Source of the DNA: Nevskia sp.
GTDB taxonomy: Bacteria > Pseudomonadota > Gammaproteobacteria > Nevskiales > Nevskiaceae
DNA length: 64,000 bases
Direction of reading: 5' to 3'
Assembly: GCA_019689635.1 (NCBI GenBank)
Contig: JADGHB010000011.1
Span: forward strand, 1 to 64,000
The notes under the pieces are model-generated. The model ran no database searches. It worked only from the letters and a program-made list of their open reading frames with translations, and was not told the DNA's origin. The position numbers and the translations under genes are program-made. How positions within the stretch are numbered: the first letter of the stretch is position 1; every line of letters starts with the position of its first letter. Positions 1-64,000 of this stretch are shown here, piece by piece.

Positions 1-2
1 AG

Positions 3-2438
3 GCCATCGAGTTCTACCGGCACAAGCACGGCTGGAGCAATCGGCTCATCGCCGGCGATTCGCTGCTCGTGATGAACTCGCTGCTGGAAAAGGAAGGCAT
101 GGCGGGCAAGGTGCAGATGATCTACATTGACCCGCCCTACGGCATCAGGTACGGCTCCAACTTCCAGCCCTTCGTCAACAAGCGCGACGTGAAGGACGGC
201 AAGGACGAGGACCTGACCGCCGAGCCGGAGCAGATCCGCGCCTTCCGCGACACCTGGGAACTGGGCATCCACTCCTACCTCACCTACCTGCGCGACCGGC
301 TGCTCTTGGCGCGGGAAATGCTGACCGAAAGCGGCAGCATCTTCGTGCAGATCAGCGACGAGAACGTCCACCACGTCCGCGAGTTGATGGATGAGGTGTT
401 TGGGGCGGGAAATTTTGTCAGGCTCATCACGTTCGCCAAAACCGGCAGCATGGTTTCCAATGAATTGGGCAGGACGAGCGATTATCTGGTTTGGTACGCG
501 AAAGACAAACAACACCTGAAGTATCGCCAGTTGTATTCCGAAAAACACCCCGATGCCTTCTATAGCAACGTAGAGCTACTCGGTGGCACGGTGCGAAAGA
601 TCACGCAGGCCGAAATGGTCGATCCGTCGCTTCTGCCTTCCGGTGCGAGGGTCTTCCAGCTCGTGAGCCTGGAGAGTTCAGGACCGTCGGGCGGAGATAC
701 GCCCCTCGAATTCGAGGGAGAAACGTTCAGGCCAAACAAGAACAGCCACTGGAAACTGGCCTACCCTGAAGGCATGGAGGCGTTGAAGAAGACGGGGCGG
801 ATAGTCAAGGACGGGAACAAGCTACGGTGGAAGTATTACATCAGCGACTATCCTCTCAAGGTTCTATCCGAGGTTTGGGACGACACAGCCGGTTTCAATC
901 CTGACCAGAGATACGTCGTCGAAACCCGGACCAAAGTCGTTGAACGCTGCCTCCTGATGACCACCGACCCGGGCGACCTGGTCTTCGACCCGACCTGCGG
1001 CAGCGGCACGACCGCTTACGTCGCCGAGCAATGGGGCCGGCGCTGGATCACCTGCGACACCTCCCGCGTGGCGCTCACGCTTGCCCGCCAGCGCCTGATG
1101 ACCGCCGTCTTCGACTACTACGAGCTGGCGCATCCCGAAGAGGGCGTCGGCAGCGGCTTCAGGTACAAGACCGTGCCGCACGTCACCCTCAAGTCCATCG
1201 CCAACAACCCGGAGATCGACAGCATTCATGCGCGCTGGCAGACGAAGCTCGAACCGATCCGCGAGCGGCTGAACGCCCTGCTCAAACAGTCCTGGGAAGA
1301 ATGGCAAATGCCGCGCGAGCCGGAGGCTGCCTGGCCGGAGGAAGCAAAGAAGCTGCTCACTGACTGGTGGCAGTTGCGCCGCAAGCGGCAAGAAGAGATT
1401 GACGCCGCCATCGCCCGCCACGCCCCGCAGGAGACGCTCTACGACCAGCCCTTCGTAGATCGCAAGAAGGTGCGCGTGACCGGACCCTTCACCGTGGAGG
1501 CGGTGCCCGCGCCAGCGGTCAAATCGCCAGACGAGATTCTCGAAACTAAACCGCAACCCGCCGACACCTCCATCGCCCGTTCCGGCGAAACACTGCGCCA
1601 GGCCGAATGGCGCGACGAGCTGCTGCGTGCCGGCATCCGCGGCAAGAGCGGCCAGCACATCCGCTTCGCGCGCCTCGAACCGCTGCCCGGCTGCCGCTGG
1701 CTCCACGCCGACGGCGAGACGCGCCCGAACGACGAGGGTGCAGACCGCGTGCGGGAGACCGGCCCGGCTTACAGTCCGATGCGCGTCGTCGTCTCCTTCG
1801 GCCCCGAGCACGCGCCGCTGGAACAGCGGCAGGTGGCGCAGGCCATCGAGGAGGCGCACACGCTGGTGCCCAAACCCAAGCTCATCGTCTTCGCCGCCTT
1901 CCAGTTCGACCCGGAGGCGGCCAAGGACATTGACGAGACGAACTGGCCGGGGGTGACGCTGCTCAAGGCGCAGATGAACGCGGATCTCTTGACCGAGGAC
2001 CTCAAGAAAAAGCGCGCCAGCAACGAGAGCTTCTGGCTCATCGGACAGCCGGACGTGCGCATCGAGAAAATCGCCAAGGGCGAGGACAAGGGCAAGTTCA
2101 CCGTTTCGGTGCATGGCTTCGACTACTACAACACCAAGACCGGCGGAATCGAATCCGGCGGCGAGGACAAGATTGCCATGTGGATGCTGGACACCGACTA
2201 CGACGGGCGCAGCCTCTACCCTCGCCAGGTGTTCTTCCCGATGGCGGGGGAGAAGGAAGGCTGGGCGCGGCTGGCCAAGAACCTCAAGGCCGAGATCGAC
2301 GAGGAGCGGATCGAAGCCTACCGCGGCACGGTGTCGCTGCCGTTTGAACCAGGCGAGCACAAGCGAATCGCGGTCAAGATCGTGGACGACCGGGGGATCG
2401 AGAGTTTGAAGGTCATCGCCTTGAATGAGTCAGGCTGA
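3..2438 (+). CDS. Type III-like (Mod family) site-specific adenine DNA methyltransferase, 5'-truncated by the window
   Basis: This is a predicted N6-adenine methyltransferase that would mark self DNA for the island's restriction system. The frame is open to the left edge, so the N-terminus is missing; an internal start near 69 would cut off conserved sequence. The catalytic motif IDPPYGI lies at about 126-146 and the AdoMet-binding motif FDPTCGSGTT at about 985-1015. That order, DPPY before FxGxG, is the beta class used by type III Mod proteins. A long C-terminal region follows and ends with a small domain (HKRIAVKIVDDRG). The stop overlaps the start of the next, broken gene by one base. It forms an operon with the OLD-like ATPase and the Res-like protein downstream. 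The target sequence cannot be read from the protein. Confidence 0.88.
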   Translation, partial: AIEFYRHKHGWSNRLIAGDSLLVMNSLLEKEGMAGKVQMIYIDPPYGIRYGSNFQPFVNKRDVKDGKDEDLTAEPEQIRAFRDTWELGIHSYLTYLRDRLLLAREMLTESGSIFVQISDENVHHVRELMDEVFGAGNFVRLITFAKTGSMVSNELGRTSDYLVWYAKDKQHLKYRQLYSEKHPDAFYSNVELLGGTVRKITQAEMVDPSLLPSGARVFQLVSLESSGPSGGDTPLEFEGETFRPNKNSHWKLAYPEGMEALKKTGRIVKDGNKLRWKYYISDYPLKVLSEVWDDTAGFNPDQRYVVETRTKVVERCLLMTTDPGDLVFDPTCGSGTTAYVAEQWGRRWITCDTSRVALTLARQRLMTAVFDYYELAHPEEGVGSGFRYKTVPHVTLKSIANNPEIDSIHARWQTKLEPIRERLNALLKQSWEEWQMPREPEAAWPEEAKKLLTDWWQLRRKRQEEIDAAIARHAPQETLYDQPFVDRKKVRVTGPFTVEAVPAPAVKSPDEILETKPQPADTSIARSGETLRQAEWRDELLRAGIRGKSGQHIRFARLEPLPGCRWLHADGETRPNDEGADRVRETGPAYSPMRVVVSFGPEHAPLEQRQVAQAIEEAHTLVPKPKLIVFAAFQFDPEAAKDIDETNWPGVTLLKAQMNADLLTEDLKKKRASNESFWLIGQPDVRIEKIAKGEDKGKFTVSVHGFDYYNTKTGGIESGGEDKIAMWMLDTDYDGRSLYPRQVFFPMAGEKEGWARLAKNLKAEIDEERIEAYRGTVSLPFEPGEHKRIAVKIVDDRGIESLKVIALNESG

Positions 2439-2571
2439 TGGAATACCTGCTCACGGAACACGCCCGGGACGCCTGGAGAAGCGGCGCATGTTACGAGTGA
2501 TCGTCAACCCCAACCGAACGCCCCCTTACGTCGTCACGGCATTTTTCGATCGCAGGAAGGCTCTCCCATGA
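2438..2571 (+). pseudogene. Decayed DUF4258-type gene (putative toxin partner of DUF2283)
   Basis: The reading frame starts on the mod stop codon (TGATG) and encodes MEYLLTEHARDAW, then stops at 2500. From 2488 another frame encodes LRVIVNPNRTPPYVVTAFFD and ends in an ATGA overlap with the DUF2283 start. In DUF4258 proteins an N-terminal 'TEHA' segment and a C-terminal 'RVIVN..PP.VVTAFFDRR' segment belong to one protein of about 80-100 residues. The middle is missing here and the frame is shifted. I infer an internal deletion of about 100 bp. DUF4258 genes are often paired with DUF2283 genes, which fits the neighbour. Confidence 0.6.
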
Positions 2572-2780
2572 AACTGAAAGTGAATCAGCAGGCGGACGCG
2601 CTGTATCTCAGCCTGAGTGAAGCACCATCGAATCGTTCGGAGGAAGTCTCGCCCGGCATCATCGTCGACTATGACGATCAGGGCTGCGTCGTCGGCATCG
2701 AGATGCTGTATCTGTCGAAACGCGCACCGCAAACCGACATCCGGCGGTTGTTGTTCGAATCCGTGCCGGAAGTGGCTTGA
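2568..2780 (+). CDS. DUF2283 family protein (putative antitoxin-like partner)
   Basis: This small protein of 70 residues has the DUF2283 pattern: an N-terminal LKVNQQADALYLSL strand-turn and the core GIIVDYDDQGCVVGIEML. The family is of unknown biochemical function. It is commonly encoded directly after a DUF4258 gene in a toxin-antitoxin-like pair. Here the DUF4258 partner is broken, so the protein may be a leftover antitoxin. Its ATG overlaps the stop of the broken partner (ATGA), and it ends one base before the ATPase gene, so it is translated within the island operon. Length and core are intact. Confidence 0.8.
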   Translation: MKLKVNQQADALYLSLSEAPSNRSEEVSPGIIVDYDDQGCVVGIEMLYLSKRAPQTDIRRLLFESVPEVA

Positions 2781-2781
2781 G

Positions 2782-4497
2782 ATGCTGACCAAGCTCACGA
2801 TCCGCAACTTCAAGCTGTTCGAAAACGTCGAGATCGAGCTCGGAGAGCGCGTCGTCTTCATCGGCCCCAACAACGCGGGCAAGACCTCGGCACTACAGGC
2901 GCTGGCCTTGTGGGACGTGGGAACCAAGCGCTGGCTGGAAAAACGCGGCGGCGGCGCGGTCCCTGAGAAACGGCCGGGTGTGACCATCAACCGGCGCGAT
3001 CTCATCACCGTGCCAGTCCCGGTGGCCAATCTGCTCTGGCGCGATCTGCATGTCCGCGAGGGCAGCCGCGCGGGCGGCAAGACCCGCACGCAGAACGTCC
3101 TCATCGAGATCGTTGTCGAGGGCGTGGATCAGGGCAGGACTTGGGTCTGCGGGCTGGAGTTCGATTACGCCAACGAGGAATCCTTCTACTGTCGGCCGCT
3201 GCGCGCTGCCAACGGCCAGCGCACTGAAGTGCCAGCACATCTTGCCGAGCTTCGCCTGGCCTACCTGCCCCCGATGTCAGGCCTTGCGCCCCGCGAAGAC
3301 CGCTTGGAAATGGGCACGATCAACGTGCGGCTCGGCGAAGGCCGCACGGCGGAGGTTCTGCGCAACCTCTGCTGGCAGGTGCGGGAGTCCGAGAACGGGC
3401 AAGAGAAATGGCGGGCCATCGCCGAGCGTATCGAGAAGCTGTTCGGCGCGAAGCTCAACGAGCCGCGCTACATCAAGGAGCGGGGCGAGGTGGTCATGGA
3501 CTATCGCACCCGCGACGGGATCACGCTCGATCTGTCGGCGAGTGGGCGCGGCCAGCAGCAGACGCTGCTCCTGCTCGCGCACATGGCGATCAATCCGGGC
3601 GCGGTGCTGCTCGACGAGCCCGACGCGCACCTGGAGATCCTGCGGCAGCGGCAGATCTACCAGGTGCTCAGCGACCAGGCGAAAGAGACGGGCAGTCAGA
3701 TCATCGCCGCCAGCCATTCGGAAGTCATCCTCAACGAGGCGGCCGATCGCGATCTGGTAATCGCCTTCGTCGGCCAGCCGCATCGGATTGACGACCGGGG
3801 TAGCCAGGTGCTCAAGGCGCTGCGCGACATCGGATTCGAGCATTACTACCTCGCCGAGGAGACGGGCTGGGTACTCTATCTCGAAGGCTCGACCGATCTC
3901 GCCATGTTGCGCGCCTTCGCCAATGCGTTGAACCACCCGGCGCGGCAGCATCTGGAGCGGCCGTTCGTACACTACGTCGCCAACCAGCCGCGCAAAGCGA
4001 AGGAACATTTTTACGCCTTGCGCGAGGCCAAGGCAGACCTCGCCGGTATCGCCATCTACGACCGGTTGGACGCAAACCTTCCTGACGATCCCACTCTCGT
4101 GCAGAGGATGTGGCAGCGCCGTGAGCTGGAAAACTATCTGTGCCAGCGAGAGACTTTGCTCGCCTTTGCCGAAGATCAGGGACGCAAGCAGCAAGGCGGC
4201 CTCTTCGTCGCTACGTGGCGCACAGCCATGGAGGAAGCGATCAACCAGATTGAAAGCGCTTTGCGTACTCTCGGCAAGGACCCGTGGAGCGCGGACATCA
4301 AGGCGAGCGAGGAGTTTCTGGAGCCGCTGTTCAGGCAGTTCTACGAACGGCTTGGTCTGCCGAATCTCATGAGCAAGACCGATTACCACGCGCTCGCGGC
4401 TTTCGTGCCGGCGACCGCGATCGACCCGGAAATCGGGCAGGCGCTCGACACCATCGTGGCTGCGGCGAGCGTTGCGAAACCGCGCGGGGCCGCGTGA
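2782..4497 (+). CDS. OLD-like AAA ATPase with probable TOPRIM nuclease domain
   Basis: This is a predicted ABC-class ATPase of 571 residues that resembles the OLD (overcoming lysogenization defect) nucleases. Walker A (GPNNAGKT) is near residue 28, an ABC-signature-like SASGRGQQQ near 252, and Walker B (VLLDEPDAH) near 275. The switch histidine segment AASHSEV follows. After about residue 365, VLYLEGSTD fits the first acidic motif of a TOPRIM nuclease and IYDRLD near 427 the second, so the C-terminal half may cut DNA. The start at 2782 is chosen over upstream in-frame codons because it begins the canonical MLTKLTIRNFK strand. It sits between the methylase and the Res-like gene; the stop overlaps the next start (TGATG). 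It probably acts with them in defence, but this is inferred from the operon. Confidence 0.82.
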   Translation: MLTKLTIRNFKLFENVEIELGERVVFIGPNNAGKTSALQALALWDVGTKRWLEKRGGGAVPEKRPGVTINRRDLITVPVPVANLLWRDLHVREGSRAGGKTRTQNVLIEIVVEGVDQGRTWVCGLEFDYANEESFYCRPLRAANGQRTEVPAHLAELRLAYLPPMSGLAPREDRLEMGTINVRLGEGRTAEVLRNLCWQVRESENGQEKWRAIAERIEKLFGAKLNEPRYIKERGEVVMDYRTRDGITLDLSASGRGQQQTLLLLAHMAINPGAVLLDEPDAHLEILRQRQIYQVLSDQAKETGSQIIAASHSEVILNEAADRDLVIAFVGQPHRIDDRGSQVLKALRDIGFEHYYLAEETGWVLYLEGSTDLAMLRAFANALNHPARQHLERPFVHYVANQPRKAKEHFYALREAKADLAGIAIYDRLDANLPDDPTLVQRMWQRRELENYLCQRETLLAFAEDQGRKQQGGLFVATWRTAMEEAINQIESALRTLGKDPWSADIKASEEFLEPLFRQFYERLGLPNLMSKTDYHALAAFVPATAIDPEIGQALDTIVAAASVAKPRGAA

Positions 4498-7319
4498 TGG
4501 GCAAGACCACCATAGACCGCCTCATCATCAACTCGCCCTACGAAGAGCCGCAGCGCCACTGGCGCTACGACCGGGAGACGCGGCTCTTTGATCTGACGGA
4601 GGGTCGCCGGCCGGCGGGGTATGTGATTGCTTCGCCCGAGTCCCACGCCTTCGACGACCCGGGCATCTTCATCGAGATTCCGCTGGTCAACCAAATCCGC
4701 CCGCGCGTGAAGCGCTGGCGCGAGGCGGGTTATCCAGGCGTCACCAGCATCACCAAGCGCCTTCTGGAACACTGGCGCGACCCGGAGGAGTTCGACGGAC
4801 GCCGGTTCTTCTTCTGCCAGTTGGAAGCGGTGGAGACGCTGATCTGGCTCACCGAAGCGCCCGCCGCCGAGCGCGTGGGGATCGAGATTCCCGGCGACGG
4901 CGGGGAATTCGCGCGGCAGTGCTGCAAGATGGCGACGGGCACCGGCAAGACCGTGGTCATGGCGATGGTGATCGCCTGGCATATCCTCAACAAGGTGACC
5001 AACGCGCAGGACGCGCGCTTCTCGAAGAACGTGCTGGTCGTGGCGCCCGGACTGACGGTGAAGAGCCGCCTTGCGGTGCTGGAACCGGCCGCTGCCGACA
5101 ACTACTACGAGGCGTTCAACATCGTGCCCTCGGCGCTGCTGGACAAACTGCGGCAAGGGAAGGTGCTGATCCGCAACTGGCACGCCCTGGCCTGGGAGAG
5201 CGAAGCGCAGCTCAAGAAGCGCAAGAGCGTGGACAAGCGCGGCGCCAAGAGCATTGAAGCCTACACGCGCGAGGTGCTGGGCGAGATGGCGAGCGCGCAC
5301 AACCTGCTCGTCATCAACGACGAGGCGCACCATGCCTGGCGCGTGAACTGGGAGGCGGAGGGCAAGTATCTGCGCGCGCGCGACTTGAAGGACAGCGCGG
5401 AGGAAGCAACCGTGTGGATCGGCGGCCTCGACCGCCTGCACCGCTCGCGCGGCGTGCTGATGTGCTACGACTTCACGGCCACGCCCTTCACGCCCTCGGG
5501 CAAGCAGAGCAGCGAGGAAGCGCTCTTCGGCTGGATCGTGAGCGACTTCGGGCTGAACGACGCCATCGAATCGGGGCTGGTGAAGACCCCGCGCGTGGTG
5601 GTGCGAGACGACGCGGTACCGGATGCAAAGACTTACAAGTCGCGCCTTTACCACATCTACAACGACCTGGAGGTGAAGGACGATCTCAATCGACGCGCGC
5701 AGCCGCAGGAGCCGCTACCCGACCTAGTGTTGAACGCCTACTACCTGCTCGGTTACGACTGGCGCGAGGCGTGGAAAGCATGGCAGAAGGCCGGGCTGCC
5801 GACCCCGCCGGTGATGATCACCGTCGCCAACCGCACCGAGACGGCGGCGCGGGTGAAGCATGCCTTCGATACAAAACGTATCCACATCGACGAGCTGTGC
5901 AACTCCGAGCGCGTGTTGCACATCGACTCCAAGGTGCTGGACGAGGCCGAAGCGCAGGAGGAACCCGCCGCGCCGGTGGAGGTGGCGGACGCCGGTGACG
6001 ATGGGGACGAGGACGACGCTCCGGTCGAGCGCAAGCTCACCAAGACGGAGCAGGCGGAACTCCTGCGGCAGATCGTGGACACGGTGGGCAAGGTGGGTCA
6101 ACCGGGCGAGAAGATCCAAAACGTCATCTCGGTCGGCATGCTTTCGGAGGGCTGGGACGCAAAGACCGTGACGCACATCATGGGCCTGCGTGCCTTTACG
6201 TCACAGCTTCTGTGCGAACAAGTCGTCGGTCGGGGCTTGCGGCGCACTTCCTACGAGCTGAATCCGGAAACGGGGCTGTTCGATCCGGAGTACGTCAACA
6301 TCTTCGGTGTGCCCTTCACCTTCTTGCCGCACGAAGGCGGTGAGGATGGCCCGCCGTCGCCGCCGAGCCCGAAGACTGCGGTCGAGCCCGATCCAGCGAA
6401 GGCCGAGTTCGCCATCCAGTGGCCGAATGTGGTGCGCATCGAGCGCGTGTTCCAGCCGGTGCTGACGCTGGACTGGTCGAAGGCGCGCCCGCTGGAACTG
6501 AACGCGGCGCAGACCACGCAGGTGGCGGAGCTGGCCCCGATGCTCGAAGGCAAGCCGGACGTAACGAAGATCGAGCGCATCGCGCTGGAGCGGCTGGCGC
6601 GCGAGTTCCGCACCCAGCGCATCATCTTCGAGACCGCGCGCGACGTGTTCGACCAGATGAAGCATACGTGGCAGGGGAGCCGCGAAATGCTGCTCGCGCA
6701 ACTGGTGAGGATCGTGGAACGGTTTATTGCTTCCGACCGCATTACAATCACGCCGCCGCTCTTCTACCAGGACGAGCTGCGCCGCCGGCTCATCATCACG
6801 CTCAACATGTCCCGGATAGTCCAGCACGTCTGGGAGGCCGTACGGCGGGAGAACACCGAGCGGCTGACGCCAGTGTTCGACCGGGACCATCCGATCCGCG
6901 CCACGGGCGATATGCGCACCTGGTACACGGGCAAGCCCTGCGAGCGCACGAAAAAGTCGCACATCAACGTCTGCGTCTATGACAGCACCTGGGAGGCGTC
7001 GGATGCCTTCGCGTTGGACAATTCAGACGCGGTAGCGGCCTGGGTCAAGAATGACCACCTGGGCTTCGAGGTCCTCTACGTCTATCGCGGCGTCGTGCGA
7101 AAGTACCGGCCGGATTTTCTGGTGCGCCTCGCCAACGGCGACATGCTGGTGCTGGAAACGAAAGGGCAGGACACCGAGCAGGATCAGGTCAAGCGCCGCT
7201 ATCTCGACGAGTGGACGCAAGCGGTGAATGCGTACGGGGGCCTCGGTCGCTGGCAGTCGGCAGTGGCGAGGGATCCGGGCGAGATTCGGGACATCCTGCT
7301 TCGGCAAGCAGCACCATGA
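4497..7319 (+). CDS. Type III restriction-like DEAD/DEAH helicase-nuclease (Res family)
   Basis: This is a superfamily 2 helicase of 940 residues fused to a nuclease, the likely restriction subunit. The helicase motifs are ATGTGKT near residue 147, NDEAHH near 274, FTATPF near 325 and the arginine-finger motif VVGRGLRR near 575. At the C-terminus RPDFLVRL followed by VLETKG near residues 872-890 matches a PD-(D/E)xK nuclease core, as in type III Res proteins. An acidic, low-complexity linker lies near residues 495-515. The start (ATG at 4497) overlaps the ATPase stop by one base, so the two are translationally coupled. In classical type III systems Mod and Res form one complex; the interposed ATPase is the unusual element. 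All motifs look intact. Confidence 0.87.
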   Translation: MGKTTIDRLIINSPYEEPQRHWRYDRETRLFDLTEGRRPAGYVIASPESHAFDDPGIFIEIPLVNQIRPRVKRWREAGYPGVTSITKRLLEHWRDPEEFDGRRFFFCQLEAVETLIWLTEAPAAERVGIEIPGDGGEFARQCCKMATGTGKTVVMAMVIAWHILNKVTNAQDARFSKNVLVVAPGLTVKSRLAVLEPAAADNYYEAFNIVPSALLDKLRQGKVLIRNWHALAWESEAQLKKRKSVDKRGAKSIEAYTREVLGEMASAHNLLVINDEAHHAWRVNWEAEGKYLRARDLKDSAEEATVWIGGLDRLHRSRGVLMCYDFTATPFTPSGKQSSEEALFGWIVSDFGLNDAIESGLVKTPRVVVRDDAVPDAKTYKSRLYHIYNDLEVKDDLNRRAQPQEPLPDLVLNAYYLLGYDWREAWKAWQKAGLPTPPVMITVANRTETAARVKHAFDTKRIHIDELCNSERVLHIDSKVLDEAEAQEEPAAPVEVADAGDDGDEDDAPVERKLTKTEQAELLRQIVDTVGKVGQPGEKIQNVISVGMLSEGWDAKTVTHIMGLRAFTSQLLCEQVVGRGLRRTSYELNPETGLFDPEYVNIFGVPFTFLPHEGGEDGPPSPPSPKTAVEPDPAKAEFAIQWPNVVRIERVFQPVLTLDWSKARPLELNAAQTTQVAELAPMLEGKPDVTKIERIALERLAREFRTQRIIFETARDVFDQMKHTWQGSREMLLAQLVRIVERFIASDRITITPPLFYQDELRRRLIITLNMSRIVQHVWEAVRRENTERLTPVFDRDHPIRATGDMRTWYTGKPCERTKKSHINVCVYDSTWEASDAFALDNSDAVAAWVKNDHLGFEVLYVYRGVVRKYRPDFLVRLANGDMLVLETKGQDTEQDQVKRRYLDEWTQAVNAYGGLGRWQSAVARDPGEIRDILLRQAAP

Positions 7320-7479
7320 GTGCGGCGCTGTGGCGATGGCAGTCGATGTGATAACCCGATCCATAATCCTCGCGCAGTTCCATCAGCAAACGGGACACTG
7401 CCGTCGGCTGCAAGAGATTCCTCAAGTTCAACGAACATGGTTGTAGCTTATTGGCTACCGCTGAACAAAGGCCTGCGGA

Positions 7480-8712
7480 TCAGCTGGCCTGAAACGCCTT
7501 GCCAAAGCGCCCAATAACGACCTTGCGTCCTTCCTCGATCTGCGCGTCCACGAAGTCCGCCCACCATTGCAGCATCTCGCGGCGCTGCGCCAGATACTCG
7601 GCGCGGTTGTAGACACCACGCACGCCGCCGGTGGTATGCGCGAGGGTTTTCTCGATCCAGTCGGAATTGAATCCTGCCTCGTGCAGCTGGGTTGAGGCCG
7701 TGCGGCGGAAGTCGTGGATCACGAAGTCGCGGATGCCCAGATCCAGCGAGCGAATGGCCTGATTGAGCGTGCTATGCGCGATGGGTTCCTTGAGACTGTT
7801 GCGGCTCGGCAGCACCCATTCCGAGCCGCAGGCCAAGTCGCGCAGCTCCTCGAACATCGCCAACGCCTGCCTGGAGAGCGGCACGAGGTGCGGCTTGTCC
7901 TTTTTCATGCGCTCGGCGGGGATGCTCCATTCCGCTTTCTCGAAGTTGATCTCCTCCCACCGGGCTTCGAGCAGCTCGGACTTGCGCACCATGCACAGCA
8001 TCAGCAAGTGCAGCGCCAGCTTATGTTGTCGCTTGATGGAGGACTGGTAGATGCCGCGCAGGAGCTTGCCGACTTCCTCTGGTGACAGGGCTACGTCGCG
8101 GCTGCGAGCCGTGGCAATGAATCGGGCCTCCACGGCCGCCGCGGGGTTGAACTGCGTCTTGCCCCGCGCGATGGCGTAGGCGAACAGGCGCTTCATCACG
8201 TTGCGGGTTTGCAGCGCCATTTGATCGGCCCCGCGGGCCTTGATCGCGTCCGTGATTTTCAGCACGTCCTCGATGGTGACTTCGGACACGCGCTTGTCGC
8301 CGATGGCAGGGATGACGTCCTTGTCGAGCACGCGGCGGATATTGCGCGGCTCGCTGTTGGTCCGACTCACCACCTCGGCGAACCACAGTTCGGCGAAAGC
8401 CCGCACCGAGTCGGTTTTCTCGGCGGCCTGCGCTGCTTTGCTGGCCTGCCTGGCGGCGGCGGGAGAGCGCCCATGCGCCAACATCGCCCGGCACTCCTCG
8501 CGCCACTGGCGGGCCTGCACGAGGGTGAACGCCGGGTATTCGCCCAGCGTAACCTTCTCCTTCTTGCTGCCCCGGCCACCTAGGCGGTATTGCAGCCGCC
8601 AGACCTTCTTGCCGCTGGGATGGACCTCGATGTAGAGCCCGCGGCCGTCAGCGGCCTGATAAGGCCGCGCTTTAGGCGATAGCCGTTGCAGTTTGGTGTC
8701 TGTGAGCGCCAC
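7480..8712 (-). CDS. P4-type tyrosine recombinase (integrase)
   Basis: This integrase of 410 residues should catalyse excision and integration of the island. The N-terminus (LTDTKLQRLSPKARPY) is the DUF4102 arm-binding domain of P4-like integrases, followed by a SAM-like core-binding domain. The catalytic residues are visible: Arg in MVRKSELLEARW, the HDFRR box, a later His in LAHTTGG and the nucleophile Tyr in GVYNRAEY. The start is a GTG at 8712; no in-frame ATG gives a better N-terminus. It is read away from mnmE, so its promoter and binding sites lie in the 270-bp AT-richer gap next to the mnmE end, the usual place for an att-proximal int gene. The gene appears complete. Confidence 0.92.
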   Translation of the reverse strand: MALTDTKLQRLSPKARPYQAADGRGLYIEVHPSGKKVWRLQYRLGGRGSKKEKVTLGEYPAFTLVQARQWREECRAMLAHGRSPAAARQASKAAQAAEKTDSVRAFAELWFAEVVSRTNSEPRNIRRVLDKDVIPAIGDKRVSEVTIEDVLKITDAIKARGADQMALQTRNVMKRLFAYAIARGKTQFNPAAAVEARFIATARSRDVALSPEEVGKLLRGIYQSSIKRQHKLALHLLMLCMVRKSELLEARWEEINFEKAEWSIPAERMKKDKPHLVPLSRQALAMFEELRDLACGSEWVLPSRNSLKEPIAHSTLNQAIRSLDLGIRDFVIHDFRRTASTQLHEAGFNSDWIEKTLAHTTGGVRGVYNRAEYLAQRREMLQWWADFVDAQIEEGRKVVIGRFGKAFQAS

Positions 8713-8796
8713 GCCGTGCCCCCATGAAAAAACAAATTAACTCATTGTTATGAATGACTTTCCACAGAGAATGAGGCATATAAAAAAACCCATGGT

Positions 8797-8869
8797 GTGC
8801 CCCATGATTGAAAAACAGCCGTCAAATGGGGCACGCCATTTGAATCAAATGGGGCACCTATGGGGGCAC
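8797..8869. repeat. Direct and inverted repeats upstream of the integrase (candidate arm or operator sites)
   Basis: The 13-mer tcaaatggggcac occurs exactly at 8822-8834 and 8845-8857. A shorter version, tgggggcac, lies at 8861-8869, and the inverted form gtgccccat at 8797-8805. All sit between the integrase start and the mnmE end. Spaced short repeats next to an attachment site are typical arm-type integrase or excisionase binding sites, or an int operator. The repeats are seen; the role is inferred. Confidence 0.5.
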
Positions 8870-8981
8870 ATTAGCAAGGCTTACGCTGGATGACAATAGA
8901 CCGTGTTGGATCACAACACAATGATGTAACTAGATAAATGGCACAGGGTTCGGATTTAACCGTGGGTCCTTGGAAACATTT

Positions 8982-8999
8982 TCATTTTCCGATGCAAAA
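8982..8999 (-). other. Candidate attachment site (last 18 bp of mnmE)
   Basis: The final 18 bp of mnmE encode F-C-I-G-K-stop, the same peptide position used as attB by SGI1-type islands. The AT-rich integrase control region begins immediately downstream, which suggests the crossover is in or next to these bases. The matching copy would be at the far left end of the island, outside the window. Confidence 0.4.
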
Positions 9000-10337
9000 A
9001 CCGGCGAAGATCCGCCCGAGCAGGTCTTCGCTGGTAAACCGGCCGGTAATTTCATCGAACGCTTGCTGCGCCAGGCGCAGTTCTTCGGCCACCAATTCTG
9101 GATTCGCACCCGCAGCGATCTCTTGCGCGCGGTGGAGCATGGTCGCGGCGCGCCCGAGGGCCTCGAGATGACGGCGGCGCGCACTGAACGCGCCTTCGGC
9201 AGCGCCGGAAAAGCCGGCGTGCCGTTTGAGCGCCTCGCGCAGCCGCTCCAGACCCGCGCCGCTTGCGGCACACAGGCGCAAGACCTCGCGCCCGTCCCGC
9301 GCTCCCAGCCACGCCGGCGGCCGACCGCTGAGATCGCATTTGTTGTACACGATCAGGGTGGGCGTGGCGCCCGGCAACGACGCCAGCAGCGTTTCGTCCT
9401 CGGCGGTGAGTCCTGCCACATCATCCGCGACGAACAGCACCAGGTCGGCTTTTTCCAGCGCCGCGCGCGCTCGGCGCACGCCTTCTCGTTCGATCGGCTC
9501 GGCGGTTTCGCGCAAGCCGGCGGTGTCGATCAGGGTCAGCGGCATGCCGTCGAGCAGCACGTGTTCGCGCAGCAGGTCGCGCGTCGTGCCGGCCATGGGC
9601 GAGACGATCGCGGCGTCCGCGCCGGCCAGTTGGTTGAGCAGGGTCGACTTGCCGACGTTCGGCCGGCCGGCGATGGCCACGGTCAGCCCTTCGCGCAGCC
9701 GCCGTCCTTGCGCGGCTTGCGCTTGCAATTGCCCAAGCCGTTGCCGCAACGCGGCGATGCGCGCGGCCAGACGCTCGCCATCGATCCAGGGCACGTCCTC
9801 GTCGGCGAAATCCAGCGCCGCCTCGAGATCCGCGCGCAAGGCGATCAATCCTTCCACCAGTTCGTTGACGCGTTTCGAGAACTCGCCCTCCAGCGCGCGC
9901 GCAGCGGCGTGCAGCGCTCCGCGGCTTTCGGCATCGATCAGATCCGCGATCGCTTCGGCTTGGGTCAGGTCGAGCCGCCCGTTCAAGAATGCGCGCTCGG
10001 AAAATTCGCCCGGTCGCGCGATGCGTGCGCCCGCGGCGCAGGCCGCTTGCAACAGACAGTCGAGCAGTACGGGCCCGCCGTGGGCGTGGAGTTCGATCAC
10101 GTCTTCGCCGGTAAACGAGTGCGGCGCGGCAAAGCGCAGCACGAGGCCGTGATCGATGGTATTGCCCTCGGCGTCGCGAAACCGGCGTAGCGCGAAATGG
10201 CGCGGCTCGGGCAAGGCGCCCACGATGCGCTCGGCCACCGCCCCTGCCTGCGGGCCAGACAGACGCAGCACGCCGATGCCCCCGCGGCCGCGCGGGGTGG
10301 CAATGGCGACGATGGTATCTGGAAATGCGGCGTTCAC
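8982..10337 (-). CDS. mnmE: tRNA uridine-5-carboxymethylaminomethyl(34) synthesis GTPase MnmE
   Basis: With MnmG it installs the (carboxymethyl)aminomethyl group on wobble uridine-34 of several tRNAs, using tetrahydrofolate and GTP. The protein of 451 residues has the N-terminal folate-binding domain ([18 protein letters not shown]), the long helical domain, an inserted G domain with Walker A GRPNVGKS near residue 226 and DTAGLRE, and the conserved C-terminus ending FCIGK with the essential Cys. Its 3' end borders the island and may have been rebuilt by integration, yet it is full length. It lies 18 bp downstream of yidC, the usual yidC-mnmE order. Its partner gene mnmG is at 52.4 kb. Confidence 0.97.
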
Positions 10338-10355
10338 CGCATGAGTCTAGCGGGC

Positions 10356-11972
10356 TCAGCGTCGGCCCAGGCCCTCTTTCTCCAAGCGGCGCGTGATCAG
10401 CCACTGCTGGAGGATGTTGACCAGGTTGCTGACCAGCCAGTAGAGCACCAATCCCACCGGGAAGAACAGAAACAGGCCGGTCAAGGCGATCGGCATCACG
10501 TTCATGATCTTCTGCTGCGTGGGATCCATGGTCGCGGTCTGGCCGGATAGGCGCTGCTGCAGCCACATGCTGGCGCCGTAGAGGATCGGCAGGACGTAGT
10601 AGGGATCCGCCGCGGAAAGATCCTGCCACCACAGGATGAAAGGCGCCTGGCGCAGCTCGACGCTTTGCACCAACACCCAGTACAAAGCGTAGAAGATCGG
10701 CAGCTGGATCAGCAGCGGCCAGCAGCCGGCGAGGGGATTGAAGCCTTCCTTCTTGTACAAGTCCATCATCGCCTTGTTCAGGCGCTCGCGGTCGTCGGCA
10801 TAGCGCTCGCGCAGTTCCTGGATGCGCGGAGCGAACTTGCGCATCTTGGCCATCGATCGGTACTGCGCGGCGGTAAGCGGGAAGAACAGGATGCGCACGG
10901 ACAGGGTCAGCAGGACGATGGCCCAGCCCCAGTTGCCGGTCAGGCGATGGTACAGGGCCAGCACCCAGAACAGCGGTTTGGCGATCGGCGTGAGCAGGCC
11001 GTAGTCCTCGGTCAGCTCGAAACCCGGCGCGACCTGCGCCAACCCGGTCTGCAGCTCCGGACCGACGTAGGCACGCGCGGTGAACTCTTTCTGGGCCCCG
11101 GCGGGCACCGGCTGAAGCTGAGCGACGTACTGGGCGAGATAGAGGTTTTTCGCCGAATCGAGCTTGCTGGTGAAGCTCAGGCTGGCGTCCGGCGGAGGCA
11201 ATATGGCGGCGATGAAGTAGTGCTGCAGCATGGCGATCCAGCCCCCGGTCTGGCGCGCCTCGTACGGCCGTTTGTCGAGGTCTTCGAACGAGATTTTCTC
11301 GAAACGGTAGTCCCCGCTGCCCGGGCGCTGTTCGTACACGCCCACGCCGAGGAAGGTATGCACGAACTTGGGTTTCTCGCCGGTGTCCAAGGGCGAACGC
11401 CACAGTTGCAGATAAGGGCTGGCTTGCAGCTCGCGACCGCTGTCGTTGATCAGCGTCTGGCTCAGACCGATGACGTAACTGCCGCGCTCGAAGTGAAACA
11501 CTTTGCGCACGCGATAGCCCTCCGCGTCGCGGTACGTGAGCGGCACGTCCAACGACGATGCGCCATCGGCCAAGCGGTATTCGCTTTGCTCCGCCTGGAA
11601 GGCGCTGCCGGCATCGGTCAATGGCTTGTCGGCGCCGGCCAACCCGCTTTGCAGGGTGAAGTAACGGCCGGCGCGGTCGTCGAGCAGGGCCAGCTTGTCC
11701 TGCGGTTGGCGACGATCCACCGGATACTGGCGCAGCACGACTCGGCGGAGCTCGCCGCCGGCGAGCGCGATCTCGGCCTCAAAGACATCCGTATTTACGT
11801 GGATGCGTGCTTGGGGCGCGCCTCCCGTGCCTGGCGAGACCTGTGGCGTGACGGCGGCGCTGGTCGCCGCATTCCGGGCCGCGGCGTGTCCGTAGTCGCT
11901 CTGCCAAGCCTGGTAGAGCAAGAACAGGACGACGCCGATCATCGCGATCAGGATCAGCCGGCGGTTTTCCAC
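10356..11972 (-). CDS. yidC: Membrane protein insertase YidC
   Basis: This inner-membrane insertase of 538 residues inserts and folds membrane proteins alone or with SecYEG. An N-terminal anchor (LILIAMIGVVLFLLYQAW) is followed by a large periplasmic beta domain, typical of Gram-negative YidC. The C-terminal part holds the conserved insertase helices with NWGWAIVLLT, FNPLAGCWPLLIQLPIF and the final WLVSNLVNILQQWLI, then a basic tail. It is 4 bp downstream of yidD in the rpmH-rnpA-yidD-yidC-mnmE order. The length is normal for the class. Confidence 0.97.
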   Translation of the reverse strand: MENRRLILIAMIGVVLFLLYQAWQSDYGHAAARNAATSAAVTPQVSPGTGGAPQARIHVNTDVFEAEIALAGGELRRVVLRQYPVDRRQPQDKLALLDDRAGRYFTLQSGLAGADKPLTDAGSAFQAEQSEYRLADGASSLDVPLTYRDAEGYRVRKVFHFERGSYVIGLSQTLINDSGRELQASPYLQLWRSPLDTGEKPKFVHTFLGVGVYEQRPGSGDYRFEKISFEDLDKRPYEARQTGGWIAMLQHYFIAAILPPPDASLSFTSKLDSAKNLYLAQYVAQLQPVPAGAQKEFTARAYVGPELQTGLAQVAPGFELTEDYGLLTPIAKPLFWVLALYHRLTGNWGWAIVLLTLSVRILFFPLTAAQYRSMAKMRKFAPRIQELRERYADDRERLNKAMMDLYKKEGFNPLAGCWPLLIQLPIFYALYWVLVQSVELRQAPFILWWQDLSAADPYYVLPILYGASMWLQQRLSGQTATMDPTQQKIMNVMPIALTGLFLFFPVGLVLYWLVSNLVNILQQWLITRRLEKEGLGRR

Positions 11973-11976
11973 GGGA

Positions 11977-12195
11977 TCAATGCTCCGGCGGGACCGGGTC
12001 GTATCCGCCCGGGTTGAGAGGATGGCAGCGCGCCAGACGGCGGGCAGCGAGACCGCCGCCGCGCAAGATGCCGTGGCGCTCGATCGCCTCGAAGGCGTAT
12101 TGCGAACAACTCGGATGAAAGCGGCAGCGCGGACCCAGCAGCGGGCTCAAGAAGCGTTGATAGAGGCGGATGAGCGCGAGGCAGATGCGACGCAT
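11977..12195 (-). CDS. yidD: Membrane protein insertion efficiency factor YidD
   Basis: This small amphipathic protein of 72 residues is thought to help YidC-dependent membrane insertion. The signature [19 protein letters not shown] and the C-terminal [16 protein letters not shown] are intact. The start at 12195 ([21 protein letters not shown]) matches the family; upstream in-frame codons run into the rnpA stop region and are not used. It lies between rnpA and yidC in the same transcription unit. Confidence 0.95.
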
Positions 12196-12214
12196 GATCG
12201 GCGGTCTTCGATGA

Positions 12215-12565
12215 TCAGGCGGTTGCGAGCCTGGACCAGATGCGCTCGAGCGCCGCGCGGATCGACGCGGCATCCAGCCGCGCGCTCCCCGGCGGCACGT
12301 AAAACACCAGATCCAGCGCCGGCAGCCGTTCTTGGTGCAAACGGAACTCCTCGCGAATCAACCGCTTGACGAGGTTGCGCACGACCGCTTTGCTCACCGC
12401 CTTGCGTGCGATGGCAAGGCCGATCCGCGGATGGCCGAGCGGGTTACGACGGTAAGCGACGGCCAGCGGGGGACGGACGATGCGAGCTCCCTCAGCAAAC
12501 GCCTGTTTGAACTCCGCCGGCTTGAGCATCCGGGCGCGCCGCGGCAGGCGCTGACCCGCGCCCAT
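12215..12565 (-). CDS. rnpA: Ribonuclease P protein component
   Basis: This is the basic protein subunit (116 residues) of RNase P, which binds the catalytic RNA to mature tRNA 5' ends. The family signature is present: the helix [17 protein letters not shown], followed by [15 protein letters not shown] (the RNR motif). I place the start at ATG 12565, 8 bp after the rpmH stop. The longer open frame upstream overlaps rpmH and is not needed. rpmH-rnpA coupling is universal in bacteria. Confidence 0.95.
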
Positions 12566-12573
12566 CGATACGC

Positions 12574-12708
12574 TTACGGGATTAGCCTGGCCCGACCCTT
12601 CGCGCGACGACGCGACAACACTTTCCGACCGCCTCGGGTTGCCATGCGGGCACGAAAGCCGTGCGTGCGCTTGCGCCGCAATTTGTGCGGCTGATAGGTG
12701 CGCTTCAT
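12574..12708 (-). CDS. rpmH: 50S ribosomal protein L34
   Basis: This is a 44-residue basic ribosomal protein. Reading the minus strand gives [20 protein letters not shown] at the start and [14 protein letters not shown] at the end, the L34 sequence. It is divergent from dnaA, with about 150 bp between the two starts, and heads the rpmH-rnpA-yidD-yidC-mnmE unit. It overlaps nothing and its stop is 8 bp from the rnpA start. Confidence 0.97.
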
Positions 12709-12784
12709 GAATCCTGCTCGCGAGTCTTTGTTTGTCGAAGCGAGAGTTTACTTGGCCATGCACCGAGCGGCAAGGCGCGGGGTC

Positions 12785-12793
12785 TGTGGATAA
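12785..12793 (-). promoter_or_regulatory. Perfect DnaA box upstream of dnaA
   Basis: On the minus strand the 9-mer is TTATCCACA, the exact DnaA-box consensus. It lies 67 bp before the dnaA start, in the rpmH-dnaA divergent gap, where it could autoregulate dnaA and/or form part of a bipartite origin. Only this one perfect copy was found in the gap. Confidence 0.7.
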
Positions 12794-12859
12794 GCTTGCC
12801 CGTGCAGGATAGACTCCCCTCCCGTCCATGCTCTTGTGTCCGTCTGGGGCGACCATTCG

Positions 12860-14194
12860 ATGCTCAGCGACGATCTTTGGCATAAATGCGTCGAGTCCCT
12901 CGCCGCCGAGTTTCCAGAAAAGGAGATCGGGACCTGGATCCGCCCGCTGCGCGCCGTGGTTTCGGCGGACCAGATCACCCTGCTGGCCCCCAACCGGATC
13001 GTGCTGGAGCGGGTGCGCTCGGACTACCTGCCTAGGATCCAGCGCGCGCTGTCACAACTCGCCGCTTATGACTTCCGCATCGAGCTTGCCGTGGGCAGCG
13101 GCGCAGATCCCGTCCGAGCGGCAGCGGCGCCGACCAATGGCGGCGTTCCGGCCGACGAGGAGTACCTGCCCTATGCCCGCGGCCGGCTGGATCCCCGCTA
13201 CACCCTGCAGTCGTTCATCGAGGGCAAATCGAACTCGCAGGCGCGCGCGGCGGGACTGCAAGTCGCCAGCAGCCCAGGGAAGGTTTACAACCCGCTGCTG
13301 ATTTATGGGGAATCGGGCGTCGGCAAGACGCATCTCATGCACGGCATCGGCAACGCCATCCAGGAGGGCCGCAGCGACGCGCGTATCGTGTACGTCGGCG
13401 CCGAGCAGTGGTTCAACCAGATGGTTTCGGCGATCCGCTTCGGGCGGCAGGTGGAGTTCAAGAACTTTTATCGCACCGTGGATGCGCTGTTGATCGACGA
13501 TATCCACTTCCTCGCCGGAAAGGAGCATTCGCAGGAGGAATTCTTCCACACGTTCAACGCGCTGATCGACACGCGCAAGCAGATCGTGTTGACCTGCGAT
13601 CGCTATCCGCGCGAACTCGACAGTCTCGACGAACGTCTGAAATCGCGTTTCACCTGGGGCTTGTCGGTCCCGATCGAGCCTCCGGAGTTTGAGACGCGCA
13701 TCGCGATCTTGCTGGCCAAGGCCGATGGGCTGGGCATCCGCCTGCCGGCGGACGTGGCCGAGTTGATCGCGCAACGCATCCGCTCCAACGTCCGCGAGCT
13801 GGAGGGCGCGCTCCACCGGCTCAACGCCTCGGCGCGTCTGACCGGCACTCCGATCACGGTGGACTTCGCGCGAACCTGTCTCAAGGACATGTTCGCCTCC
13901 TACGACCGGACGGTGAGTCTGGAGAACATCAAGCGCACCGTCGCAAGCTACTACAACATTCGTCTTTCCGACCTGAGCTCGCCGCGTCGCACGCGGATGT
14001 TGGCGCGCCCTCGGCAAGTGGCGATGTCGCTGGCCAAGGAGCTGACCCAGCACAGCTACCCCGAAATCGGACAGGCTTTCGGCAAGGACCACACCACGGT
14101 TTTGCACGCCTGCCGCAAAATCGCCGAACTGAGGGCTACCGACGAACGGCTGGACGAGGACTATGAAAATCTCTTACGACAACTCACCAACTGA
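12860..14194 (+). CDS. dnaA: Chromosomal replication initiator DnaA
   Basis: This AAA+ initiator of 444 residues binds DnaA boxes and melts oriC. The N-terminal DnaB/DiaA interaction domain (LWHKCVESLAAEFPEKEIGT) is followed by a variable linker. The AAA+ core has Walker A GESGVGKT near residue 151 and Walker B LLIDDIHF near 210. The DNA-binding domain carries the signature GKDHTTVLHACRKI near the C-terminus. I choose ATG 12860 because it aligns with the usual DnaA N-terminus; a GTG 24 bp upstream (12836) is an alternative. The gene is divergent from rpmH and followed by the candidate oriC and dnaN. Confidence 0.97.
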   Translation: MLSDDLWHKCVESLAAEFPEKEIGTWIRPLRAVVSADQITLLAPNRIVLERVRSDYLPRIQRALSQLAAYDFRIELAVGSGADPVRAAAAPTNGGVPADEEYLPYARGRLDPRYTLQSFIEGKSNSQARAAGLQVASSPGKVYNPLLIYGESGVGKTHLMHGIGNAIQEGRSDARIVYVGAEQWFNQMVSAIRFGRQVEFKNFYRTVDALLIDDIHFLAGKEHSQEEFFHTFNALIDTRKQIVLTCDRYPRELDSLDERLKSRFTWGLSVPIEPPEFETRIAILLAKADGLGIRLPADVAELIAQRIRSNVRELEGALHRLNASARLTGTPITVDFARTCLKDMFASYDRTVSLENIKRTVASYYNIRLSDLSSPRRTRMLARPRQVAMSLAKELTQHSYPEIGQAFGKDHTTVLHACRKIAELRATDERLDEDYENLLRQLTN

Positions 14195-14434
14195 GCAAGG
14201 CAGTGACCAAATGGCGCTGTCTTTGGGGATAAACGATCCGAGGTCTGTGGATAGAAGTTTTTCCACAAATTCTCCACGTGTTCCAAGGCTGGAACGCAGC
14301 TTTATTCCAGAGTCAAAAAAACGGATAAGCGTTTGAAATAAAAATACAATATTACGTATTCCCATAAAACACCGCGGCACTACGGCTATGCTTGGTATAA
14401 AACGTAAAACTTCCAAACCGCTGACGACGATCCC
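14195..14434. other. Candidate oriC in the dnaA-dnaN gap
   Basis: The 240-bp gap has three near-consensus DnaA boxes, each with one mismatch to TTATCCACA: 14224-14232 (minus, TTATCCCCA), 14246-14254 (minus, CTATCCACA) and 14259-14267 (plus, TTTTCCACA). A strongly AT-rich stretch follows (about 14311-14360), suitable as an unwinding element. A TATAAA-like -10 for dnaN lies near 14396. The dnaA-dnaN gap is the origin in several related bacteria. The rpmH-dnaA gap, with one perfect box, is the alternative. Confidence 0.6.
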
Positions 14435-15535
14435 ATGAACATTCAAATTCCGAGGAGCGAGTTGTTATCCGCGCTGCAGTCGGTCATCGGCGTGGTCGAG
14501 CGGCGGCAATCCCTGCCGATCCTGACCAACGTGCTGCTGGCTACCGAGGAGAACGAATTGGTCGTGACCGCCACCGACCTCGAGATGCAGATCGAACGTC
14601 GCGTGGCCGTGCAAAACCTTGCACCGGGACGCGTCACCGCGCCAGCGCGCAAGCTCTACGAAATATGCCGCAGCCTGCCAGAAGGCGCCGCGCTGAGCCT
14701 GGAGCATCAGCAAAATCGCCTGCTACTGCGGTCGGGTCGCAGCCGATTTGCCTTGGCGACGCTGCCTGCGGAAGAGTTTCCGCTCTTCGCAGCGGGGGAG
14801 ATCGAAGCGCAACTCACGTTCGGCGGCAAGGAGTTCAAGGAACTGCTGCAACGGACCCAGTTCGCGATGGCCCAACAGGATGTGCGTTACTACCTGAACG
14901 GCTTGCTGCTGGAAGTGCGACCCACCCGAGTGCGTGCCGTGGCGACCGACGGCCATCGTCTGGCGCTGGCTGAGCTCAAGCGCGAGGGCAGCCTCAAAAA
15001 GGAACTGTCGGTGATCTTGCCGCGCAAGACCGTGGTCGAACTGCTGCGCTTGATCGATGCCGACGAGTCGTCCATCCGGTTGAGCTTTTCAGCCAATCAA
15101 GTCCAGGCCGAGCTGGAAGGGCTCAGACTCACCTCGAAACTGGTCGAGGGGCGCTTCCCGGACTACGAACGCGTGATCCCCGAGCATTCGGACAAAACTC
15201 TGCACGCCGACCGGGTCCGGGTGCGAGCCGCGCTGGCGCGAGCGGCGATCCTCTCCAACGAGAAGTTCCGCGGGGTGCGCCTGCAGATGTCGCCCGGGTG
15301 GCTGCGCATCCAGAGTCAAAATCCGGAGCAGGAAGAGGCCGAAGAAGAAGTCGAGGTGCGCTACGAGGGAGGTCCGCTGGAGATCGGTTTCAACGTGGGG
15401 TACTTGCTCGACGCGCTGGACGCGATCGAGGGCGACGAGTTCACCATGGAGTTGCGTAGCCCGGACGCCAGCGGCTTGATCCATGATTCTGTGGGGGGGG
15501 CGAACAAGTACGTCGTGATGCCGATGCGCCTGTAG
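14435..15535 (+). CDS. dnaN: DNA polymerase III beta subunit (sliding clamp)
   Basis: This is the ring-shaped processivity clamp of the replicase, 366 residues, the normal length. The N-terminus (MNIQIPRSELLSALQSVIGV) and the C-terminus ending in KYVVMPMRL are typical. The latter forms part of the partner-binding pocket. Three structurally repeated clamp domains span the protein. An acidic patch QEEAEEEVEV lies near residue 295. It is followed 29 bp later by recF, so dnaA-dnaN-recF-gyrB is likely one regulated set. Confidence 0.97.
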   Translation: MNIQIPRSELLSALQSVIGVVERRQSLPILTNVLLATEENELVVTATDLEMQIERRVAVQNLAPGRVTAPARKLYEICRSLPEGAALSLEHQQNRLLLRSGRSRFALATLPAEEFPLFAAGEIEAQLTFGGKEFKELLQRTQFAMAQQDVRYYLNGLLLEVRPTRVRAVATDGHRLALAELKREGSLKKELSVILPRKTVVELLRLIDADESSIRLSFSANQVQAELEGLRLTSKLVEGRFPDYERVIPEHSDKTLHADRVRVRAALARAAILSNEKFRGVRLQMSPGWLRIQSQNPEQEEAEEEVEVRYEGGPLEIGFNVGYLLDALDAIEGDEFTMELRSPDASGLIHDSVGGANKYVVMPMRL

Positions 15536-15564
15536 CCGGACCCTGCGGGGATGCGAACGACGGC

Positions 15565-19094
<3,530 letters not shown>

Positions 19095-19100
19095 CTAATT

Positions 19101-19143
19101 GATTAAAAAATAAATATAGTCTTAGGCCGACCACCGGTCGGCC
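19101..19143 (-). terminator. Probable terminator of purEK, overlapping the purK stop
   Basis: A perfect 8-bp stem (19125-19132 with 19136-19143, loop ACC) ends right at the purK stop. On the minus strand it is followed after 8 nt by a T-rich run (19101-19116). The gap before the T-run makes it imperfect. It lies between the convergent gyrB and purK. Confidence 0.45.
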
Positions 19144-20213
19144 AAGGCGACGAGGCGTTCCAGGCGCGCTTCGAGGGTTGCGTCGTCATCCGCCGTCACC
19201 GTGGCATGGCCGAGCTTGCGCTGCGGTTTGGGCTGTTTTCCATACAGGTGCAGATGCGCGCCTTCGATCGCCGTCACCGTCTCCGCAGGTGGCGCCCGAC
19301 CGACGAAATTGACCATCGCCGACAGGCCGCGCGGCGCCGTGCTGCCGAGCGGCAGGCCACAAACGGCGCGCAGGTGGTTTTCGAACTGCGAGCACACCGC
19401 GCCTTCGATGGTCCAGTGACCGGAGTTGTGCACGCGCGGCGCGATCTCGTTGGCCAGTAATCGATCGCCCACGGCGAAGAATTCGAAGGCGAGCACGCCG
19501 ACATAGTCCAAGGCCTCGAGCACACGCCGCGCATAATCCTCGCCGAGCCGCTGCAGCGGCTCGTGCCGTCGCGGTCGCGCGAGGCGCAAGATGCCGTCGC
19601 GATGGCGGTTCTCCACCAGCGGATAACAGCGGCAGTCGCCATCGCGTGCGCGCACGGCGAGGCACGACAGTTCTCGCTCGAAAGCGACGAACGATTCCAG
19701 AATGAGCGCCTGGCCGCCGAGGCGGTTCCAGGCCGGGTCCACATCGGCGAAGCGATGCAACACCGCCTGACCTTTGCCGTCGTAACCCATGCGCCGCGTC
19801 TTGAGCACCGCCGGTAAACCGACCTGCGACAAACCGGCTTCGAGTTCCGCGCGCGTGTCGACTTTCACGAAGCTCGGCACCGGAATGTCGAGCGAGGTGA
19901 ACAGGGTTTTCTCGGCGAGCCGATCCTGACCGGCGGCCAGAGCGCGCGGCTGCGGCCATAGCGGTCGGCGCGCCGCGACGAATTCCGCCGCCGCCAGCGG
20001 GACGTTCTCGAACTCATACGTGGCAAGATCGATCCTCGCACAGAACTGCGCCAGGGCGGATTCGTCGGTGAAGGCCGCTCGCACATGTTCGCCCAGAGGC
20101 GACGCGCAGGCCTCCGCCGCCGGGTCCAGGAACACGAACTCGAACCCCAAGGGATAACCCGCCAAGGCCAGCATGCGGCCGAGCTGGCCCGCGCCGAGGA
20201 TGCCGATTTTCAC
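19122..20213 (-). CDS. purK: 5-(carboxyamino)imidazole ribonucleotide synthase
   Basis: This ATP-grasp enzyme of 363 residues converts AIR, ATP and bicarbonate to N5-CAIR in de novo purine synthesis. The N-terminus KIGILGAGQLGRMLALAG is the PurK signature, and TRRMGYDGKGQAVL and LANEIAPRVHNSGHWTIEG are the ATP-grasp and active-site segments. It starts with GTG, one base after the purE stop, so the two are translationally coupled and act consecutively. It converges on gyrB. Confidence 0.95.
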   Translation of the reverse strand: MKIGILGAGQLGRMLALAGYPLGFEFVFLDPAAEACASPLGEHVRAAFTDESALAQFCARIDLATYEFENVPLAAAEFVAARRPLWPQPRALAAGQDRLAEKTLFTSLDIPVPSFVKVDTRAELEAGLSQVGLPAVLKTRRMGYDGKGQAVLHRFADVDPAWNRLGGQALILESFVAFERELSCLAVRARDGDCRCYPLVENRHRDGILRLARPRRHEPLQRLGEDYARRVLEALDYVGVLAFEFFAVGDRLLANEIAPRVHNSGHWTIEGAVCSQFENHLRAVCGLPLGSTAPRGLSAMVNFVGRAPPAETVTAIEGAHLHLYGKQPKPQRKLGHATVTADDDATLEARLERLVALADRWSA

Positions 20214-20214
20214 G

Positions 20215-20715
20215 TCAGGCCTGGGACGGATCGGGGTGGTGCAGAACCTCGGCGGTCTGCTGGGCGCGATACGCTTCCAGCCGTTGCGCCAGCGGCGCGT
20301 CGTGCAACGCGAGGATGGCGCAGGCGAGCAGCGCGGCGTTCACCGCACCGGCAGGGCCGATGGCCAGCGTGCCGACCGGAACGCCGGCGGGCATCTGCAC
20401 GATCGACAGCAAGGAATCCAGGCCGTTGAGCGCCTTGGATTGCACCGGCACGCCCAGCACCGGCAGCCGGGTTTTGGCCGCGACCATGCCGGGCAGATGC
20501 GCCGCGCCGCCGGCACCGGCAATGATGAGTTTCAGGCCACGCGCCATCGCACTCGCCGCATACTCGAACAGCAAGTCCGGCGTGCGATGGGCGGATACCA
20601 CGCGCGCTTCGTACGCCACGCCCAGCGCTTCGAGCGTGCGCGCCGCGTGTTCCAGCGTGTCCCAATCGGACTTGGAACCCATGATGAGGCCGACGACCGG
20701 CTTGCTGTGCGCCAC
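20215..20715 (-). CDS. purE: 5-(carboxyamino)imidazole ribonucleotide mutase
   Basis: This mutase (about 166 residues) shifts the carboxyl of N5-CAIR to CAIR, directly after PurK. The signatures are visible: [24 protein letters not shown] with the conserved His, and [14 protein letters not shown] prefer the GTG at 20715, which gives V-A-H-S-K-P-V-V-G; an ATG at 20742 would add nine residues. It is the first gene of the purEK pair. Confidence 0.94.
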
Positions 20716-20786
20716 GAGCGATCCCGCTGGGAGGAAAGCCAAGGATTATCCCACCAAGCTTCGCACCGCGCACGCGGCCGCCCCAC

Positions 20787-21512
20787 TCACGGCGAGAGCA
20801 GGTCGAACTCGGCGGTGAGTGTTGCGGAGTAGCGGATCTGGCCGGCGGCGAAACCCAGCTCTTCGTTGCCGCTCGGCTGGGGGGCCGAGGCCGCCATGAC
20901 CATCATGCGCGGCTGCGGTGGCGGGATCACCGATTCGGCCGCCGCGTTGATGCGCTGGACCGGACCTAGCCTCGCGCCCAGGGTCTGGGCCAGCACCCGC
21001 GCGTTGGCTTGCGCATCCTCGGCGGCTTTGGCCAGGGCCTCACGCCGCAGCGCCTCGGCGTGCGAGGACTCGAGCTGAGGATCGGAAATGTTGTTGATGC
21101 CGGCGGCGGTGGCGCGAGTCAGGTAATCGCCGATCTTGTCGAGATCGCGCACCACGACCGCGATGCCCCGCGACACATGGTAACCGAGGAACTTGCGGCC
21201 CTCCTTGCCGGAGTAGTCGTACTCCGCGCGGATGGTCAGGCCGGCGGTGGAGATGTCTTCGTCGCGCGCGCCCAAGGCCCGGAGCTGTGCGAGGTAATCG
21301 CGCACCGCGCGATTGGCTTCGTCCTGCGCCGTTTTCAGCTCGGGTCGCGTAAGCTCCACACTCATGGTCAGGCGCGCGCGATCCGGGGTGGCCGCGACTT
21401 CGCCGCGGCCGCCGACCGTGACCGTCCGCGGTTCGGGCAGCGCCGCCGCCGCAGCGTATAGCCCGCCGGAATAGATCGTCGCGAGCAGGGCGCACAGCAA
21501 CCTGGTGTTCAT
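20787..21512 (-). CDS. SIMPL-domain (DUF541) secreted protein
   Basis: This predicted periplasmic protein of 241 residues has a signal peptide (LLCALLATIYSGGLYAAAAA). The SIMPL domain starts with RTVTVGGRGEVAATPDRARL and includes the repeated 'ANARVLAQTLGARLG' helix typical of the family. The family name comes from a protein that interacts with mouse pelle-like kinase; in bacteria the role is unclear, with some members linked to oxidative stress or outer-membrane assembly. The start at ATG 21512 is chosen because it begins the signal peptide. It is divergent from sufT, with about 170 bp between. Confidence 0.8.
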   Translation of the reverse strand: MNTRLLCALLATIYSGGLYAAAAALPEPRTVTVGGRGEVAATPDRARLTMSVELTRPELKTAQDEANRAVRDYLAQLRALGARDEDISTAGLTIRAEYDYSGKEGRKFLGYHVSRGIAVVVRDLDKIGDYLTRATAAGINNISDPQLESSHAEALRREALAKAAEDAQANARVLAQTLGARLGPVQRINAAAESVIPPPQPRMMVMAASAPQPSGNEELGFAAGQIRYSATLTAEFDLLSP

Positions 21513-21684
21513 GGTGCGGGTTTCTGGACAGAGCGTGGTTCTTTCATGCTGCAACGATTGCCGAGTGGGCGCAACACAGGTCGTGCCGCCTTCCCGGCGC
21601 CGATTCGGGGTAAGCTATGCGCACGCCTCCGGGCTTGACCGGAAGCGTTCAGGCCTCAGGGCTTCGCCTCGTCGTTTCGTGTGT

Positions 21685-22233
21685 ATGTCCCAGCCTTACG
21701 AAACCGTTCCCCTCACGCGCGACGTGATCGGCGTGCTGATCCCCGCCGGCACTCGGGTGGAGTTGCCGCAAGGCGCGGAGGCGACCATCGTGCAGGCGCT
21801 GGGCGGCAGCTACACGGTGCGGCTGCAGGGCCACCTGTTCCGCATCGAGGGCCAGGACGCCGACGCGCTGGGCAAGGCGCCGCAGCGCGCGCCGCAACTC
21901 GCCGCGGATGCCAGCGAAAGCGAGATCGAGCGCGCCGCCTGGGAGCAGATGAAGACCTGCTACGATCCGGAGATCCCGATCAACATCGTGGACCTGGGGC
22001 TGATTTACGAATTCCGGCTGGAACCGCTGGAGGGCGGCGGCTGGCGCGCCCACGTGGCCATGACCCTGACCGCGCCGGGCTGCGGCATGGGCGAGATCCT
22101 GGTCGGCGACGTCAAGAGCAAGCTGTTGCAGGTGCCCGGGGTGCGCGAGGCGGAGGTTCAACTGGTATTCGATCCGCCGTGGACGCGCGAGAGGATGAGC
22201 GAGGAGGCCCAGCTTCAAGCGGGATTCATGTGA
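21685..22233 (+). CDS. sufT: Fe-S cluster assembly protein SufT (DUF59/MIP18 family)
   Basis: This 182-residue protein has an N-terminal beta region (VPLTRDVIGVLIPAGTRV) found in SufT and a C-terminal MIP18/DUF59 domain with VDLGLIYEFRLEP and TAPGCGMGEILVGDVK, including the conserved Cys. SufT helps maturation of Fe-S proteins. The start is ATG 21685; a longer frame upstream lacks family similarity. It lies outside any suf operon here, with apaG about 100 bp downstream. Confidence 0.88.
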   Translation: MSQPYETVPLTRDVIGVLIPAGTRVELPQGAEATIVQALGGSYTVRLQGHLFRIEGQDADALGKAPQRAPQLAADASESEIERAAWEQMKTCYDPEIPINIVDLGLIYEFRLEPLEGGGWRAHVAMTLTAPGCGMGEILVGDVKSKLLQVPGVREAEVQLVFDPPWTRERMSEEAQLQAGFM

Positions 22234-22336
22234 GCCGTCACCGGACATCCGCCCTCGTGGAGCGAGAGGAACGCCATCGTTTTTCCTGCGGCTCGCAGAT
22301 TCCGCCGCCGGTGGGCGCTGCCTGGGAGGTGCGCGC

Positions 22337-22720
22337 ATGAGCGAGACCGTCACCCGCGGTTTGCGCATTCGCGTGGTGCCGCGTTACGTCCCGGACCAGT
22401 CGGATCCCGTCAACGGCCAGTATCTGTTCGCCTATCACGTCACCATCCGCAACGAGGGCCAGGTGACGGTAAAGCTGCTCTCGCGCCACTGGGTGATCAC
22501 CAGCGGCGAAGGCCGAGTCGAGGAAGTGCGCGGGCCGGGCGTGGTCGGCTATCAGCCCGAACTCAAGCCGGGCGAGGAATTCCAGTACACCAGCGCCTGC
22601 CCGCTCAACACGCCGGTCGGCACCATGCACGGCAGCTTCCAGATGGTCACGGAAAGCGGCGAATCCTTCGACGCCCTGATCGCGCCGTTCCGGCTGGCGG
22701 TGCCGCGGGTATTGAATTAG
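22337..22720 (+). CDS. apaG: ApaG protein (Co2+/Mg2+ efflux family)
   Basis: This is the small single-domain ApaG protein of 127 residues, with fibronectin-like strands. The family motif HWVITSGEG and VRGPGVVGYQPELKPGEEF are present, as is the loop GTMHGSFQMV. The name refers to an ancestral link with apaH; a role in cobalt or magnesium handling is reported but the biochemistry is uncertain. Its stop overlaps the stop of the convergent small secreted protein (22717-22720). Confidence 0.93.
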   Translation: MSETVTRGLRIRVVPRYVPDQSDPVNGQYLFAYHVTIRNEGQVTVKLLSRHWVITSGEGRVEEVRGPGVVGYQPELKPGEEFQYTSACPLNTPVGTMHGSFQMVTESGESFDALIAPFRLAVPRVLN

Positions 22721-23022
22721 CGCCCCGGCGTGATCGAGGGATCGACGTGGGACAGCGCGTCGCTGAGGTTGACCTGTCCGGTGCTCAGAAGCTCGTCATG
22801 ACCGTAAACCCGGCCCGGTACGTTCAAGCACTGGCCCGGCTTGGGTTTGATGAGGCTGCCGGTTTCGGTGAGGCAGTTCGATGTCACGGCGGGTTGTGCG
22901 GCGGCCGGGGGCTCGGACTTTTTCGGCGCGCTCGCCGCAGCGCCGGAATCTTCCGCGTAGACGCCGGCGGCGCTGCACGCCAGCATGCCCAGGGACCAGC
23001 ACAGGACAGGACGAAGATTCAT
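22717..23022 (-). CDS. Small secreted protein of unknown function, weakly plug-like
   Basis: This protein of 101 residues has a signal peptide (VLCWSLGMLACSAAGVYA, probable cleavage before E-D), an Ala/Pro-rich stretch and a short core with two cysteines (NCLTETGSLIKPKPGQCLN) followed by VYGHDELLSTGQVNLSDAL. The order 'TGS.I...D.L..TG...L.DAL..+DPSI' resembles the plug strand pattern of TonB-dependent receptors, but the protein is far too short to be a receptor. The function is unknown. It is convergent with apaG, and its start is about 160 bp from the divergent mipA. Confidence 0.7.
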   Translation of the reverse strand: MNLRPVLCWSLGMLACSAAGVYAEDSGAAASAPKKSEPPAAAQPAVTSNCLTETGSLIKPKPGQCLNVPGRVYGHDELLSTGQVNLSDALSHVDPSITPGR

Positions 23023-23182
23023 GGCACGGCTCCGCATTCCGCCGCCCGACCGACGGCCCGTCTAAGACAGCGCCGCCGCCGCGGCGGTTCCGCGTGAAGT
23101 TGTGTAAAAGCCTGGCGCGGTTCAGGTAAGTACGCAACACTTACGGGATACTGAACGCGCACTTCAGCGAGCTCGTCACCCA

Positions 23183-24022
23183 ATGTGCGGATCTACCGCT
23201 CAGCGGTGCCTGTGCGCCGTCATTGTCACGATCATGGTCGCCGTTTCCGCGGCGCGGGCGCAGACGCCTTCGCCGCTGGGCGAATGGCAGTACTCCGCCG
23301 GCATCGCGCTCAAGCAGCGCTTCGAGCCCCATCCGCCGCGCTGGGAGACGCTGCTCGGTTTCGGGGTCGAGATGCTGCCGCGCTTCGAAGGCTCCGACCG
23401 TTATTACTTCGAGCCGGGACCGACCATCGACGTGCGTTACCGGAACATCGCCTTTTTTTCGACCGGCGAGGGTCTGGGCGTCAACCTCCTGCGCGGGATG
23501 GATTACCGCGCCGGCATCGCGCTGACCTACGATCTCGGCCGTCAGGAAGGCACCGATTTTCGCCTGCGCGGCCGCGGCGATCTGTCCGCCTCGCCGGCGG
23601 CCAAAGTGTTCGGCGAATACGTCTGGTTCCCGCTCGTCGTGCGCGGCGACGTGCGCTACAACATCGGCGGCGTCGGGGGCTGGATCGGCGATGCCAGCGC
23701 CTACCTGCCGCTGGCGGGGTCGGAAAAGTTTTTCGTATTCGCCGGCGCATCGGTGACCATTGCCGACCAGAACTACCTGCGCCACGCCTTCGGCGTCGAC
23801 GCGGCGCAGGCGCAGAAAACGGGCGAGCCGCAATACACGCCGGGTGGCGGGGTGAAATCCGCCGGCGTCGGCGCCAACGCCACCTGGATTTTCGCCGAGC
23901 ACTGGTTCCTCGACGCGGTGGCGGCCGCGACCCTGCTGCTAGGGCCTGCCGCCAGTAGCCCGACGGTGGAGGACAAGTGGCAGTACGCTTTAAGCCTGAG
24001 CCTGTCCTACGACTTCCGCTGA
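23183..24022 (+). CDS. MipA/OmpV family outer membrane protein
   Basis: This predicted beta-barrel of 279 residues has a signal peptide (cleavage after SAARA). Amphipathic strands with aromatic ends recur, and the C-terminus ends in a strand terminating in Phe-Arg (ALSLSLSYDFR). MipA anchors MltA to PBP1b in E. coli, while OmpV-like members are porins; which applies here cannot be told. The 3' end overlaps the convergent oxidoreductase gene by 33 bp. Confidence 0.82.
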   Translation: MCGSTAQRCLCAVIVTIMVAVSAARAQTPSPLGEWQYSAGIALKQRFEPHPPRWETLLGFGVEMLPRFEGSDRYYFEPGPTIDVRYRNIAFFSTGEGLGVNLLRGMDYRAGIALTYDLGRQEGTDFRLRGRGDLSASPAAKVFGEYVWFPLVVRGDVRYNIGGVGGWIGDASAYLPLAGSEKFFVFAGASVTIADQNYLRHAFGVDAAQAQKTGEPQYTPGGGVKSAGVGANATWIFAEHWFLDAVAAATLLLGPAASSPTVEDKWQYALSLSLSYDFR

Positions 24023-25339
24023 AGGCGCGGAACGCGCCGCGCGCCGCCGACGCCAGGCGGTGCGATATTCGTCCCACAGATAACCGAGCAAGGCGCGCAA
24101 CAGCCCGCGCGGCGGTCGCAGCGGCCGGCCGTCGGCCAGCCTGAAGATCTGCAGGTAATACCAGCCCTGCTGGCCGAGCACGTTGAGCACCTTGAACAAG
24201 AACAAGTTTGTTTCTGGAGCCAGCGGCCCCGGTCCCAGACGCAGCGTGCGCTCGAAACTCGGCAGCGGCGCGTCGCTGCCGGCCAGCAGGCGGCGCGGCG
24301 CCTCGGGCTCGGTGCACAACGGGCGCGCCAGGCCGATCACGTCCACCGCGTTTTCGGCCAGCGCCTGCTCCATGGCGGCGCGGGTGCGGAAGCCGCCGGT
24401 GAGCATCAGCGGCATGGTCGCGACGGTGCGGATCGCGCGGGCGTATTCGAGAAAATACGCTTCGCGGCTGCGCGTGCTTTCCCGCTGCGGCGCTTGCGCA
24501 TCGCGCGCGCGGCCGCTGTAGCCGAGCAGGCGCGGCTGTTCGTAGGTGCCGCCGGAGATTTCCAGCAGGTCGAGGCCCGCATCGTTGAGCCAGCGCACCA
24601 CCTGCACGCAGTCCTCGTGCGAGAACCCGCCGCGCTGGAAATCGGCGGAATTGAGCTTGACCGCCACCGGGAAGTCGGCGCCCACCGCTGCGCGTACCGC
24701 CTTGATCGTCTCCAGCAGAAAGCGCGCGCGGTTCGCCAGTGCTCCGCCCCAGGCGTCGTCGCGGCGGTTGGTCAATGGCGAGAGGAAGGAAGAAATCAAG
24801 TAACCATGCGCGGCGTGGATCTGCACGCCGGTGAATCCGGCCTCGCGCGCGGTGCGCGCCACCCGTGCGAAACGGCCGATGAAGTCCAGAATCTCCTCCT
24901 CGGTGAGCGCACGCGGCCGCCGGTAATTGCTGAGCAGTTTGAGCTGCACCGCGGAAGGCGCGAGCGGCTCGCGGGTCACGTACCAGGGCGACTGGCGGCC
25001 GGCATGGGAGATCTGCATCCACAGGTGATTGCCGCCTGCGGTGCCGGCGCGTGCCCAGGCCCGCAGCCGGGCCAGGGATTCGGCGTCGGGCGGCGCGGGA
25101 TCGAGCGCCACGTTGCCCGGCCGCTCCAGCACGCGGCGGTCGATCATCACGTTGCCGGTCAGCAACAAGCCCGCGCCGCCCTGCGACCAGCGCCGGTAGA
25201 GGCGCACGTGGCGCTCGGTGGCGCGCAGTTGCGCATCGGCGAGCCCTTCGGTCATCGCCGCCTTGGCGATGCGGTTGGCGAGTCGCGCGCCGCAGGGCAG
25301 GTGCAGAGGCTGATTCAGTCGTGCGAGGCTGTCGTCCAT
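23990..25339 (-). CDS. Old yellow enzyme-type NADH:flavin oxidoreductase
   Basis: This FMN-dependent oxidoreductase of 449 residues belongs to the OYE/2,4-dienoyl-CoA-reductase barrel family. The FMN barrel signatures HAAHGYLISSFLSPL and TNRRDDAWGG are present, as is MLTGGFRTRAAM near the phosphate-binding loop. The C-terminal extension (WYYLQIFRLADGRPLRPP) is longer than that of a minimal OYE; such proteins reduce activated alkenes. I see no Cys-rich Fe-S segment of the dienoyl-CoA reductase type. The start is ATG 25339. Its 3' end overlaps mipA. Confidence 0.85.
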   Translation of the reverse strand: MDDSLARLNQPLHLPCGARLANRIAKAAMTEGLADAQLRATERHVRLYRRWSQGGAGLLLTGNVMIDRRVLERPGNVALDPAPPDAESLARLRAWARAGTAGGNHLWMQISHAGRQSPWYVTREPLAPSAVQLKLLSNYRRPRALTEEEILDFIGRFARVARTAREAGFTGVQIHAAHGYLISSFLSPLTNRRDDAWGGALANRARFLLETIKAVRAAVGADFPVAVKLNSADFQRGGFSHEDCVQVVRWLNDAGLDLLEISGGTYEQPRLLGYSGRARDAQAPQRESTRSREAYFLEYARAIRTVATMPLMLTGGFRTRAAMEQALAENAVDVIGLARPLCTEPEAPRRLLAGSDAPLPSFERTLRLGPGPLAPETNLFLFKVLNVLGQQGWYYLQIFRLADGRPLRPPRGLLRALLGYLWDEYRTAWRRRRAARSAPSAEVVGQAQA

Positions 25340-25344
25340 GGTCT

Positions 25345-26175
25345 TCAGCGTTGGCAGTGGGGGCAATAAAAGCTCGAGCGCTGGCCGACGCGCACGCGCC
25401 GGATTTCGGTGCCGCAGATCCGGCAGGGCTGACCGTCGCGGCCGTAGGCGTCGAGCCGCACGCGGAAATAGCCGACTGCGCCTTTGGCGTCGGCGAAGTC
25501 GCGCAGGGTGGTTCCCCCTTGCGCGATCGCGTCACGCAAAACTTCGCGGATGTGCGCGGCGAGCCGCGCGAATTCGGCACGCGTCACGCGACCCGCCGGC
25601 CGCGTGGGGCGCAGGCCGGCGCGGAACAGCGCTTCGCTGGCGTAGATATTCCCGACGCCCACCACGATCCGGCCGTCCATGATGAAGTTCTTGACGGCCA
25701 GCCGGCGCCCCCGGGCGCGGGCGAACAAGTAGTCTGCGTCGAAAGCCGGATCGAACGGCTCCGGGCCGAGCGCCGCGAGCAAGGCGTGGTGAGGCTGCGT
25801 CGCGGGCCACAGCAGCACGGCGCCGAAACGCCTGGGATCGCGAAAGCGCAACAGGCTGCGCTGATCGTCGGCGTCGGCGAGTTCGAAATCCACATGGTCG
25901 TGCCTGCCCGGCGGCTGCGGCCACGGCAGCACGGACAGACGTCCGCTCATGCCCAGGTGAATCAGCAGGCGATCGCCGCTGTCGAGCGGGAGAATCAGAT
26001 ACTTCGCGCGCCGCTCGGCGGCGAGGATGCGGCAACCCGTGACGCGCGCGGCGAGTCGACGCGACACCGGAAAGCGCAGACGCCGTTCGTGGATCGCCAC
26101 GCGCCGGATGCGCCAGCCCACGACCTGGCGCGCGAGGCCGCGGCGGATGGTTTCGACTTCCGGCAGCTCGGGCAT
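25345..26175 (-). CDS. mutM: Formamidopyrimidine-DNA glycosylase
   Basis: This bifunctional glycosylase/AP lyase (276 residues) removes 8-oxoguanine. The catalytic N-terminus P-E-L-P-E-V-E follows the initiator Met at 26175, which fixes the start since Pro must be residue 2. The C-terminal zinc finger CRICGTEIRRVRVGQRSSFY-CPHC and the H2TH segment VGVGNIYASEALF are intact. It is last in the run downstream of the Gld-type ABC cluster, 5 bp ahead of the oxidoreductase start. Confidence 0.96.
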   Translation of the reverse strand: MPELPEVETIRRGLARQVVGWRIRRVAIHERRLRFPVSRRLAARVTGCRILAAERRAKYLILPLDSGDRLLIHLGMSGRLSVLPWPQPPGRHDHVDFELADADDQRSLLRFRDPRRFGAVLLWPATQPHHALLAALGPEPFDPAFDADYLFARARGRRLAVKNFIMDGRIVVGVGNIYASEALFRAGLRPTRPAGRVTRAEFARLAAHIREVLRDAIAQGGTTLRDFADAKGAVGYFRVRLDAYGRDGQPCRICGTEIRRVRVGQRSSFYCPHCQR

Positions 26176-26238
26176 GCGCGCACTGTAGCGGATCGAGCCC
26201 TGGCCTTGCTTGCGCGCCACCGCCCGTGGGCGGGCGCT

Positions 26239-27168
26239 TCACTGCTTCGTCGGTGGGCCCGGCGGTGCGGGCTTGGCAGCGCTGTCCGAAGCGGCGCTGT
26301 TCTGAGACGTTTGCGGCTTGGCCTGCGCCAGCTTGAACAGTTTGTCGTCCTCCTCCTTGGACAGGCTGTAGCGCAGCTTGAGGTCAGGGCGCTCCAGCAC
26401 CAGTTGCGGCTCATGGCTGACGATCTCGAACGTGAGCGTATGGCCGTCGGCGAGCGTGAGGCTCGCGGTCTCGGGATGCGCCGCGGGCTTGGCATCGGCC
26501 GGCGTCATCGCGTTCCACAAGGCTTGCGCGTTGCTCCAGGCGTCGACCAGCTTCTGCGCGGCGTCGCTTTCCGCTTTGGGATCGGGCGGGTCCACGCTCC
26601 AGGACTTGCCGTCCGCGCTGCGCGTGAGCGTCAGCCCCGGCAAGGCGAGCTTGATCAGCTTGGCCTCCGGCGGCAGCAGGCTCTTGCTCACCAGATCGGA
26701 ATAATCGGCGTCCAGCACCGTGCCCGGCGGATCGTCGATCAAGGCGATCTTGCCGCCGACTTCGACATAGCGTTTGAAATCGAGCGGTTCCACGCCGCCG
26801 AAATCGATCTTGACGTCGTTGAGCGTCAGACTCATGCCCGGCGGATCGAGGCCGAGATCGGCGAGCTTGACTTCCTGGGGTTTAAGCCAGGTCTTGGTTT
26901 CCTCCGAGGCGATGTCGAGCAGCGAGTTGACCTGGTACGGGTCGGCCGCCACTTGCACCGGCGCGGTCAGCGCCCACTGACCGGCGTTCTTCTGCAGCAC
27001 GATGTCCGGCTGGCCGGCGTGATGCAAGGTGATTTTGTCGATCTGGTCGGCCTTGAGCGCGGTCAGCGGCGGCCCCTTGGGCGGCGGTTTCTTCTGGCTG
27101 AAATAGACCGCGGCCGCGAGCAGCGCGACCGCGACGGCCAGGATCAGGTTCAGGCGTTTCTGTTTCAC
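26239..27168 (-). CDS. DUF4340 domain protein of the Gld-type ABC cluster
   Basis: This 309-residue protein has one N-terminal membrane anchor (LILAVAVALLAAAVYFS) and a large extracytoplasmic part. It carries the DUF4340 pattern: ALKADQIDKITLHHAGQPDI and later DPPGTVLDADYSDLVSKSL. DUF4340 proteins are nearly always encoded after a GldG-type gene, as here, 9 bp away. The role is unknown; an accessory of the putative ABC system is the likely reading. Confidence 0.85.
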   Translation of the reverse strand: MKQKRLNLILAVAVALLAAAVYFSQKKPPPKGPPLTALKADQIDKITLHHAGQPDIVLQKNAGQWALTAPVQVAADPYQVNSLLDIASEETKTWLKPQEVKLADLGLDPPGMSLTLNDVKIDFGGVEPLDFKRYVEVGGKIALIDDPPGTVLDADYSDLVSKSLLPPEAKLIKLALPGLTLTRSADGKSWSVDPPDPKAESDAAQKLVDAWSNAQALWNAMTPADAKPAAHPETASLTLADGHTLTFEIVSHEPQLVLERPDLKLRYSLSKEEDDKLFKLAQAKPQTSQNSAASDSAAKPAPPGPPTKQ

Positions 27169-27177
27169 GGTGTTTCC

Positions 27178-28653
27178 TCAGGCGCGGCGGCGGATCAGCC
27201 AGCGGCCGACGCCATAGCCCAGCAGCAGCACCGGCAACACGAAGGTGTAGCCGGTGGCGATCAACAGGCTGGCCCAGCCCGGCAGGTAGAGGTCGGTGTC
27301 GGGCGCCTTGGGCACGTTGATGCCGAGCTGCGAGTCGCGCGCGGCGAGCCATTGCACGATGTCGAGACCCAACTCCTCGTTGCCCTGCATGCCGAGCCAG
27401 GCATTGGACAGGAAGTCGGAATCGCCGACCAGCACCACGCGTTGCGTGTGCGACTTCTCTTCCTCGGCGGACGCCGGGGCGGGCTGCGGGTTCTGGCGCT
27501 CGTCTTTCTTCGGGTTCGCGCCGGGAGAATCCTTCTGGCTCGCGGCGGTCTTGGTCTGGTCCGCGGCCGCCGCGCCCTGCTGAGGCTGCGCAGGCACTTT
27601 GATCTCGCGGGTGAGCGTCGCGCCGATGGTCAGCGGACCTTTGACGTCGCCGCGCTTGGCGTCGAATTCGATCGGTCCCTGCATCGGGCCGGCGTCGAGC
27701 CAGGACGCGGCGTCGGTGACCAGAAGCGGCGCCCATTGCCAGTCGCCGGTTTTGGTGAAGGTGAGCGCGCGCGCCAAGGGAAACACCGTGACCAGGTCGA
27801 GGTCGCGGGTGATCGCGTTGGGCGGATAGCTCGTGGCGAGATAGATCGCCGGACTCGGCGAGCCGAGCAGCTGGAAGTTGGGGAAGACGGCGAAGCCGTT
27901 TTGCCAGGAGATGCCCAGCGTCTTGGCCAGATCCTCGAGTTGCGGCGGTTGATCGGGATCGGTCAACCACAGCAGGTTGCCGCCGCCGGCGACCCAGTCT
28001 TGGATGAGCTTGGCCTCGCCCGGCAGCATCTGGTGGGTGGGGCTGGCGATGACCAGCACCGAGGTGTCGTCCGGGATCTTCGGCGTCTTGACCAGGTTGA
28101 GGCTTTGCACCTTGAAGCCTTTGTCGCGCAGGACCTGGGCGAACCGGTCGTAATCCTCGCGCTTGCCGCCGGTGAGCGAGCGCTCGCCGTGACCTTCCAG
28201 GAACTCCACCACGTGTTCGCCGGTGTCGGCCAGGCGCTGCAGCGCGCCGGTCATCGCCGGCTCGTCGAGATGGGTGAGCTTTTCATGCCGGCCCTGGTAC
28301 TCGACCACCACTTCGCCGGCCTGGTCCACGTCGTACTGTTTGACTTTGGCGGGATCCCGCGCCGGATCGACGAACTCGACCGAGATGTCCTTCTTGAATC
28401 GCTGGTAGTGCTCGAACCACTGCGTGTAGGTCTGGCGGTTGGCGTCGGACTCCAGGAAGGCGATGAATTTGACCGGTCCGTGCAAGGTCTTGAGGAAGCG
28501 CTGGCTCGCCGCGGTGAGCGTGTTGCGATGACCGTAGGTCCAGTCGAACTCGGTCTTGTAGCGCACCGACAGCCAGCCGAGCAGGCCGATGACGACGACG
28601 ATCAGCAGGCCGTTGAGAATCTGCTGGGCAATCTTGTTTTGTCTGGGAGTCAT
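27178..28653 (-). CDS. GldG-like ABC system substrate-binding/auxiliary protein
   Basis: This protein of 491 residues has an N-terminal transmembrane helix (GLLIVVVIGLLGWLSV), an extracytoplasmic GldG-type domain (the DUF4350/ABC_transp_aux pattern, with VEFLEGHGERS and LLWLTDPDQPP), and a C-terminal helix (LLIATGYTFVLPVLLLGYG) before a basic tail. GldG belongs to a gliding ABC exporter in Bacteroidetes, but homologues are common in non-gliding gammaproteobacteria, where the substrate is unknown. It lies between the permease and the DUF4340 gene with gaps under 10 bp. Confidence 0.85.
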   Translation of the reverse strand: MTPRQNKIAQQILNGLLIVVVIGLLGWLSVRYKTEFDWTYGHRNTLTAASQRFLKTLHGPVKFIAFLESDANRQTYTQWFEHYQRFKKDISVEFVDPARDPAKVKQYDVDQAGEVVVEYQGRHEKLTHLDEPAMTGALQRLADTGEHVVEFLEGHGERSLTGGKREDYDRFAQVLRDKGFKVQSLNLVKTPKIPDDTSVLVIASPTHQMLPGEAKLIQDWVAGGGNLLWLTDPDQPPQLEDLAKTLGISWQNGFAVFPNFQLLGSPSPAIYLATSYPPNAITRDLDLVTVFPLARALTFTKTGDWQWAPLLVTDAASWLDAGPMQGPIEFDAKRGDVKGPLTIGATLTREIKVPAQPQQGAAAADQTKTAASQKDSPGANPKKDERQNPQPAPASAEEEKSHTQRVVLVGDSDFLSNAWLGMQGNEELGLDIVQWLAARDSQLGINVPKAPDTDLYLPGWASLLIATGYTFVLPVLLLGYGVGRWLIRRRA

Positions 28654-28656
28654 ACT

Positions 28657-29412
28657 TCAGCTGCGCTCCATGTCCAGCCGCAACACCGCCAGCCACAGGA
28701 ACAAGGCGATGAACAGCAGGTAGTACACGACGTCCTCGGTCGAGACCACGCCGCGGCGCAGGCTCTCGAAATGGCCGGTCATCGACAGATAACTGAGCGC
28801 CTGCGAGAACGGTATCGTCTGCGGTGCCGACTGCCCCACGGCCTGCAGGATCCAGATCAGCAGCAGCAGGCCGAAACCGCCGACCGCGGCGATCACCGGT
28901 TCGCGCGTCAGCGTGGACACGAACAGGCCGCCGGCGCCGAAGGCGCTCATCATCAGCAGCAGGCCGAGCAATCCGGCAGCGATGCGGCCCAGATCGAGGT
29001 GCGTGCCGGCGATCAGGGTGAACGACATCAGCGCCAGCAATCCCACCGCCGCCAGCACGAAGGACAGCAAGCCGAGGAATTTGCCCAGCACGATCTCGAT
29101 CAGCGAGGCCGGCGCCGAGTACAGCAGGGTGATGCTGCCGTTTTTGCGCTCCTCTGCGAACAGCCGCATGGTCAGCAGCGGCACCACCAGCAGGAACACC
29201 ACGTTGGCGGTGCTGTACAGGCCGCCGCCGATGTAGTCCGACACGCCCATGTATTGATCGGCCGACATCATCGCGCCCTCGCTGTAGGCGTTGAGGTAGA
29301 GCACGAAGAACACGCCGAGGATGAGCTGCAGCACCGCCAGCACCGCCCAGGCCAGCGGGCTGGCGAAGATGCGCCGCGCCTCGGCGCGGGCGATGGTCAA
29401 GGTGGTATTCAT
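28657..29412 (-). CDS. GldF-like ABC transporter permease
   Basis: This permease of 251 residues has six predicted membrane segments, beginning with LAWAVLAVLQLILGVFFVLY. It is of the ABC-2 type. It is translationally coupled to the ATPase gene (TGATG overlap) and is followed 3 bp later by the GldG-like gene. Together these encode a typical GldAFG-like unit. The substrate is unknown. Confidence 0.87.
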   Translation of the reverse strand: MNTTLTIARAEARRIFASPLAWAVLAVLQLILGVFFVLYLNAYSEGAMMSADQYMGVSDYIGGGLYSTANVVFLLVVPLLTMRLFAEERKNGSITLLYSAPASLIEIVLGKFLGLLSFVLAAVGLLALMSFTLIAGTHLDLGRIAAGLLGLLLMMSAFGAGGLFVSTLTREPVIAAVGGFGLLLLIWILQAVGQSAPQTIPFSQALSYLSMTGHFESLRRGVVSTEDVVYYLLFIALFLWLAVLRLDMERS

Positions 29413-30368
29413 CAGGCTGCCTCCTTGAGCGTTTCTGCTGCCGCGGCATCACCGGAGGTGAGCTCGACGAAGATTTCCTCCAGCGACTTGCTCTCGCTGC
29501 GCAGCTCGGTCAGACCCCAGCCGTGTTTCACCGCCGCCTCGGCCAGCGCCTCGCGCGGATCCTGCTGCGGCGCCACGGCCAGGCGGAACTGGCCGTTCGA
29601 GAGCGTTTGGACGTCGCGGACGCCGGGGATGTTCTTGAGCGCCGCCTCGTCCGGCGCCCGGCGCAGGCCGACGATCACGCTTTCCACGCGCGCGGGCGCG
29701 CTGCGGTTCAGGGCCTCGGCATAGACCACGCGCCCCTTGTTGATGATCATCACGCGCGAACACACCGCCTGGATCTCCGGCAGGATGTGGCTGGAGAGGA
29801 TCACGCTATGGCGATGCCCCAGTTCGCGGATCAGCGCGCGGATCTCGCGGATCTGGATGGGGTCCAGGCCGATGGTGGGCTCGTCGAGGATGACCACCGG
29901 GGGGCGATGGATGATCGCCTGCGCCAGTCCCACGCGCTGCTGGTAGCCCTTCGACAGATTGCCGATCAGGCGCTGCGCCACGTCGTTCAGGGCGCAGGCC
30001 TGTTTGGCGCGGGCCACCGCGTCCTCGCGTTCGGCGCGCGGCACGCCGTGCAGGCCGGCGCAGTAGCGCAGGTATTCGTTGACCGTCAGCTCCGGATACA
30101 GCGGCGGCTGCTCCGGCAGGTAGCCGAGATGGGCCTTGGCCCGCTTGGGCTCCTCGGCCAGGCTGATGCCCTTGATTTTGACTGCGCCGGAAGTCGGCGC
30201 CAGGCAGCCGGCGAGCATCTTCATCGTGGTGGTCTTGCCCGCGCCGTTGGGGCCGAGCAGGCCGAGGATGTCGCCTTTGCGCAGCGTCAGGTTCAGCTCG
30301 CTGACCGCCATCGTGGGGCCATAGCGGCGCGAGAGGGCCTGCGCCTCGATCAGGATTTCGTTGTCCAT
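29412..30368 (-). CDS. GldA-like ABC transporter ATP-binding protein
   Basis: This ATPase of 318 residues has Walker A LLGPNGAGKTTTMKML near residue 37, signature LSKGYQQRVGLAQA near 140, Walker B PPVVILDEPTIGLDP near 160 and the H-loop LSSHILPEI. The C-terminal extension of about 90 residues is common for GldA/CcmA-type ATPases. It heads the four-gene run ATPase-permease-GldG-DUF4340, with mutM following. Confidence 0.92.
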   Translation of the reverse strand: MDNEILIEAQALSRRYGPTMAVSELNLTLRKGDILGLLGPNGAGKTTTMKMLAGCLAPTSGAVKIKGISLAEEPKRAKAHLGYLPEQPPLYPELTVNEYLRYCAGLHGVPRAEREDAVARAKQACALNDVAQRLIGNLSKGYQQRVGLAQAIIHRPPVVILDEPTIGLDPIQIREIRALIRELGHRHSVILSSHILPEIQAVCSRVMIINKGRVVYAEALNRSAPARVESVIVGLRRAPDEAALKNIPGVRDVQTLSNGQFRLAVAPQQDPREALAEAAVKHGWGLTELRSESKSLEEIFVELTSGDAAAAETLKEAA

Positions 30369-30494
30369 GAGGTCGTTGTTGTTGGGCGGAAGCGCGCCTG
30401 TGACCGGCGCATTCCGCCAGAGTTCCCGCGCCGGCCGGCGCGGAGGTGCGTCAGCCTAGCGGAAAACGGCTCCGGCGTCAGGCATGCCGTGCCG

Positions 30495-31379
30495 TCAACG
30501 CCGCGCGTAAAGATCGGCGTCGCCGGGCGGGCGCCGACGGAAGCGCCGGTAGCTCCACCAGTATTGTTCCGGCAGCAGGCTGATGCAGGCTTCCACGCCG
30601 GCGTTGAGCGCCGCGGGCCCTTGCTGTGGATCGCCGATGCCACTCGGCGCGCGGCGCAGATGGTAGCGGAAGCCGCGCCCCCAGGACTTGCGCTCGGCGA
30701 TCACGAACCACACCGGCGCGCCGCTCTTCGCGGCGAGTTTGCTCACCAAGTCCATGGTGTTGGCGGGAATGCCGAACAGCGGCGCGTAGCGGCTGCCGGA
30801 TTCCTCGGGCGGATCGTGGTCGGGCAGGATGCCGATCAATTCCCCCTTCCTGAGCGCGCCGAGCAGGGCCTTGACGCCGCCGCCGGTGGTCGGCACCGGA
30901 TGGATCTGCGGAAAGCGCGAGCGGCCGCGGCGGATCACGGCGTCGGCGGCGCCTTTCTGCGGCTTGTACAGGACGGTGAGCGGCCCGGCCTGCGCCACGA
31001 AGAAGCCGGCCAGCTCCCAGGCGCCGAGGTGCGGCGTGAGCCAGATCGCGCCGCGCCCGCCGGCGCAGGCGGCGCGCAAGGCGCGCAAGGCCGCGGGATC
31101 GTCGAGCCAGCGCCGCAGGCGGCGCTCGGCGCCGAACCACAGCGCCGGTGCCTCGCACACCGCTTTGGCGCTCTCGATCAAACTGCGCCGCGCGATGCGC
31201 GCGCGTTCGCGCGCGCTGCGTTCGGGAAAGCACAAGTCCAGGTGACGCGCCGTGATGCGGCGGTATTCGTTGGGCGTCAGCCACAACAGATGGCCGAGCA
31301 CCCAGCCGAAGGCGTGCAGCAGCGGCAGCGGCAACTGGCCCAGCAGCCACAGCGCGCCGTGCAGTAAAGTCTCCTTCAT
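30495..31379 (-). CDS. Lysophospholipid/lipid A acyltransferase (LpxL/HtrB family)
   Basis: This inner-membrane acyltransferase of 294 residues has the HX4E catalytic motif in TPHLGAWELAGFF near residue 115, typical of late lipid A acyltransferases, and an N-terminal membrane anchor. It may add a secondary acyl chain to lipid A or act on another lysolipid. The second segment LPDHDPPEESG fits the family. It is divergent from dtd, with 24 bp between starts. Paralogue assignment (LpxL or LpxM) is not possible from this copy. Confidence 0.88.
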   Translation of the reverse strand: MKETLLHGALWLLGQLPLPLLHAFGWVLGHLLWLTPNEYRRITARHLDLCFPERSARERARIARRSLIESAKAVCEAPALWFGAERRLRRWLDDPAALRALRAACAGGRGAIWLTPHLGAWELAGFFVAQAGPLTVLYKPQKGAADAVIRRGRSRFPQIHPVPTTGGGVKALLGALRKGELIGILPDHDPPEESGSRYAPLFGIPANTMDLVSKLAAKSGAPVWFVIAERKSWGRGFRYHLRRAPSGIGDPQQGPAALNAGVEACISLLPEQYWWSYRRFRRRPPGDADLYARR

Positions 31380-31403
31380 TTCCGCATTATCGAAGCAAGC
31401 GCC

Positions 31404-31847
31404 ATGATCGGGCTACTGCAGCGAGTGAGCGAAGCCGCGGTGGAGGTCGGCGACCGACGCGTGGCCGCCATCGAGCGCGGCCTGCTCGTGCTGGTGGCGG
31501 TGCAGCGCGAAGATCGCGAGGCGCAGGCCGAGCGCCTGCTCGAACGCCTGCTCGATTACCGCGTGTTTCCCGACGCGCAGGGACGCATGAACCTCTCCCT
31601 GCGTCAGGTCGGGGGCGGCCTGCTGCTGGTGCCGCAGTTCACCCTCGCCGCCGACACCGCGCGCGGCCATCGCGCGAGCTTCACCCCCGCGGCGGAACCG
31701 GCACGGGCGCGCGCCCTGTTCGAGCATCTGGTGGGCGTCGCGCGCGCGGCCTGGCCGCAGACCGCCGCCGGGGTGTTCGGCGCGGACATGCAGGTGCGCC
31801 TCGTCAACGACGGGCCGGTGACGTTCTGGCTCGAAGCGCGGCCCTAG
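31404..31847 (+). CDS. dtd: D-aminoacyl-tRNA deacylase
   Basis: This enzyme of 147 residues hydrolyses D-aminoacyl-tRNAs, which prevents D-amino acid entry into protein. The motif LLLVPQFTLAADT (the SQxT-like active-site loop, here PQFT) is present, as is the conserved GPVTFWLE near the C-terminus with the cross-subunit G-P. The length is normal. It is divergent from the acyltransferase gene. Confidence 0.94.
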   Translation: MIGLLQRVSEAAVEVGDRRVAAIERGLLVLVAVQREDREAQAERLLERLLDYRVFPDAQGRMNLSLRQVGGGLLLVPQFTLAADTARGHRASFTPAAEPARARALFEHLVGVARAAWPQTAAGVFGADMQVRLVNDGPVTFWLEARP

Positions 31848-31970
31848 TCCGCGTCGGAACGGATGAGGACCCGGCGCTTTCCGCCGGCGAAAATTTCGAC
31901 AAGCGCGGCGGCTTCCCGCATCATGCGCCATCGGGGCGGCACGGCCGCCCGACATTTTTTTACGCCGCTC

Positions 31971-33809
31971 ATGAGCACGACCACGAACACGGAGCGAATG
32001 CCGCCCGGCATCGCCTACATCGTCGCCAACGAGTTCGCCGAACGCTTCTGCTACTACGGCATCAACGCCATCCTGACGGTGTACATGGTGCAGCACCTGC
32101 ACTTCGGCCAGGCGCAGGCCACGGTGTGGCAGTCGCTGTTCAAGTTCGGCGCGTATTTCTTCCCCATCATCGGCGCCATCCTGTCCGACGTGTTCTGGGG
32201 CAAGTTCCGCGTGATCATCGTGCTGTCGCTGGTGTATTGCGCCGGCTGCACGCTGCTGGCGCTGTCCAGCGGCGCGACCGGCCTGGCCGCCGGGCTGCTG
32301 CTCATCGCCCTGGGCACCGGCGGCATCAAGCCCTGCGTGTCGACCAACGTCGGCGACCAGTTCACCAAGAAGAACGCGCATCTGATCCAGCGCGCCTTTT
32401 CCTATTTCTACATCTCGATCAACGCCGGTTCGACGTTCTCCATCATCCTGTGCCCGATTCTGCTGGCGGTGTCCGGACCGCGGCTGGCCTTCGGCGTGCC
32501 GGCCGTGATGATGTTCCTCGCCACGCTGGTGTTCTGGCTCGGGCGCAAGCGTTTCGTGGTGGTGCCGCCGGCGATGACGCGCGACGCCGGCCGTGGGCTG
32601 GCCTTGTTTTTGGCCGCGGTGGTCCCCGTGTTCGCCATCAGCCTGTGGCTGTTCAAGACGGTGAATCCCGAATACGCGCCGGCGGTGCTGGTGCTGGCGC
32701 TGGTGGCGCAGCTCGCCGCCCTGGTGTGGCTGGGCCTCAAGACGCCGCTGGCGCGGCGCCTGCCGTCCGAGCTGCACGCCTGGCTGGCGCAGTCCTTCAC
32801 CGGCGAGAACCTGAAGCTGGTGCTGCGCCTGGCCTTCATCTATTACGTCTTCGTCGCCATCTTCTGGTCGCTGTGGGAACAGAGCAACGGCCAGACCTGG
32901 ACCCTGCAGGCGACCTCCGACCTGATGGACAAGCATCTGTTCGGGTTTCTCGCCGGCGTGCCGGGGCTCGGCGCGCTGGCGCAGCTCCAATTGCTGCCGG
33001 CGCAGATCCAGTTCGTCAACGCGGTGTTCATCATTTTGCTGGTGCCGGTGTTCCAGTTCGGGATCTACCCGCTGTGGGGGCGCTTCGCCCGGGTCACGCC
33101 GCTGCGCAAGATCAACGCCGGCCTGTTCGTGATCGCCGCCTCGTATCTGATCGTCGCCTGGATCGAGAACCGCATCATGCACGGTCACCGCGTCAGCATC
33201 TGGTGGCAGATCTTGGCCTTCCTGGTGCTGACCGCGGCCGAGGTGCTGATCTCGATCACGGCCCTGGAGTTCGCCTACAGCCAGGCGCCGCTGGCGATGA
33301 AGAGCTTCCTGATGGCGGCGATGTATCTGTTCGCGGTCGCCTTCGGCAATGCCTACACCGCCCAAGTCAACAGCCAGATGGTCAAGCCCTTGCATGCCAC
33401 CGACATCACCGCGGGCGCACAGACCTGGGTCGGCCTTGAGGACGTCTCGGGTTTGCAGACCGGCCAGAAGATCGATCTCGGCGGCGACACCGGCTTGAGT
33501 CTGCGCGACGAGGCGGGCCACACGATTCCGCTGGAGGGCACGTTCCTCGTGGCGCAGATCGACCGGGCCGGCCGGCGCGTGCGCCTGGCCGACGCGGTGC
33601 ACGGCCGCGACGTGGCCACGATCGGCGCGTTCCGGCGCGGCAGCGCCACGGTGTCCACCTACCGCCTGGTGGGACCGCAGTACTTTTTGTTCTTCGCCGC
33701 CGCCGCCGCCCTCGCCGGCGTGCTGTTCTTGTTTGTCTCCGGGTTCTACCGCGAGCGCAGCCATGTGCGCGAAGACCGGGCGGCCGCATCCGCGACGGAG
33801 TCGGCATGA
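31971..33809 (+). CDS. POT/PTR2 family proton-dependent peptide transporter with extra periplasmic domain
   Basis: This is an MFS peptide symporter of 612 residues. The proton-coupling motif [10 protein letters not shown] lies near residue 24 (consensus ExxERFxYYG), and the second signature [13 protein letters not shown] is near residue 145. The length exceeds the usual 480-510 because a soluble segment of about 85 residues (about 476-564) is inserted before the last transmembrane helix. It is rich in beta-strand residues and carries no Cys. The start ATG 31971 is chosen because a longer frame adds only unrelated codons. The stop overlaps the ttcA start by 4 bp. Confidence 0.85.
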
Positions 33810-34675
33810 GCGGCGGGCAAACCTTGGCGCAGCCACCGGCGCTGCGCGAGCGCCAGGAGTTCAACAAACTCGCCAAACGCCTGCGCCGCGAGGTCGGCCG
33901 CGCGATCGAGGACTACGCCATGATCCGCGCCGGCGACCGCGTGATGGTGTGCGTCTCTGGCGGCAAGGATTCGTGGACGCTGCTCGACCTGCTGCTCGCC
34001 CTGCGCGAAAAGGCGCCGGTGGACTTCGAGATCGCGGCGGTCAATCTCGACCAGAAACAGCCGGGTTTTCCCGCCGGCTTGATCCCGGACTATTGCCGCG
34101 CGCGCGGCATCGCCTGTCATGTGATCGAGCAGGACACCTACTCGGTGGTCAAGCGCGTGATCCCGGAAGGCAAGACGATGTGCGGGCTGTGCTCGCGGCT
34201 GCGCCGCGGCGCCTTGTACCGCTACGCCGAGGAGCAGGGCTATACCAAGATCGCGCTCGGCCACCACAAGGACGACCTCGTCGCCACGTTTTTCCTCAAC
34301 CTGTTCCACGGCGGCCGTCTGGCGGCGATGCCGCCCAAGCTCAAGAGCGACGACGGCCGCCACCTCGTCATTCGGCCGCTGGTTTATTGCCGCGAGCGCG
34401 ACATCGCCCGCTACGCGCAACTGCGCGGGTTCCCGATCGTGCCGTGCACGCTGTGCGGTTCGCAGGAGAACCTGCAGCGCGTCCAGGTGCGGCGCATGAT
34501 GGAGGAGTGGGAGCGGCGCCATCCCGGCCGCATCGAGCAGATCTTCGCGGCGCTCACCCGCGTGGCGCCGAGCCAGCTCGCCGATCCGCGGCTGTTCGAT
34601 TTCGCCGCGCTCGACGGCGGCGCCCCCGCGCGCGGCTGGCTGATGCCCGAGGACCCGGCGCAGCCGGAGGAATAG
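33806..34675 (+). CDS. ttcA: tRNA 2-thiocytidine(32) synthetase TtcA
   Basis: This 289-residue PP-loop ATPase thiolates cytidine-32 of some tRNAs using a [4Fe-4S] cluster. The PP-loop [14 protein letters not shown] is near residue 49, the first CxxC motif [12 protein letters not shown] near 126 and the second PCTLC near 213. The spacing fits TtcA and not the TilS or TtuA branch. The start overlaps the transporter stop by 4 bp (ATGA), so translation is coupled. Confidence 0.96.
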
Positions 34676-34711
34676 CATGTCGCCCCTTCCCCGCTCCGCG
34701 CCTTGGTCGCC

Positions 34712-35638
34712 ATGATTCGCCGGCTACCGAGTTTGCTGACCGCGCTACTGGTCTGCGGCGCGGCCTTGGCCGCGCGGGCGGACAGCGATGCGCCGTTCCT
34801 GTGGCAGGTGCAGGGACCGCGTGCCACGCACTATCTGCTCGGCTCGGTGCACCTGCTGCCGGATGGCGCCGACGAGCTGCCCGCCGGCATCGAGGACGCC
34901 TACGACGCGGTCGACGGCCTGGTGTTCGAAACCGACATCGGCGCGATCGCGCAGCCGCAGGTGCAGGTGGCGCTGCTCGCCGCGGGGCGTTCGGCGAGCG
35001 GCCTCAAAAGCGAGATCGGCGAGAAGATGTACGCCCGGGTCCTCGGGCGCGCCGCGCAGCTCGGCATGCCCGCGGGGGTCTGCGATCCGTTCAAGGCCTG
35101 GTTCTGCGCGCTGACGCTGGAGGTGTTCGCCTACCGCAAGGCCGGCTTCACCGGCGACTCCGGCGTGGATCGGAGGCTCTACCGCTGGGCGCGCGAGGAC
35201 GGCAAGTCGATCGCCTGGTTCGAGTCGCCCGCCGAGCATCTGGGCTTGTTCACCGGCATGGACGAGACGCTGTCGCGTGAGTTTCTCGCGGCGGCGCTGG
35301 ACGAAGATCCGGTCGGCGACGATCCCCGAGCCTTGCTGCGCGCTTGGCGCGAAAACGACGTCGCGGCGGTGGAGAAACTGACCGGCGAACTGCGCCGGCG
35401 TTATCCGCGGGTCTACGCGCGCCTGCTCTCCGAGCGCAACCGCCGCTGGCTGCCCAAGCTGCTGCGCATCCTCGACGGGGCCAGCCCGCAGATGGTGGTG
35501 GTCGGCGCGGCGCATTGGGTCGGCCGCGACGGCCTGCTCGCCCAGCTCGCGCGGCACGGCGACCGCGTGTTGCCCTACATTCCCTCCGGCCAGCAACTGG
35601 TGACGCTGGCGCAAGCGCAGAGTGTGCCGATGCGCTGA
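34712..35638 (+). CDS. TraB/GumN family protein
   Basis: This is a secreted or lipid-facing protein of 308 residues with a signal peptide (LLTALLVCGAALAARA). It has the TraB/GumN pattern: THYLLGSVHLLPDG near residue 38 (the conserved GS-x-H) and the C-terminal VVVGAAHWVGRDGLL (G-A-x-H). The fold resembles Tiki-type metalloproteases, in which the two GxxH motifs bind metal. No substrate is known for this branch. I start at ATG 34712. It lies between ttcA and tamA. Confidence 0.85.
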   Translation: MIRRLPSLLTALLVCGAALAARADSDAPFLWQVQGPRATHYLLGSVHLLPDGADELPAGIEDAYDAVDGLVFETDIGAIAQPQVQVALLAAGRSASGLKSEIGEKMYARVLGRAAQLGMPAGVCDPFKAWFCALTLEVFAYRKAGFTGDSGVDRRLYRWAREDGKSIAWFESPAEHLGLFTGMDETLSREFLAAALDEDPVGDDPRALLRAWRENDVAAVEKLTGELRRRYPRVYARLLSERNRRWLPKLLRILDGASPQMVVVGAAHWVGRDGLLAQLARHGDRVLPYIPSGQQLVTLAQAQSVPMR

Positions 35639-35669
35639 GCGCGGCGTGGCGCGCCGCTAAGATGCGCGG

Positions 35670-37424
35670 ATGAGTCCCTGGCGCATCCTGCTCGTCGGCT
35701 GGCTTGTGGGTGTGGCCGGCAGCGCCCGCGCCGGCATCGACGTGCGCGTGCGCGGCCTCGGGCCCGAGGAAGCCGATAACGTTTACGCCCAGATCGGCAT
35801 CCTCAATTACGCCAAACAGGTCGATGCCGAGCGCGGCGCCTACGATCCCGCCGAGGTGCAGCGCCAGTTCGAACAGGGCGAGGCCGACATCCGCCGCGCC
35901 TTGCAACCGTTCGGCTGGTACAACCCCCAGATCCGCTCGCGCCTGGAAGGCCGGGCGCCCGATTGGACCGCCATCTACGACGTGGACGCCGGTCCGGAGA
36001 CCGACATCGAGAAACTCGACGTCCAGCTCGAAGGCCCGGGCCGCGAGGATGCGCGCCTCAAGCGTCTCGCGCAGCGCACCTGGCCGCTGCGCTTAGGCCA
36101 GCGGCTCAAGCATGCGGACTACGAGGCGTACAAGACGCGCTTACTTCAGGCGGCCAACAACGAGGGCTATCTCGACGCCAGTTACACCCGCCACGAACTG
36201 CGCGTCGACGTGCGCACCAACCGCGCGCAAGTGTGGCTCACCCTGGACACCGGCCCGCGCTGGTATTTCGGCGCGGTGACCCTCGAGCAGGACGGGCGGC
36301 TCAAGGATTCCCTGCTGCGCCGTTATCTCAAGATCGTGCCCGGCGAACCGTTCGACTCCGCCAAGGTGCTGGCCACGCAATTCGCGCTCTCCGATCTCGA
36401 TTACTTCAAGAGTGTGGAGATGGAGCCGCGCAAAGACTTGGCCGGCCCCGATCGTCGGATTCCGGTCATCATCCACACCGAGTCGAAAAAACCGCGCGTG
36501 TACAAGCTCGGCGCCGGTTACGGCACCGACACCGGTCCGCGCGCGCTGGCCGGCGTGGAGTGGCGACGGCTGAACGAGAACGGCCACAAGCTGCGCATTG
36601 AACTGCGGCCCTCGCAAAACATCAGCACCGGCATCGCCGAGTACCGCATCCCCTGGGGCACCACGCCGGGTGACAGCCTGAGCTTCACCGCCCAAGGGCT
36701 CAAGCAGGAGTTCCAGGGAATCGACGAGAAACTCTATTCCTTCGGCACCGCTTACCAGCGTCAGGCCGGTTCGTGGCAGCGGCGCTTTTATCTCGACTAC
36801 ACCAACGACGACTACGCCCTGCCCGGCGAATCGCGCATCGACAGCGTGCTGTTGACGCCCGGCCTGTCGCTGTCGCGCACCGAGGTCGACGATCCGATCC
36901 GTCCGCGCCGCGGCTGGTTCGTCTTCCTCGATCTCCACGGCGCCACGCGCACGCTCGCTTCCGACACCGATTTCATCGAAGGTCTGGTCAAGCTGCGCGG
37001 CGTTTATCCCTTGAGCTGGCGCCTGCGGCTACTGGCGCGCGCCGAAGAAGGCGCCGCTTTCGTCGCGCGTTTCCAGAATCTGCCGCCTTCGCAGCGCTTC
37101 TTCGCCGGCGGCGACGAGAGCGTGCGCGGCTACGCCTATCAGTCGCTCGGGCCCAAGGACGCCCACGGCAACCTCGTCGGTGGCAAGTACCTCACCACCG
37201 GCAGCCTGGAACTGGACTGGGACGTGTACAAAAGCTATGGCCTGGCGGTGTTTGGCGACGCCGGCGGTGCCGACGACGTGCCCAACGTGCGGCTGCACTA
37301 CGGCGCCGGCCTCGGCCTGCGTTATCGCGCGCCGTTCGGCGCCATCGCCGTGGATTTGGCCCATCCCTTCGACCGCGGCGCGGAAGCCGTGCGCCTGCAC
37401 CTCGGCGTGCGCGTGGGACTGTGA
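35670..37424 (+). CDS. tamA: Translocation and assembly module TamA (Omp85 family)
   Basis: This outer-membrane protein of 584 residues works with TamB in outer-membrane protein or phospholipid handling. A signal peptide (ILLVGWLVGVAGSARA) precedes N-terminal POTRA domains, and the C-terminal Omp85 barrel has the conserved strand VRGYAYQSLGP with VRGY near residue 488. The final strand ends LHLGVRVGL. The next gene, tamB, starts 27 bp later, which fits a TamAB operon. The length is normal for gammaproteobacterial TamA. Confidence 0.92.
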   Translation: MSPWRILLVGWLVGVAGSARAGIDVRVRGLGPEEADNVYAQIGILNYAKQVDAERGAYDPAEVQRQFEQGEADIRRALQPFGWYNPQIRSRLEGRAPDWTAIYDVDAGPETDIEKLDVQLEGPGREDARLKRLAQRTWPLRLGQRLKHADYEAYKTRLLQAANNEGYLDASYTRHELRVDVRTNRAQVWLTLDTGPRWYFGAVTLEQDGRLKDSLLRRYLKIVPGEPFDSAKVLATQFALSDLDYFKSVEMEPRKDLAGPDRRIPVIIHTESKKPRVYKLGAGYGTDTGPRALAGVEWRRLNENGHKLRIELRPSQNISTGIAEYRIPWGTTPGDSLSFTAQGLKQEFQGIDEKLYSFGTAYQRQAGSWQRRFYLDYTNDDYALPGESRIDSVLLTPGLSLSRTEVDDPIRPRRGWFVFLDLHGATRTLASDTDFIEGLVKLRGVYPLSWRLRLLARAEEGAAFVARFQNLPPSQRFFAGGDESVRGYAYQSLGPKDAHGNLVGGKYLTTGSLELDWDVYKSYGLAVFGDAGGADDVPNVRLHYGAGLGLRYRAPFGAIAVDLAHPFDRGAEAVRLHLGVRVGL

Positions 37425-37450
37425 GGTCATGAACAAACCATGAACAAGCC

Positions 37451-40400
37451 ATGAAGCGGATCGCACGAATCTCGGCCGCACTGCTCGCGGCCCTGCTGCT
37501 GGCCGCGGCGGCGCTGTTGGGCTGGATGCTGACCACAGAGGCTGGCTTGCGCGAACTGGCCGCCGCCGCCCAGCGGTTCAGCGGCGGGCGGCTGACCCTG
37601 GGGGCCGTGCGCGGCCGCCTGCTGCGCGAGTTCAGCATCGAGGGGCTGCACTATCGCGGTTCCGACGGCCTGCGCATCGATCTCGCCTCCGCGCAAGTCC
37701 GCTTGCGCGCCCGGGATCTGCTCGCGCGCAGCCTGCATTTCGAGCGCGTGCGTCTGGACGGTTTGAAACTCACCCTGCCGTCCACCGCGCCCACGCCCGG
37801 CACGAACACCGCAACCGCGCTGCCGCAAGGCCTGCCTCTCGATCTGCGGCTCGACGATTTCTCGCTGCAGGATTTCGCGGTTTTCGACAGCGGCGGCGCG
37901 CAGTACTTCGCACTCGAGCGCTTGACGGCGGCCTTGATCTGGATCGGCGAGGACCTGCAGCTCGCGCGGCTGGAAACGAAGCTGCCAGAGCTGGGCACGC
38001 TGCGCGCGGACGGCCAGGTGCAACTCGGCGCCGACCGCATTTCGGTTTCGCGCCTGCGCATCCAGGGACCCGGCCGCGTGGAGCTCTTCGGTACGCTGGG
38101 CTTGGGGACCACCCCGAGCGCGCTCGCCTTGCAATGGCAAGACCTGCACTGGCCGGCCGAGGGCTCCGCGCCGGCGTGGTTAAGCGGCAGTGATGGACGG
38201 GCGCAGCTCCAAGGCCGCTTCGACGACTACCGCTACACGATCGAAGGCAAGGCACGGCTGCAGGGCGTGGAAGTGAAATTCGCCGCCCGCGGTCGTGGCG
38301 ACTCCGGCGCCGCCGCGTTCGATTCCCTGCAACTCACGGCCGGCTCGGGCCGCGTGGACGGACGGGGGCGCCTGGGGTGGGCGCCGCGCTTCGGCGCCGA
38401 GCTGGACGCGCAGTTCGCACGACTCGATCCCGCGTTGTGGGCGCGGGACTGGAACGGCGCGCTCAACGGCCGCCTGAGCGTACACAGTATGTCCGGGGAA
38501 GCGCCGACGCACTGGGCGTTCAAGCTGGCCCTGGAACGCTCGCAGCTGCGCGGACAGACTCTCTCGGGGAGCGCCGCCGGCCAAACCGATGGCCGATCGG
38601 CGCGCTTCGACGAACTCGCGCTGCGGGCGGCCGGCGGCCGTGTGGAGGGCACGGGCGACATCGCCTGGTCGCCGCAGCCGCGTGCCGACTTGAATCTCAC
38701 GCTCAGCGCGCTGGACCCCGGCGTCTTCGCGCCAGGCTGGCCCGGAAGCCTCAATGGCCGGGTCACGACGCGCACCATCGAGCGCGGCGCACGCAACGCG
38801 ATCGGCTTCGAAGCCCGGCTCGAGCGCTCCACGCTGCGCGGTCGGCCGCTGCGCTTGTCCGCCCAGGGCGAGTACGACTTTGCGCAGCTTGCGCTCCAGA
38901 ACCTGGAACTGCATCTGGGCGACACGCGCCTGCTCGCCTCCGGCCAGGCGCTGCCGCCCTTCGATCTGCGCGGACGCTTCGACAGTCCCGATCTCGCCGC
39001 GCTCGATCCCGAACTGGGCGGCCGCGCCGATCTGCGCTTCGAGTTTTCCGGGACGCGGGACGATCCGCACCTGATTGCCGACGGCCAGGCGCAGAACCTG
39101 CGCTACGGCGCCTACCGCGCCTCGCGCGTGAGCCTTAGGGCCGATCTCGACCCGCAGGCGGATTCGCATCTCAAGCTCGAGGTACTCGCCGCACAGGCCG
39201 GCCTCGCCATCCGCCGGCTCGACCTCGATCTCGCCGGGCGCGAGATTTATCACCATCTACAGATCGCGGCCGACACCGAGCGTGGCTCGGCGGCGCTCGC
39301 CTTCGACGGCGGCTACGACCGTCAGCGGCAAGAATGGGGCGGCAGCTTGAGCCGCGGCGAACTGGCGCCCGCAGGCTTGCCGCCGTGGACGCTGGAAAAG
39401 CCCGCCGGCCTTCTGCTCGGCAGCCGCCGCCAGAGCCTGGAGCCGGCGTGTTTCTCCGGCGACGGCGGCCGCGCCTGTCTGCGTCTGGAACAGAACGTCA
39501 CCGGTCCAGGCCTGCGCCTGTCCTGGGATCTCGAGCGCCTGCTGCTCGCCGCGTTCCAGCCCCTGCTGCCGAAGCGGGATCGGCTCGAAGGCATGGTGGA
39601 CGGCGCGGGCAGTCTGGAATTCGTGGGCGGCGATCTGACCGCCATCACCGCCCGGCTGCAGGTGGAGCAGGCCAGTCTGCAGTTCGGCCAGGCCCCGGCC
39701 TTGAAGATCCTGCCGAGCACCGCGAGTGCGGAGGAGCGCGAGGGCACCGTACATGCGCAAGTCGACCTGCGCACCGCGCAGGGCACGCTCAGCGTCCAAG
39801 CTAGCGCCGCGCCCGGCGCGAGTCTCGCCGCGCGTGCGTTGTCCGGTCACGCGCATCTCGAGGTGCCGGATCTGGCCTTCGTTCAGGCCTGGCTGCCGGA
39901 ATTGCAATCGCCCGGCGGCAAGCTTTCCGGCGATTTCGATGTCGCCGGGGCGGTCGCGCAACCGCGCCTGGCGGGTGCGCTGACGCTGGAAGACGGCCAT
40001 GCGCGGCTGGCCCGTGCCGGCATCAGCCTCGAAGACGCGCGACTGCAACTGTCCGGCGACGGCAGCGGGCCGCTCGCGCTGTCCGGCTCGGTGCGCTCGG
40101 GCGAGGGCCGCCTGCAGATCGAAGGCCAGGTCGATCCCTCGGTCGCGCCGCTGGGCGTGAACCTGCATCTTTCCGGCGAAAACTTTCAGGCGATGGCCAC
40201 GCCTGAGGCGCATCTGTGGGTGACGCCGGACTTGACGCTCAAGACCGCAAACGATGGCTGGCATCTGGACGGCAGCCTCAGCGTGCCCAAGGCCGAGATC
40301 CGGCCGCAAGGTTTCGGCGACCGCGGCGTGGCGGTGAGCGAGGACCAGGTCATCGTCGGCGCCCCACCCGCGCCGGCCTCAACGCCGCTCAAGCTGTTTA

Positions 40401-41185
40401 CCAATCTGCGCATCGCCCTGGGCGACGCGGTGCGGGTGGAAGGCTACGGCCTCACCACGCGTATGGAGGGCAGCGTGACCATCGCCGAGGCGCCGCAGCA
40501 GCCGGCGACCGCGCAGGGCGAGCTGCGCCTGGTGGATGGCCATTACCAAGCTTATGGCCAGGATCTCACGATCGAAAGCGGCAGACTGATCTTCTCCGGC
40601 GGGCCGGTGACGCAACCCGCGGTGGATCTGTACGCCACGCGCCATCCGAGCAGCGACATTACGGTCGGCGTGCGCGTGCGCGGCCCGCTCGACCGTCCGC
40701 AACTCACGCTGCAATCCGACCCCGCCATGCCGCGCGAGCAGCAGCTCGCCTGGCTGGTGCTGGGCCATCCGCTGGATCAGAGCTCCGGCGGCGACCGCAG
40801 TGCCGTGGCCCAGGCGGCGCTCGCCCTGGGTCTGTCGGGCGGCGATTATCTGGCGCAGAAACTGGGCAAAGGCATCGGGCTGGACGTGATCGCGCTGGGC
40901 CAGGCACCCGCCGGCGGCTCGCCGGTGGCCGCCGATGCGGCGGCCATCCAGGGTTCGCAGGCGGCGCGCACCGCGGGCAGCACCGGCTACACCACGCAAG
41001 CGGCGCAGCTCACGTTGGGCAAGTACCTCACGCCGAGACTTTTCGTGAGCTATGGTGTCTCCCTGTTCCAGCCCGGCCAGACCTTCCGCTTGAGCTACGA
41101 CCTCGGCCACGGCTTCAAGGTCCAGACCGAATCCGGCACCGCCAGCGGTGGCGATGTGATCTACACCTTCGAACGCGGGAAATGA
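37451..41185 (+). CDS. tamB: Translocation and assembly module TamB
   Basis: This inner-membrane-anchored protein of 1,244 residues spans the periplasm as a long beta-taco rod. The N-terminal helix (ISAALLAALLLAAAALLGW) anchors it. Repeats of the AsmA/DUF490 type run through the middle, and the C-terminal TamB domain ends FRLSYDLGHGFKVQTESG. It pairs with TamA upstream; TamAB-like systems are linked to lipid transport to the outer membrane. It is slightly shorter than E. coli TamB (1,259). The spacer before it has repeated ATGAACAA-like sequences. Confidence 0.92.
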   Translation: MKRIARISAALLAALLLAAAALLGWMLTTEAGLRELAAAAQRFSGGRLTLGAVRGRLLREFSIEGLHYRGSDGLRIDLASAQVRLRARDLLARSLHFERVRLDGLKLTLPSTAPTPGTNTATALPQGLPLDLRLDDFSLQDFAVFDSGGAQYFALERLTAALIWIGEDLQLARLETKLPELGTLRADGQVQLGADRISVSRLRIQGPGRVELFGTLGLGTTPSALALQWQDLHWPAEGSAPAWLSGSDGRAQLQGRFDDYRYTIEGKARLQGVEVKFAARGRGDSGAAAFDSLQLTAGSGRVDGRGRLGWAPRFGAELDAQFARLDPALWARDWNGALNGRLSVHSMSGEAPTHWAFKLALERSQLRGQTLSGSAAGQTDGRSARFDELALRAAGGRVEGTGDIAWSPQPRADLNLTLSALDPGVFAPGWPGSLNGRVTTRTIERGARNAIGFEARLERSTLRGRPLRLSAQGEYDFAQLALQNLELHLGDTRLLASGQALPPFDLRGRFDSPDLAALDPELGGRADLRFEFSGTRDDPHLIADGQAQNLRYGAYRASRVSLRADLDPQADSHLKLEVLAAQAGLAIRRLDLDLAGREIYHHLQIAADTERGSAALAFDGGYDRQRQEWGGSLSRGELAPAGLPPWTLEKPAGLLLGSRRQSLEPACFSGDGGRACLRLEQNVTGPGLRLSWDLERLLLAAFQPLLPKRDRLEGMVDGAGSLEFVGGDLTAITARLQVEQASLQFGQAPALKILPSTASAEEREGTVHAQVDLRTAQGTLSVQASAAPGASLAARALSGHAHLEVPDLAFVQAWLPELQSPGGKLSGDFDVAGAVAQPRLAGALTLEDGHARLARAGISLEDARLQLSGDGSGPLALSGSVRSGEGRLQIEGQVDPSVAPLGVNLHLSGENFQAMATPEAHLWVTPDLTLKTANDGWHLDGSLSVPKAEIRPQGFGDRGVAVSEDQVIVGAPPAPASTPLKLFTNLRIALGDAVRVEGYGLTTRMEGSVTIAEAPQQPATAQGELRLVDGHYQAYGQDLTIESGRLIFSGGPVTQPAVDLYATRHPSSDITVGVRVRGPLDRPQLTLQSDPAMPREQQLAWLVLGHPLDQSSGGDRSAVAQAALALGLSGGDYLAQKLGKGIGLDVIALGQAPAGGSPVAADAAAIQGSQAARTAGSTGYTTQAAQLTLGKYLTPRLFVSYGVSLFQPGQTFRLSYDLGHGFKVQTESGTASGGDVIYTFERGK

Positions 41186-41218
41186 GTAGCGCACTCCGTG
41201 CCCGTCCCGAGGTGCTAG

Positions 41219-41243
41219 CATAATAGAAGCATTTTGCTTCTAT
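41219..41243. promoter_or_regulatory. VapBC promoter -10 overlapped by a palindromic operator
   Basis: A -10-like CATAAT (41219-41224) touches a perfect 9-bp inverted repeat, ATAGAAGCA (41223-41231) and TGCTTCTAT (41235-41243), with a 3-bp spacer. It is 14 bp before vapB. Type II antitoxins usually repress their own operon by binding such a repeat. The -35 is not clear. The inverted repeat is seen; the regulation is inferred. Confidence 0.65.
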
Positions 41244-41256
41244 CCGGGAAGACCCC

Positions 41257-41481
41257 ATGCCCACGCTGGTCATCAAGAATCTGCCCGAATCTCTGCACCG
41301 CAAGCTCAAGAAGCGCGCGGCGCAGAACCATCGTTCCGTCACGAAGGAAGTCGTGAGCCTGATCGAGGCCAGCGTCGCCACCCCGCCGAAATTCGAGTTG
41401 CCTGCGCCCCTTAAGCTCAAGAGCGGCCGCCTGTTGACCCTCGAGGACATCGAAGCGGCCATTGCGGAAGGGCGGGAATAG
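41257..41481 (+). CDS. vapB: VapB/FitA-like ribbon-helix-helix antitoxin
   Basis: This 74-residue antitoxin has an Arc/MetJ ribbon-helix-helix N-terminus: LVIKNLPESLHRKLKKRA, then HRSVTKEVVSLIE. The C-terminal half (LLTLEDIEAAIAEGRE) would block the toxin active site. It is encoded 3 bp before the PIN-domain toxin and behind a palindromic operator. The N-terminus most resembles the FitA subgroup of VapB-type antitoxins. The antitoxin dimer with toxin should repress the promoter. Confidence 0.85.
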   Translation: MPTLVIKNLPESLHRKLKKRAAQNHRSVTKEVVSLIEASVATPPKFELPAPLKLKSGRLLTLEDIEAAIAEGRE

Positions 41482-41484
41482 CGC

Positions 41485-41892
41485 ATGCTGCTCGTCGACA
41501 CCAATGTGCTGGTGGCGTTGTTCGTGCGCGACACACCGTGGTTTGCGCAGGCGCGAACCCTGCACGAGCGCGATCGCGATTGGCGCACGGAGTCTCATGC
41601 GCTGGTGGAATTGAGCAGCGCCCTGACCCGCTTGGTTCGGATTGGAGAGGTTGAAATCGGCAGTGCGCTGGAAGTGCTGGACCGAGCTCAGCGCCGGTTC
41701 GACCAAGGTCTATTGCTGGCGCCGCACGCGGAGGCGCTGAAGGTCGCGCTCACGCGCGGCGTTTCGGCGTACGACGCTCGGTTTCTCGTGGCGGCCATGC
41801 ATTTGGGCACACGCCTGACCACCGAAGACGTCAAGCTGCGGGCCGCCGCCCCCGACCTGACCCAATCCATCGCGCAAGCTTTGGCCGGTTGA
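41485..41892 (+). CDS. vapC: PIN-domain ribonuclease toxin VapC
   Basis: This toxin of 135 residues is a PIN-domain RNase. The conserved acidic residues are visible: Asp in MLLVDTNVLVALF (residue 5), Glu in SHALVELSSAL (near residue 42) and the Asp/Asp pair in SAYDARFLVAA (near residue 95), with TEDVKLR following. VapC toxins cleave tRNA or rRNA loops. It overlaps the relic gene downstream by a few bases. Confidence 0.88.
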   Translation: MLLVDTNVLVALFVRDTPWFAQARTLHERDRDWRTESHALVELSSALTRLVRIGEVEIGSALEVLDRAQRRFDQGLLLAPHAEALKVALTRGVSAYDARFLVAAMHLGTRLTTEDVKLRAAAPDLTQSIAQALAG

Positions 41893-42200
41893 GCGCTGCC
41901 GTCGTGTCCAAGTCCCTCGGAAAATCAACCCGCCCCGCCTACGACTTGAGCAACGCCAAGAAGCGCGACCTGATCGCACTGATCCAGGCTGGCAAGCCGC
42001 TCGAGTTCGAGGAGCGCTGGACCGGCGGCTACGTCTTCGAGAACGAATGGCAGTCCTTCCGCACGCGCAGGAACCGCGAGCTGGAGTTGATCACCGCCGA
42101 GCACACTTACGACCGGCCGGGGCGCTACACCGTCGCGGTCAAGGTCATCGACATCTTCGGCAACGACACGATGACGCTCGTGCCGGTCAACGTGGGCTGA
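41889..42200 (+). pseudogene. C-terminal relic of a Mod-type DNA methylase
   Basis: The frame (103 codons, no convincing own start) reads like the last part of a Mod-type adenine methylase or an associated enzyme: KKRDLIALIQAGKPL, then EWQSFRTRRNRELELITAEH, then GRYTVAVKVIDIFGNDTMTL. The end is comparable to the final domain of the island methylase at 2.4 kb (HKRIAVKIVDDRG). The catalytic region is missing. It most likely remains from a second restriction-modification locus. The family assignment is from memory of the C-terminal pattern and needs a search. Confidence 0.45.
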
Positions 42201-42204
42201 TGCG

Positions 42205-43791
42205 GTGCTGAGCGACGAAGAACTGCTGGCACTGGCCGGCAAGGCGGCTTTCAGCCGCGGCCGCCAGTACCATGCCCAAGGCCGCGTGCGGCTGACGCGG
42301 CACGATCGGGAGGCATTGGAAGCCGAGGTACAGGGCAGCGAGACTTACTCATTGTGGATGCGACACGAAGGAAGCCAGTGGCGCTGGAGCTGCTCCTGCC
42401 CGGCGGCGGACGACGGTTCGTTCTGCAAACATCTGGTCGCGGCGGCGCTGACCGCGCGTGACGACGCTGCCGGAGACGAAGCCGGCGGCGCCCAGCGGGC
42501 CGGGGCGGAAGACGACGAGCTGTGGGCGTTCCTGCGCGCACAGCCGGCCGAGCGACTGGCCGGCTGGCTCAAGGCCCTGGCCGACGACGATCCGGAGGTG
42601 GAAAAGCGCCTGCGTCTGTTTCGCGCCGCCGAGACGCCAGGCGCGCTCAAGACCGCGCTGGGCAAACTCCTCAACACCGGCGGCTTTCTGGATTACCGCG
42701 GCAGCCTCGTTTACGCGCGGCGATTGGCTACGGCGGTACAACTGCTCGAAACGCAGCTTGCGCGCGACGCCGTGGCTTGCCGTGAGCTGTGCGAGCACGT
42801 CATTGGCCGATTGCTGAAAATCTACGAGCGTAGCGACGACTCCGCCGGCGCCATCGGCGAGCGCCTGCACGAATTCGCCGCGCTGCACGCGCGCGCCTGT
42901 GCGGCCGCGCCCCCCGGCAAGGCGCTGGCGAAGTCGCTGTTCGCTTTACAGCAAAAAGACGGCTGGGGGTTGCTGCCGCTGGCGCATTACTGGGACGCGC
43001 TGGGTCCCGAGGGCCGCGCCGAATACGGTCGGCTAGTCGCGGCAGAGCTGGCGGGCTTGCCCGCAAAACCGGACGAGACTACGCGCCACGGCGCGGCGTT
43101 CCGCATCCGCGCCCGCGCCGAGGCCTACGCGCGCACGAGCGGCGATTTCGATCTGCTGCAGCGCGTGCTGCGCTGGGATTTATCCCAGCCGCACGATCAT
43201 CTGCGCGTGCTGGAATCACTGCGTGAGTTCCGCCGCGAGCGCGAAGCGCTGGATTGGGCCGAGCGCGCGGTCAAGCGCTTCCCGCAGGACGAACGGCTGC
43301 GCGCGGCGCTGGCCGCCTGCCTGCATGCGGCCGGACTCGACGAGGAGGCACTCGAGCAGTGCTGGCAGGCCTTCTGCCTGCGTCCGGGCGGTGAAAGCTG
43401 GGATCGGCTCAAGCGAGCGGCGGGCGCGGACTGGCCGCGCTGGCGCGAACGCGCGCTCTCCGCGATCGCAGCGCGCGAAAACGGCGAGGCGACACTGCGC
43501 GTGCGGCTGCTCCAGCACGACGGCGACTTCGCCGCCGCCGTCGCGCTGGCACGCGAATGCCCCGTGCGGCCGGACACGCTCCAAGACCTGGCGCAGCGCC
43601 TCGAGCGCGACGATCCGACGACGGCGGGCGAGTTCTACCTGCGTCTCGCCCGGCTGGAAGCACGCGAACCGCACTACGACCGGTATCCGCAGTTAGTGCA
43701 TTTCCTCGCGCGCGCGGCCCGGCTACTGCCGCGCGAGGCTGTGCAGCCGGAGCTTGTCGAGCTGCGTGCGGCTCACGCCCGGAAAACGTGA
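42205..43791 (+). CDS. SWIM zinc-finger protein
   Basis: This protein of 528 residues has an N-terminal SWIM zinc finger, WSCSCPAADDGSFCKHLVAA (C-x-C-xn-C-x-H) near residue 60. A long helical, TPR-like remainder follows, with repeats around EREALDWAERAVKRFPQDER. SWIM proteins bind DNA or proteins; the exact role is unknown. The start is GTG 42205. After the stop at 43791 the same frame stays open for ten codons (L-M-K-L-L-A-Q-A-G-L) before the next stop, suggesting the original C-terminus has been cut short by a nonsense change. Confidence 0.8.
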   Translation: MLSDEELLALAGKAAFSRGRQYHAQGRVRLTRHDREALEAEVQGSETYSLWMRHEGSQWRWSCSCPAADDGSFCKHLVAAALTARDDAAGDEAGGAQRAGAEDDELWAFLRAQPAERLAGWLKALADDDPEVEKRLRLFRAAETPGALKTALGKLLNTGGFLDYRGSLVYARRLATAVQLLETQLARDAVACRELCEHVIGRLLKIYERSDDSAGAIGERLHEFAALHARACAAAPPGKALAKSLFALQQKDGWGLLPLAHYWDALGPEGRAEYGRLVAAELAGLPAKPDETTRHGAAFRIRARAEAYARTSGDFDLLQRVLRWDLSQPHDHLRVLESLREFRREREALDWAERAVKRFPQDERLRAALAACLHAAGLDEEALEQCWQAFCLRPGGESWDRLKRAAGADWPRWRERALSAIAARENGEATLRVRLLQHDGDFAAAVALARECPVRPDTLQDLAQRLERDDPTTAGEFYLRLARLEAREPHYDRYPQLVHFLARAARLLPREAVQPELVELRAAHARKT

Positions 43792-43906
43792 TTGATGAAA
43801 CTGCTGGCGCAGGCCGGGCTTTGAGCGTCAGCCCGTTGACCGGGAAGTCACGCGCCGGTTTTCGTGGGCAACGCACAGCGCTCGATCCCCTCATGACGGA
43901 TGCGGG

Positions 43907-44584
43907 TTAACCCGCAAGGCGCGCGCGCAACCAGGCGCTGATGTCGGCGATCTCCTCGGCGCAGACCTGGTGCTGCATGGGGTAGTCGCGCCACTCGACG
44001 TGACAACCGAAGCCGCGCAGGCCGTCGCGCGTATCGGCTCCCAGTTGCAGCGGCAGCACCGGGTCGTACAGCCCGTGGCACATCAGGATCGGCGTGGCGC
44101 GGCCGGCGGCGGTCAGCTCCGCCGGCAGGCGGTCGTGAATCGGCAGATAGGTGGATAGCGCGAGGATGCCGGCCAGCGCTGCGGTCTGGCGCAGCCCGGT
44201 GTGCAAGGCGATCGCCCCGCCCTGCGAGAAGCCGGCCAGCACGATGCGGTTGCGCGCGATGCCGGCGGACACCTGCTCTTCGATGAACCCCTGGGCGATG
44301 GCGGCGGAGGCGCGGATGCCGGCTTCGTCCTGGCGGTCGCCGCGGGTGAGGCTGTAGATGTCGTACCAGGCGCGCATGCGCATGCCGCCGTTGATCGTCA
44401 CCGGCCGCACCGGCGCGTGGGGGAAGACGAAGCGCACCGCCAGCTCCGGCGGCAGGTTGAGCTCCGGCACGATGGGCACGAAGTCGTGGCCGTCGGCGCC
44501 CAGGCCATGCAGCCAGATCACCGCGGCGCGTGCCGGCTGCGCCGGTTCCAGCCGCACGGCTTGTTCGGATTCCAGTACGCGCAT
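43907..44584 (-). CDS. Alpha/beta-hydrolase carboxylesterase (phospholipase/carboxylesterase family)
   Basis: This esterase of 225 residues has an HGLGADGHDF oxyanion region near residue 25, nucleophile motif GFSQGGAIA near 117, an acid near MCHGLYDPVLPL and a His in PMQHQVCAEE. It matches the acyl-protein thioesterase/carboxylesterase group with small esters as substrates. It is divergent from the lptM-lysA pair, with about 115 bp between starts. Confidence 0.92.
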   Translation of the reverse strand: MRVLESEQAVRLEPAQPARAAVIWLHGLGADGHDFVPIVPELNLPPELAVRFVFPHAPVRPVTINGGMRMRAWYDIYSLTRGDRQDEAGIRASAAIAQGFIEEQVSAGIARNRIVLAGFSQGGAIALHTGLRQTAALAGILALSTYLPIHDRLPAELTAAGRATPILMCHGLYDPVLPLQLGADTRDGLRGFGCHVEWRDYPMQHQVCAEEIADISAWLRARLAG

Positions 44585-44699
44585 GGGGGCTTACCCTTGG
44601 GGCGTTATCGTCTTTGTCGCAAGGCGTGCGATTGTGCGCAGCGGCGGCGCGACCGGCAAGCGCTGCTAAACTCATGCCTTGCGAATCCTGCGCCGGAAC

Positions 44700-44879
44700 A
44701 TGAATCTTCGCCTGCTGTGCCCGTTGTGTTTGTCGCTTGCCGCCTGCGGCCAGACGGGCGATCTCTACCTGCCCCAAAAGCAGCCGCCGCCGACGGCAGC
44801 GCAGCCGCAGAAGAAGGACGCACAACAAAAGGAACCGCCCGCCGCTCCGGCGGCGAGCGTCCCGCCGCAGGGCCGGTAG
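44700..44879 (+). CDS. lptM: Small lipoprotein LptM
   Basis: This 59-residue lipoprotein has lipobox L-A-A-C followed by CGQTGDLYLPQ, which is the LptM (YifL) pattern 'CG.kG.LY.P'. LptM promotes LptD-LptE assembly in the outer membrane. A Pro/Gln/Lys-rich tail follows. I start at ATG 44700, where the hydrophobic signal begins; an upstream TTG would add seven residues. It is immediately followed by lysA, the conserved context. Confidence 0.9.
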   Translation: MNLRLLCPLCLSLAACGQTGDLYLPQKQPPPTAAQPQKKDAQQKEPPAAPAASVPPQGR

Positions 44880-46123
44880 TGGACCACTTCGACTATCGCG
44901 GCGGCGAGCTGTACGCGGAGCAGGTGCCGCTTTCCGCCATCGCCGCGCGCTACGGCACGCCGACCTACGTTTATTCGCGCGCCACGCTCACGCGCCACTA
45001 CCACGCCTTCGATCGGGCGCTGGCCGGGCTGGATCACCGCGTGTGCTATGCGGTCAAGGCCAATGCCAATCTCGCCGTGCTGCAAGTGCTGGCGCGGCTC
45101 GGCGCCGGTTTCGACATCGTTTCCGGCGGGGAATTGGCGCGTGCCTTGCGCGCCGGCGCCGACCCCGGCGGCATCGTGTTCTCCGGCGTGGGCAAGCGCG
45201 CCGACGAGATGCGCGCGGCCCTGGATGCGGGGATCTGCTGCTTCAACGTCGAGTCCGAAGCCGAGCTGCTGCGCCTCGACGCGCTGGCGCGCGAGCGCGG
45301 CCAGCGCGCGCCGGTGGCGCTGCGCGTGAACCCCGACGTGGACGCGCGCACCCATCCCTACATTTCCACCGGCCTGAAGGAGAACAAGTTCGGCATCGAT
45401 CTCGTCCAAGCCGAACGTCTGTACCGCCGCGCGGCGGCCTTGCCCGGCATCGAGCTGCGCGGTGTGGCCTGCCACATCGGCTCGCAGTTGTGCACGATCG
45501 AACCCTTCCTCGATGCGCTCGTCCGCGTGCTCGCGCTGGTGGACCGGCTCGCGGACGCCGGCATCCGGCTCGCGCAGCTCGACGTCGGCGGCGGGCTGGG
45601 GGTGCGCTACCGCGACGAGACGCCGCCCGAGCCCGACGCCTGGGCGCGCGCGCTGCGGCCGCTGCTGGAAGGCTGCCATCTTAAGGTGCTGTGCGAACCC
45701 GGGCGCGCCATCGCCGGCAACGCCGGAGTGCTGCTCACGCGCGTGGAGCTGCTCAAGCCCACCGCGCACAAGAACTTCGCGGTGCTCGACGCGGCCATGA
45801 ACGATCTCATCCGGCCTTCGTTCTACGACGCCTGGCATGCGGTGCTGCCGGTGCGGCCGCGCGCCGAGCCGCCGCAGCGCTGGGAGCTGGTCGGGCCGGT
45901 GTGCGAAACCGGCGACTGGCTGGCGCACGACCGCGAGCTGGCGCTGGCCGAAGGCGATCTGCTTGTCTTCCGCACCGCCGGGGCCTACGGATTCGCGATG
46001 AGTTCCAGCTACAACTCGCGCCCGCGCGCTGCCGAGGTGCTGGTGGACGGCGACCAGATGCACCTGGTCCGCGCGCGCGAGACGCTCGACGACCTGTGGC
46101 GCGGGGAGTCGCTGCTGCCGTGA
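44879..46123 (+). CDS. lysA: Diaminopimelate decarboxylase
   Basis: This PLP enzyme of 414 residues converts meso-diaminopimelate to lysine. The PLP lysine is in YAVKANANLAV near residue 60. CHIGSQL, LDVGGGLGVRY and CEPGRAIAGNAG are the family motifs, and the C-terminal VCETGDWLAHDRELA with the substrate Cys is present. The start GTG 44879 overlaps the lptM stop by one base. The stop is the TGA in the GTGA overlap with polA. The order lptM-lysA is conserved in gammaproteobacteria. Confidence 0.95.
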   Translation: MDHFDYRGGELYAEQVPLSAIAARYGTPTYVYSRATLTRHYHAFDRALAGLDHRVCYAVKANANLAVLQVLARLGAGFDIVSGGELARALRAGADPGGIVFSGVGKRADEMRAALDAGICCFNVESEAELLRLDALARERGQRAPVALRVNPDVDARTHPYISTGLKENKFGIDLVQAERLYRRAAALPGIELRGVACHIGSQLCTIEPFLDALVRVLALVDRLADAGIRLAQLDVGGGLGVRYRDETPPEPDAWARALRPLLEGCHLKVLCEPGRAIAGNAGVLLTRVELLKPTAHKNFAVLDAAMNDLIRPSFYDAWHAVLPVRPRAEPPQRWELVGPVCETGDWLAHDRELALAEGDLLVFRTAGAYGFAMSSSYNSRPRAAEVLVDGDQMHLVRARETLDDLWRGESLLP

Positions 46124-48894
46124 CGACCACCACCCAAGCCGCGCCACCGCCCGTCATCCTGGTGGACGGTTCCGGCTGGCTGTTCCGCGCCTATCACGCC
46201 TTGCCGCCGCTGGCCAATTCCAAGGGCGAGCCGACCGGTGCGGTGTTTGGCATGCTCAACATGCTGCGCAAACTGGTGCGCGAGTACCACCCGCAGCGCA
46301 TCGCGGTGGTGTTCGACGCGCCGGGCAAGACGTTTCGCGACAATTTGTACGCCGGCTACAAGGCCACGCGCGACGCAACGCCGGAGGACTTGTCGGCGCA
46401 GATGCCCGCGATCCTCGAGCTGGTGCAGGCGCTGGGCCTGCCGCTGCTGCAGATCGAGGGCGTGGAGGCCGACGACGTCATCGCCACGCTCGCCCAGGAC
46501 GCCAAGCGCGCCGGACACGAGGTCTTGCTGGTGACCAGCGACAAGGATCTCGCCCAGCTCGTGGATCCCCGCGTGGCGCTGCTCGACACCATGAAGAACC
46601 GCCGACTCGATCCCGCCGGCGTGCGGGAGAAGTTCGGGGTGCCGCCGGAGAAGATCGTCGATTACCTGGCGCTGGTGGGCGATGCCAGCGACAACATCCC
46701 GGGCGTGCCACTGGTGGGGCCGAAGACCGCGGCCAGGTGGCTGGCCGATTACGGCAGCCTCGACGGCGTGATCGCGCACGCATCCGAGATCAAGGGCAAG
46801 GCCGGCGAGAACCTGCGCGCGCATCTCGACCAGCTTGCGCTGTCGCGCGAGCTGGCGACGGTGCGCCGCGATCTCAAACTGCCGCTGGGCCTCGACCAGC
46901 TCGCGCCGCGACCGGCCGACCGGGAACGTCTCGCCGCGCTCTACCGCCGGCTGGAATTCAACCGCCTGCTCGAAGAACTGCAGCAGGAGGACGCCGGGGG
47001 CGGAAAAAACGAGTCGCCGCCCAAAGTCGCCTCGGAGAGCTCACCCGCCACCCGCGCCGAACTGGTGCTGAGCGCGGAGGCCTTGGCGGGAATGCTCGCA
47101 AAATTGAGCGCGGCACCGCTGATCTGCGTGGACACCGAAACCGACAGCCTGGATGCCATGCGCGCGCGCCTGGTGGGCCTGTCTTTCGCGGTCGAGGCCG
47201 GCCACGGCTGGTACGTGCCGGTGGGCCACGATTATCTGGGTGCGCCCAGGCAGCTCGACCGCGACGAGGTCCTGGCGCGGCTCAAGCCCGTGCTCGAGGA
47301 TCCCGGCAAGCCCAAGCTCGGCCAGCACATCAAGTACGACCTCAACGTGCTGTATCGCCACGGCGTGAAGCTGCACGGCGTGGCTCACGACACCATGCTG
47401 CAAAGCTACGTGCTCGACGCGGCCGGCAACCGCCACGACATGGACACCTTGGCGGAGAAATATCTCGACCACCGCACCATCCACTACGAGGACGTGACCG
47501 GCAAGGGCAAGGGGCAGCTCAGCTTCAACCAGGTGGCGATCGACAAGGCCGCCGCCTACTCCGCCGAGGACGCCGACATCACCTTGCGCCTGCACCGGGT
47601 GCTGTATCCGCGAGTGTGCGAAGTCGAGGCGCTCAAGCGCGTGTACCACGAGATCGAGATGCCGCTGGTGCCAGTGCTGGCCAAGATGGAGCGCGACGGC
47701 GTGAAAGTGGATGCCGCCTTGCTCGCGCGCATCAGCCAGGAACTGGCCGTGCGCATGGACGAGCTGCAGCGCGCGGCATGGCAGGAAGCCGCCGGAGAGT
47801 TCAATCTCGGCTCGCCCAAGCAGTTGCAGACCGTGCTTTACGAGCGCCTGCAACTGCCGGTGCTCAGCCGGACGCCGAAAGGCGATCCCTCGACCGCCGA
47901 GGATGTGCTGGAGGACCTCGCTTTACGGCACCCCTTGCCGCGCCTGATCCTGGAATGGCGCGCGATGCAGAAGCTGCGCTCCACTTACGCCGAGAATTTG
48001 CCGCAGCAGATCAACCCCGAAACGGGGCGCATCCACACCAGCTATCACCAGGCGGTGGCCGCCACCGGACGGCTGTCCTCTTCCGATCCCAACCTGCAGA
48101 ACATCCCGGTGCGCACGGCGGAGGGCCGCCGCATCCGCCAGGCCTTCATCGCCGAGCCCGGTAATGCCCTGCTGTCCATCGACTACTCGCAGATCGAGCT
48201 GCGCCTGATGGCGCATCTGTCCGGCGATGCGCGGCTGCGCGAGGCTTTCGCGCGCGGGCTGGACATCCACCAGGCCACCGCCGCCGAGGTGTTCGGCCGC
48301 GCCCTGGAAGAAGTGGACGCCGAGCAGCGGCGCGCGGCCAAGGCGATCAACTTCGGCCTGATCTACGGCATGTCGGCTTTCGGCCTGTCGCGCCAGCTCG
48401 CCATTCCGCGCAACGAGGCGGCCGATTACATCGAGCGTTTCTTCGCGCGCTATCCCGGCGTGCGCCGCTTCATGGACGAAACGCGTAGCCAGGCACGCCG
48501 CCGCGGCTACGTGGAGACGCTGTTCGGCCGGCGCTTGTATCTGCCCAACATCAACTCGCGCAACGCCGCGCAGCGGCAGTACGCCGAGCGCACCGCGATC
48601 AACGCGCCGCTGCAAGGCACCGCCGCCGATCTCATCAAGCTGGCGATGATCGATCTCGCCGCCTGGCTCGAACGCGAGGCGCCGCAGGTGCGCATGATTA
48701 TGCAGGTGCACGACGAGCTGGTGTTCGAGGGGCCCGAGGCGGTGCTGCGCGAAGCGGCCCCGGTGCTGGCTCTGCGTATGGTGAAGATCGTCAAGCTCAC
48801 GGTTCCGCTCGTGGCCGACTGGGGGCTGGGTCCGGACTGGGATGCGAGCCATTCGAGCCAAGGCCACGCCAGCAGCGAAGATCAAGGCAGTTAG
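46120..48894 (+). CDS. polA: DNA polymerase I
   Basis: This polymerase of 924 residues fills gaps and removes RNA primers. An N-terminal 5'-3' exonuclease spans about residues 1-290 (ILVDGSGWLFRAYHALP). An intact 3'-5' proofreading domain has CVDTETDS near 335. The polymerase domain has motif A DYSQIELRLMAHLSGD near 688 and motif C QVHDELVFE near 865. It starts with GTG 46120 in a GTGA overlap with lysA. A long gap with a candidate small RNA follows, then engB on the other strand. Confidence 0.96.
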   Translation: MTTTTQAAPPPVILVDGSGWLFRAYHALPPLANSKGEPTGAVFGMLNMLRKLVREYHPQRIAVVFDAPGKTFRDNLYAGYKATRDATPEDLSAQMPAILELVQALGLPLLQIEGVEADDVIATLAQDAKRAGHEVLLVTSDKDLAQLVDPRVALLDTMKNRRLDPAGVREKFGVPPEKIVDYLALVGDASDNIPGVPLVGPKTAARWLADYGSLDGVIAHASEIKGKAGENLRAHLDQLALSRELATVRRDLKLPLGLDQLAPRPADRERLAALYRRLEFNRLLEELQQEDAGGGKNESPPKVASESSPATRAELVLSAEALAGMLAKLSAAPLICVDTETDSLDAMRARLVGLSFAVEAGHGWYVPVGHDYLGAPRQLDRDEVLARLKPVLEDPGKPKLGQHIKYDLNVLYRHGVKLHGVAHDTMLQSYVLDAAGNRHDMDTLAEKYLDHRTIHYEDVTGKGKGQLSFNQVAIDKAAAYSAEDADITLRLHRVLYPRVCEVEALKRVYHEIEMPLVPVLAKMERDGVKVDAALLARISQELAVRMDELQRAAWQEAAGEFNLGSPKQLQTVLYERLQLPVLSRTPKGDPSTAEDVLEDLALRHPLPRLILEWRAMQKLRSTYAENLPQQINPETGRIHTSYHQAVAATGRLSSSDPNLQNIPVRTAEGRRIRQAFIAEPGNALLSIDYSQIELRLMAHLSGDARLREAFARGLDIHQATAAEVFGRALEEVDAEQRRAAKAINFGLIYGMSAFGLSRQLAIPRNEAADYIERFFARYPGVRRFMDETRSQARRRGYVETLFGRRLYLPNINSRNAAQRQYAERTAINAPLQGTAADLIKLAMIDLAAWLEREAPQVRMIMQVHDELVFEGPEAVLREAAPVLALRMVKIVKLTVPLVADWGLGPDWDASHSSQGHASSEDQGS

Positions 48895-49044
48895 CCAACG
48901 ATCGGCATAAATAGCTTCGGTTAGCCGCAATTGCTCAGAGCGGGACTCGGGCAGAAAACGCAACAAAGTTTTATTGTTATTCAGACAGTTACAGATTATT
49001 TATTGGCTTTGCGCGCCGCCGCGGGAAAATTTGTTGCAACGCGG

Positions 49045-49074
49045 TTGAACTTTCGCCCCAGGACCTCATCTAAT
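49045..49074 (+). promoter_or_regulatory. Sigma-70-like promoter of the candidate small RNA
   Basis: The -35 TTGAAC (49045-49050) is 18 bp from the -10 TCTAAT (49069-49074, one mismatch to TATAAT). The expected start is near 49081, exactly where the first predicted hairpin begins. The rest of 48895-49044 shows only an AT-rich stretch (48967-49005) and no other signal that I can see. Confidence 0.6.
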
Positions 49075-49080
49075 CCTGCG

Positions 49081-49193
49081 AACGGTGACTCCCTTTCCCG
49101 TTCTCCGCCTTCACTCCCTGGGCGGATCTTCCGGCACCCCCAAGCCGGAGCTCGTTGCCCGATGGGTTCCCCCGACCCATCGGGCATTTTTTA
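49081..49193 (+). ncRNA. Candidate small RNA with four C-rich hairpin loops (polA-engB gap)
   Basis: The predicted 113-nt RNA folds into four consecutive hairpins. H1: 49081-49085 with 49098-49102, loop tgactccctttc. H2: 49105-49109 with 49121-49125, loop ttcactccctg. H3: 49130-49135 with 49144-49149, loop acccccaa. H4: a 12-bp terminator stem, loop tcccccg. Every loop has a CUCCC or CCCCC run, complementary to Shine-Dalgarno sequences. The polA-engB gap is where Spot 42 lies in E. coli and ErsA in Pseudomonas, so a positional relative is likely. The upstream promoter and downstream terminator fit an independent gene. Confidence 0.72.
49156..49193 (+). terminator. Rho-independent terminator of the candidate small RNA
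   Basis: A perfect 12-bp stem (49156-49167 with 49175-49186) has a 7-nt loop and a run of six T (49187-49192). It is oriented for plus-strand transcripts only. It also could stop readthrough from polA. Confidence 0.9.
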
Positions 49194-49261
49194 TTCGGCC
49201 CGGCCGAATGAAAATACCAGCCTGCGTGCTGCGCGACGAGGCCATCCGCGGCCCCGCTGGC

Positions 49262-49879
49262 TCAAGCGCGCAGATCGAGCCAGCGCGCGACCACCGCGCG
49301 CGCTTCGTCGACGCCCTCGCGCGTGAGCGCCGAAAAAACTTGCACGCCGATCGCGGGGTCGAGCCGGCTCAGTTCCCTTTTCACGGCCGAGGCCGCGGCG
49401 CGCGCCGCGCCGCGCCCGAGCTTGTCGGCCTTGCTCAAGAGTACATGCACCGGTCGCGCGTGCACGCGGTTCCAATCCAGCATCTGCCGATCGAGCGCGG
49501 TCAGCGGATGGCGGATGTCCATCACCAAGATCAGGCCGCGCAGGTTGACGCGCGACTCGAGATAACCGCCCACCAGCGCGTTCCAGCTCCGGCGCAGCGT
49601 TTCGGGGACCGCGGCGTAACCGTAGCCCGGCAGGTCCACCAGACGTGCGCCGCAGGGCAAGCCGAACAAATTGATGAGCTGCGTGCGGCCCGGCGTTTTG
49701 CTCACGCGTGCGAGCTGCTTGACGCCGCACAGTGCGTTCATGGCGCTGGATTTCCCGGCGTTGGAACGGCCGGCGAAGGCGGCTTCCGGGCGCTCATCCG
49801 CCGGAAGCTGCGCCAGCCGCGCCGCCGAAGTCAGGAACTGCGCGTGCGCCAAGGGGTTCGCGATCGACGGCGAGGTCAT
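49262..49879 (-). CDS. engB: Ribosome biogenesis GTP-binding protein EngB (YihA/YsxC)
   Basis: This is an essential GTPase of 205 residues for 50S subunit assembly. Walker A AGRSNAGKSSAMNAL is near residue 35, G2/G3 TPGRTQLINLF and DLPGYGYA near 61-84, and G4 SKADKL near 147. The start is ATG 49879; upstream in-frame codons run into the cytochrome promoter area. It is convergent with polA and the small RNA, and divergent from the cytochrome c4 gene, with about 90 bp between starts. Confidence 0.95.
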   Translation of the reverse strand: MTSPSIANPLAHAQFLTSAARLAQLPADERPEAAFAGRSNAGKSSAMNALCGVKQLARVSKTPGRTQLINLFGLPCGARLVDLPGYGYAAVPETLRRSWNALVGGYLESRVNLRGLILVMDIRHPLTALDRQMLDWNRVHARPVHVLLSKADKLGRGAARAAASAVKRELSRLDPAIGVQVFSALTREGVDEARAVVARWLDLRA

Positions 49880-49970
49880 GGAAGGCGGGCATGGTGTAGA
49901 ATTCGCGCGCTCAAATTCTAACCATCGGCGCGCACCCCCGACGTACGCGCGCACGTTTTTGGAGTCCTGC

Positions 49971-50636
49971 ATGAAGCGCGTACTGCTCGCCCTGACCCTC
50001 TGTGCGCCGGTACTGGCCCTGGGAGAAGAATCTCCGGCTCCTGCCGCCAAGGATGTCTTCGTGCAAGGCGATGCGACTGCCGGGGCCAGCAAGGCCGCGG
50101 TGTGCTACGCCTGTCATGGTCCGGGCGGCAACGGCGCGATCAATCCGCAGTGGCCCAAACTCGCCGGCCAGCATGCCGCCTACCTCTACGAGCAGCTCGG
50201 CAAGTTCAAGTCCGGGCAGCGCAAGAATCCGGTGATGCTCGGTCAAGTCGCCGCGCTCCAGGACCAGGACATGCGGGACCTGGCGGCATACTTCGCCGCG
50301 CAGAAACCGGTACCGGGCGTGGGCAGCAAGGACGCCGTCGCGGTGGCCGAGCCGCTGTACCGCGGCGGCGACGTGGCGCGCGGCGTGCTGGCCTGCGCCG
50401 CCTGCCACGGTCCCGAGGGTGCCGGCAACGCCGCGGCCGGTTTCCCGCGCGTGTCCGGCCAGAACGCGGCCTACGTCGCCAACCAGTTGCACGCCTACGC
50501 CACCTGCGGCCAGAACGATTTCAAGAACTGCGACCGCGGCGGGGACGGCAAGGGTCAGATCATGTCGGCGATCGCCGCCAAGCTGACCGAGAACGAAATC
50601 CAGGCGCTGGCGTCTTATGTGTCCGGTTTGCAATAG
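49971..50636 (+). CDS. Diheme cytochrome c4
   Basis: This periplasmic electron carrier of 221 residues has two c-type heme sites, CYACHGPGGNG near residue 45 and CAACHGPEGAG near 143, with matching C-terminal Met-containing segments (NPVMLGQ and QIMSAIAAKL) as likely axial ligands. It has a signal peptide (LLALTLCAPVLALG). The two halves are related by internal duplication, typical for c4. The gene is directly upstream of dsbA (9 bp), a common arrangement. Confidence 0.95.
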   Translation: MKRVLLALTLCAPVLALGEESPAPAAKDVFVQGDATAGASKAAVCYACHGPGGNGAINPQWPKLAGQHAAYLYEQLGKFKSGQRKNPVMLGQVAALQDQDMRDLAAYFAAQKPVPGVGSKDAVAVAEPLYRGGDVARGVLACAACHGPEGAGNAAAGFPRVSGQNAAYVANQLHAYATCGQNDFKNCDRGGDGKGQIMSAIAAKLTENEIQALASYVSGLQ

Positions 50637-50645
50637 GGGAAACGC

Positions 50646-51293
50646 ATGCGCTTTTCGCTGAAACTCGGGCTGCCGCTCCTGCTCGGCCTGTTTGCCGCCG
50701 CCTGCCACGCCGGTGCCGCACCGGCATTCCAGTTGGGCAAGGATTACAAGCGGGTGCCGCAGGTCCAGACCCCGGACGATCCCAAGAAGATCGCGGTCGA
50801 GGAGTTTTTCTGTTACTGCTGCCCCCACTGTTTCCACGTGGATCCCATGATCGAGGCTTGGCGCAAGCGCCTGCCCGCGGACGTGGTCTTCGAACGCGTG
50901 CCCAACACGCTGGGCCGTCCGGACGGCGAAGTACTGGCGCGCGCCTTTTACATCGCCCAGACCCTGAACATCAGCGACAAAGTGCACAAGCCGCTGTTCG
51001 ACGCCATCCACGTCCAGGGTTTCCCGATGAGTTCGCTGGATTCAGTGCGCGACCTCTACGTCGCGCAAGCCGGCATCACGCCGGCGGCCTTCGACCAGGC
51101 CAGCAGCAGCTTCGTGGTGGACACCGACCTGCGCCGCGCCGACGCTTTGGCGCAAACCTATCGGATCTCCAGCGTTCCGACGCTGGTGGTCGGCGGCGAA
51201 TACGAGGTCAGCGGCGGCAGGGACGATCTCATCAAGGTCGTCGACTTCCTGATCGACAAGGTGCGCGAGGAACGCCACTTGCCCAAGCCCTGA
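50646..51293 (+). CDS. dsbA: Thiol:disulfide interchange protein DsbA, with extra cysteines at the active site
   Basis: This periplasmic oxidoreductase of 215 residues introduces disulfides into exported proteins. The active site is C-P-H-C, with Cys at residues 59 and 62. The flanking sequence is unusual: C56-Y-C58-C59-P-H-C62, with two extra Cys just before the motif, where a Ser/Trp and Gly are usual. The cis-Pro loop S-V-P-T-L is near residue 176. A signal peptide (LGLPLLLGLFAAACHAGA) precedes the mature part. It may share a transcript with cytochrome c4. Confidence 0.93.
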   Translation: MRFSLKLGLPLLLGLFAAACHAGAAPAFQLGKDYKRVPQVQTPDDPKKIAVEEFFCYCCPHCFHVDPMIEAWRKRLPADVVFERVPNTLGRPDGEVLARAFYIAQTLNISDKVHKPLFDAIHVQGFPMSSLDSVRDLYVAQAGITPAAFDQASSSFVVDTDLRRADALAQTYRISSVPTLVVGGEYEVSGGRDDLIKVVDFLIDKVREERHLPKP

Positions 51294-51416
51294 TCCGGGC
51301 TCCGATCGACGCCTGGCAGCGGAGGCTTCACGCCGCTTGACGGTTCCGCGCGTTGCGGCCGGTCTTATACTTGTGGCGCGTGGCGCGGCGGCCAAGGCGC
51401 GTTAAGGAGATCCGCC

Positions 51417-51731
51417 ATGGAAGAAACCACACGGGCTTTTCGCAGCTTCGGCGAGTTCTATCCCTACTATCTCGGCGAGCACACCGACCGGACTTGCCGG
51501 CGGCTGCATTTCGTCGGAACCACGCTGGTGATCGCCACCACGATCTATGCCTTGGCCACCGCCCGCCTGGCTTACCTTCTGCTGCTGCCGCTGTTCGGCT
51601 ACGGGTTCGCCTGGGTGGGGCATTTCTTCTTCGAGAAAAACAAACCGGCCACTTTCAAGCATCCCTGGTACAGCCTGATGGGCGATTTCGTGATGTACAA
51701 GGACATCTGGACCGGGAGGATCCCGTTGTGA
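51417..51731 (+). CDS. Mpo1-like (DUF962) membrane protein
   Basis: This small membrane protein of 104 residues has two hydrophobic segments and conserved His residues, in YYLGEHTDRTCRRLHFVG and FFFEKNKPATFKHPWYSLMG. The family includes the yeast 2-hydroxy-fatty-acid dioxygenase Mpo1; bacterial short forms are untested. Its stop overlaps the next gene's GTG start (GTGA), so translation is coupled. Confidence 0.85.
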   Translation: MEETTRAFRSFGEFYPYYLGEHTDRTCRRLHFVGTTLVIATTIYALATARLAYLLLLPLFGYGFAWVGHFFFEKNKPATFKHPWYSLMGDFVMYKDIWTGRIPL

Positions 51732-52171
51732 AGGCACGCGGGGCCGTGGCGGCGGCCGCCGGCGCCGCGCTCGTGGCGGCCTGTAGCTCCCCGCAGCCGA
51801 ACCGCGGCGCCTGGCCAGCGCAGACGCGGACGGCGCCCGTCGAAATCAGGCGCGTCGGCCTCGCTTACCCCGACGTGGCCAGCGCGCGCCAGGCATTGGC
51901 GGCGCGCAGCGACGTGAGCACTCGCATCGAGGACGGCTGGACGGTGATCGAGGTTCCCTCGGAACAGGCCACCTGGCGGTTCGTGCCGCAGAATTATCTC
52001 AGCTATCCCGCGCTGATGATGCGCCGGATCGTCGTGCGCGACGGCAGGGTGAGGGTCGAGTACGCCGTGCTGTGCCAGGGCGCAGCCGCCGCGTGCCAGG
52101 ATTTCGAACAGGGCGTCGAGAAGCAGAACGAAAGCATCCGCGTGCAGCTCGAGTCACCCTCCGGCGGTTGA
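51728..52171 (+). CDS. Lipoprotein of unknown function
   Basis: This predicted lipoprotein of 147 residues has an Ala-rich signal and lipobox L-V-A-A-C. The remainder (IRRVGLAYPDVASARQALAA, then DGWTVIEVPSEQATWRFVP) matches no family I can name. The start is GTG 51728, overlapping the upstream stop. It is followed by the duplicated segment in front of mnmG. The frame and lipobox make a real gene likely, but the role is unknown. Confidence 0.7.
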   Translation: MKARGAVAAAAGAALVAACSSPQPNRGAWPAQTRTAPVEIRRVGLAYPDVASARQALAARSDVSTRIEDGWTVIEVPSEQATWRFVPQNYLSYPALMMRRIVVRDGRVRVEYAVLCQGAAAACQDFEQGVEKQNESIRVQLESPSGG

Positions 52172-52206
52172 CCGGATTCGCCATGGCGAGCGAAAACCAT
52201 TTTGAG

Positions 52207-52296
52207 GTGACCGACGGTGCCGGCAGGCGGCGGTAGTGGATTGAGCATGAGCGGAACGGATTTCGAGGTGATCGTGGTCGGTGGCGGGCACGCCGG
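52207..52296. repeat. First copy of a 90-bp direct repeat (mnmG 5' end)
   Basis: This 90-bp segment is identical to 52407-52496, exactly 200 bp downstream. It carries the mnmG upstream region, start codon and the first 16-17 codons. A mismatch on each side (52206/52406 and 52297/52497) marks the ends. It looks like a partial duplication of the mnmG start. Confidence 0.93.
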
Positions 52297-52444
52297 GCGA
52301 GCCGGAACCGACGCGGAATGCCGCGGAAGGCATTCCGCGCCGGCGAGCGCCCGAGGCAGGAAGCCGAGGGCCGGGTCACTTGGCGAGCGCCGGATGCGCG
52401 AGCCTAGTGACCGACGGTGCCGGCAGGCGGCGGTAGTGGATTGA
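52247..52444 (+). pseudogene. Truncated mnmG N-terminus fused to insert sequence (leader ORF)
   Basis: The first copy of the mnmG start (ATG 52247) reads [17 protein letters not shown] like the real protein, then runs into the 110-bp insert and ends with TGA 52442-52444. That is two bases before the true mnmG ATG at 52447. The peptide is 65 residues and lacks everything but the beginning of the FAD-binding motif, so it is not an enzyme. It may act as a translated leader. Confidence 0.7.
52297..52406. repeat. 110-bp insert with hairpin between the two mnmG 5' copies
   Basis: The insert begins GCGAGCC and ends with the same 7-mer followed by TA. It contains a perfect 10-bp inverted repeat, GCGGAATGCC (52313-52322) and GGCATTCCGC (52329-52338), with loop gcggaa. 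It resembles a REP-type or small mobile repeat. I found no similar copy elsewhere in the window by eye. Confidence 0.5.
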
Positions 52445-52496
52445 GCATGAGCGGAACGGATTTCGAGGTGATCGTGGTCGGTGGCGGGCACGCCGG
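52407..52496. repeat. Second copy of the 90-bp direct repeat (genuine mnmG 5' end)
   Basis: This copy is identical to 52207-52296 and contains the functional mnmG start at 52447. The two copies share the region before the start, including the weak ribosome-binding site, so both could be translated. Confidence 0.93.
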
Positions 52497-54333
52497 CACC
52501 GAAGCCGCGCTCGCCGCCGCGCGCATGGGCCGGCGCACGCTGCTCATCACGCAGAACATCGAGACGCTGGGCCAGATGTCCTGCAATCCCGCCATCGGCG
52601 GCATCGGCAAGGGCCATCTGGTCAAGGAGATCGACGCGCTCGGTGGACTCATGGCGCGTGCCGCCGACCGCGCGGGCATCCAGTTCCGCATCCTCAACGC
52701 CGCCAAAGGCCCCGCGGTGCGCGCCACCCGCGCGCAGTGCGACCGCATGCTCTACAAGTGCGCGGTACGCGAGGCCTTGGAGAACCAGGCGCATCTCGCG
52801 CTGTTCCAGGCGGAAGCCGCCGACCTAATCGTCGAAGGCGCGCGCGCGCGGGGCGTGGTCACGCGTACCGGGCTGCGGTTCACCGCGCCCGCGGTGGTGC
52901 TCACCGTGGGTACCTTCCTCGCCGGCAAGATCCACGTGGGCCTGGACAATCATCCGGGCGGCCGGGCGGGCGATGCACCTTCCCTGCCGCTGGCCGCGCG
53001 CTTGCGCGAGCTGATGCCGCGCGTGGGGCGGCTCAAGACCGGCACGCCGCCGCGCATCGACGGTCGCAGCGTCGACTACTCCGGTCTGCAGGAACAGCCC
53101 GGGGACGTGCCCACGCCGGTGTTCTCCTTCCTCGGCCGGCGCGAGGAGCACCCGCCGCAGGTGTCGTGCTGGATCACGCATACCAACGAACGCACGCACG
53201 AGATCATCCGCTCCGCCTTCGATCGCTCGCCCTTGTTCACCGGCGCGATCGAGGGCGTGGGCCCGCGCTATTGCCCGAGCGTGGAAGACAAGGTCAAGCG
53301 CTTCGCCGACAAGAGCAGTCACCAGATCTTCATCGAGCCGGAAGGCCTGCGCACGCGCGAGATCTATCCCAACGGCATCTCCACCTCGCTGCCCTACGAC
53401 GTGCAGGAGCGCTTCGTGCGCACCATCCGTGGCTTCGAGCGCGCGCGCATCACGCGGCCGGGCTACGCCATCGAATACGACTATTTCGACCCGCGCGACC
53501 TCAAGCGGTCGCTGGAGACCAAGACGCTCTCCGGCCTGTTTTTCGCCGGCCAGATCAACGGCACCACCGGTTACGAGGAAGCCGCCGCGCAGGGTTTGCT
53601 GGCCGGCATCAACGCCGCGCGTTTCGCCCGCGAGGAGGCGCCGTGGACGCCGCTGCGCCACGAGGCCTACCTCGGCGTGCTGGTGGACGACCTCATCACG
53701 CGCGGCACCAGCGAGCCGTACCGCATGTTCACCTCGCGCGCCGAATACCGCCTGCTCCTGCGCGAGGACAACGCCGACCTGCGACTGACCCCCATCGGCC
53801 GCGAGCTGGGGCTGGTGGACGAGGAGCGTTGGGTGGCGTTTGCCCGCAAGCGCGAGGCGATCGAGCGCGAACGCACGCGGCTCGCAGGGCTGTGGCTCAA
53901 GCCCGCGCAGCTCGCGCAGCGGGAGTTCGCGGAGGTCTTCGGTCCTGCGCCGGAAAGCAGCGGCGCCTCGGCCTTGGAACTTCTGCGTCGGCCGGAAGGC
54001 CGCTACGCGGTCTTGCAACGGCTCGGCCTCGGGGCGGACGACATCGCCGAAGCCGTCGCGGAGCAGGTGGAGATCCAGGCCAAGTATGCCGGCTACATCG
54101 AACGCAGCCATGCGGAGATCGAGCGTCTGCGCCGCTACGAGGAAGCCCCGCTGCCGCTCGATCTCGACTACGGCGCAGTGAGCGGACTATCCAACGAAGT
54201 GCGCCAGAAACTCGCCGCGCATCGCCCCGAGACCGTCGCCCAGGCCGCGCGCATCGACGGCGTCACGCCCGCGGCGGTGTCGCTGCTCTTGGTGCATCTG
54301 AAAAAGACCGGACAACTACGGAAGACCGCCTGA
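52447..54333 (+). CDS. mnmG: tRNA uridine-5-carboxymethylaminomethyl(34) synthesis enzyme MnmG
   Basis: This FAD enzyme of 628 residues works with MnmE on wobble uridine-34. The FAD motif [19 protein letters not shown] is near residue 10, the redox Cys region [20 protein letters not shown] near 43, the second FAD signature [20 protein letters not shown] near 368, and the C-terminal domain ends [13 protein letters not shown]. The start ATG 52447 lies in the second copy of the 90-bp repeat. In many gammaproteobacteria rsmG, parA and parB follow mnmG near oriC; here they do not. Confidence 0.97.
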
Positions 54334-54405
54334 GCCCAACCTGTGCCGCCTCGGGTCGGTACAAACCCGAAGGCAGGGTCGCGTCAATCTCGGCGCAGGA
54401 CTGCG

Positions 54406-54540
54406 CTACTTCTTCTTGCCGCCCGCGGGCGGCGGGGGATCATTTTTCTTGTGATCGCCGATGATGCCTTTGGCCGGGCAGATCTTGAACACCGGGCATT
54501 TCCTGCAGCCCACCGCCAATGCGACCGGACACAGCGTCAT
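54406..54540 (-). CDS. Small four-cysteine protein of unknown function (44 residues)
   Basis: The minus-strand frame from ATG 54540 encodes 44 residues. Cys at positions 4, 12, 15 and 21 give C-x7-C-x2-C-x5-C, in LCPVALAVGCRKCPVFKICP, then AKGIIGDHKK and a Lys/Pro-rich tail. A good ribosome-binding site (GAGGGGGGAG) ends 7 bases before the ATG. The Cys pattern suggests metal or Fe-S binding. I believe similar small Cys-rich proteins occur in other gammaproteobacteria but cannot verify it. It is convergent with mnmG and may share a transcript with the CBS gene upstream. Confidence 0.6.
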   Translation of the reverse strand: MTLCPVALAVGCRKCPVFKICPAKGIIGDHKKNDPPPPAGGKKK

Positions 54541-54639
54541 GCTTGACTCCCCCCTCGTCTCGCGCGTCGAGGCGCGGCTCCATGCTACGCCGATGCGGCG
54601 TGTCGTGCGCGCGGCTCGACGGATCAGAGACGAGTGTGC

Positions 54640-55041
54640 CTAACACAGGCTGTTGATCGCCCTCATGACGTCCGAGCGCGAGATCTGGCCGATCAGCTTG
54701 CCGTTCTCGACCACCGGGTAACGGCGATAAGGCTGGCTGCTGAACATGCCGGCGAGCTGGGTCAGGTTCATGTCGGGATCCACGGTGACCACGTTCTTGC
54801 TCATGAGCTGGCTCACCGGGCCGGCCACGCAGGTGTCCTGCGCGGCGATGAAGGCGATCTGCAGGCAGTCGCGCTCGGACAGCATGCCGACCAGCTTGCC
54901 GTTCTTGTCGAGCACCGGGGCGCCTGAGATGCCGTGCTTCACCAGCAGGTTCACCGCGGCCATCACCTCCATGTCCGGCGTGAAGGTGATGAGCTTGGTG
55001 GTCATGTAATCGCGCACTTTGACGGAATCGAGCGTGGCCAT
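54640..55041 (-). CDS. Tandem CBS-domain protein
   Basis: This 133-residue protein consists of two CBS domains. The first starts at VRDYMTTKLITFTPDMEV, with GISGAPVLDKNGKLVGMLSE; the second has PVSQLMSKNVVTVDPDMNL and RRYPVVENGKLIGQISRSDVM. Paired CBS domains (a Bateman module) bind adenosyl nucleotides. The stand-alone form is a likely sensor or regulator with an unknown partner. The four-cysteine protein downstream (about 100 bp) is on the same strand. Confidence 0.9.
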   Translation of the reverse strand: MATLDSVKVRDYMTTKLITFTPDMEVMAAVNLLVKHGISGAPVLDKNGKLVGMLSERDCLQIAFIAAQDTCVAGPVSQLMSKNVVTVDPDMNLTQLAGMFSSQPYRRYPVVENGKLIGQISRSDVMRAINSLC

Positions 55042-55128
55042 GGTCTACATCCCCCTGGATGCCGCTTTTGACATTACCCCTAGACCGCCCGCGAGGCAAA
55101 GCCCCCACGTGCAGGGTCCATCATCCTT

Positions 55129-55929
55129 TCACCGTGCGTCGCCAGCAATGCCGTTGCCGGCGCGCCGGCTGTGCGGCAGCACCTCGTGCAGCTCGGCGCC
55201 GCGCTGCCGCAGCCAGGTGCGCCACACGCCGTAGTCCGGCATCTGCTGCGCCACCAGACTCCAGAAGCGCCGCGAGTGGTCGAGGTGGCGGCGGTGGCAC
55301 AGCTCGTGGATCACGACGTAGCGGAACACCTCGGGCGGGGCCAGCACCAGGCGCCAGTTGAGGCTGATCACGCCCTTGGGCGTACAACTGCCCCACAACG
55401 ATTTCTGGTCGGCGATGCGCGGCCCGCGATAGTCGACTGCGAGCCGCGCGGCTTCCCGGTCGAGCAGCCGCTGTGCCTCCATGCGCGCGCGCTCGCGCAG
55501 GGCGGCGCGCAGGGCGGCGGCGAGCGTGGCCGGATGCGCACGCGCGGCGGCGCTGCAGAACAGCGTCACCGCCTCTTCGGCAAACCGCACCCGCGGCCGC
55601 GCCAGCCGGGCGCCGACCACGTGCAGCGGCACTTCCACGCCGTGCACCGGCAGCGTATCGCTGCCGTCCCAGCGCAGCGGCGGGCGCGTCGGCGCGCTGG
55701 CGCTGCGCCGGTGCAGCTCGGCGAGCTTGCGCCGCACCCAGTCCTCGCGCGCGCGCAGGAATTCGTAGGCCTGCCGGCGGCTGGCGTTGCGCGGGATCAC
55801 CAAGCGCACCTCGCCGTCGGGGCGGACTTCGATGCGGATGCTGCGCGCCTGGCGGCTGTGGCGTTCGACCACGCGCAGCGGCTCCAAGGGTCCCTGCAGG
55901 GGCATCACGCTTGCCGCGCTCGCGCTCAT
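55129..55929 (-). CDS. YgjP-type metallopeptidase (M48/DUF45 family)
   Basis: This 266-residue protein has the zinc motif H-E-L-C-H followed by RRHLDHSRRFWSLV, the pattern of the YgjP/SprT-like DUF45 peptidase group. The preceding SLWGSCTPKGVISLNWRL is the family signature. The substrate is unknown. The start ATG 55929 forms an ATGA overlap with the lipocalin stop, so the two are coupled. Confidence 0.88.
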   Translation of the reverse strand: MSASAASVMPLQGPLEPLRVVERHSRQARSIRIEVRPDGEVRLVIPRNASRRQAYEFLRAREDWVRRKLAELHRRSASAPTRPPLRWDGSDTLPVHGVEVPLHVVGARLARPRVRFAEEAVTLFCSAAARAHPATLAAALRAALRERARMEAQRLLDREAARLAVDYRGPRIADQKSLWGSCTPKGVISLNWRLVLAPPEVFRYVVIHELCHRRHLDHSRRFWSLVAQQMPDYGVWRTWLRQRGAELHEVLPHSRRAGNGIAGDAR

Positions 55930-56501
55930 GGCGTCTGGAATCCCGGCAGCCCGAGCTGCTCGATGCGCTGCGGGATGCGGCGGAACCGGCTCACGTCGTA
56001 ACCCTGCGCGTCCAGCCGCGCCAGCAGCGCGTGATAGCTGACGTCGTCGATGTCGGGCGAGCGCGCATAGACCCAGCCGAGGCTTTTGTCGGGATCGCCG
56101 ATCAAGGCGTACTGATAATTGGGATCGACGTAGAGGATCACGAGAGTGTAGGACAGCGGCCAGAACGGCGAGGTTTTCCAGCGTGCGTTGTTGCTGCCCG
56201 GCTCCACCGTGTCGCGCCGCGTTTTTTTCTCCAGCGGGGCCTCGAAACTCAGGGGATGTGCGTAATAGAGATCGTCGATGTCGCCATCCTCGCGTTGCGC
56301 GAATTCGACATAGGCGCCGACCACGCCGCGTTCTGCGGAGTACGGAATGTTGGCGATCACGTACCAGCGTCCCATGAAACGCGCGAGATCGACTTGCGGC
56401 GCGGGTTTCAGGGCCGCGGCCGCCTCGGGATTGGGGTTCGGCGCGGAGCAGGCGGACAGCCACCACGCGGCGCAGGCCGCGGTGAGCGAAAGGCATCTCA
56501 T
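55926..56501 (-). CDS. Outer membrane lipocalin (Blc family)
   Basis: This 191-residue lipoprotein has lipobox L-S-A-C and the lipocalin motif FMGRWYVIANIPYS (G-x-W) near residue 43. The Blc-type central strands WPLSYTLVILYVDPNYQYAL and WVYARSP are present. Bacterial lipocalins bind lysophospholipids at the outer membrane. I start at ATG 56501, where the signal begins; the long frame upstream is a shadow of parB. The stop overlaps the peptidase start (ATGA). Confidence 0.87.
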   Translation of the reverse strand: MRCLSLTAACAAWWLSACSAPNPNPEAAAALKPAPQVDLARFMGRWYVIANIPYSAERGVVGAYVEFAQREDGDIDDLYYAHPLSFEAPLEKKTRRDTVEPGSNNARWKTSPFWPLSYTLVILYVDPNYQYALIGDPDKSLGWVYARSPDIDDVSYHALLARLDAQGYDVSRFRRIPQRIEQLGLPGFQTP

Positions 56502-56616
56502 CGAAGGTTCCGGAACACGAAGGCACGTCGCGCGAATCGGGTCTATTGTGCGCCAAGCCGTGCGCCGCGGCATCCCGGCCCGCGCAAAAATTCTCGGCGG
56601 CCACGTTGAAAAAAAT

Positions 56617-57405
56617 TCAGCGTTCGCGGTAACCGATGCGCGCCAACAAGCCGTCCAATTCCTCCAGGCTGTGAAAGCGCAAGCGCAGCTCGCCGGCGCC
56701 TTTGGTCCCAGGTTTGAACTGCGCGGGATAACCGAGGTGCTCGGACAGCGCGCGTGCCAGTCGCGTCCAGTCGTCCGCGTGCTTGGGACGGGCTGGCAAC
56801 GCCGGCCCGGAAAGCCGGCGCTCCAGGGCGCGCACCGAGAGTTTTTCGCGCACAATCGTCTCGGCCCAGCGCACCTGCGCGGCCGCCGGCAGACCGGCCA
56901 GGACCTTGGCGTGGCCCAGCGACAACTGCGCCTCGTCCACCAGTGCCTGCACGCTGGGCGCCAGCGCCAGCAGGCGCAGGTGATTGGTGACATAGCTGCG
57001 CGACTTGCCGATGCGCGCGCCGATGTCCTCATGGCGCAGGCCGAACGCCTCGCCCAGGCGGCGCAGGCCTTCGGCGGTTTCGATCGGCGACAGCGATTCG
57101 CGCTGCAGGTTCTCGATCAGGCCGAGCACGGCGGCTTCCGCGTCGGACAGGTCGTCGCGCAGGATGGCGGGGATCTCGTGCAGTCCGGCCTGCTGCGCCG
57201 CGCGCCAGCGGCGCTCGCCGGCGAGCAGCTCGTAGCCGCGTTCGCCGCGCAAGCTGCGCACGACCACCGGCTGCACCACGCCGGAGACGCGGATCGAATC
57301 GGCGAGCTCGGCCAGCGCCTGCGGTTCGAAACGCCGGCGCGCCTGGCTGCGCCCGGGGCGGATCAGATCCACTGGCGCGTGAAAAACGTCGTGGCGCGCG
57401 TTCAT
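56617..57405 (-). CDS. ParB/Spo0J-family chromosome partitioning protein without neighbouring parA
   Basis: This ParB protein of 262 residues spreads from parS to drive chromosome segregation. The CTPase box [15 protein letters not shown] (GERRxR) is near residue 61, then [19 protein letters not shown] and the DNA-binding helix-turn-helix near [19 protein letters not shown]. The C-terminal dimerisation segment differs from the canonical one and ends RIGYRER. No parA or rsmG lies beside it. Two candidate parS sites are in recF at 16.0 and 16.6 kb. It may be the main ParB or a second copy; the window cannot say. It is divergent from folE. Confidence 0.87.
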
Positions 57406-57472
57406 GACCGGGCACGTGGAGCGGCGCTGTGAAATAATCTTACGATCATCGTGTCAAGCGCATGGACCGGCC

Positions 57473-58015
57473 GTGGACCAACATTACCGCGCCATCATTG
57501 AAGCCATCGGCGAGGATCCCGAACGCGAAGGGCTGCGCCTCACGCCGCAGCGCGCGGCGCGCGCGATGGAGTTCCTGACCCAGGGCTACCGCATGAACCT
57601 GCAGGAGATCGTCAACGACGCGATCTTCGCCACCACCAACAACGAGATGGTGATCGTCAAGGACATCGAGCTGTATTCGCTGTGCGAGCATCATCTGTTG
57701 CCGTTCATCGGTCGCGCCCACGTCGCCTACCTGCCGAACGGCAAGGTGCTGGGATTATCCAAGATTCCGCGCATCGTCGACATGTACGCGCGCCGCCTGC
57801 AGATCCAGGAGACGCTGACCCAGCAGATCGGCAACAGCATCCAGGAAGTGACCGACGCCAAGGGCGTGGCGGTGGTGATCGAGGCCAAACACCTGTGCAT
57901 GATGATGCGCGGCGTGGAGAAGCAGAACTCCTCGATGACCACCTCGATGATGCTCGGCGGCTTCGCCGAGGACCCGCGCACGCGGATGGAATTCCTGACC
58001 CTGATCCGTTCCTGA
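57473..58015 (+). CDS. folE: GTP cyclohydrolase I
   Basis: This enzyme of 180 residues converts GTP to dihydroneopterin triphosphate, the first step of folate synthesis. The zinc and active-site motif [14 protein letters not shown] and the GCYH signature [16 protein letters not shown] are intact; [19 protein letters not shown] lies between. The start is GTG 57473 (V-D-Q-H-Y-R-A-I-I), since upstream codons lie in the promoter gap with parB. Length and motifs are standard. Confidence 0.95.
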
Positions 58016-58043
58016 AGGCGCATCGGGACGCGGCTCGTTCCCG

Positions 58044-58085
58044 TATAATCGGTGAGCAAAAAATCGCCGGCCTCCCCGGCCGGCG
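58044..58085 (+). promoter_or_regulatory. -10 element and leader hairpin upstream of the desaturase
   Basis: A consensus TATAAT (58044-58049) is followed by a perfect 8-bp hairpin (58065-58072 with 58078-58085, loop TCCCC). It lies just before a GAGG ribosome-binding site (58088-58091) and the ATG at 58101. No good -35 is seen. The C-rich loop could pair with the purine-rich ribosome-binding site. Confidence 0.4.
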
Positions 58086-58100
58086 CAGAGGTCATCCTCG

Positions 58101-59084
58101 ATGGGCGGTATTCCTACGCACGCGACATTCGGCAGTCCCGACCAGATCGAAGTGCTGGTCGCCCTGGAGCCGTTTGTCACCCAGCAGACCGAAGCGCACC
58201 GCGCCCGTCGCAAGCTGTGGTTCCCCAATGAACTGATGCCGGCCGATGCCGAGAGCGACGCCCGGCTCGACCGCGAACTGGACGAACTGCGCGCGCGCGC
58301 GCGCGGCCTGCCCGATGCGGTACGCGTGGCGATCGCCCTGAACCTGCTGACCGAGGAGGGTCTGCCGCATTTCCATCGCCTGATCGCCACCTATCTCGGC
58401 AATGAATCGCCCTGGTCGGTCTGGAACAGTCTGTGGACCGCCGAGGAGGACCGCCACGGTTGTGCGCTGCGCGACTACGTGCGCGACGCCCGGCTGTTCA
58501 ACATGGGCGCGCTGGAACGCATGCAATATCGCTACATCGAATCCGGCTTCAATCCCGACTGGCAGGGCGATCCCTACCGTCTGCTCGCCTACACCAGCCT
58601 GCAAGAGAGAGCCACCCAGGTCGCCCATGCCAACACCGGGCGCGTATGCGCGTCCTACGAACCGCGGGCGCAGCGCGTGCTGGCGCATCTGGCCGGCGAC
58701 GAATCGCGCCACTATCTCTTTTACCGCGCGGTGTTCAACGAACTGCTGGCGCAGGATTGCGACCGCGCGCTGGTTTCGTTGTCGAAAGTGATGCCGGCGC
58801 TGGCGATGCCCGGTCACACCATGCCGGCCTACGAGCAGATGTCGGACGTGGTGCGCCGTGCGGACATCTACGGTCCGCGCCACTACCAGCACATCGTCGA
58901 GGAATTGCTGGCGTTCTGGCAGATCGGCGAGCGTCAGCCGCAGACCGGCGACGGCCGCGAAGCGCAGGACAAGCTGATGAAGATTCCTGCGCGGCTGGGG
59001 CGCATGGCCGACTACCTCGACGCCAAGTCGACGCCGCGCCGCTTCAGCTTCGATTTTCTCTACGACCGCGCGGTGAGTTTCTAG
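58101..59084 (+). CDS. Acyl-ACP desaturase
   Basis: This soluble diiron desaturase of 327 residues is of the plant-type acyl-ACP desaturase family. The diiron ligands are in TAEEDRHGCALRDY near residue 113 and AGDESRHYLFYRAVF near 198 (E-x-x-H motifs). It would introduce a double bond in ACP-bound fatty acids, probably for membrane fluidity. It is followed 10 bp later by a short-chain dehydrogenase, likely one transcript. A -10 and hairpin precede it. Confidence 0.9.
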   Translation: MGGIPTHATFGSPDQIEVLVALEPFVTQQTEAHRARRKLWFPNELMPADAESDARLDRELDELRARARGLPDAVRVAIALNLLTEEGLPHFHRLIATYLGNESPWSVWNSLWTAEEDRHGCALRDYVRDARLFNMGALERMQYRYIESGFNPDWQGDPYRLLAYTSLQERATQVAHANTGRVCASYEPRAQRVLAHLAGDESRHYLFYRAVFNELLAQDCDRALVSLSKVMPALAMPGHTMPAYEQMSDVVRRADIYGPRHYQHIVEELLAFWQIGERQPQTGDGREAQDKLMKIPARLGRMADYLDAKSTPRRFSFDFLYDRAVSF

Positions 59085-59093
59085 GCGCTCGCC

Positions 59094-59939
59094 ATGGAAC
59101 GTGCAGCGGCTGACGCCACACGCGTCTTCGTGACCGGTGCGGGCAGCGGTTTGGGGCGCGCCATCGCCTTGCGTTTCGCCGCCACCGGTGCGCGTGTGGC
59201 GGTCACCGACCTCGATGGCGCCGCCGCGCAGGCCACGCTGGAGGAAGTCGAAAAAGCCGGCGGCTCCGGCTTCGCCGCGGTGTGCGATGTCAGACGCGAG
59301 GAAGACTTCGCCGCCGCCGCGCAGCGCGTGGAACGCGAGTGGAGCGGGCTCGACGTGCTGGTCAACAACGCCGGCGTGGCCACCGCCGGCACGGTGCTCG
59401 ACGCCCCCATCGAACAGTGGCGCTGGGTGCTGGACATCAACCTGCTCGGCTGCGTGCGCGGCTGCCGCGCCTTGGTCCCGCAGATGGTTGCCCAAGGTCG
59501 CGGTCACGTCGTCAACATCGCTTCTTTCGCCGGCATCGCCAATCCGCCGGCGCTGGCGAGCTACAACGCGGCCAAGGCGGCCGTGATCTCATTGTCCGAG
59601 ACGCTGCGCTTCGAGCTGGCGCCGCACGGGGTGGCGGTGAGCGTGGCCTGCCCGTCGTTCTTCAAGACCCGGTTGCTGGAAAGCAGCCGCAGCCAGGCGC
59701 CGGCGGCCTGGGGTAACGCCGCGCCGCAGATGGAGCGCATCGTGGAGCGGCTGATGGACAAAGCGCCGCTTGGCGCCGAGGACGTCGCCGAAGCGGTGTA
59801 TCAGGCGGTGCGGCGCAAGCGTTTCCTGGTGCTGCCCCATAGGGACGAGCGCCAGCGCGCGCGACTCAAGCGCTTCGCGCCGGAGCTGTATTTCCGCCTG
59901 GCGCGCAAAGCCACCGAGAAATTCCTGCACCAAGGCTGA
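59094..59939 (+). CDS. Short-chain dehydrogenase/reductase
   Basis: This SDR of 281 residues has the cofactor motif VTGAGSGLGRAIALRF near residue 13 and the catalytic set NNAGVA, Ser in VVNIASFAGIA and YNAAK (Y-x-x-x-K) near residue 162. The C-terminal extension beyond 240 residues resembles the SDRs often linked to fatty acid or steroid metabolism. It follows the desaturase gene with 10 bp between, which suggests a role in modifying lipids. The substrate is unknown. Confidence 0.88.
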   Translation: MERAAADATRVFVTGAGSGLGRAIALRFAATGARVAVTDLDGAAAQATLEEVEKAGGSGFAAVCDVRREEDFAAAAQRVEREWSGLDVLVNNAGVATAGTVLDAPIEQWRWVLDINLLGCVRGCRALVPQMVAQGRGHVVNIASFAGIANPPALASYNAAKAAVISLSETLRFELAPHGVAVSVACPSFFKTRLLESSRSQAPAAWGNAAPQMERIVERLMDKAPLGAEDVAEAVYQAVRRKRFLVLPHRDERQRARLKRFAPELYFRLARKATEKFLHQG

Positions 59940-59943
59940 GCGC

Positions 59944-60219
59944 TCAATCGCGGATCCGGAAGCCCTCGCCGGGGTCCTCGGCGGCGGGCTGCCAGTCCAG
60001 ATGAGCGACGCGCGCGCCCGGCGGGCCGTGCGTCAGCCAGTCGCGGAAGCGCTCGACGAGCTGCGCGTCCTCGCTGCCGACCACGCCTTCCACCGCGCCG
60101 TCGTCGCGATTGCGGATCCAGCCGTTCAGGCCGAGGAACAACGCCTTGCCCTGGGCCGCGGCGCGAAACCCCACGCCCTGCACCCGGCCACGAACGACGA
60201 AGCGATATGATCCACCCAT
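59944..60219 (-). CDS. acyP: Acylphosphatase
   Basis: This small enzyme of 91 residues hydrolyses carboxyl-phosphate bonds. The active-site motif VRGRVQGVGFR with the catalytic Arg and the Asn-bearing GLNGWIRNRDDG are intact. It is convergent with the SDR gene and divergent from the following hypothetical gene, with about 20 bp between starts. Confidence 0.95.
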   Translation of the reverse strand: MGGSYRFVVRGRVQGVGFRAAAQGKALFLGLNGWIRNRDDGAVEGVVGSEDAQLVERFRDWLTHGPPGARVAHLDWQPAAEDPGEGFRIRD

Positions 60220-60240
60220 GAATCCAGCGGTCGAAGGCCG

Positions 60241-60864
60241 ATGAGATTACCGATCATAAAACGAGGACGCGACGCGCGTCCCGCCGGCGAGGAACGCTAC
60301 GCGCTCGAGGCGGAAATGCCTGGGCGCAGCGCAGACCGGCCGCTGTGGCGGATCAAGATCGAAGTGCAGCGCCGGCCGCAGGGCGCGGGCAACAGCCTGC
60401 GGCTGCGCGCGCACCTGCAGGTTCGTCCCGCGCAAGCGCTGGGTCTGGAAACTGCGCTCGGCGAACAGGCGGCAAGGCGCGAGCCGGCGGGGCATCGCGG
60501 TCTGGCGCGGACCCGCGTGAGGCGCTGGGCCGCACCGTTCCTGCAACAGGAGTTCAACCACTGGCTGGAGCTGCGCGCGTCCACCGCCGATCTCGCCCAC
60601 GGCGCCAGCGAGCTGCTTCCGGAAGCGGCGCGGCTACGCGAACTCGGCGTGGAACCGCACAGCGGCGAAGGGCCGGCAGTGCAGACCTGGGTCGGACATT
60701 CGGGCCGCAGCCCGCAGCCGGGCTATGCGCAGGTTTCGCTGGTGCAGCTCGACAAGCGCCAACTGCCGCGGGTGCTGGCGCGGCTGCTCGGGGCGCGACC
60801 TTTCCAGCTCGCCGCCGCGCTGGTCAGCGTGATCGAGCCGCAGCACATGCCGCCACGCGAATAA
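60241..60864 (+). CDS. Hypothetical protein
   Basis: This predicted protein of 207 residues has no family I recognise. It is basic, with a possible N-terminal domain (LWRIKIEVQRRPQGAGNSLR), a helical centre and a C-terminal part with YAQVSLVQLDKRQLPRVLAR. There is no signal peptide and no membrane segment. It is followed by a hairpin that terminates the convergent glycine-zipper gene. The frame is open over its whole length and its codon use matches the neighbours, so it is probably real. Confidence 0.5.
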   Translation: MRLPIIKRGRDARPAGEERYALEAEMPGRSADRPLWRIKIEVQRRPQGAGNSLRLRAHLQVRPAQALGLETALGEQAARREPAGHRGLARTRVRRWAAPFLQQEFNHWLELRASTADLAHGASELLPEAARLRELGVEPHSGEGPAVQTWVGHSGRSPQPGYAQVSLVQLDKRQLPRVLARLLGARPFQLAAALVSVIEPQHMPPRE

Positions 60865-60893
60865 AAGGCCCGGACCGCGTGGCGGGCCGGGCC
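60861..60893 (-). terminator. Terminator of the glycine-zipper lipoprotein gene
   Basis: A 7-bp GC stem, GGCCCGG (60867-60873) with CCGGGCC (60887-60893), is followed on the minus strand by TTTTAT. It is downstream of the minus-strand gene at 60927-61559. Confidence 0.7.
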
Positions 60894-60926
60894 AGGTCGT
60901 GGTTCGTCGGCGCGTTCGGCTGACGA

Positions 60927-61559
60927 TCAATACGGTTGCACGCTGTTGCCGTTGACGTGCACCTTGGTGCCGACGGCGAGGCCGCTGGCGTCGGCCACGG
61001 TCACCGTACGGGTGCCGCCCGCGTCCATGTTGACGGAGATCTGATAGACCGTCTTGGAGGTCACTTTCTTCTCGACTTCGCGGCCGGCCAGCGCGCCGCC
61101 GATGACGCCGAGCACGGTCATCGCCGTTTTGCCCTTGCCCTTGCCGAACTGGTTGCCGGCGAGTCCGCCCACGGCGGCGCCGCCGAGCGTGCCGGCCACC
61201 CCGGCCTGGCCTTCCTGCGTGACCGGCGTGATCGCCGTGATCACGCCGCAGTCCTGGCACACGGGCGCGGGTGCGGGTGCGGGTGCGGGCGCAGCTTGCG
61301 CTTGCTGTTGCTGTTGCAGCTCCGCTTCCTGGCGTTTCAGCGCGGCGAGTTTGCGTTTCTCCGCCGCGACCTTGGCGGCTTCTTCATCGGCGGCCGAAGG
61401 TGCCGCCGCAGCCGGCGCCGTGTTCGCGGCCGGCGCGGCCGGCGGCGGGTTGGCGGGGGCCTGGCCATTCTGATCCTGCGGCTGCTGCGAAGGACCGCAG
61501 GCGGCCAGCACGAGGAAACTCGTCAGGATCAAGGTTCGTCTGAGCATCGGTTTCGACAT
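60927..61559 (-). CDS. Glycine-zipper outer membrane lipoprotein
   Basis: This 210-residue lipoprotein has signal and lipobox L-A-A-C-G. An Ala/Pro-rich and Gln-rich region follows (a coiled QEAELQQQQQAQ near residue 80, then A-P repeats near 90). The glycine zipper GTLGGAAVGGLAGNQFGKGKG lies near residue 125, then VLGVIGGALAGREVEKKV; this is the SlyB/17-kDa antigen type. The C-terminal VNMDAGGTRTVTVADASG is usual for the family. It probably inserts in the outer membrane. A hairpin terminator follows. Confidence 0.85.
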   Translation of the reverse strand: MSKPMLRRTLILTSFLVLAACGPSQQPQDQNGQAPANPPPAAPAANTAPAAAAPSAADEEAAKVAAEKRKLAALKRQEAELQQQQQAQAAPAPAPAPAPVCQDCGVITAITPVTQEGQAGVAGTLGGAAVGGLAGNQFGKGKGKTAMTVLGVIGGALAGREVEKKVTSKTVYQISVNMDAGGTRTVTVADASGLAVGTKVHVNGNSVQPY

Positions 61560-61673
61560 GGGGTTCTCCCTAACGTCTCTGGATGGGGTGGCGGCAGGTT
61601 AGCACCGAAAGCTGAACAAAGCCTGTACCAATTCCCGGCCAAAGACAATGCGCCCGAAATCCGGTTCCGGCCT

Positions 61674-63281
<1,608 letters not shown>

Positions 63282-63309
63282 GGAGCTGAAAAATGCAAGG
63301 CCGCGGATT

Positions 63310-64000
63310 TTAACCGACCCGCCCCACGCGCAGGCGCAGCGGCCAGCGTACTGTGCGTTCTTCCGCGCCCCAAGCGGCACGCAATTCCGGCTCCACCCGC
63401 GCGACGGGGTCTGCGCGCCGCGCGGTGCGATAACGTGACACCGCCGACCAGGTGCGCAGATAGGCGCAGAACTGCGGCAGACTCCAACGCTCCACCATCT
63501 CGAACTCCGGTGGCGGCGCGGTCGGTGCGGCGAAAGGAAACTCCAGATCGGCATAGCCGTTTTCGAGGTGCACGCGTTCCGGCGGCCAGTACGCACCGAC
63601 GAGGTCCTGGTACAGCCGTGCAACCGCGCGGTCGACTTCCGGCCTCACCGTGCACAAACCATAGCACCAGGCCGCGAGCACGGCTCCGGGCCTGGCCACG
63701 CGCCGCACTTGGGCGTAGAACGCGGGCAAGTCGAACCAGTGCAGCGCCTGCGCCACGGCGATCAGATCCGCACTGGCGTCCGGCAGACTGCAACGCTCGG
63801 CCGGTTCCACGCGGTATTCCACGCGCGGGTGCGGGATGGCGTGGGCGATCTGTGCGCCACTGGCCTCGGTGGCGATCACGCGTTCGAAGCGTGCGGCCAA
63901 CGCCACGCTCGCCTGACCGTTGCCGCAACCGGCGTCCCAGGCCAGAGCGCGGCCGGGTGCCTGCTGCGACAGCCATTCGTAGAGCGCGGCGGGATAGGTC
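63310..64000 (-). CDS. Class I SAM-dependent methyltransferase, 5'-truncated by the window
   Basis: The frame reads to the window end, so the N-terminus is missing. Motif I is [10 protein letters not shown], the AdoMet-binding glycine loop near 63920. The following segment [14 protein letters not shown] (acidic residue of the ribose loop) and [15 protein letters not shown] (motif post-II) fit UbiE/type 11 methyltransferases. The substrate is unknown; small-molecule methylation is the usual role. The stop is 28 bp upstream of the prfC start. Confidence 0.82.

Follow-up and report, generated by a model that had tools for sequence, protein, structure and literature searches.

A predicted small RNA with C-rich loops between polA and engB of Nevskia sp. 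and its relation to anti-hemB, sX13 and ErsA

Introduction

In Xanthomonas, the small RNA (sRNA) sX13 is encoded downstream of polA and folds into successive stems with apical C-rich loops. The portion of the original study that was available (PMC3771888) gives three loops of 4C, 4C and 5C, describes the repression, independently of Hfq, of mRNAs with G-rich motifs near their start, and reports homologues only in the Xanthomonadaceae. According to the sections available of PMC8575079 and PMC5819304, ErsA (Pseudomon-1) maps to the polA-engB region and is switched on by sigma22; it acts on several targets in an Hfq-dependent manner and carries a U-rich unpaired targeting domain between stems 1 and 2. 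Anti-hemB (RF02837), also known as Burkholderia RNA 7 and as ncS04 of B. cenocepacia, is expressed and binds Hfq (PMC5688073, available in part). Finally, the accessible parts of PMC11722255, PMC5688073 and PMC10987360 show that S17 of Bordetella and ncS27 repress via CU-rich stretches at ribosome-binding sites.

In Rfam, the clan column is empty for anti-hemB, sX13 and ErsA. Our literature search found no paper that names both sX13 and ErsA; the papers found with anti-hemB and sRNA name neither of them in the main text, and none was found that joins all three, as judged by title and the start of the abstract.

Here we describe an sRNA gene in a stretch of 64,000 nt from Nevskia sp. (contig JADGHB010000011.1, positions 1 to 64,000), hereafter the window. 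By score its RNA is formally not anti-hemB, sX13 or ErsA; on sequence comparison it belongs to a wider family that holds at least anti-hemB and sX13.

The locus and the fold of the RNA

The gene lies in the gap between polA, which is upstream, and engB, which is convergent with it (Table 1), the very locus of Spot 42 and ErsA, as the original prediction had stated.

Table 1. Features of the polA-engB gap in the window (positions are those of the window)
Feature	Position	Strand	Remark
polA reading frame	45691..48894	+	listed ORF begins 5' of the real gene start
-35 element GAACTT, sigmaE/RpoE-type	49047..49052	+	
-10 element TCTAA, 16 nt past the -35 element	49069..49073	+	predicted start near 49080
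sRNA, predicted transcript of about 114 nt	49080..49193	+	fold, homologues, covariance model
Hairpin 1, CUCCC loop	49080..49103	+	C-rich in own family, not in family f6
Hairpin 2, loop UCACUCCCU	49104..49126	+	most conserved element
Hairpin 3, loop ACCCCCAA	49129..49150	+	
Hairpin 4 = terminator stem, CCCCC loop	49156..49186	+	
Terminator U run	49187..49192	+	
engB/yihA reading frame	49262..50092	-	convergent with the sRNA

Folding confirms the four consecutive hairpins with exposed CUCCC or CCCCC loops that had been read from the sequence: the segment 49079-49196 has a folding energy of -56.9 kcal/mol (z -6.6) that none of 200 shuffles equals, and the linkers separating the hairpins measure 0, 2 and 5 nt. 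The C-runs of loops 1 to 4 are CUCCC, CUCCC, CCCCC and CCCCC (49089-49093, 49114-49118, 49137-49141 and 49169-49173), with probabilities of being unpaired of 0.88-1.0. That the regularity of the four loops exceeds chance is borne out by dinucleotide shuffles, 1 in 2000 of which placed CCC in four hairpin loops and 33 in 2000 in three. The terminator had been described as a 12-bp stem with six T; the terminator scan gives 13 pairs followed by six T, the longest of three terminator-like sites within 48800-49350. The reading as an sRNA with loops of the anti-Shine-Dalgarno type is upheld.

Conservation, tandem arrays and covariation in the order

The original prediction had made its case depend on conservation in close relatives, and the sRNA was found in each of the other 17 genomes of the genus at E 4.3e-23 or better. 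Across the order, the anti-hemB model RF02837 matches 83 of 85 genomes at E 0.01 and 16 of 85 over its cut-off. We collected 123 distinct copies from 65 order genomes, all downstream of polA and, where engB was fetched, before engB; the set comprises matches with E of 1e-4 or lower at loci where polA was present. The nhmmer search that yielded the copies covered the polA strand only, and the statement that the copies share one strand rests on separate two-strand searches. There are also order matches with neither polA nor engB in the fetched stretches (L078, L081, L083, L084 and L088, from G024, G012, G026, G007 and G010).

Arrays of 2-6 copies, with a median spacing of 230 nt, occur in 27 order genomes. 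In the three-copy arrays of G053 (L064) and G058 (L074), counterpart positions score 0.98-1.0 in alignment score per length and array neighbours 0.79-0.83; since counterparts match far better than neighbours, the copies appear to be old paralogues that have been kept apart.

The loops are nearly invariant while the stems that carry them change. Loop parsing covered 121 of the 123 copies. Hairpin 2 has CUCCC in 120 of the 121, over 31 different 5' stems; at least four C are found in the loop of hairpin 3 in 112 copies and of hairpin 4 in 108, the latter spread across 87 different 5' stems. In 55 copies every one of the four loops bears CCC: the window's own family contributes 51 of its 58, families f2-f5 contribute 4 of their 10, and f6, where hairpin 1 bears a different loop that is not C-rich (0/53), contributes none of its 53. 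Among 18 copies from the own family (f1), 17 of 30 pairs have changed on both sides, as in none of 500 shuffles. The class-wide alignment of 107 sequences shows covariation at 30 of 30 pairs with 94.8% of cells paired, and its covariation score is 0.666 against 0.181 when shuffled and at most 0.079 when slid, in an alignment (A4) that was fitted to the tested structure. The stems and loops expected to be conserved among other polA-engB gaps are thus found, as compensatory stem changes and near-invariant loops.

These data bear on two further readings of the locus. A frame that starts with the GTG at 49085 runs through the RNA (ORF 49085-49921, 278 aa) and is open in the window, and the available part of PMC11722255 reports that the long form of Bordetella S17 encodes a putative 32-residue peptide. 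But the GTG is present in 22 of the 123 copies, the frame from it to hairpin 2 is spread 9/8/5 over the three phases, and the RNA changes by compensatory pairs. On the phase spread we reject the coding frame, and we regard a protein-coding role as extremely improbable. Equally far-fetched is a role of the minus strand, on which the complement of CUCCC is GGGAG and the engB 3' UTR could present GGGAG loops that sequester CsrA/RsmA: the promoter motif and the terminator with its U run are plus-strand features, on which grounds we reject such a sponge, and at the tandem copies the motif is found on the same strand.

The promoter and its sigma factor

The promoter originally proposed, TTGAAC (49045-49050), 18 nt and TCTAAT (49069-49074), is present letter by letter, but the sigma70 scan rejects it, with a C at position 2 of the -10 element, and a sigma70 promoter is discarded. 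Read two bases further on, this DNA gives GAACTT-N16-TCTAA (49047-49073), a sequence that fits a sigmaE/RpoE-type promoter better than a sigma70 one. Promoters of AlgU have the form GAACTT-N16/17-TCTRA.

The exact pattern GAACTTN{16,17}TCTRA has a single match in the 2.81-Mb genome, and so has the reversed control pattern. For counts upstream of the copies we used a looser motif, GAAC-N2-N16/17-TC-N2-A. It precedes 106 of 121 order copies (shuffle mean 1.4, maximum 5; two of the 123 copies have too little upstream sequence), 36 of 65 class matches flanked by polA or engB (shuffles 0.5), 12 of 15 unflanked class matches (shuffles 0.08) and 9 of 19 further RF02837 matches (shuffles 0.17), the 19 being 20 stretches minus that of ErsA. 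Within tandem arrays, 73 of 85 copies carry the motif, on the same strand, and in 22 of 27 arrays every copy does.

The genome encodes an RpoE that scores 299 bits, over the NCBIfam cut-off. Its gene is followed by an ORF that resembles an anti-sigma factor, judged by position alone (L090:1501-2887, contig C21). The sRNA family might nevertheless be constitutive or controlled by growth phase, its GAAC/TCTRA boxes being read by the housekeeping polymerase (sigma70) or by another ECF sigma factor. This alternative, which we hold to be unlikely, draws on the lack of a GAACTT-type motif in the region upstream of the genome's own rpoE, on five more RpoE-model matches in the genome, all under the cut-off, and on G096 and G248, the sX13-bearing genomes in the class sample, in which no sigmaE-type motif was found upstream of sX13. 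A regulon of one perfect site in 2.81 Mb is odd. Against the alternative, GGAACTT is the -35 box of E. coli RpoE (PMC8103513, available in part) and no sigma70 promoter was recognized by the scan, most tandem copies retain the motif, and ErsA (L219), which is driven by sigma22, has the motif at the same place.

Comparison with anti-hemB

The closest described RNA by score is anti-hemB: the window reaches 49.4 bits with RF02837 (E 1e-10) and misses the cut-off of 49.5 by 0.1 bit. Both have a hairpin with a CUCCCUG loop, a middle hairpin and a terminator; engB is convergent with the window RNA, as it is at the six anti-hemB loci next to hemB and engB that are listed below. The window differs by an extra 5' hairpin with a C-rich loop, by the CCCCC loops of hairpins 3 and 4, and by its upstream neighbour, which is polA and not hemB. 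As a control, the model was run on 14 named genomes, with matches in 5 at E 0.01, in 1 at E 1e-5 and in none over the cut-off.

In the class sample, which the Rfam families and named metagenome-assembled genomes (MAGs) found in it lead us to read as Gammaproteobacteria and the beta group, RF02837 exceeds its cut-off in 13 of 274 genomes. One such locus (L119) lies, like the window RNA, between polA and engB. At six further loci over the cut-off (L248-L251, L256 and L257; 52.9-76.5 bits) the RNA is placed between hemB and engB and remains convergent with the latter; at L200, L253 and L255, which also exceed the cut-off, hemB was found and engB was not. The name anti-hemB would thus be accounted for by the exchange of one neighbour, polA for hemB.

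Tandem copies over the anti-hemB cut-off also occur in other surroundings. Two short ones each are found at L203:3514-3839 and L205:3509-3836, with polA, engB and hemB not found nearby; the ORF adjoining the L203 copies we take to be similar to smpB. A further pair at L254:3493-3758 (G573) likewise has no polA, engB or hemB found near it, and G573 holds four matches of our model R3 (see below) on two contigs.

Comparison with sX13, ErsA, Spot 42 and the toxic small RNAs

The window scores 26.9 bits (E 0.003) with the sX13 model RF02232 and 13.9 bits with the ErsA model RF01719; the cut-off is 50 in both. It shares with sX13 the place downstream of polA and the succession of stems with apical C-rich loops, of which it has four instead of the three described for sX13. 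With ErsA (L219) it shares the polA-engB gap, the strand and a sigmaE-type promoter. The U-rich targeting domain described in the available part of PMC8575079 is absent from the window, given its short linkers, and ErsA L219 is without the CUCCCUG hairpin. ErsA is likely a relative, judging from its place, its promoter and a score that is modest.

Spot 42 occupies the same gap in E. coli (L240). Its model (RF00021) matched neither the window nor any of the 274 class genomes, with E. coli as a positive control, and our model R3 gives Spot 42 18.3 bits, mostly from the terminator; beyond this weak match no relation was detected, and we do not assume homology to Spot 42. In the same E. coli stretch (L240:3588-3801) the CsrC gene lies just past yihA, so that two regulatory RNAs are found in the neighbourhood.

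The toxic small RNA model RF02278 does not match the window up to E 10. The likeness to RF02278/ncS27 and to Bordetella S17 lies in unpaired CU-rich sequence that targets, or in the window RNA would target, ribosome-binding sites. RF02278 RNAs, multicopy in Burkholderia as far as the available parts of PMC5688073 and PMC11722255 show, have two hairpins and dispersed copies, unlike the window. The original prediction had left open whether this is a homologue of a described RNA or an unrelated one with a repeated design: kinship with anti-hemB and sX13, and probably with ErsA, is what we find, and a relation to Spot 42 was not detected.

Spread beyond the order

A covariance model built from the window's own family f1 only (R2) gives the window, a member of its training set, 127.2 bits by construction. 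At E 0.001 it matches 84 of 274 class genomes in 61 families, three of them from the own order, and 190 genomes are without a match. Eighty stretches were fetched from 79 of the 84 (G105 twice), leaving out G000, G039 and G041 of the own order as well as G186 and G333. We call a match flanked if the end of polA or of engB lies at most 2500 nt away on the expected strand. By this rule 65 of the 80 are flanked in the expected orientation (29 by both genes, 14 by polA only, 22 by engB only) and 15 have neither neighbour. CUCCCU is found in 65 of the 80 and absent from 15. In three named gammaproteobacterial MAGs (L032-L034) the RNA lies between polA and engB. Eight of the 15 unflanked loci deviate in one of two ways: L134, L149, L167 and L176 are near cytochrome c4, and at L136:3571-3681, L137:3513-3623, L157:3578-3687 and L174:3511-3635 the match lies in an engB-polA gap on the engB strand and is apparently inverted.

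The R2 matches in G096 and G248, the only two of the 274 class genomes with sX13 over the Rfam cut-off, coincide with the sX13 genes. ErsA exceeds its cut-off in one class genome (G245), and R2 did not find it in this sample. A second model, R3, was built from 107 sequences with no sX13 or ErsA locus in training. It matches L258 and L259 (family f18), which are sX13 by Rfam with 98.6 and 124.5 bits, and scores ErsA L219 at 30.3 bits (E 1.7e-6 in 10.9 kb). Phylum-wide, R3 matches 40 of 299 genomes. In the ErsA family f165 five genomes were matched: in G400, G579 and G627 the match (E 2e-4 to 3.5e-4) falls on ErsA in the polA-engB gap, an identity that Rfam confirms with 126.8-130.9 bits, in G408 it lies elsewhere than ErsA, and the fifth genome is G489; at least G245 and G404 of this family are without a match. 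Thirteen R3-matched genomes lie outside the class; their matches are weak (best E 3.7e-5), and the ErsA matches are no stronger.

Could sRNAs with C-rich loops have arisen separately at polA, such that the likeness to anti-hemB, sX13 and ErsA reflects design and not descent? The window's scores with sX13 and ErsA fall well under the cut-offs, GC-rich terminators lift the score of any such RNA, sX13 homologues are reported from a single bacterial family in the literature cited above, and R2 met just 4 of the 13 class genomes with anti-hemB over the cut-off at E 0.001. Yet R2 lands on the exact places of sX13 and R3 on those of both sX13 and ErsA, although neither model was trained on them; hairpin order, the CUCCCUG loop, promoter, strand and the engB neighbour agree; and outside the class, where matches are weak, none of the genes polA, engB and hemB was found next to the matches in the four genomes examined of the 13. 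We therefore consider convergence quite improbable.

Common descent is the reading that we prefer. It seems reasonably likely that one envelope-stress sRNA between polA and engB was already present in the ancestor of the beta- and gammaproteobacteria, and that anti-hemB, sX13, ErsA and unnamed RNAs in dozens of families descend from it. On this account polA was exchanged for hemB in beta-type loci, the promoter changed in the sX13 lineage, and in the window's order the gene was amplified into tandem arrays in which as many as six copies are maintained separately, most of them behind a sigmaE-type promoter of their own. Members of the family have been named separately in several bacteria, and their unification is a more novel claim than the window RNA itself. 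It would tie together three Rfam families that have no clan, with a common control by sigmaE that can be tested, and, if true, findings on the targets of sX13 and ErsA could carry over to many species.

Proposed mechanism and candidate targets

Judging from the promoter motif, a holoenzyme of the sigmaE/RpoE type would start the RNA near 49080, and transcription would stop at the intrinsic terminator to yield an independent, trans-acting sRNA. The stems would merely present the loops, and the CUCCC and CCCCC loops may base-pair to the G-rich Shine-Dalgarno regions in several mRNAs, keeping ribosomes from entering, such that envelope stress would lower the translation of a set of genes. Several like loops, and tandem genes in many relatives, could multiply the sites available for pairing on each RNA or allow the dose to be graded; the tandem arrays amount to a natural dosage series. 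Transcription, control by sigmaE and targets are here deduced from sequence, and the loop mechanism is transferred by analogy from the relative sX13, for which it was established by experiment. Taken together, we think it likely that the RNA belongs to an old sRNA family of the envelope-stress type at polA-engB, acting in trans through loops that would repress translation at G-rich ribosome-binding sites.

CAGGGAG, the complement of the conserved loop, occurs 3-11 nt before an ATG at 28 sites and the reversed pattern at 7, an excess that any Shine-Dalgarno-like string would partly share. From 20 of the 28 sites we obtained 16 ORFs of at least 60 aa, some of them duplicates from overlapping loci. 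Seven candidate-target ORFs, compared by their first 200 residues, all match Pfam. The predicted candidates are an amino-acid permease, COX1, a pro-kumamolisin, a Tad protein, a saccharopine dehydrogenase, a TonB-receptor plug and a pyridine nucleotide oxidoreductase, whose ATG is apparently internal to a longer gene.
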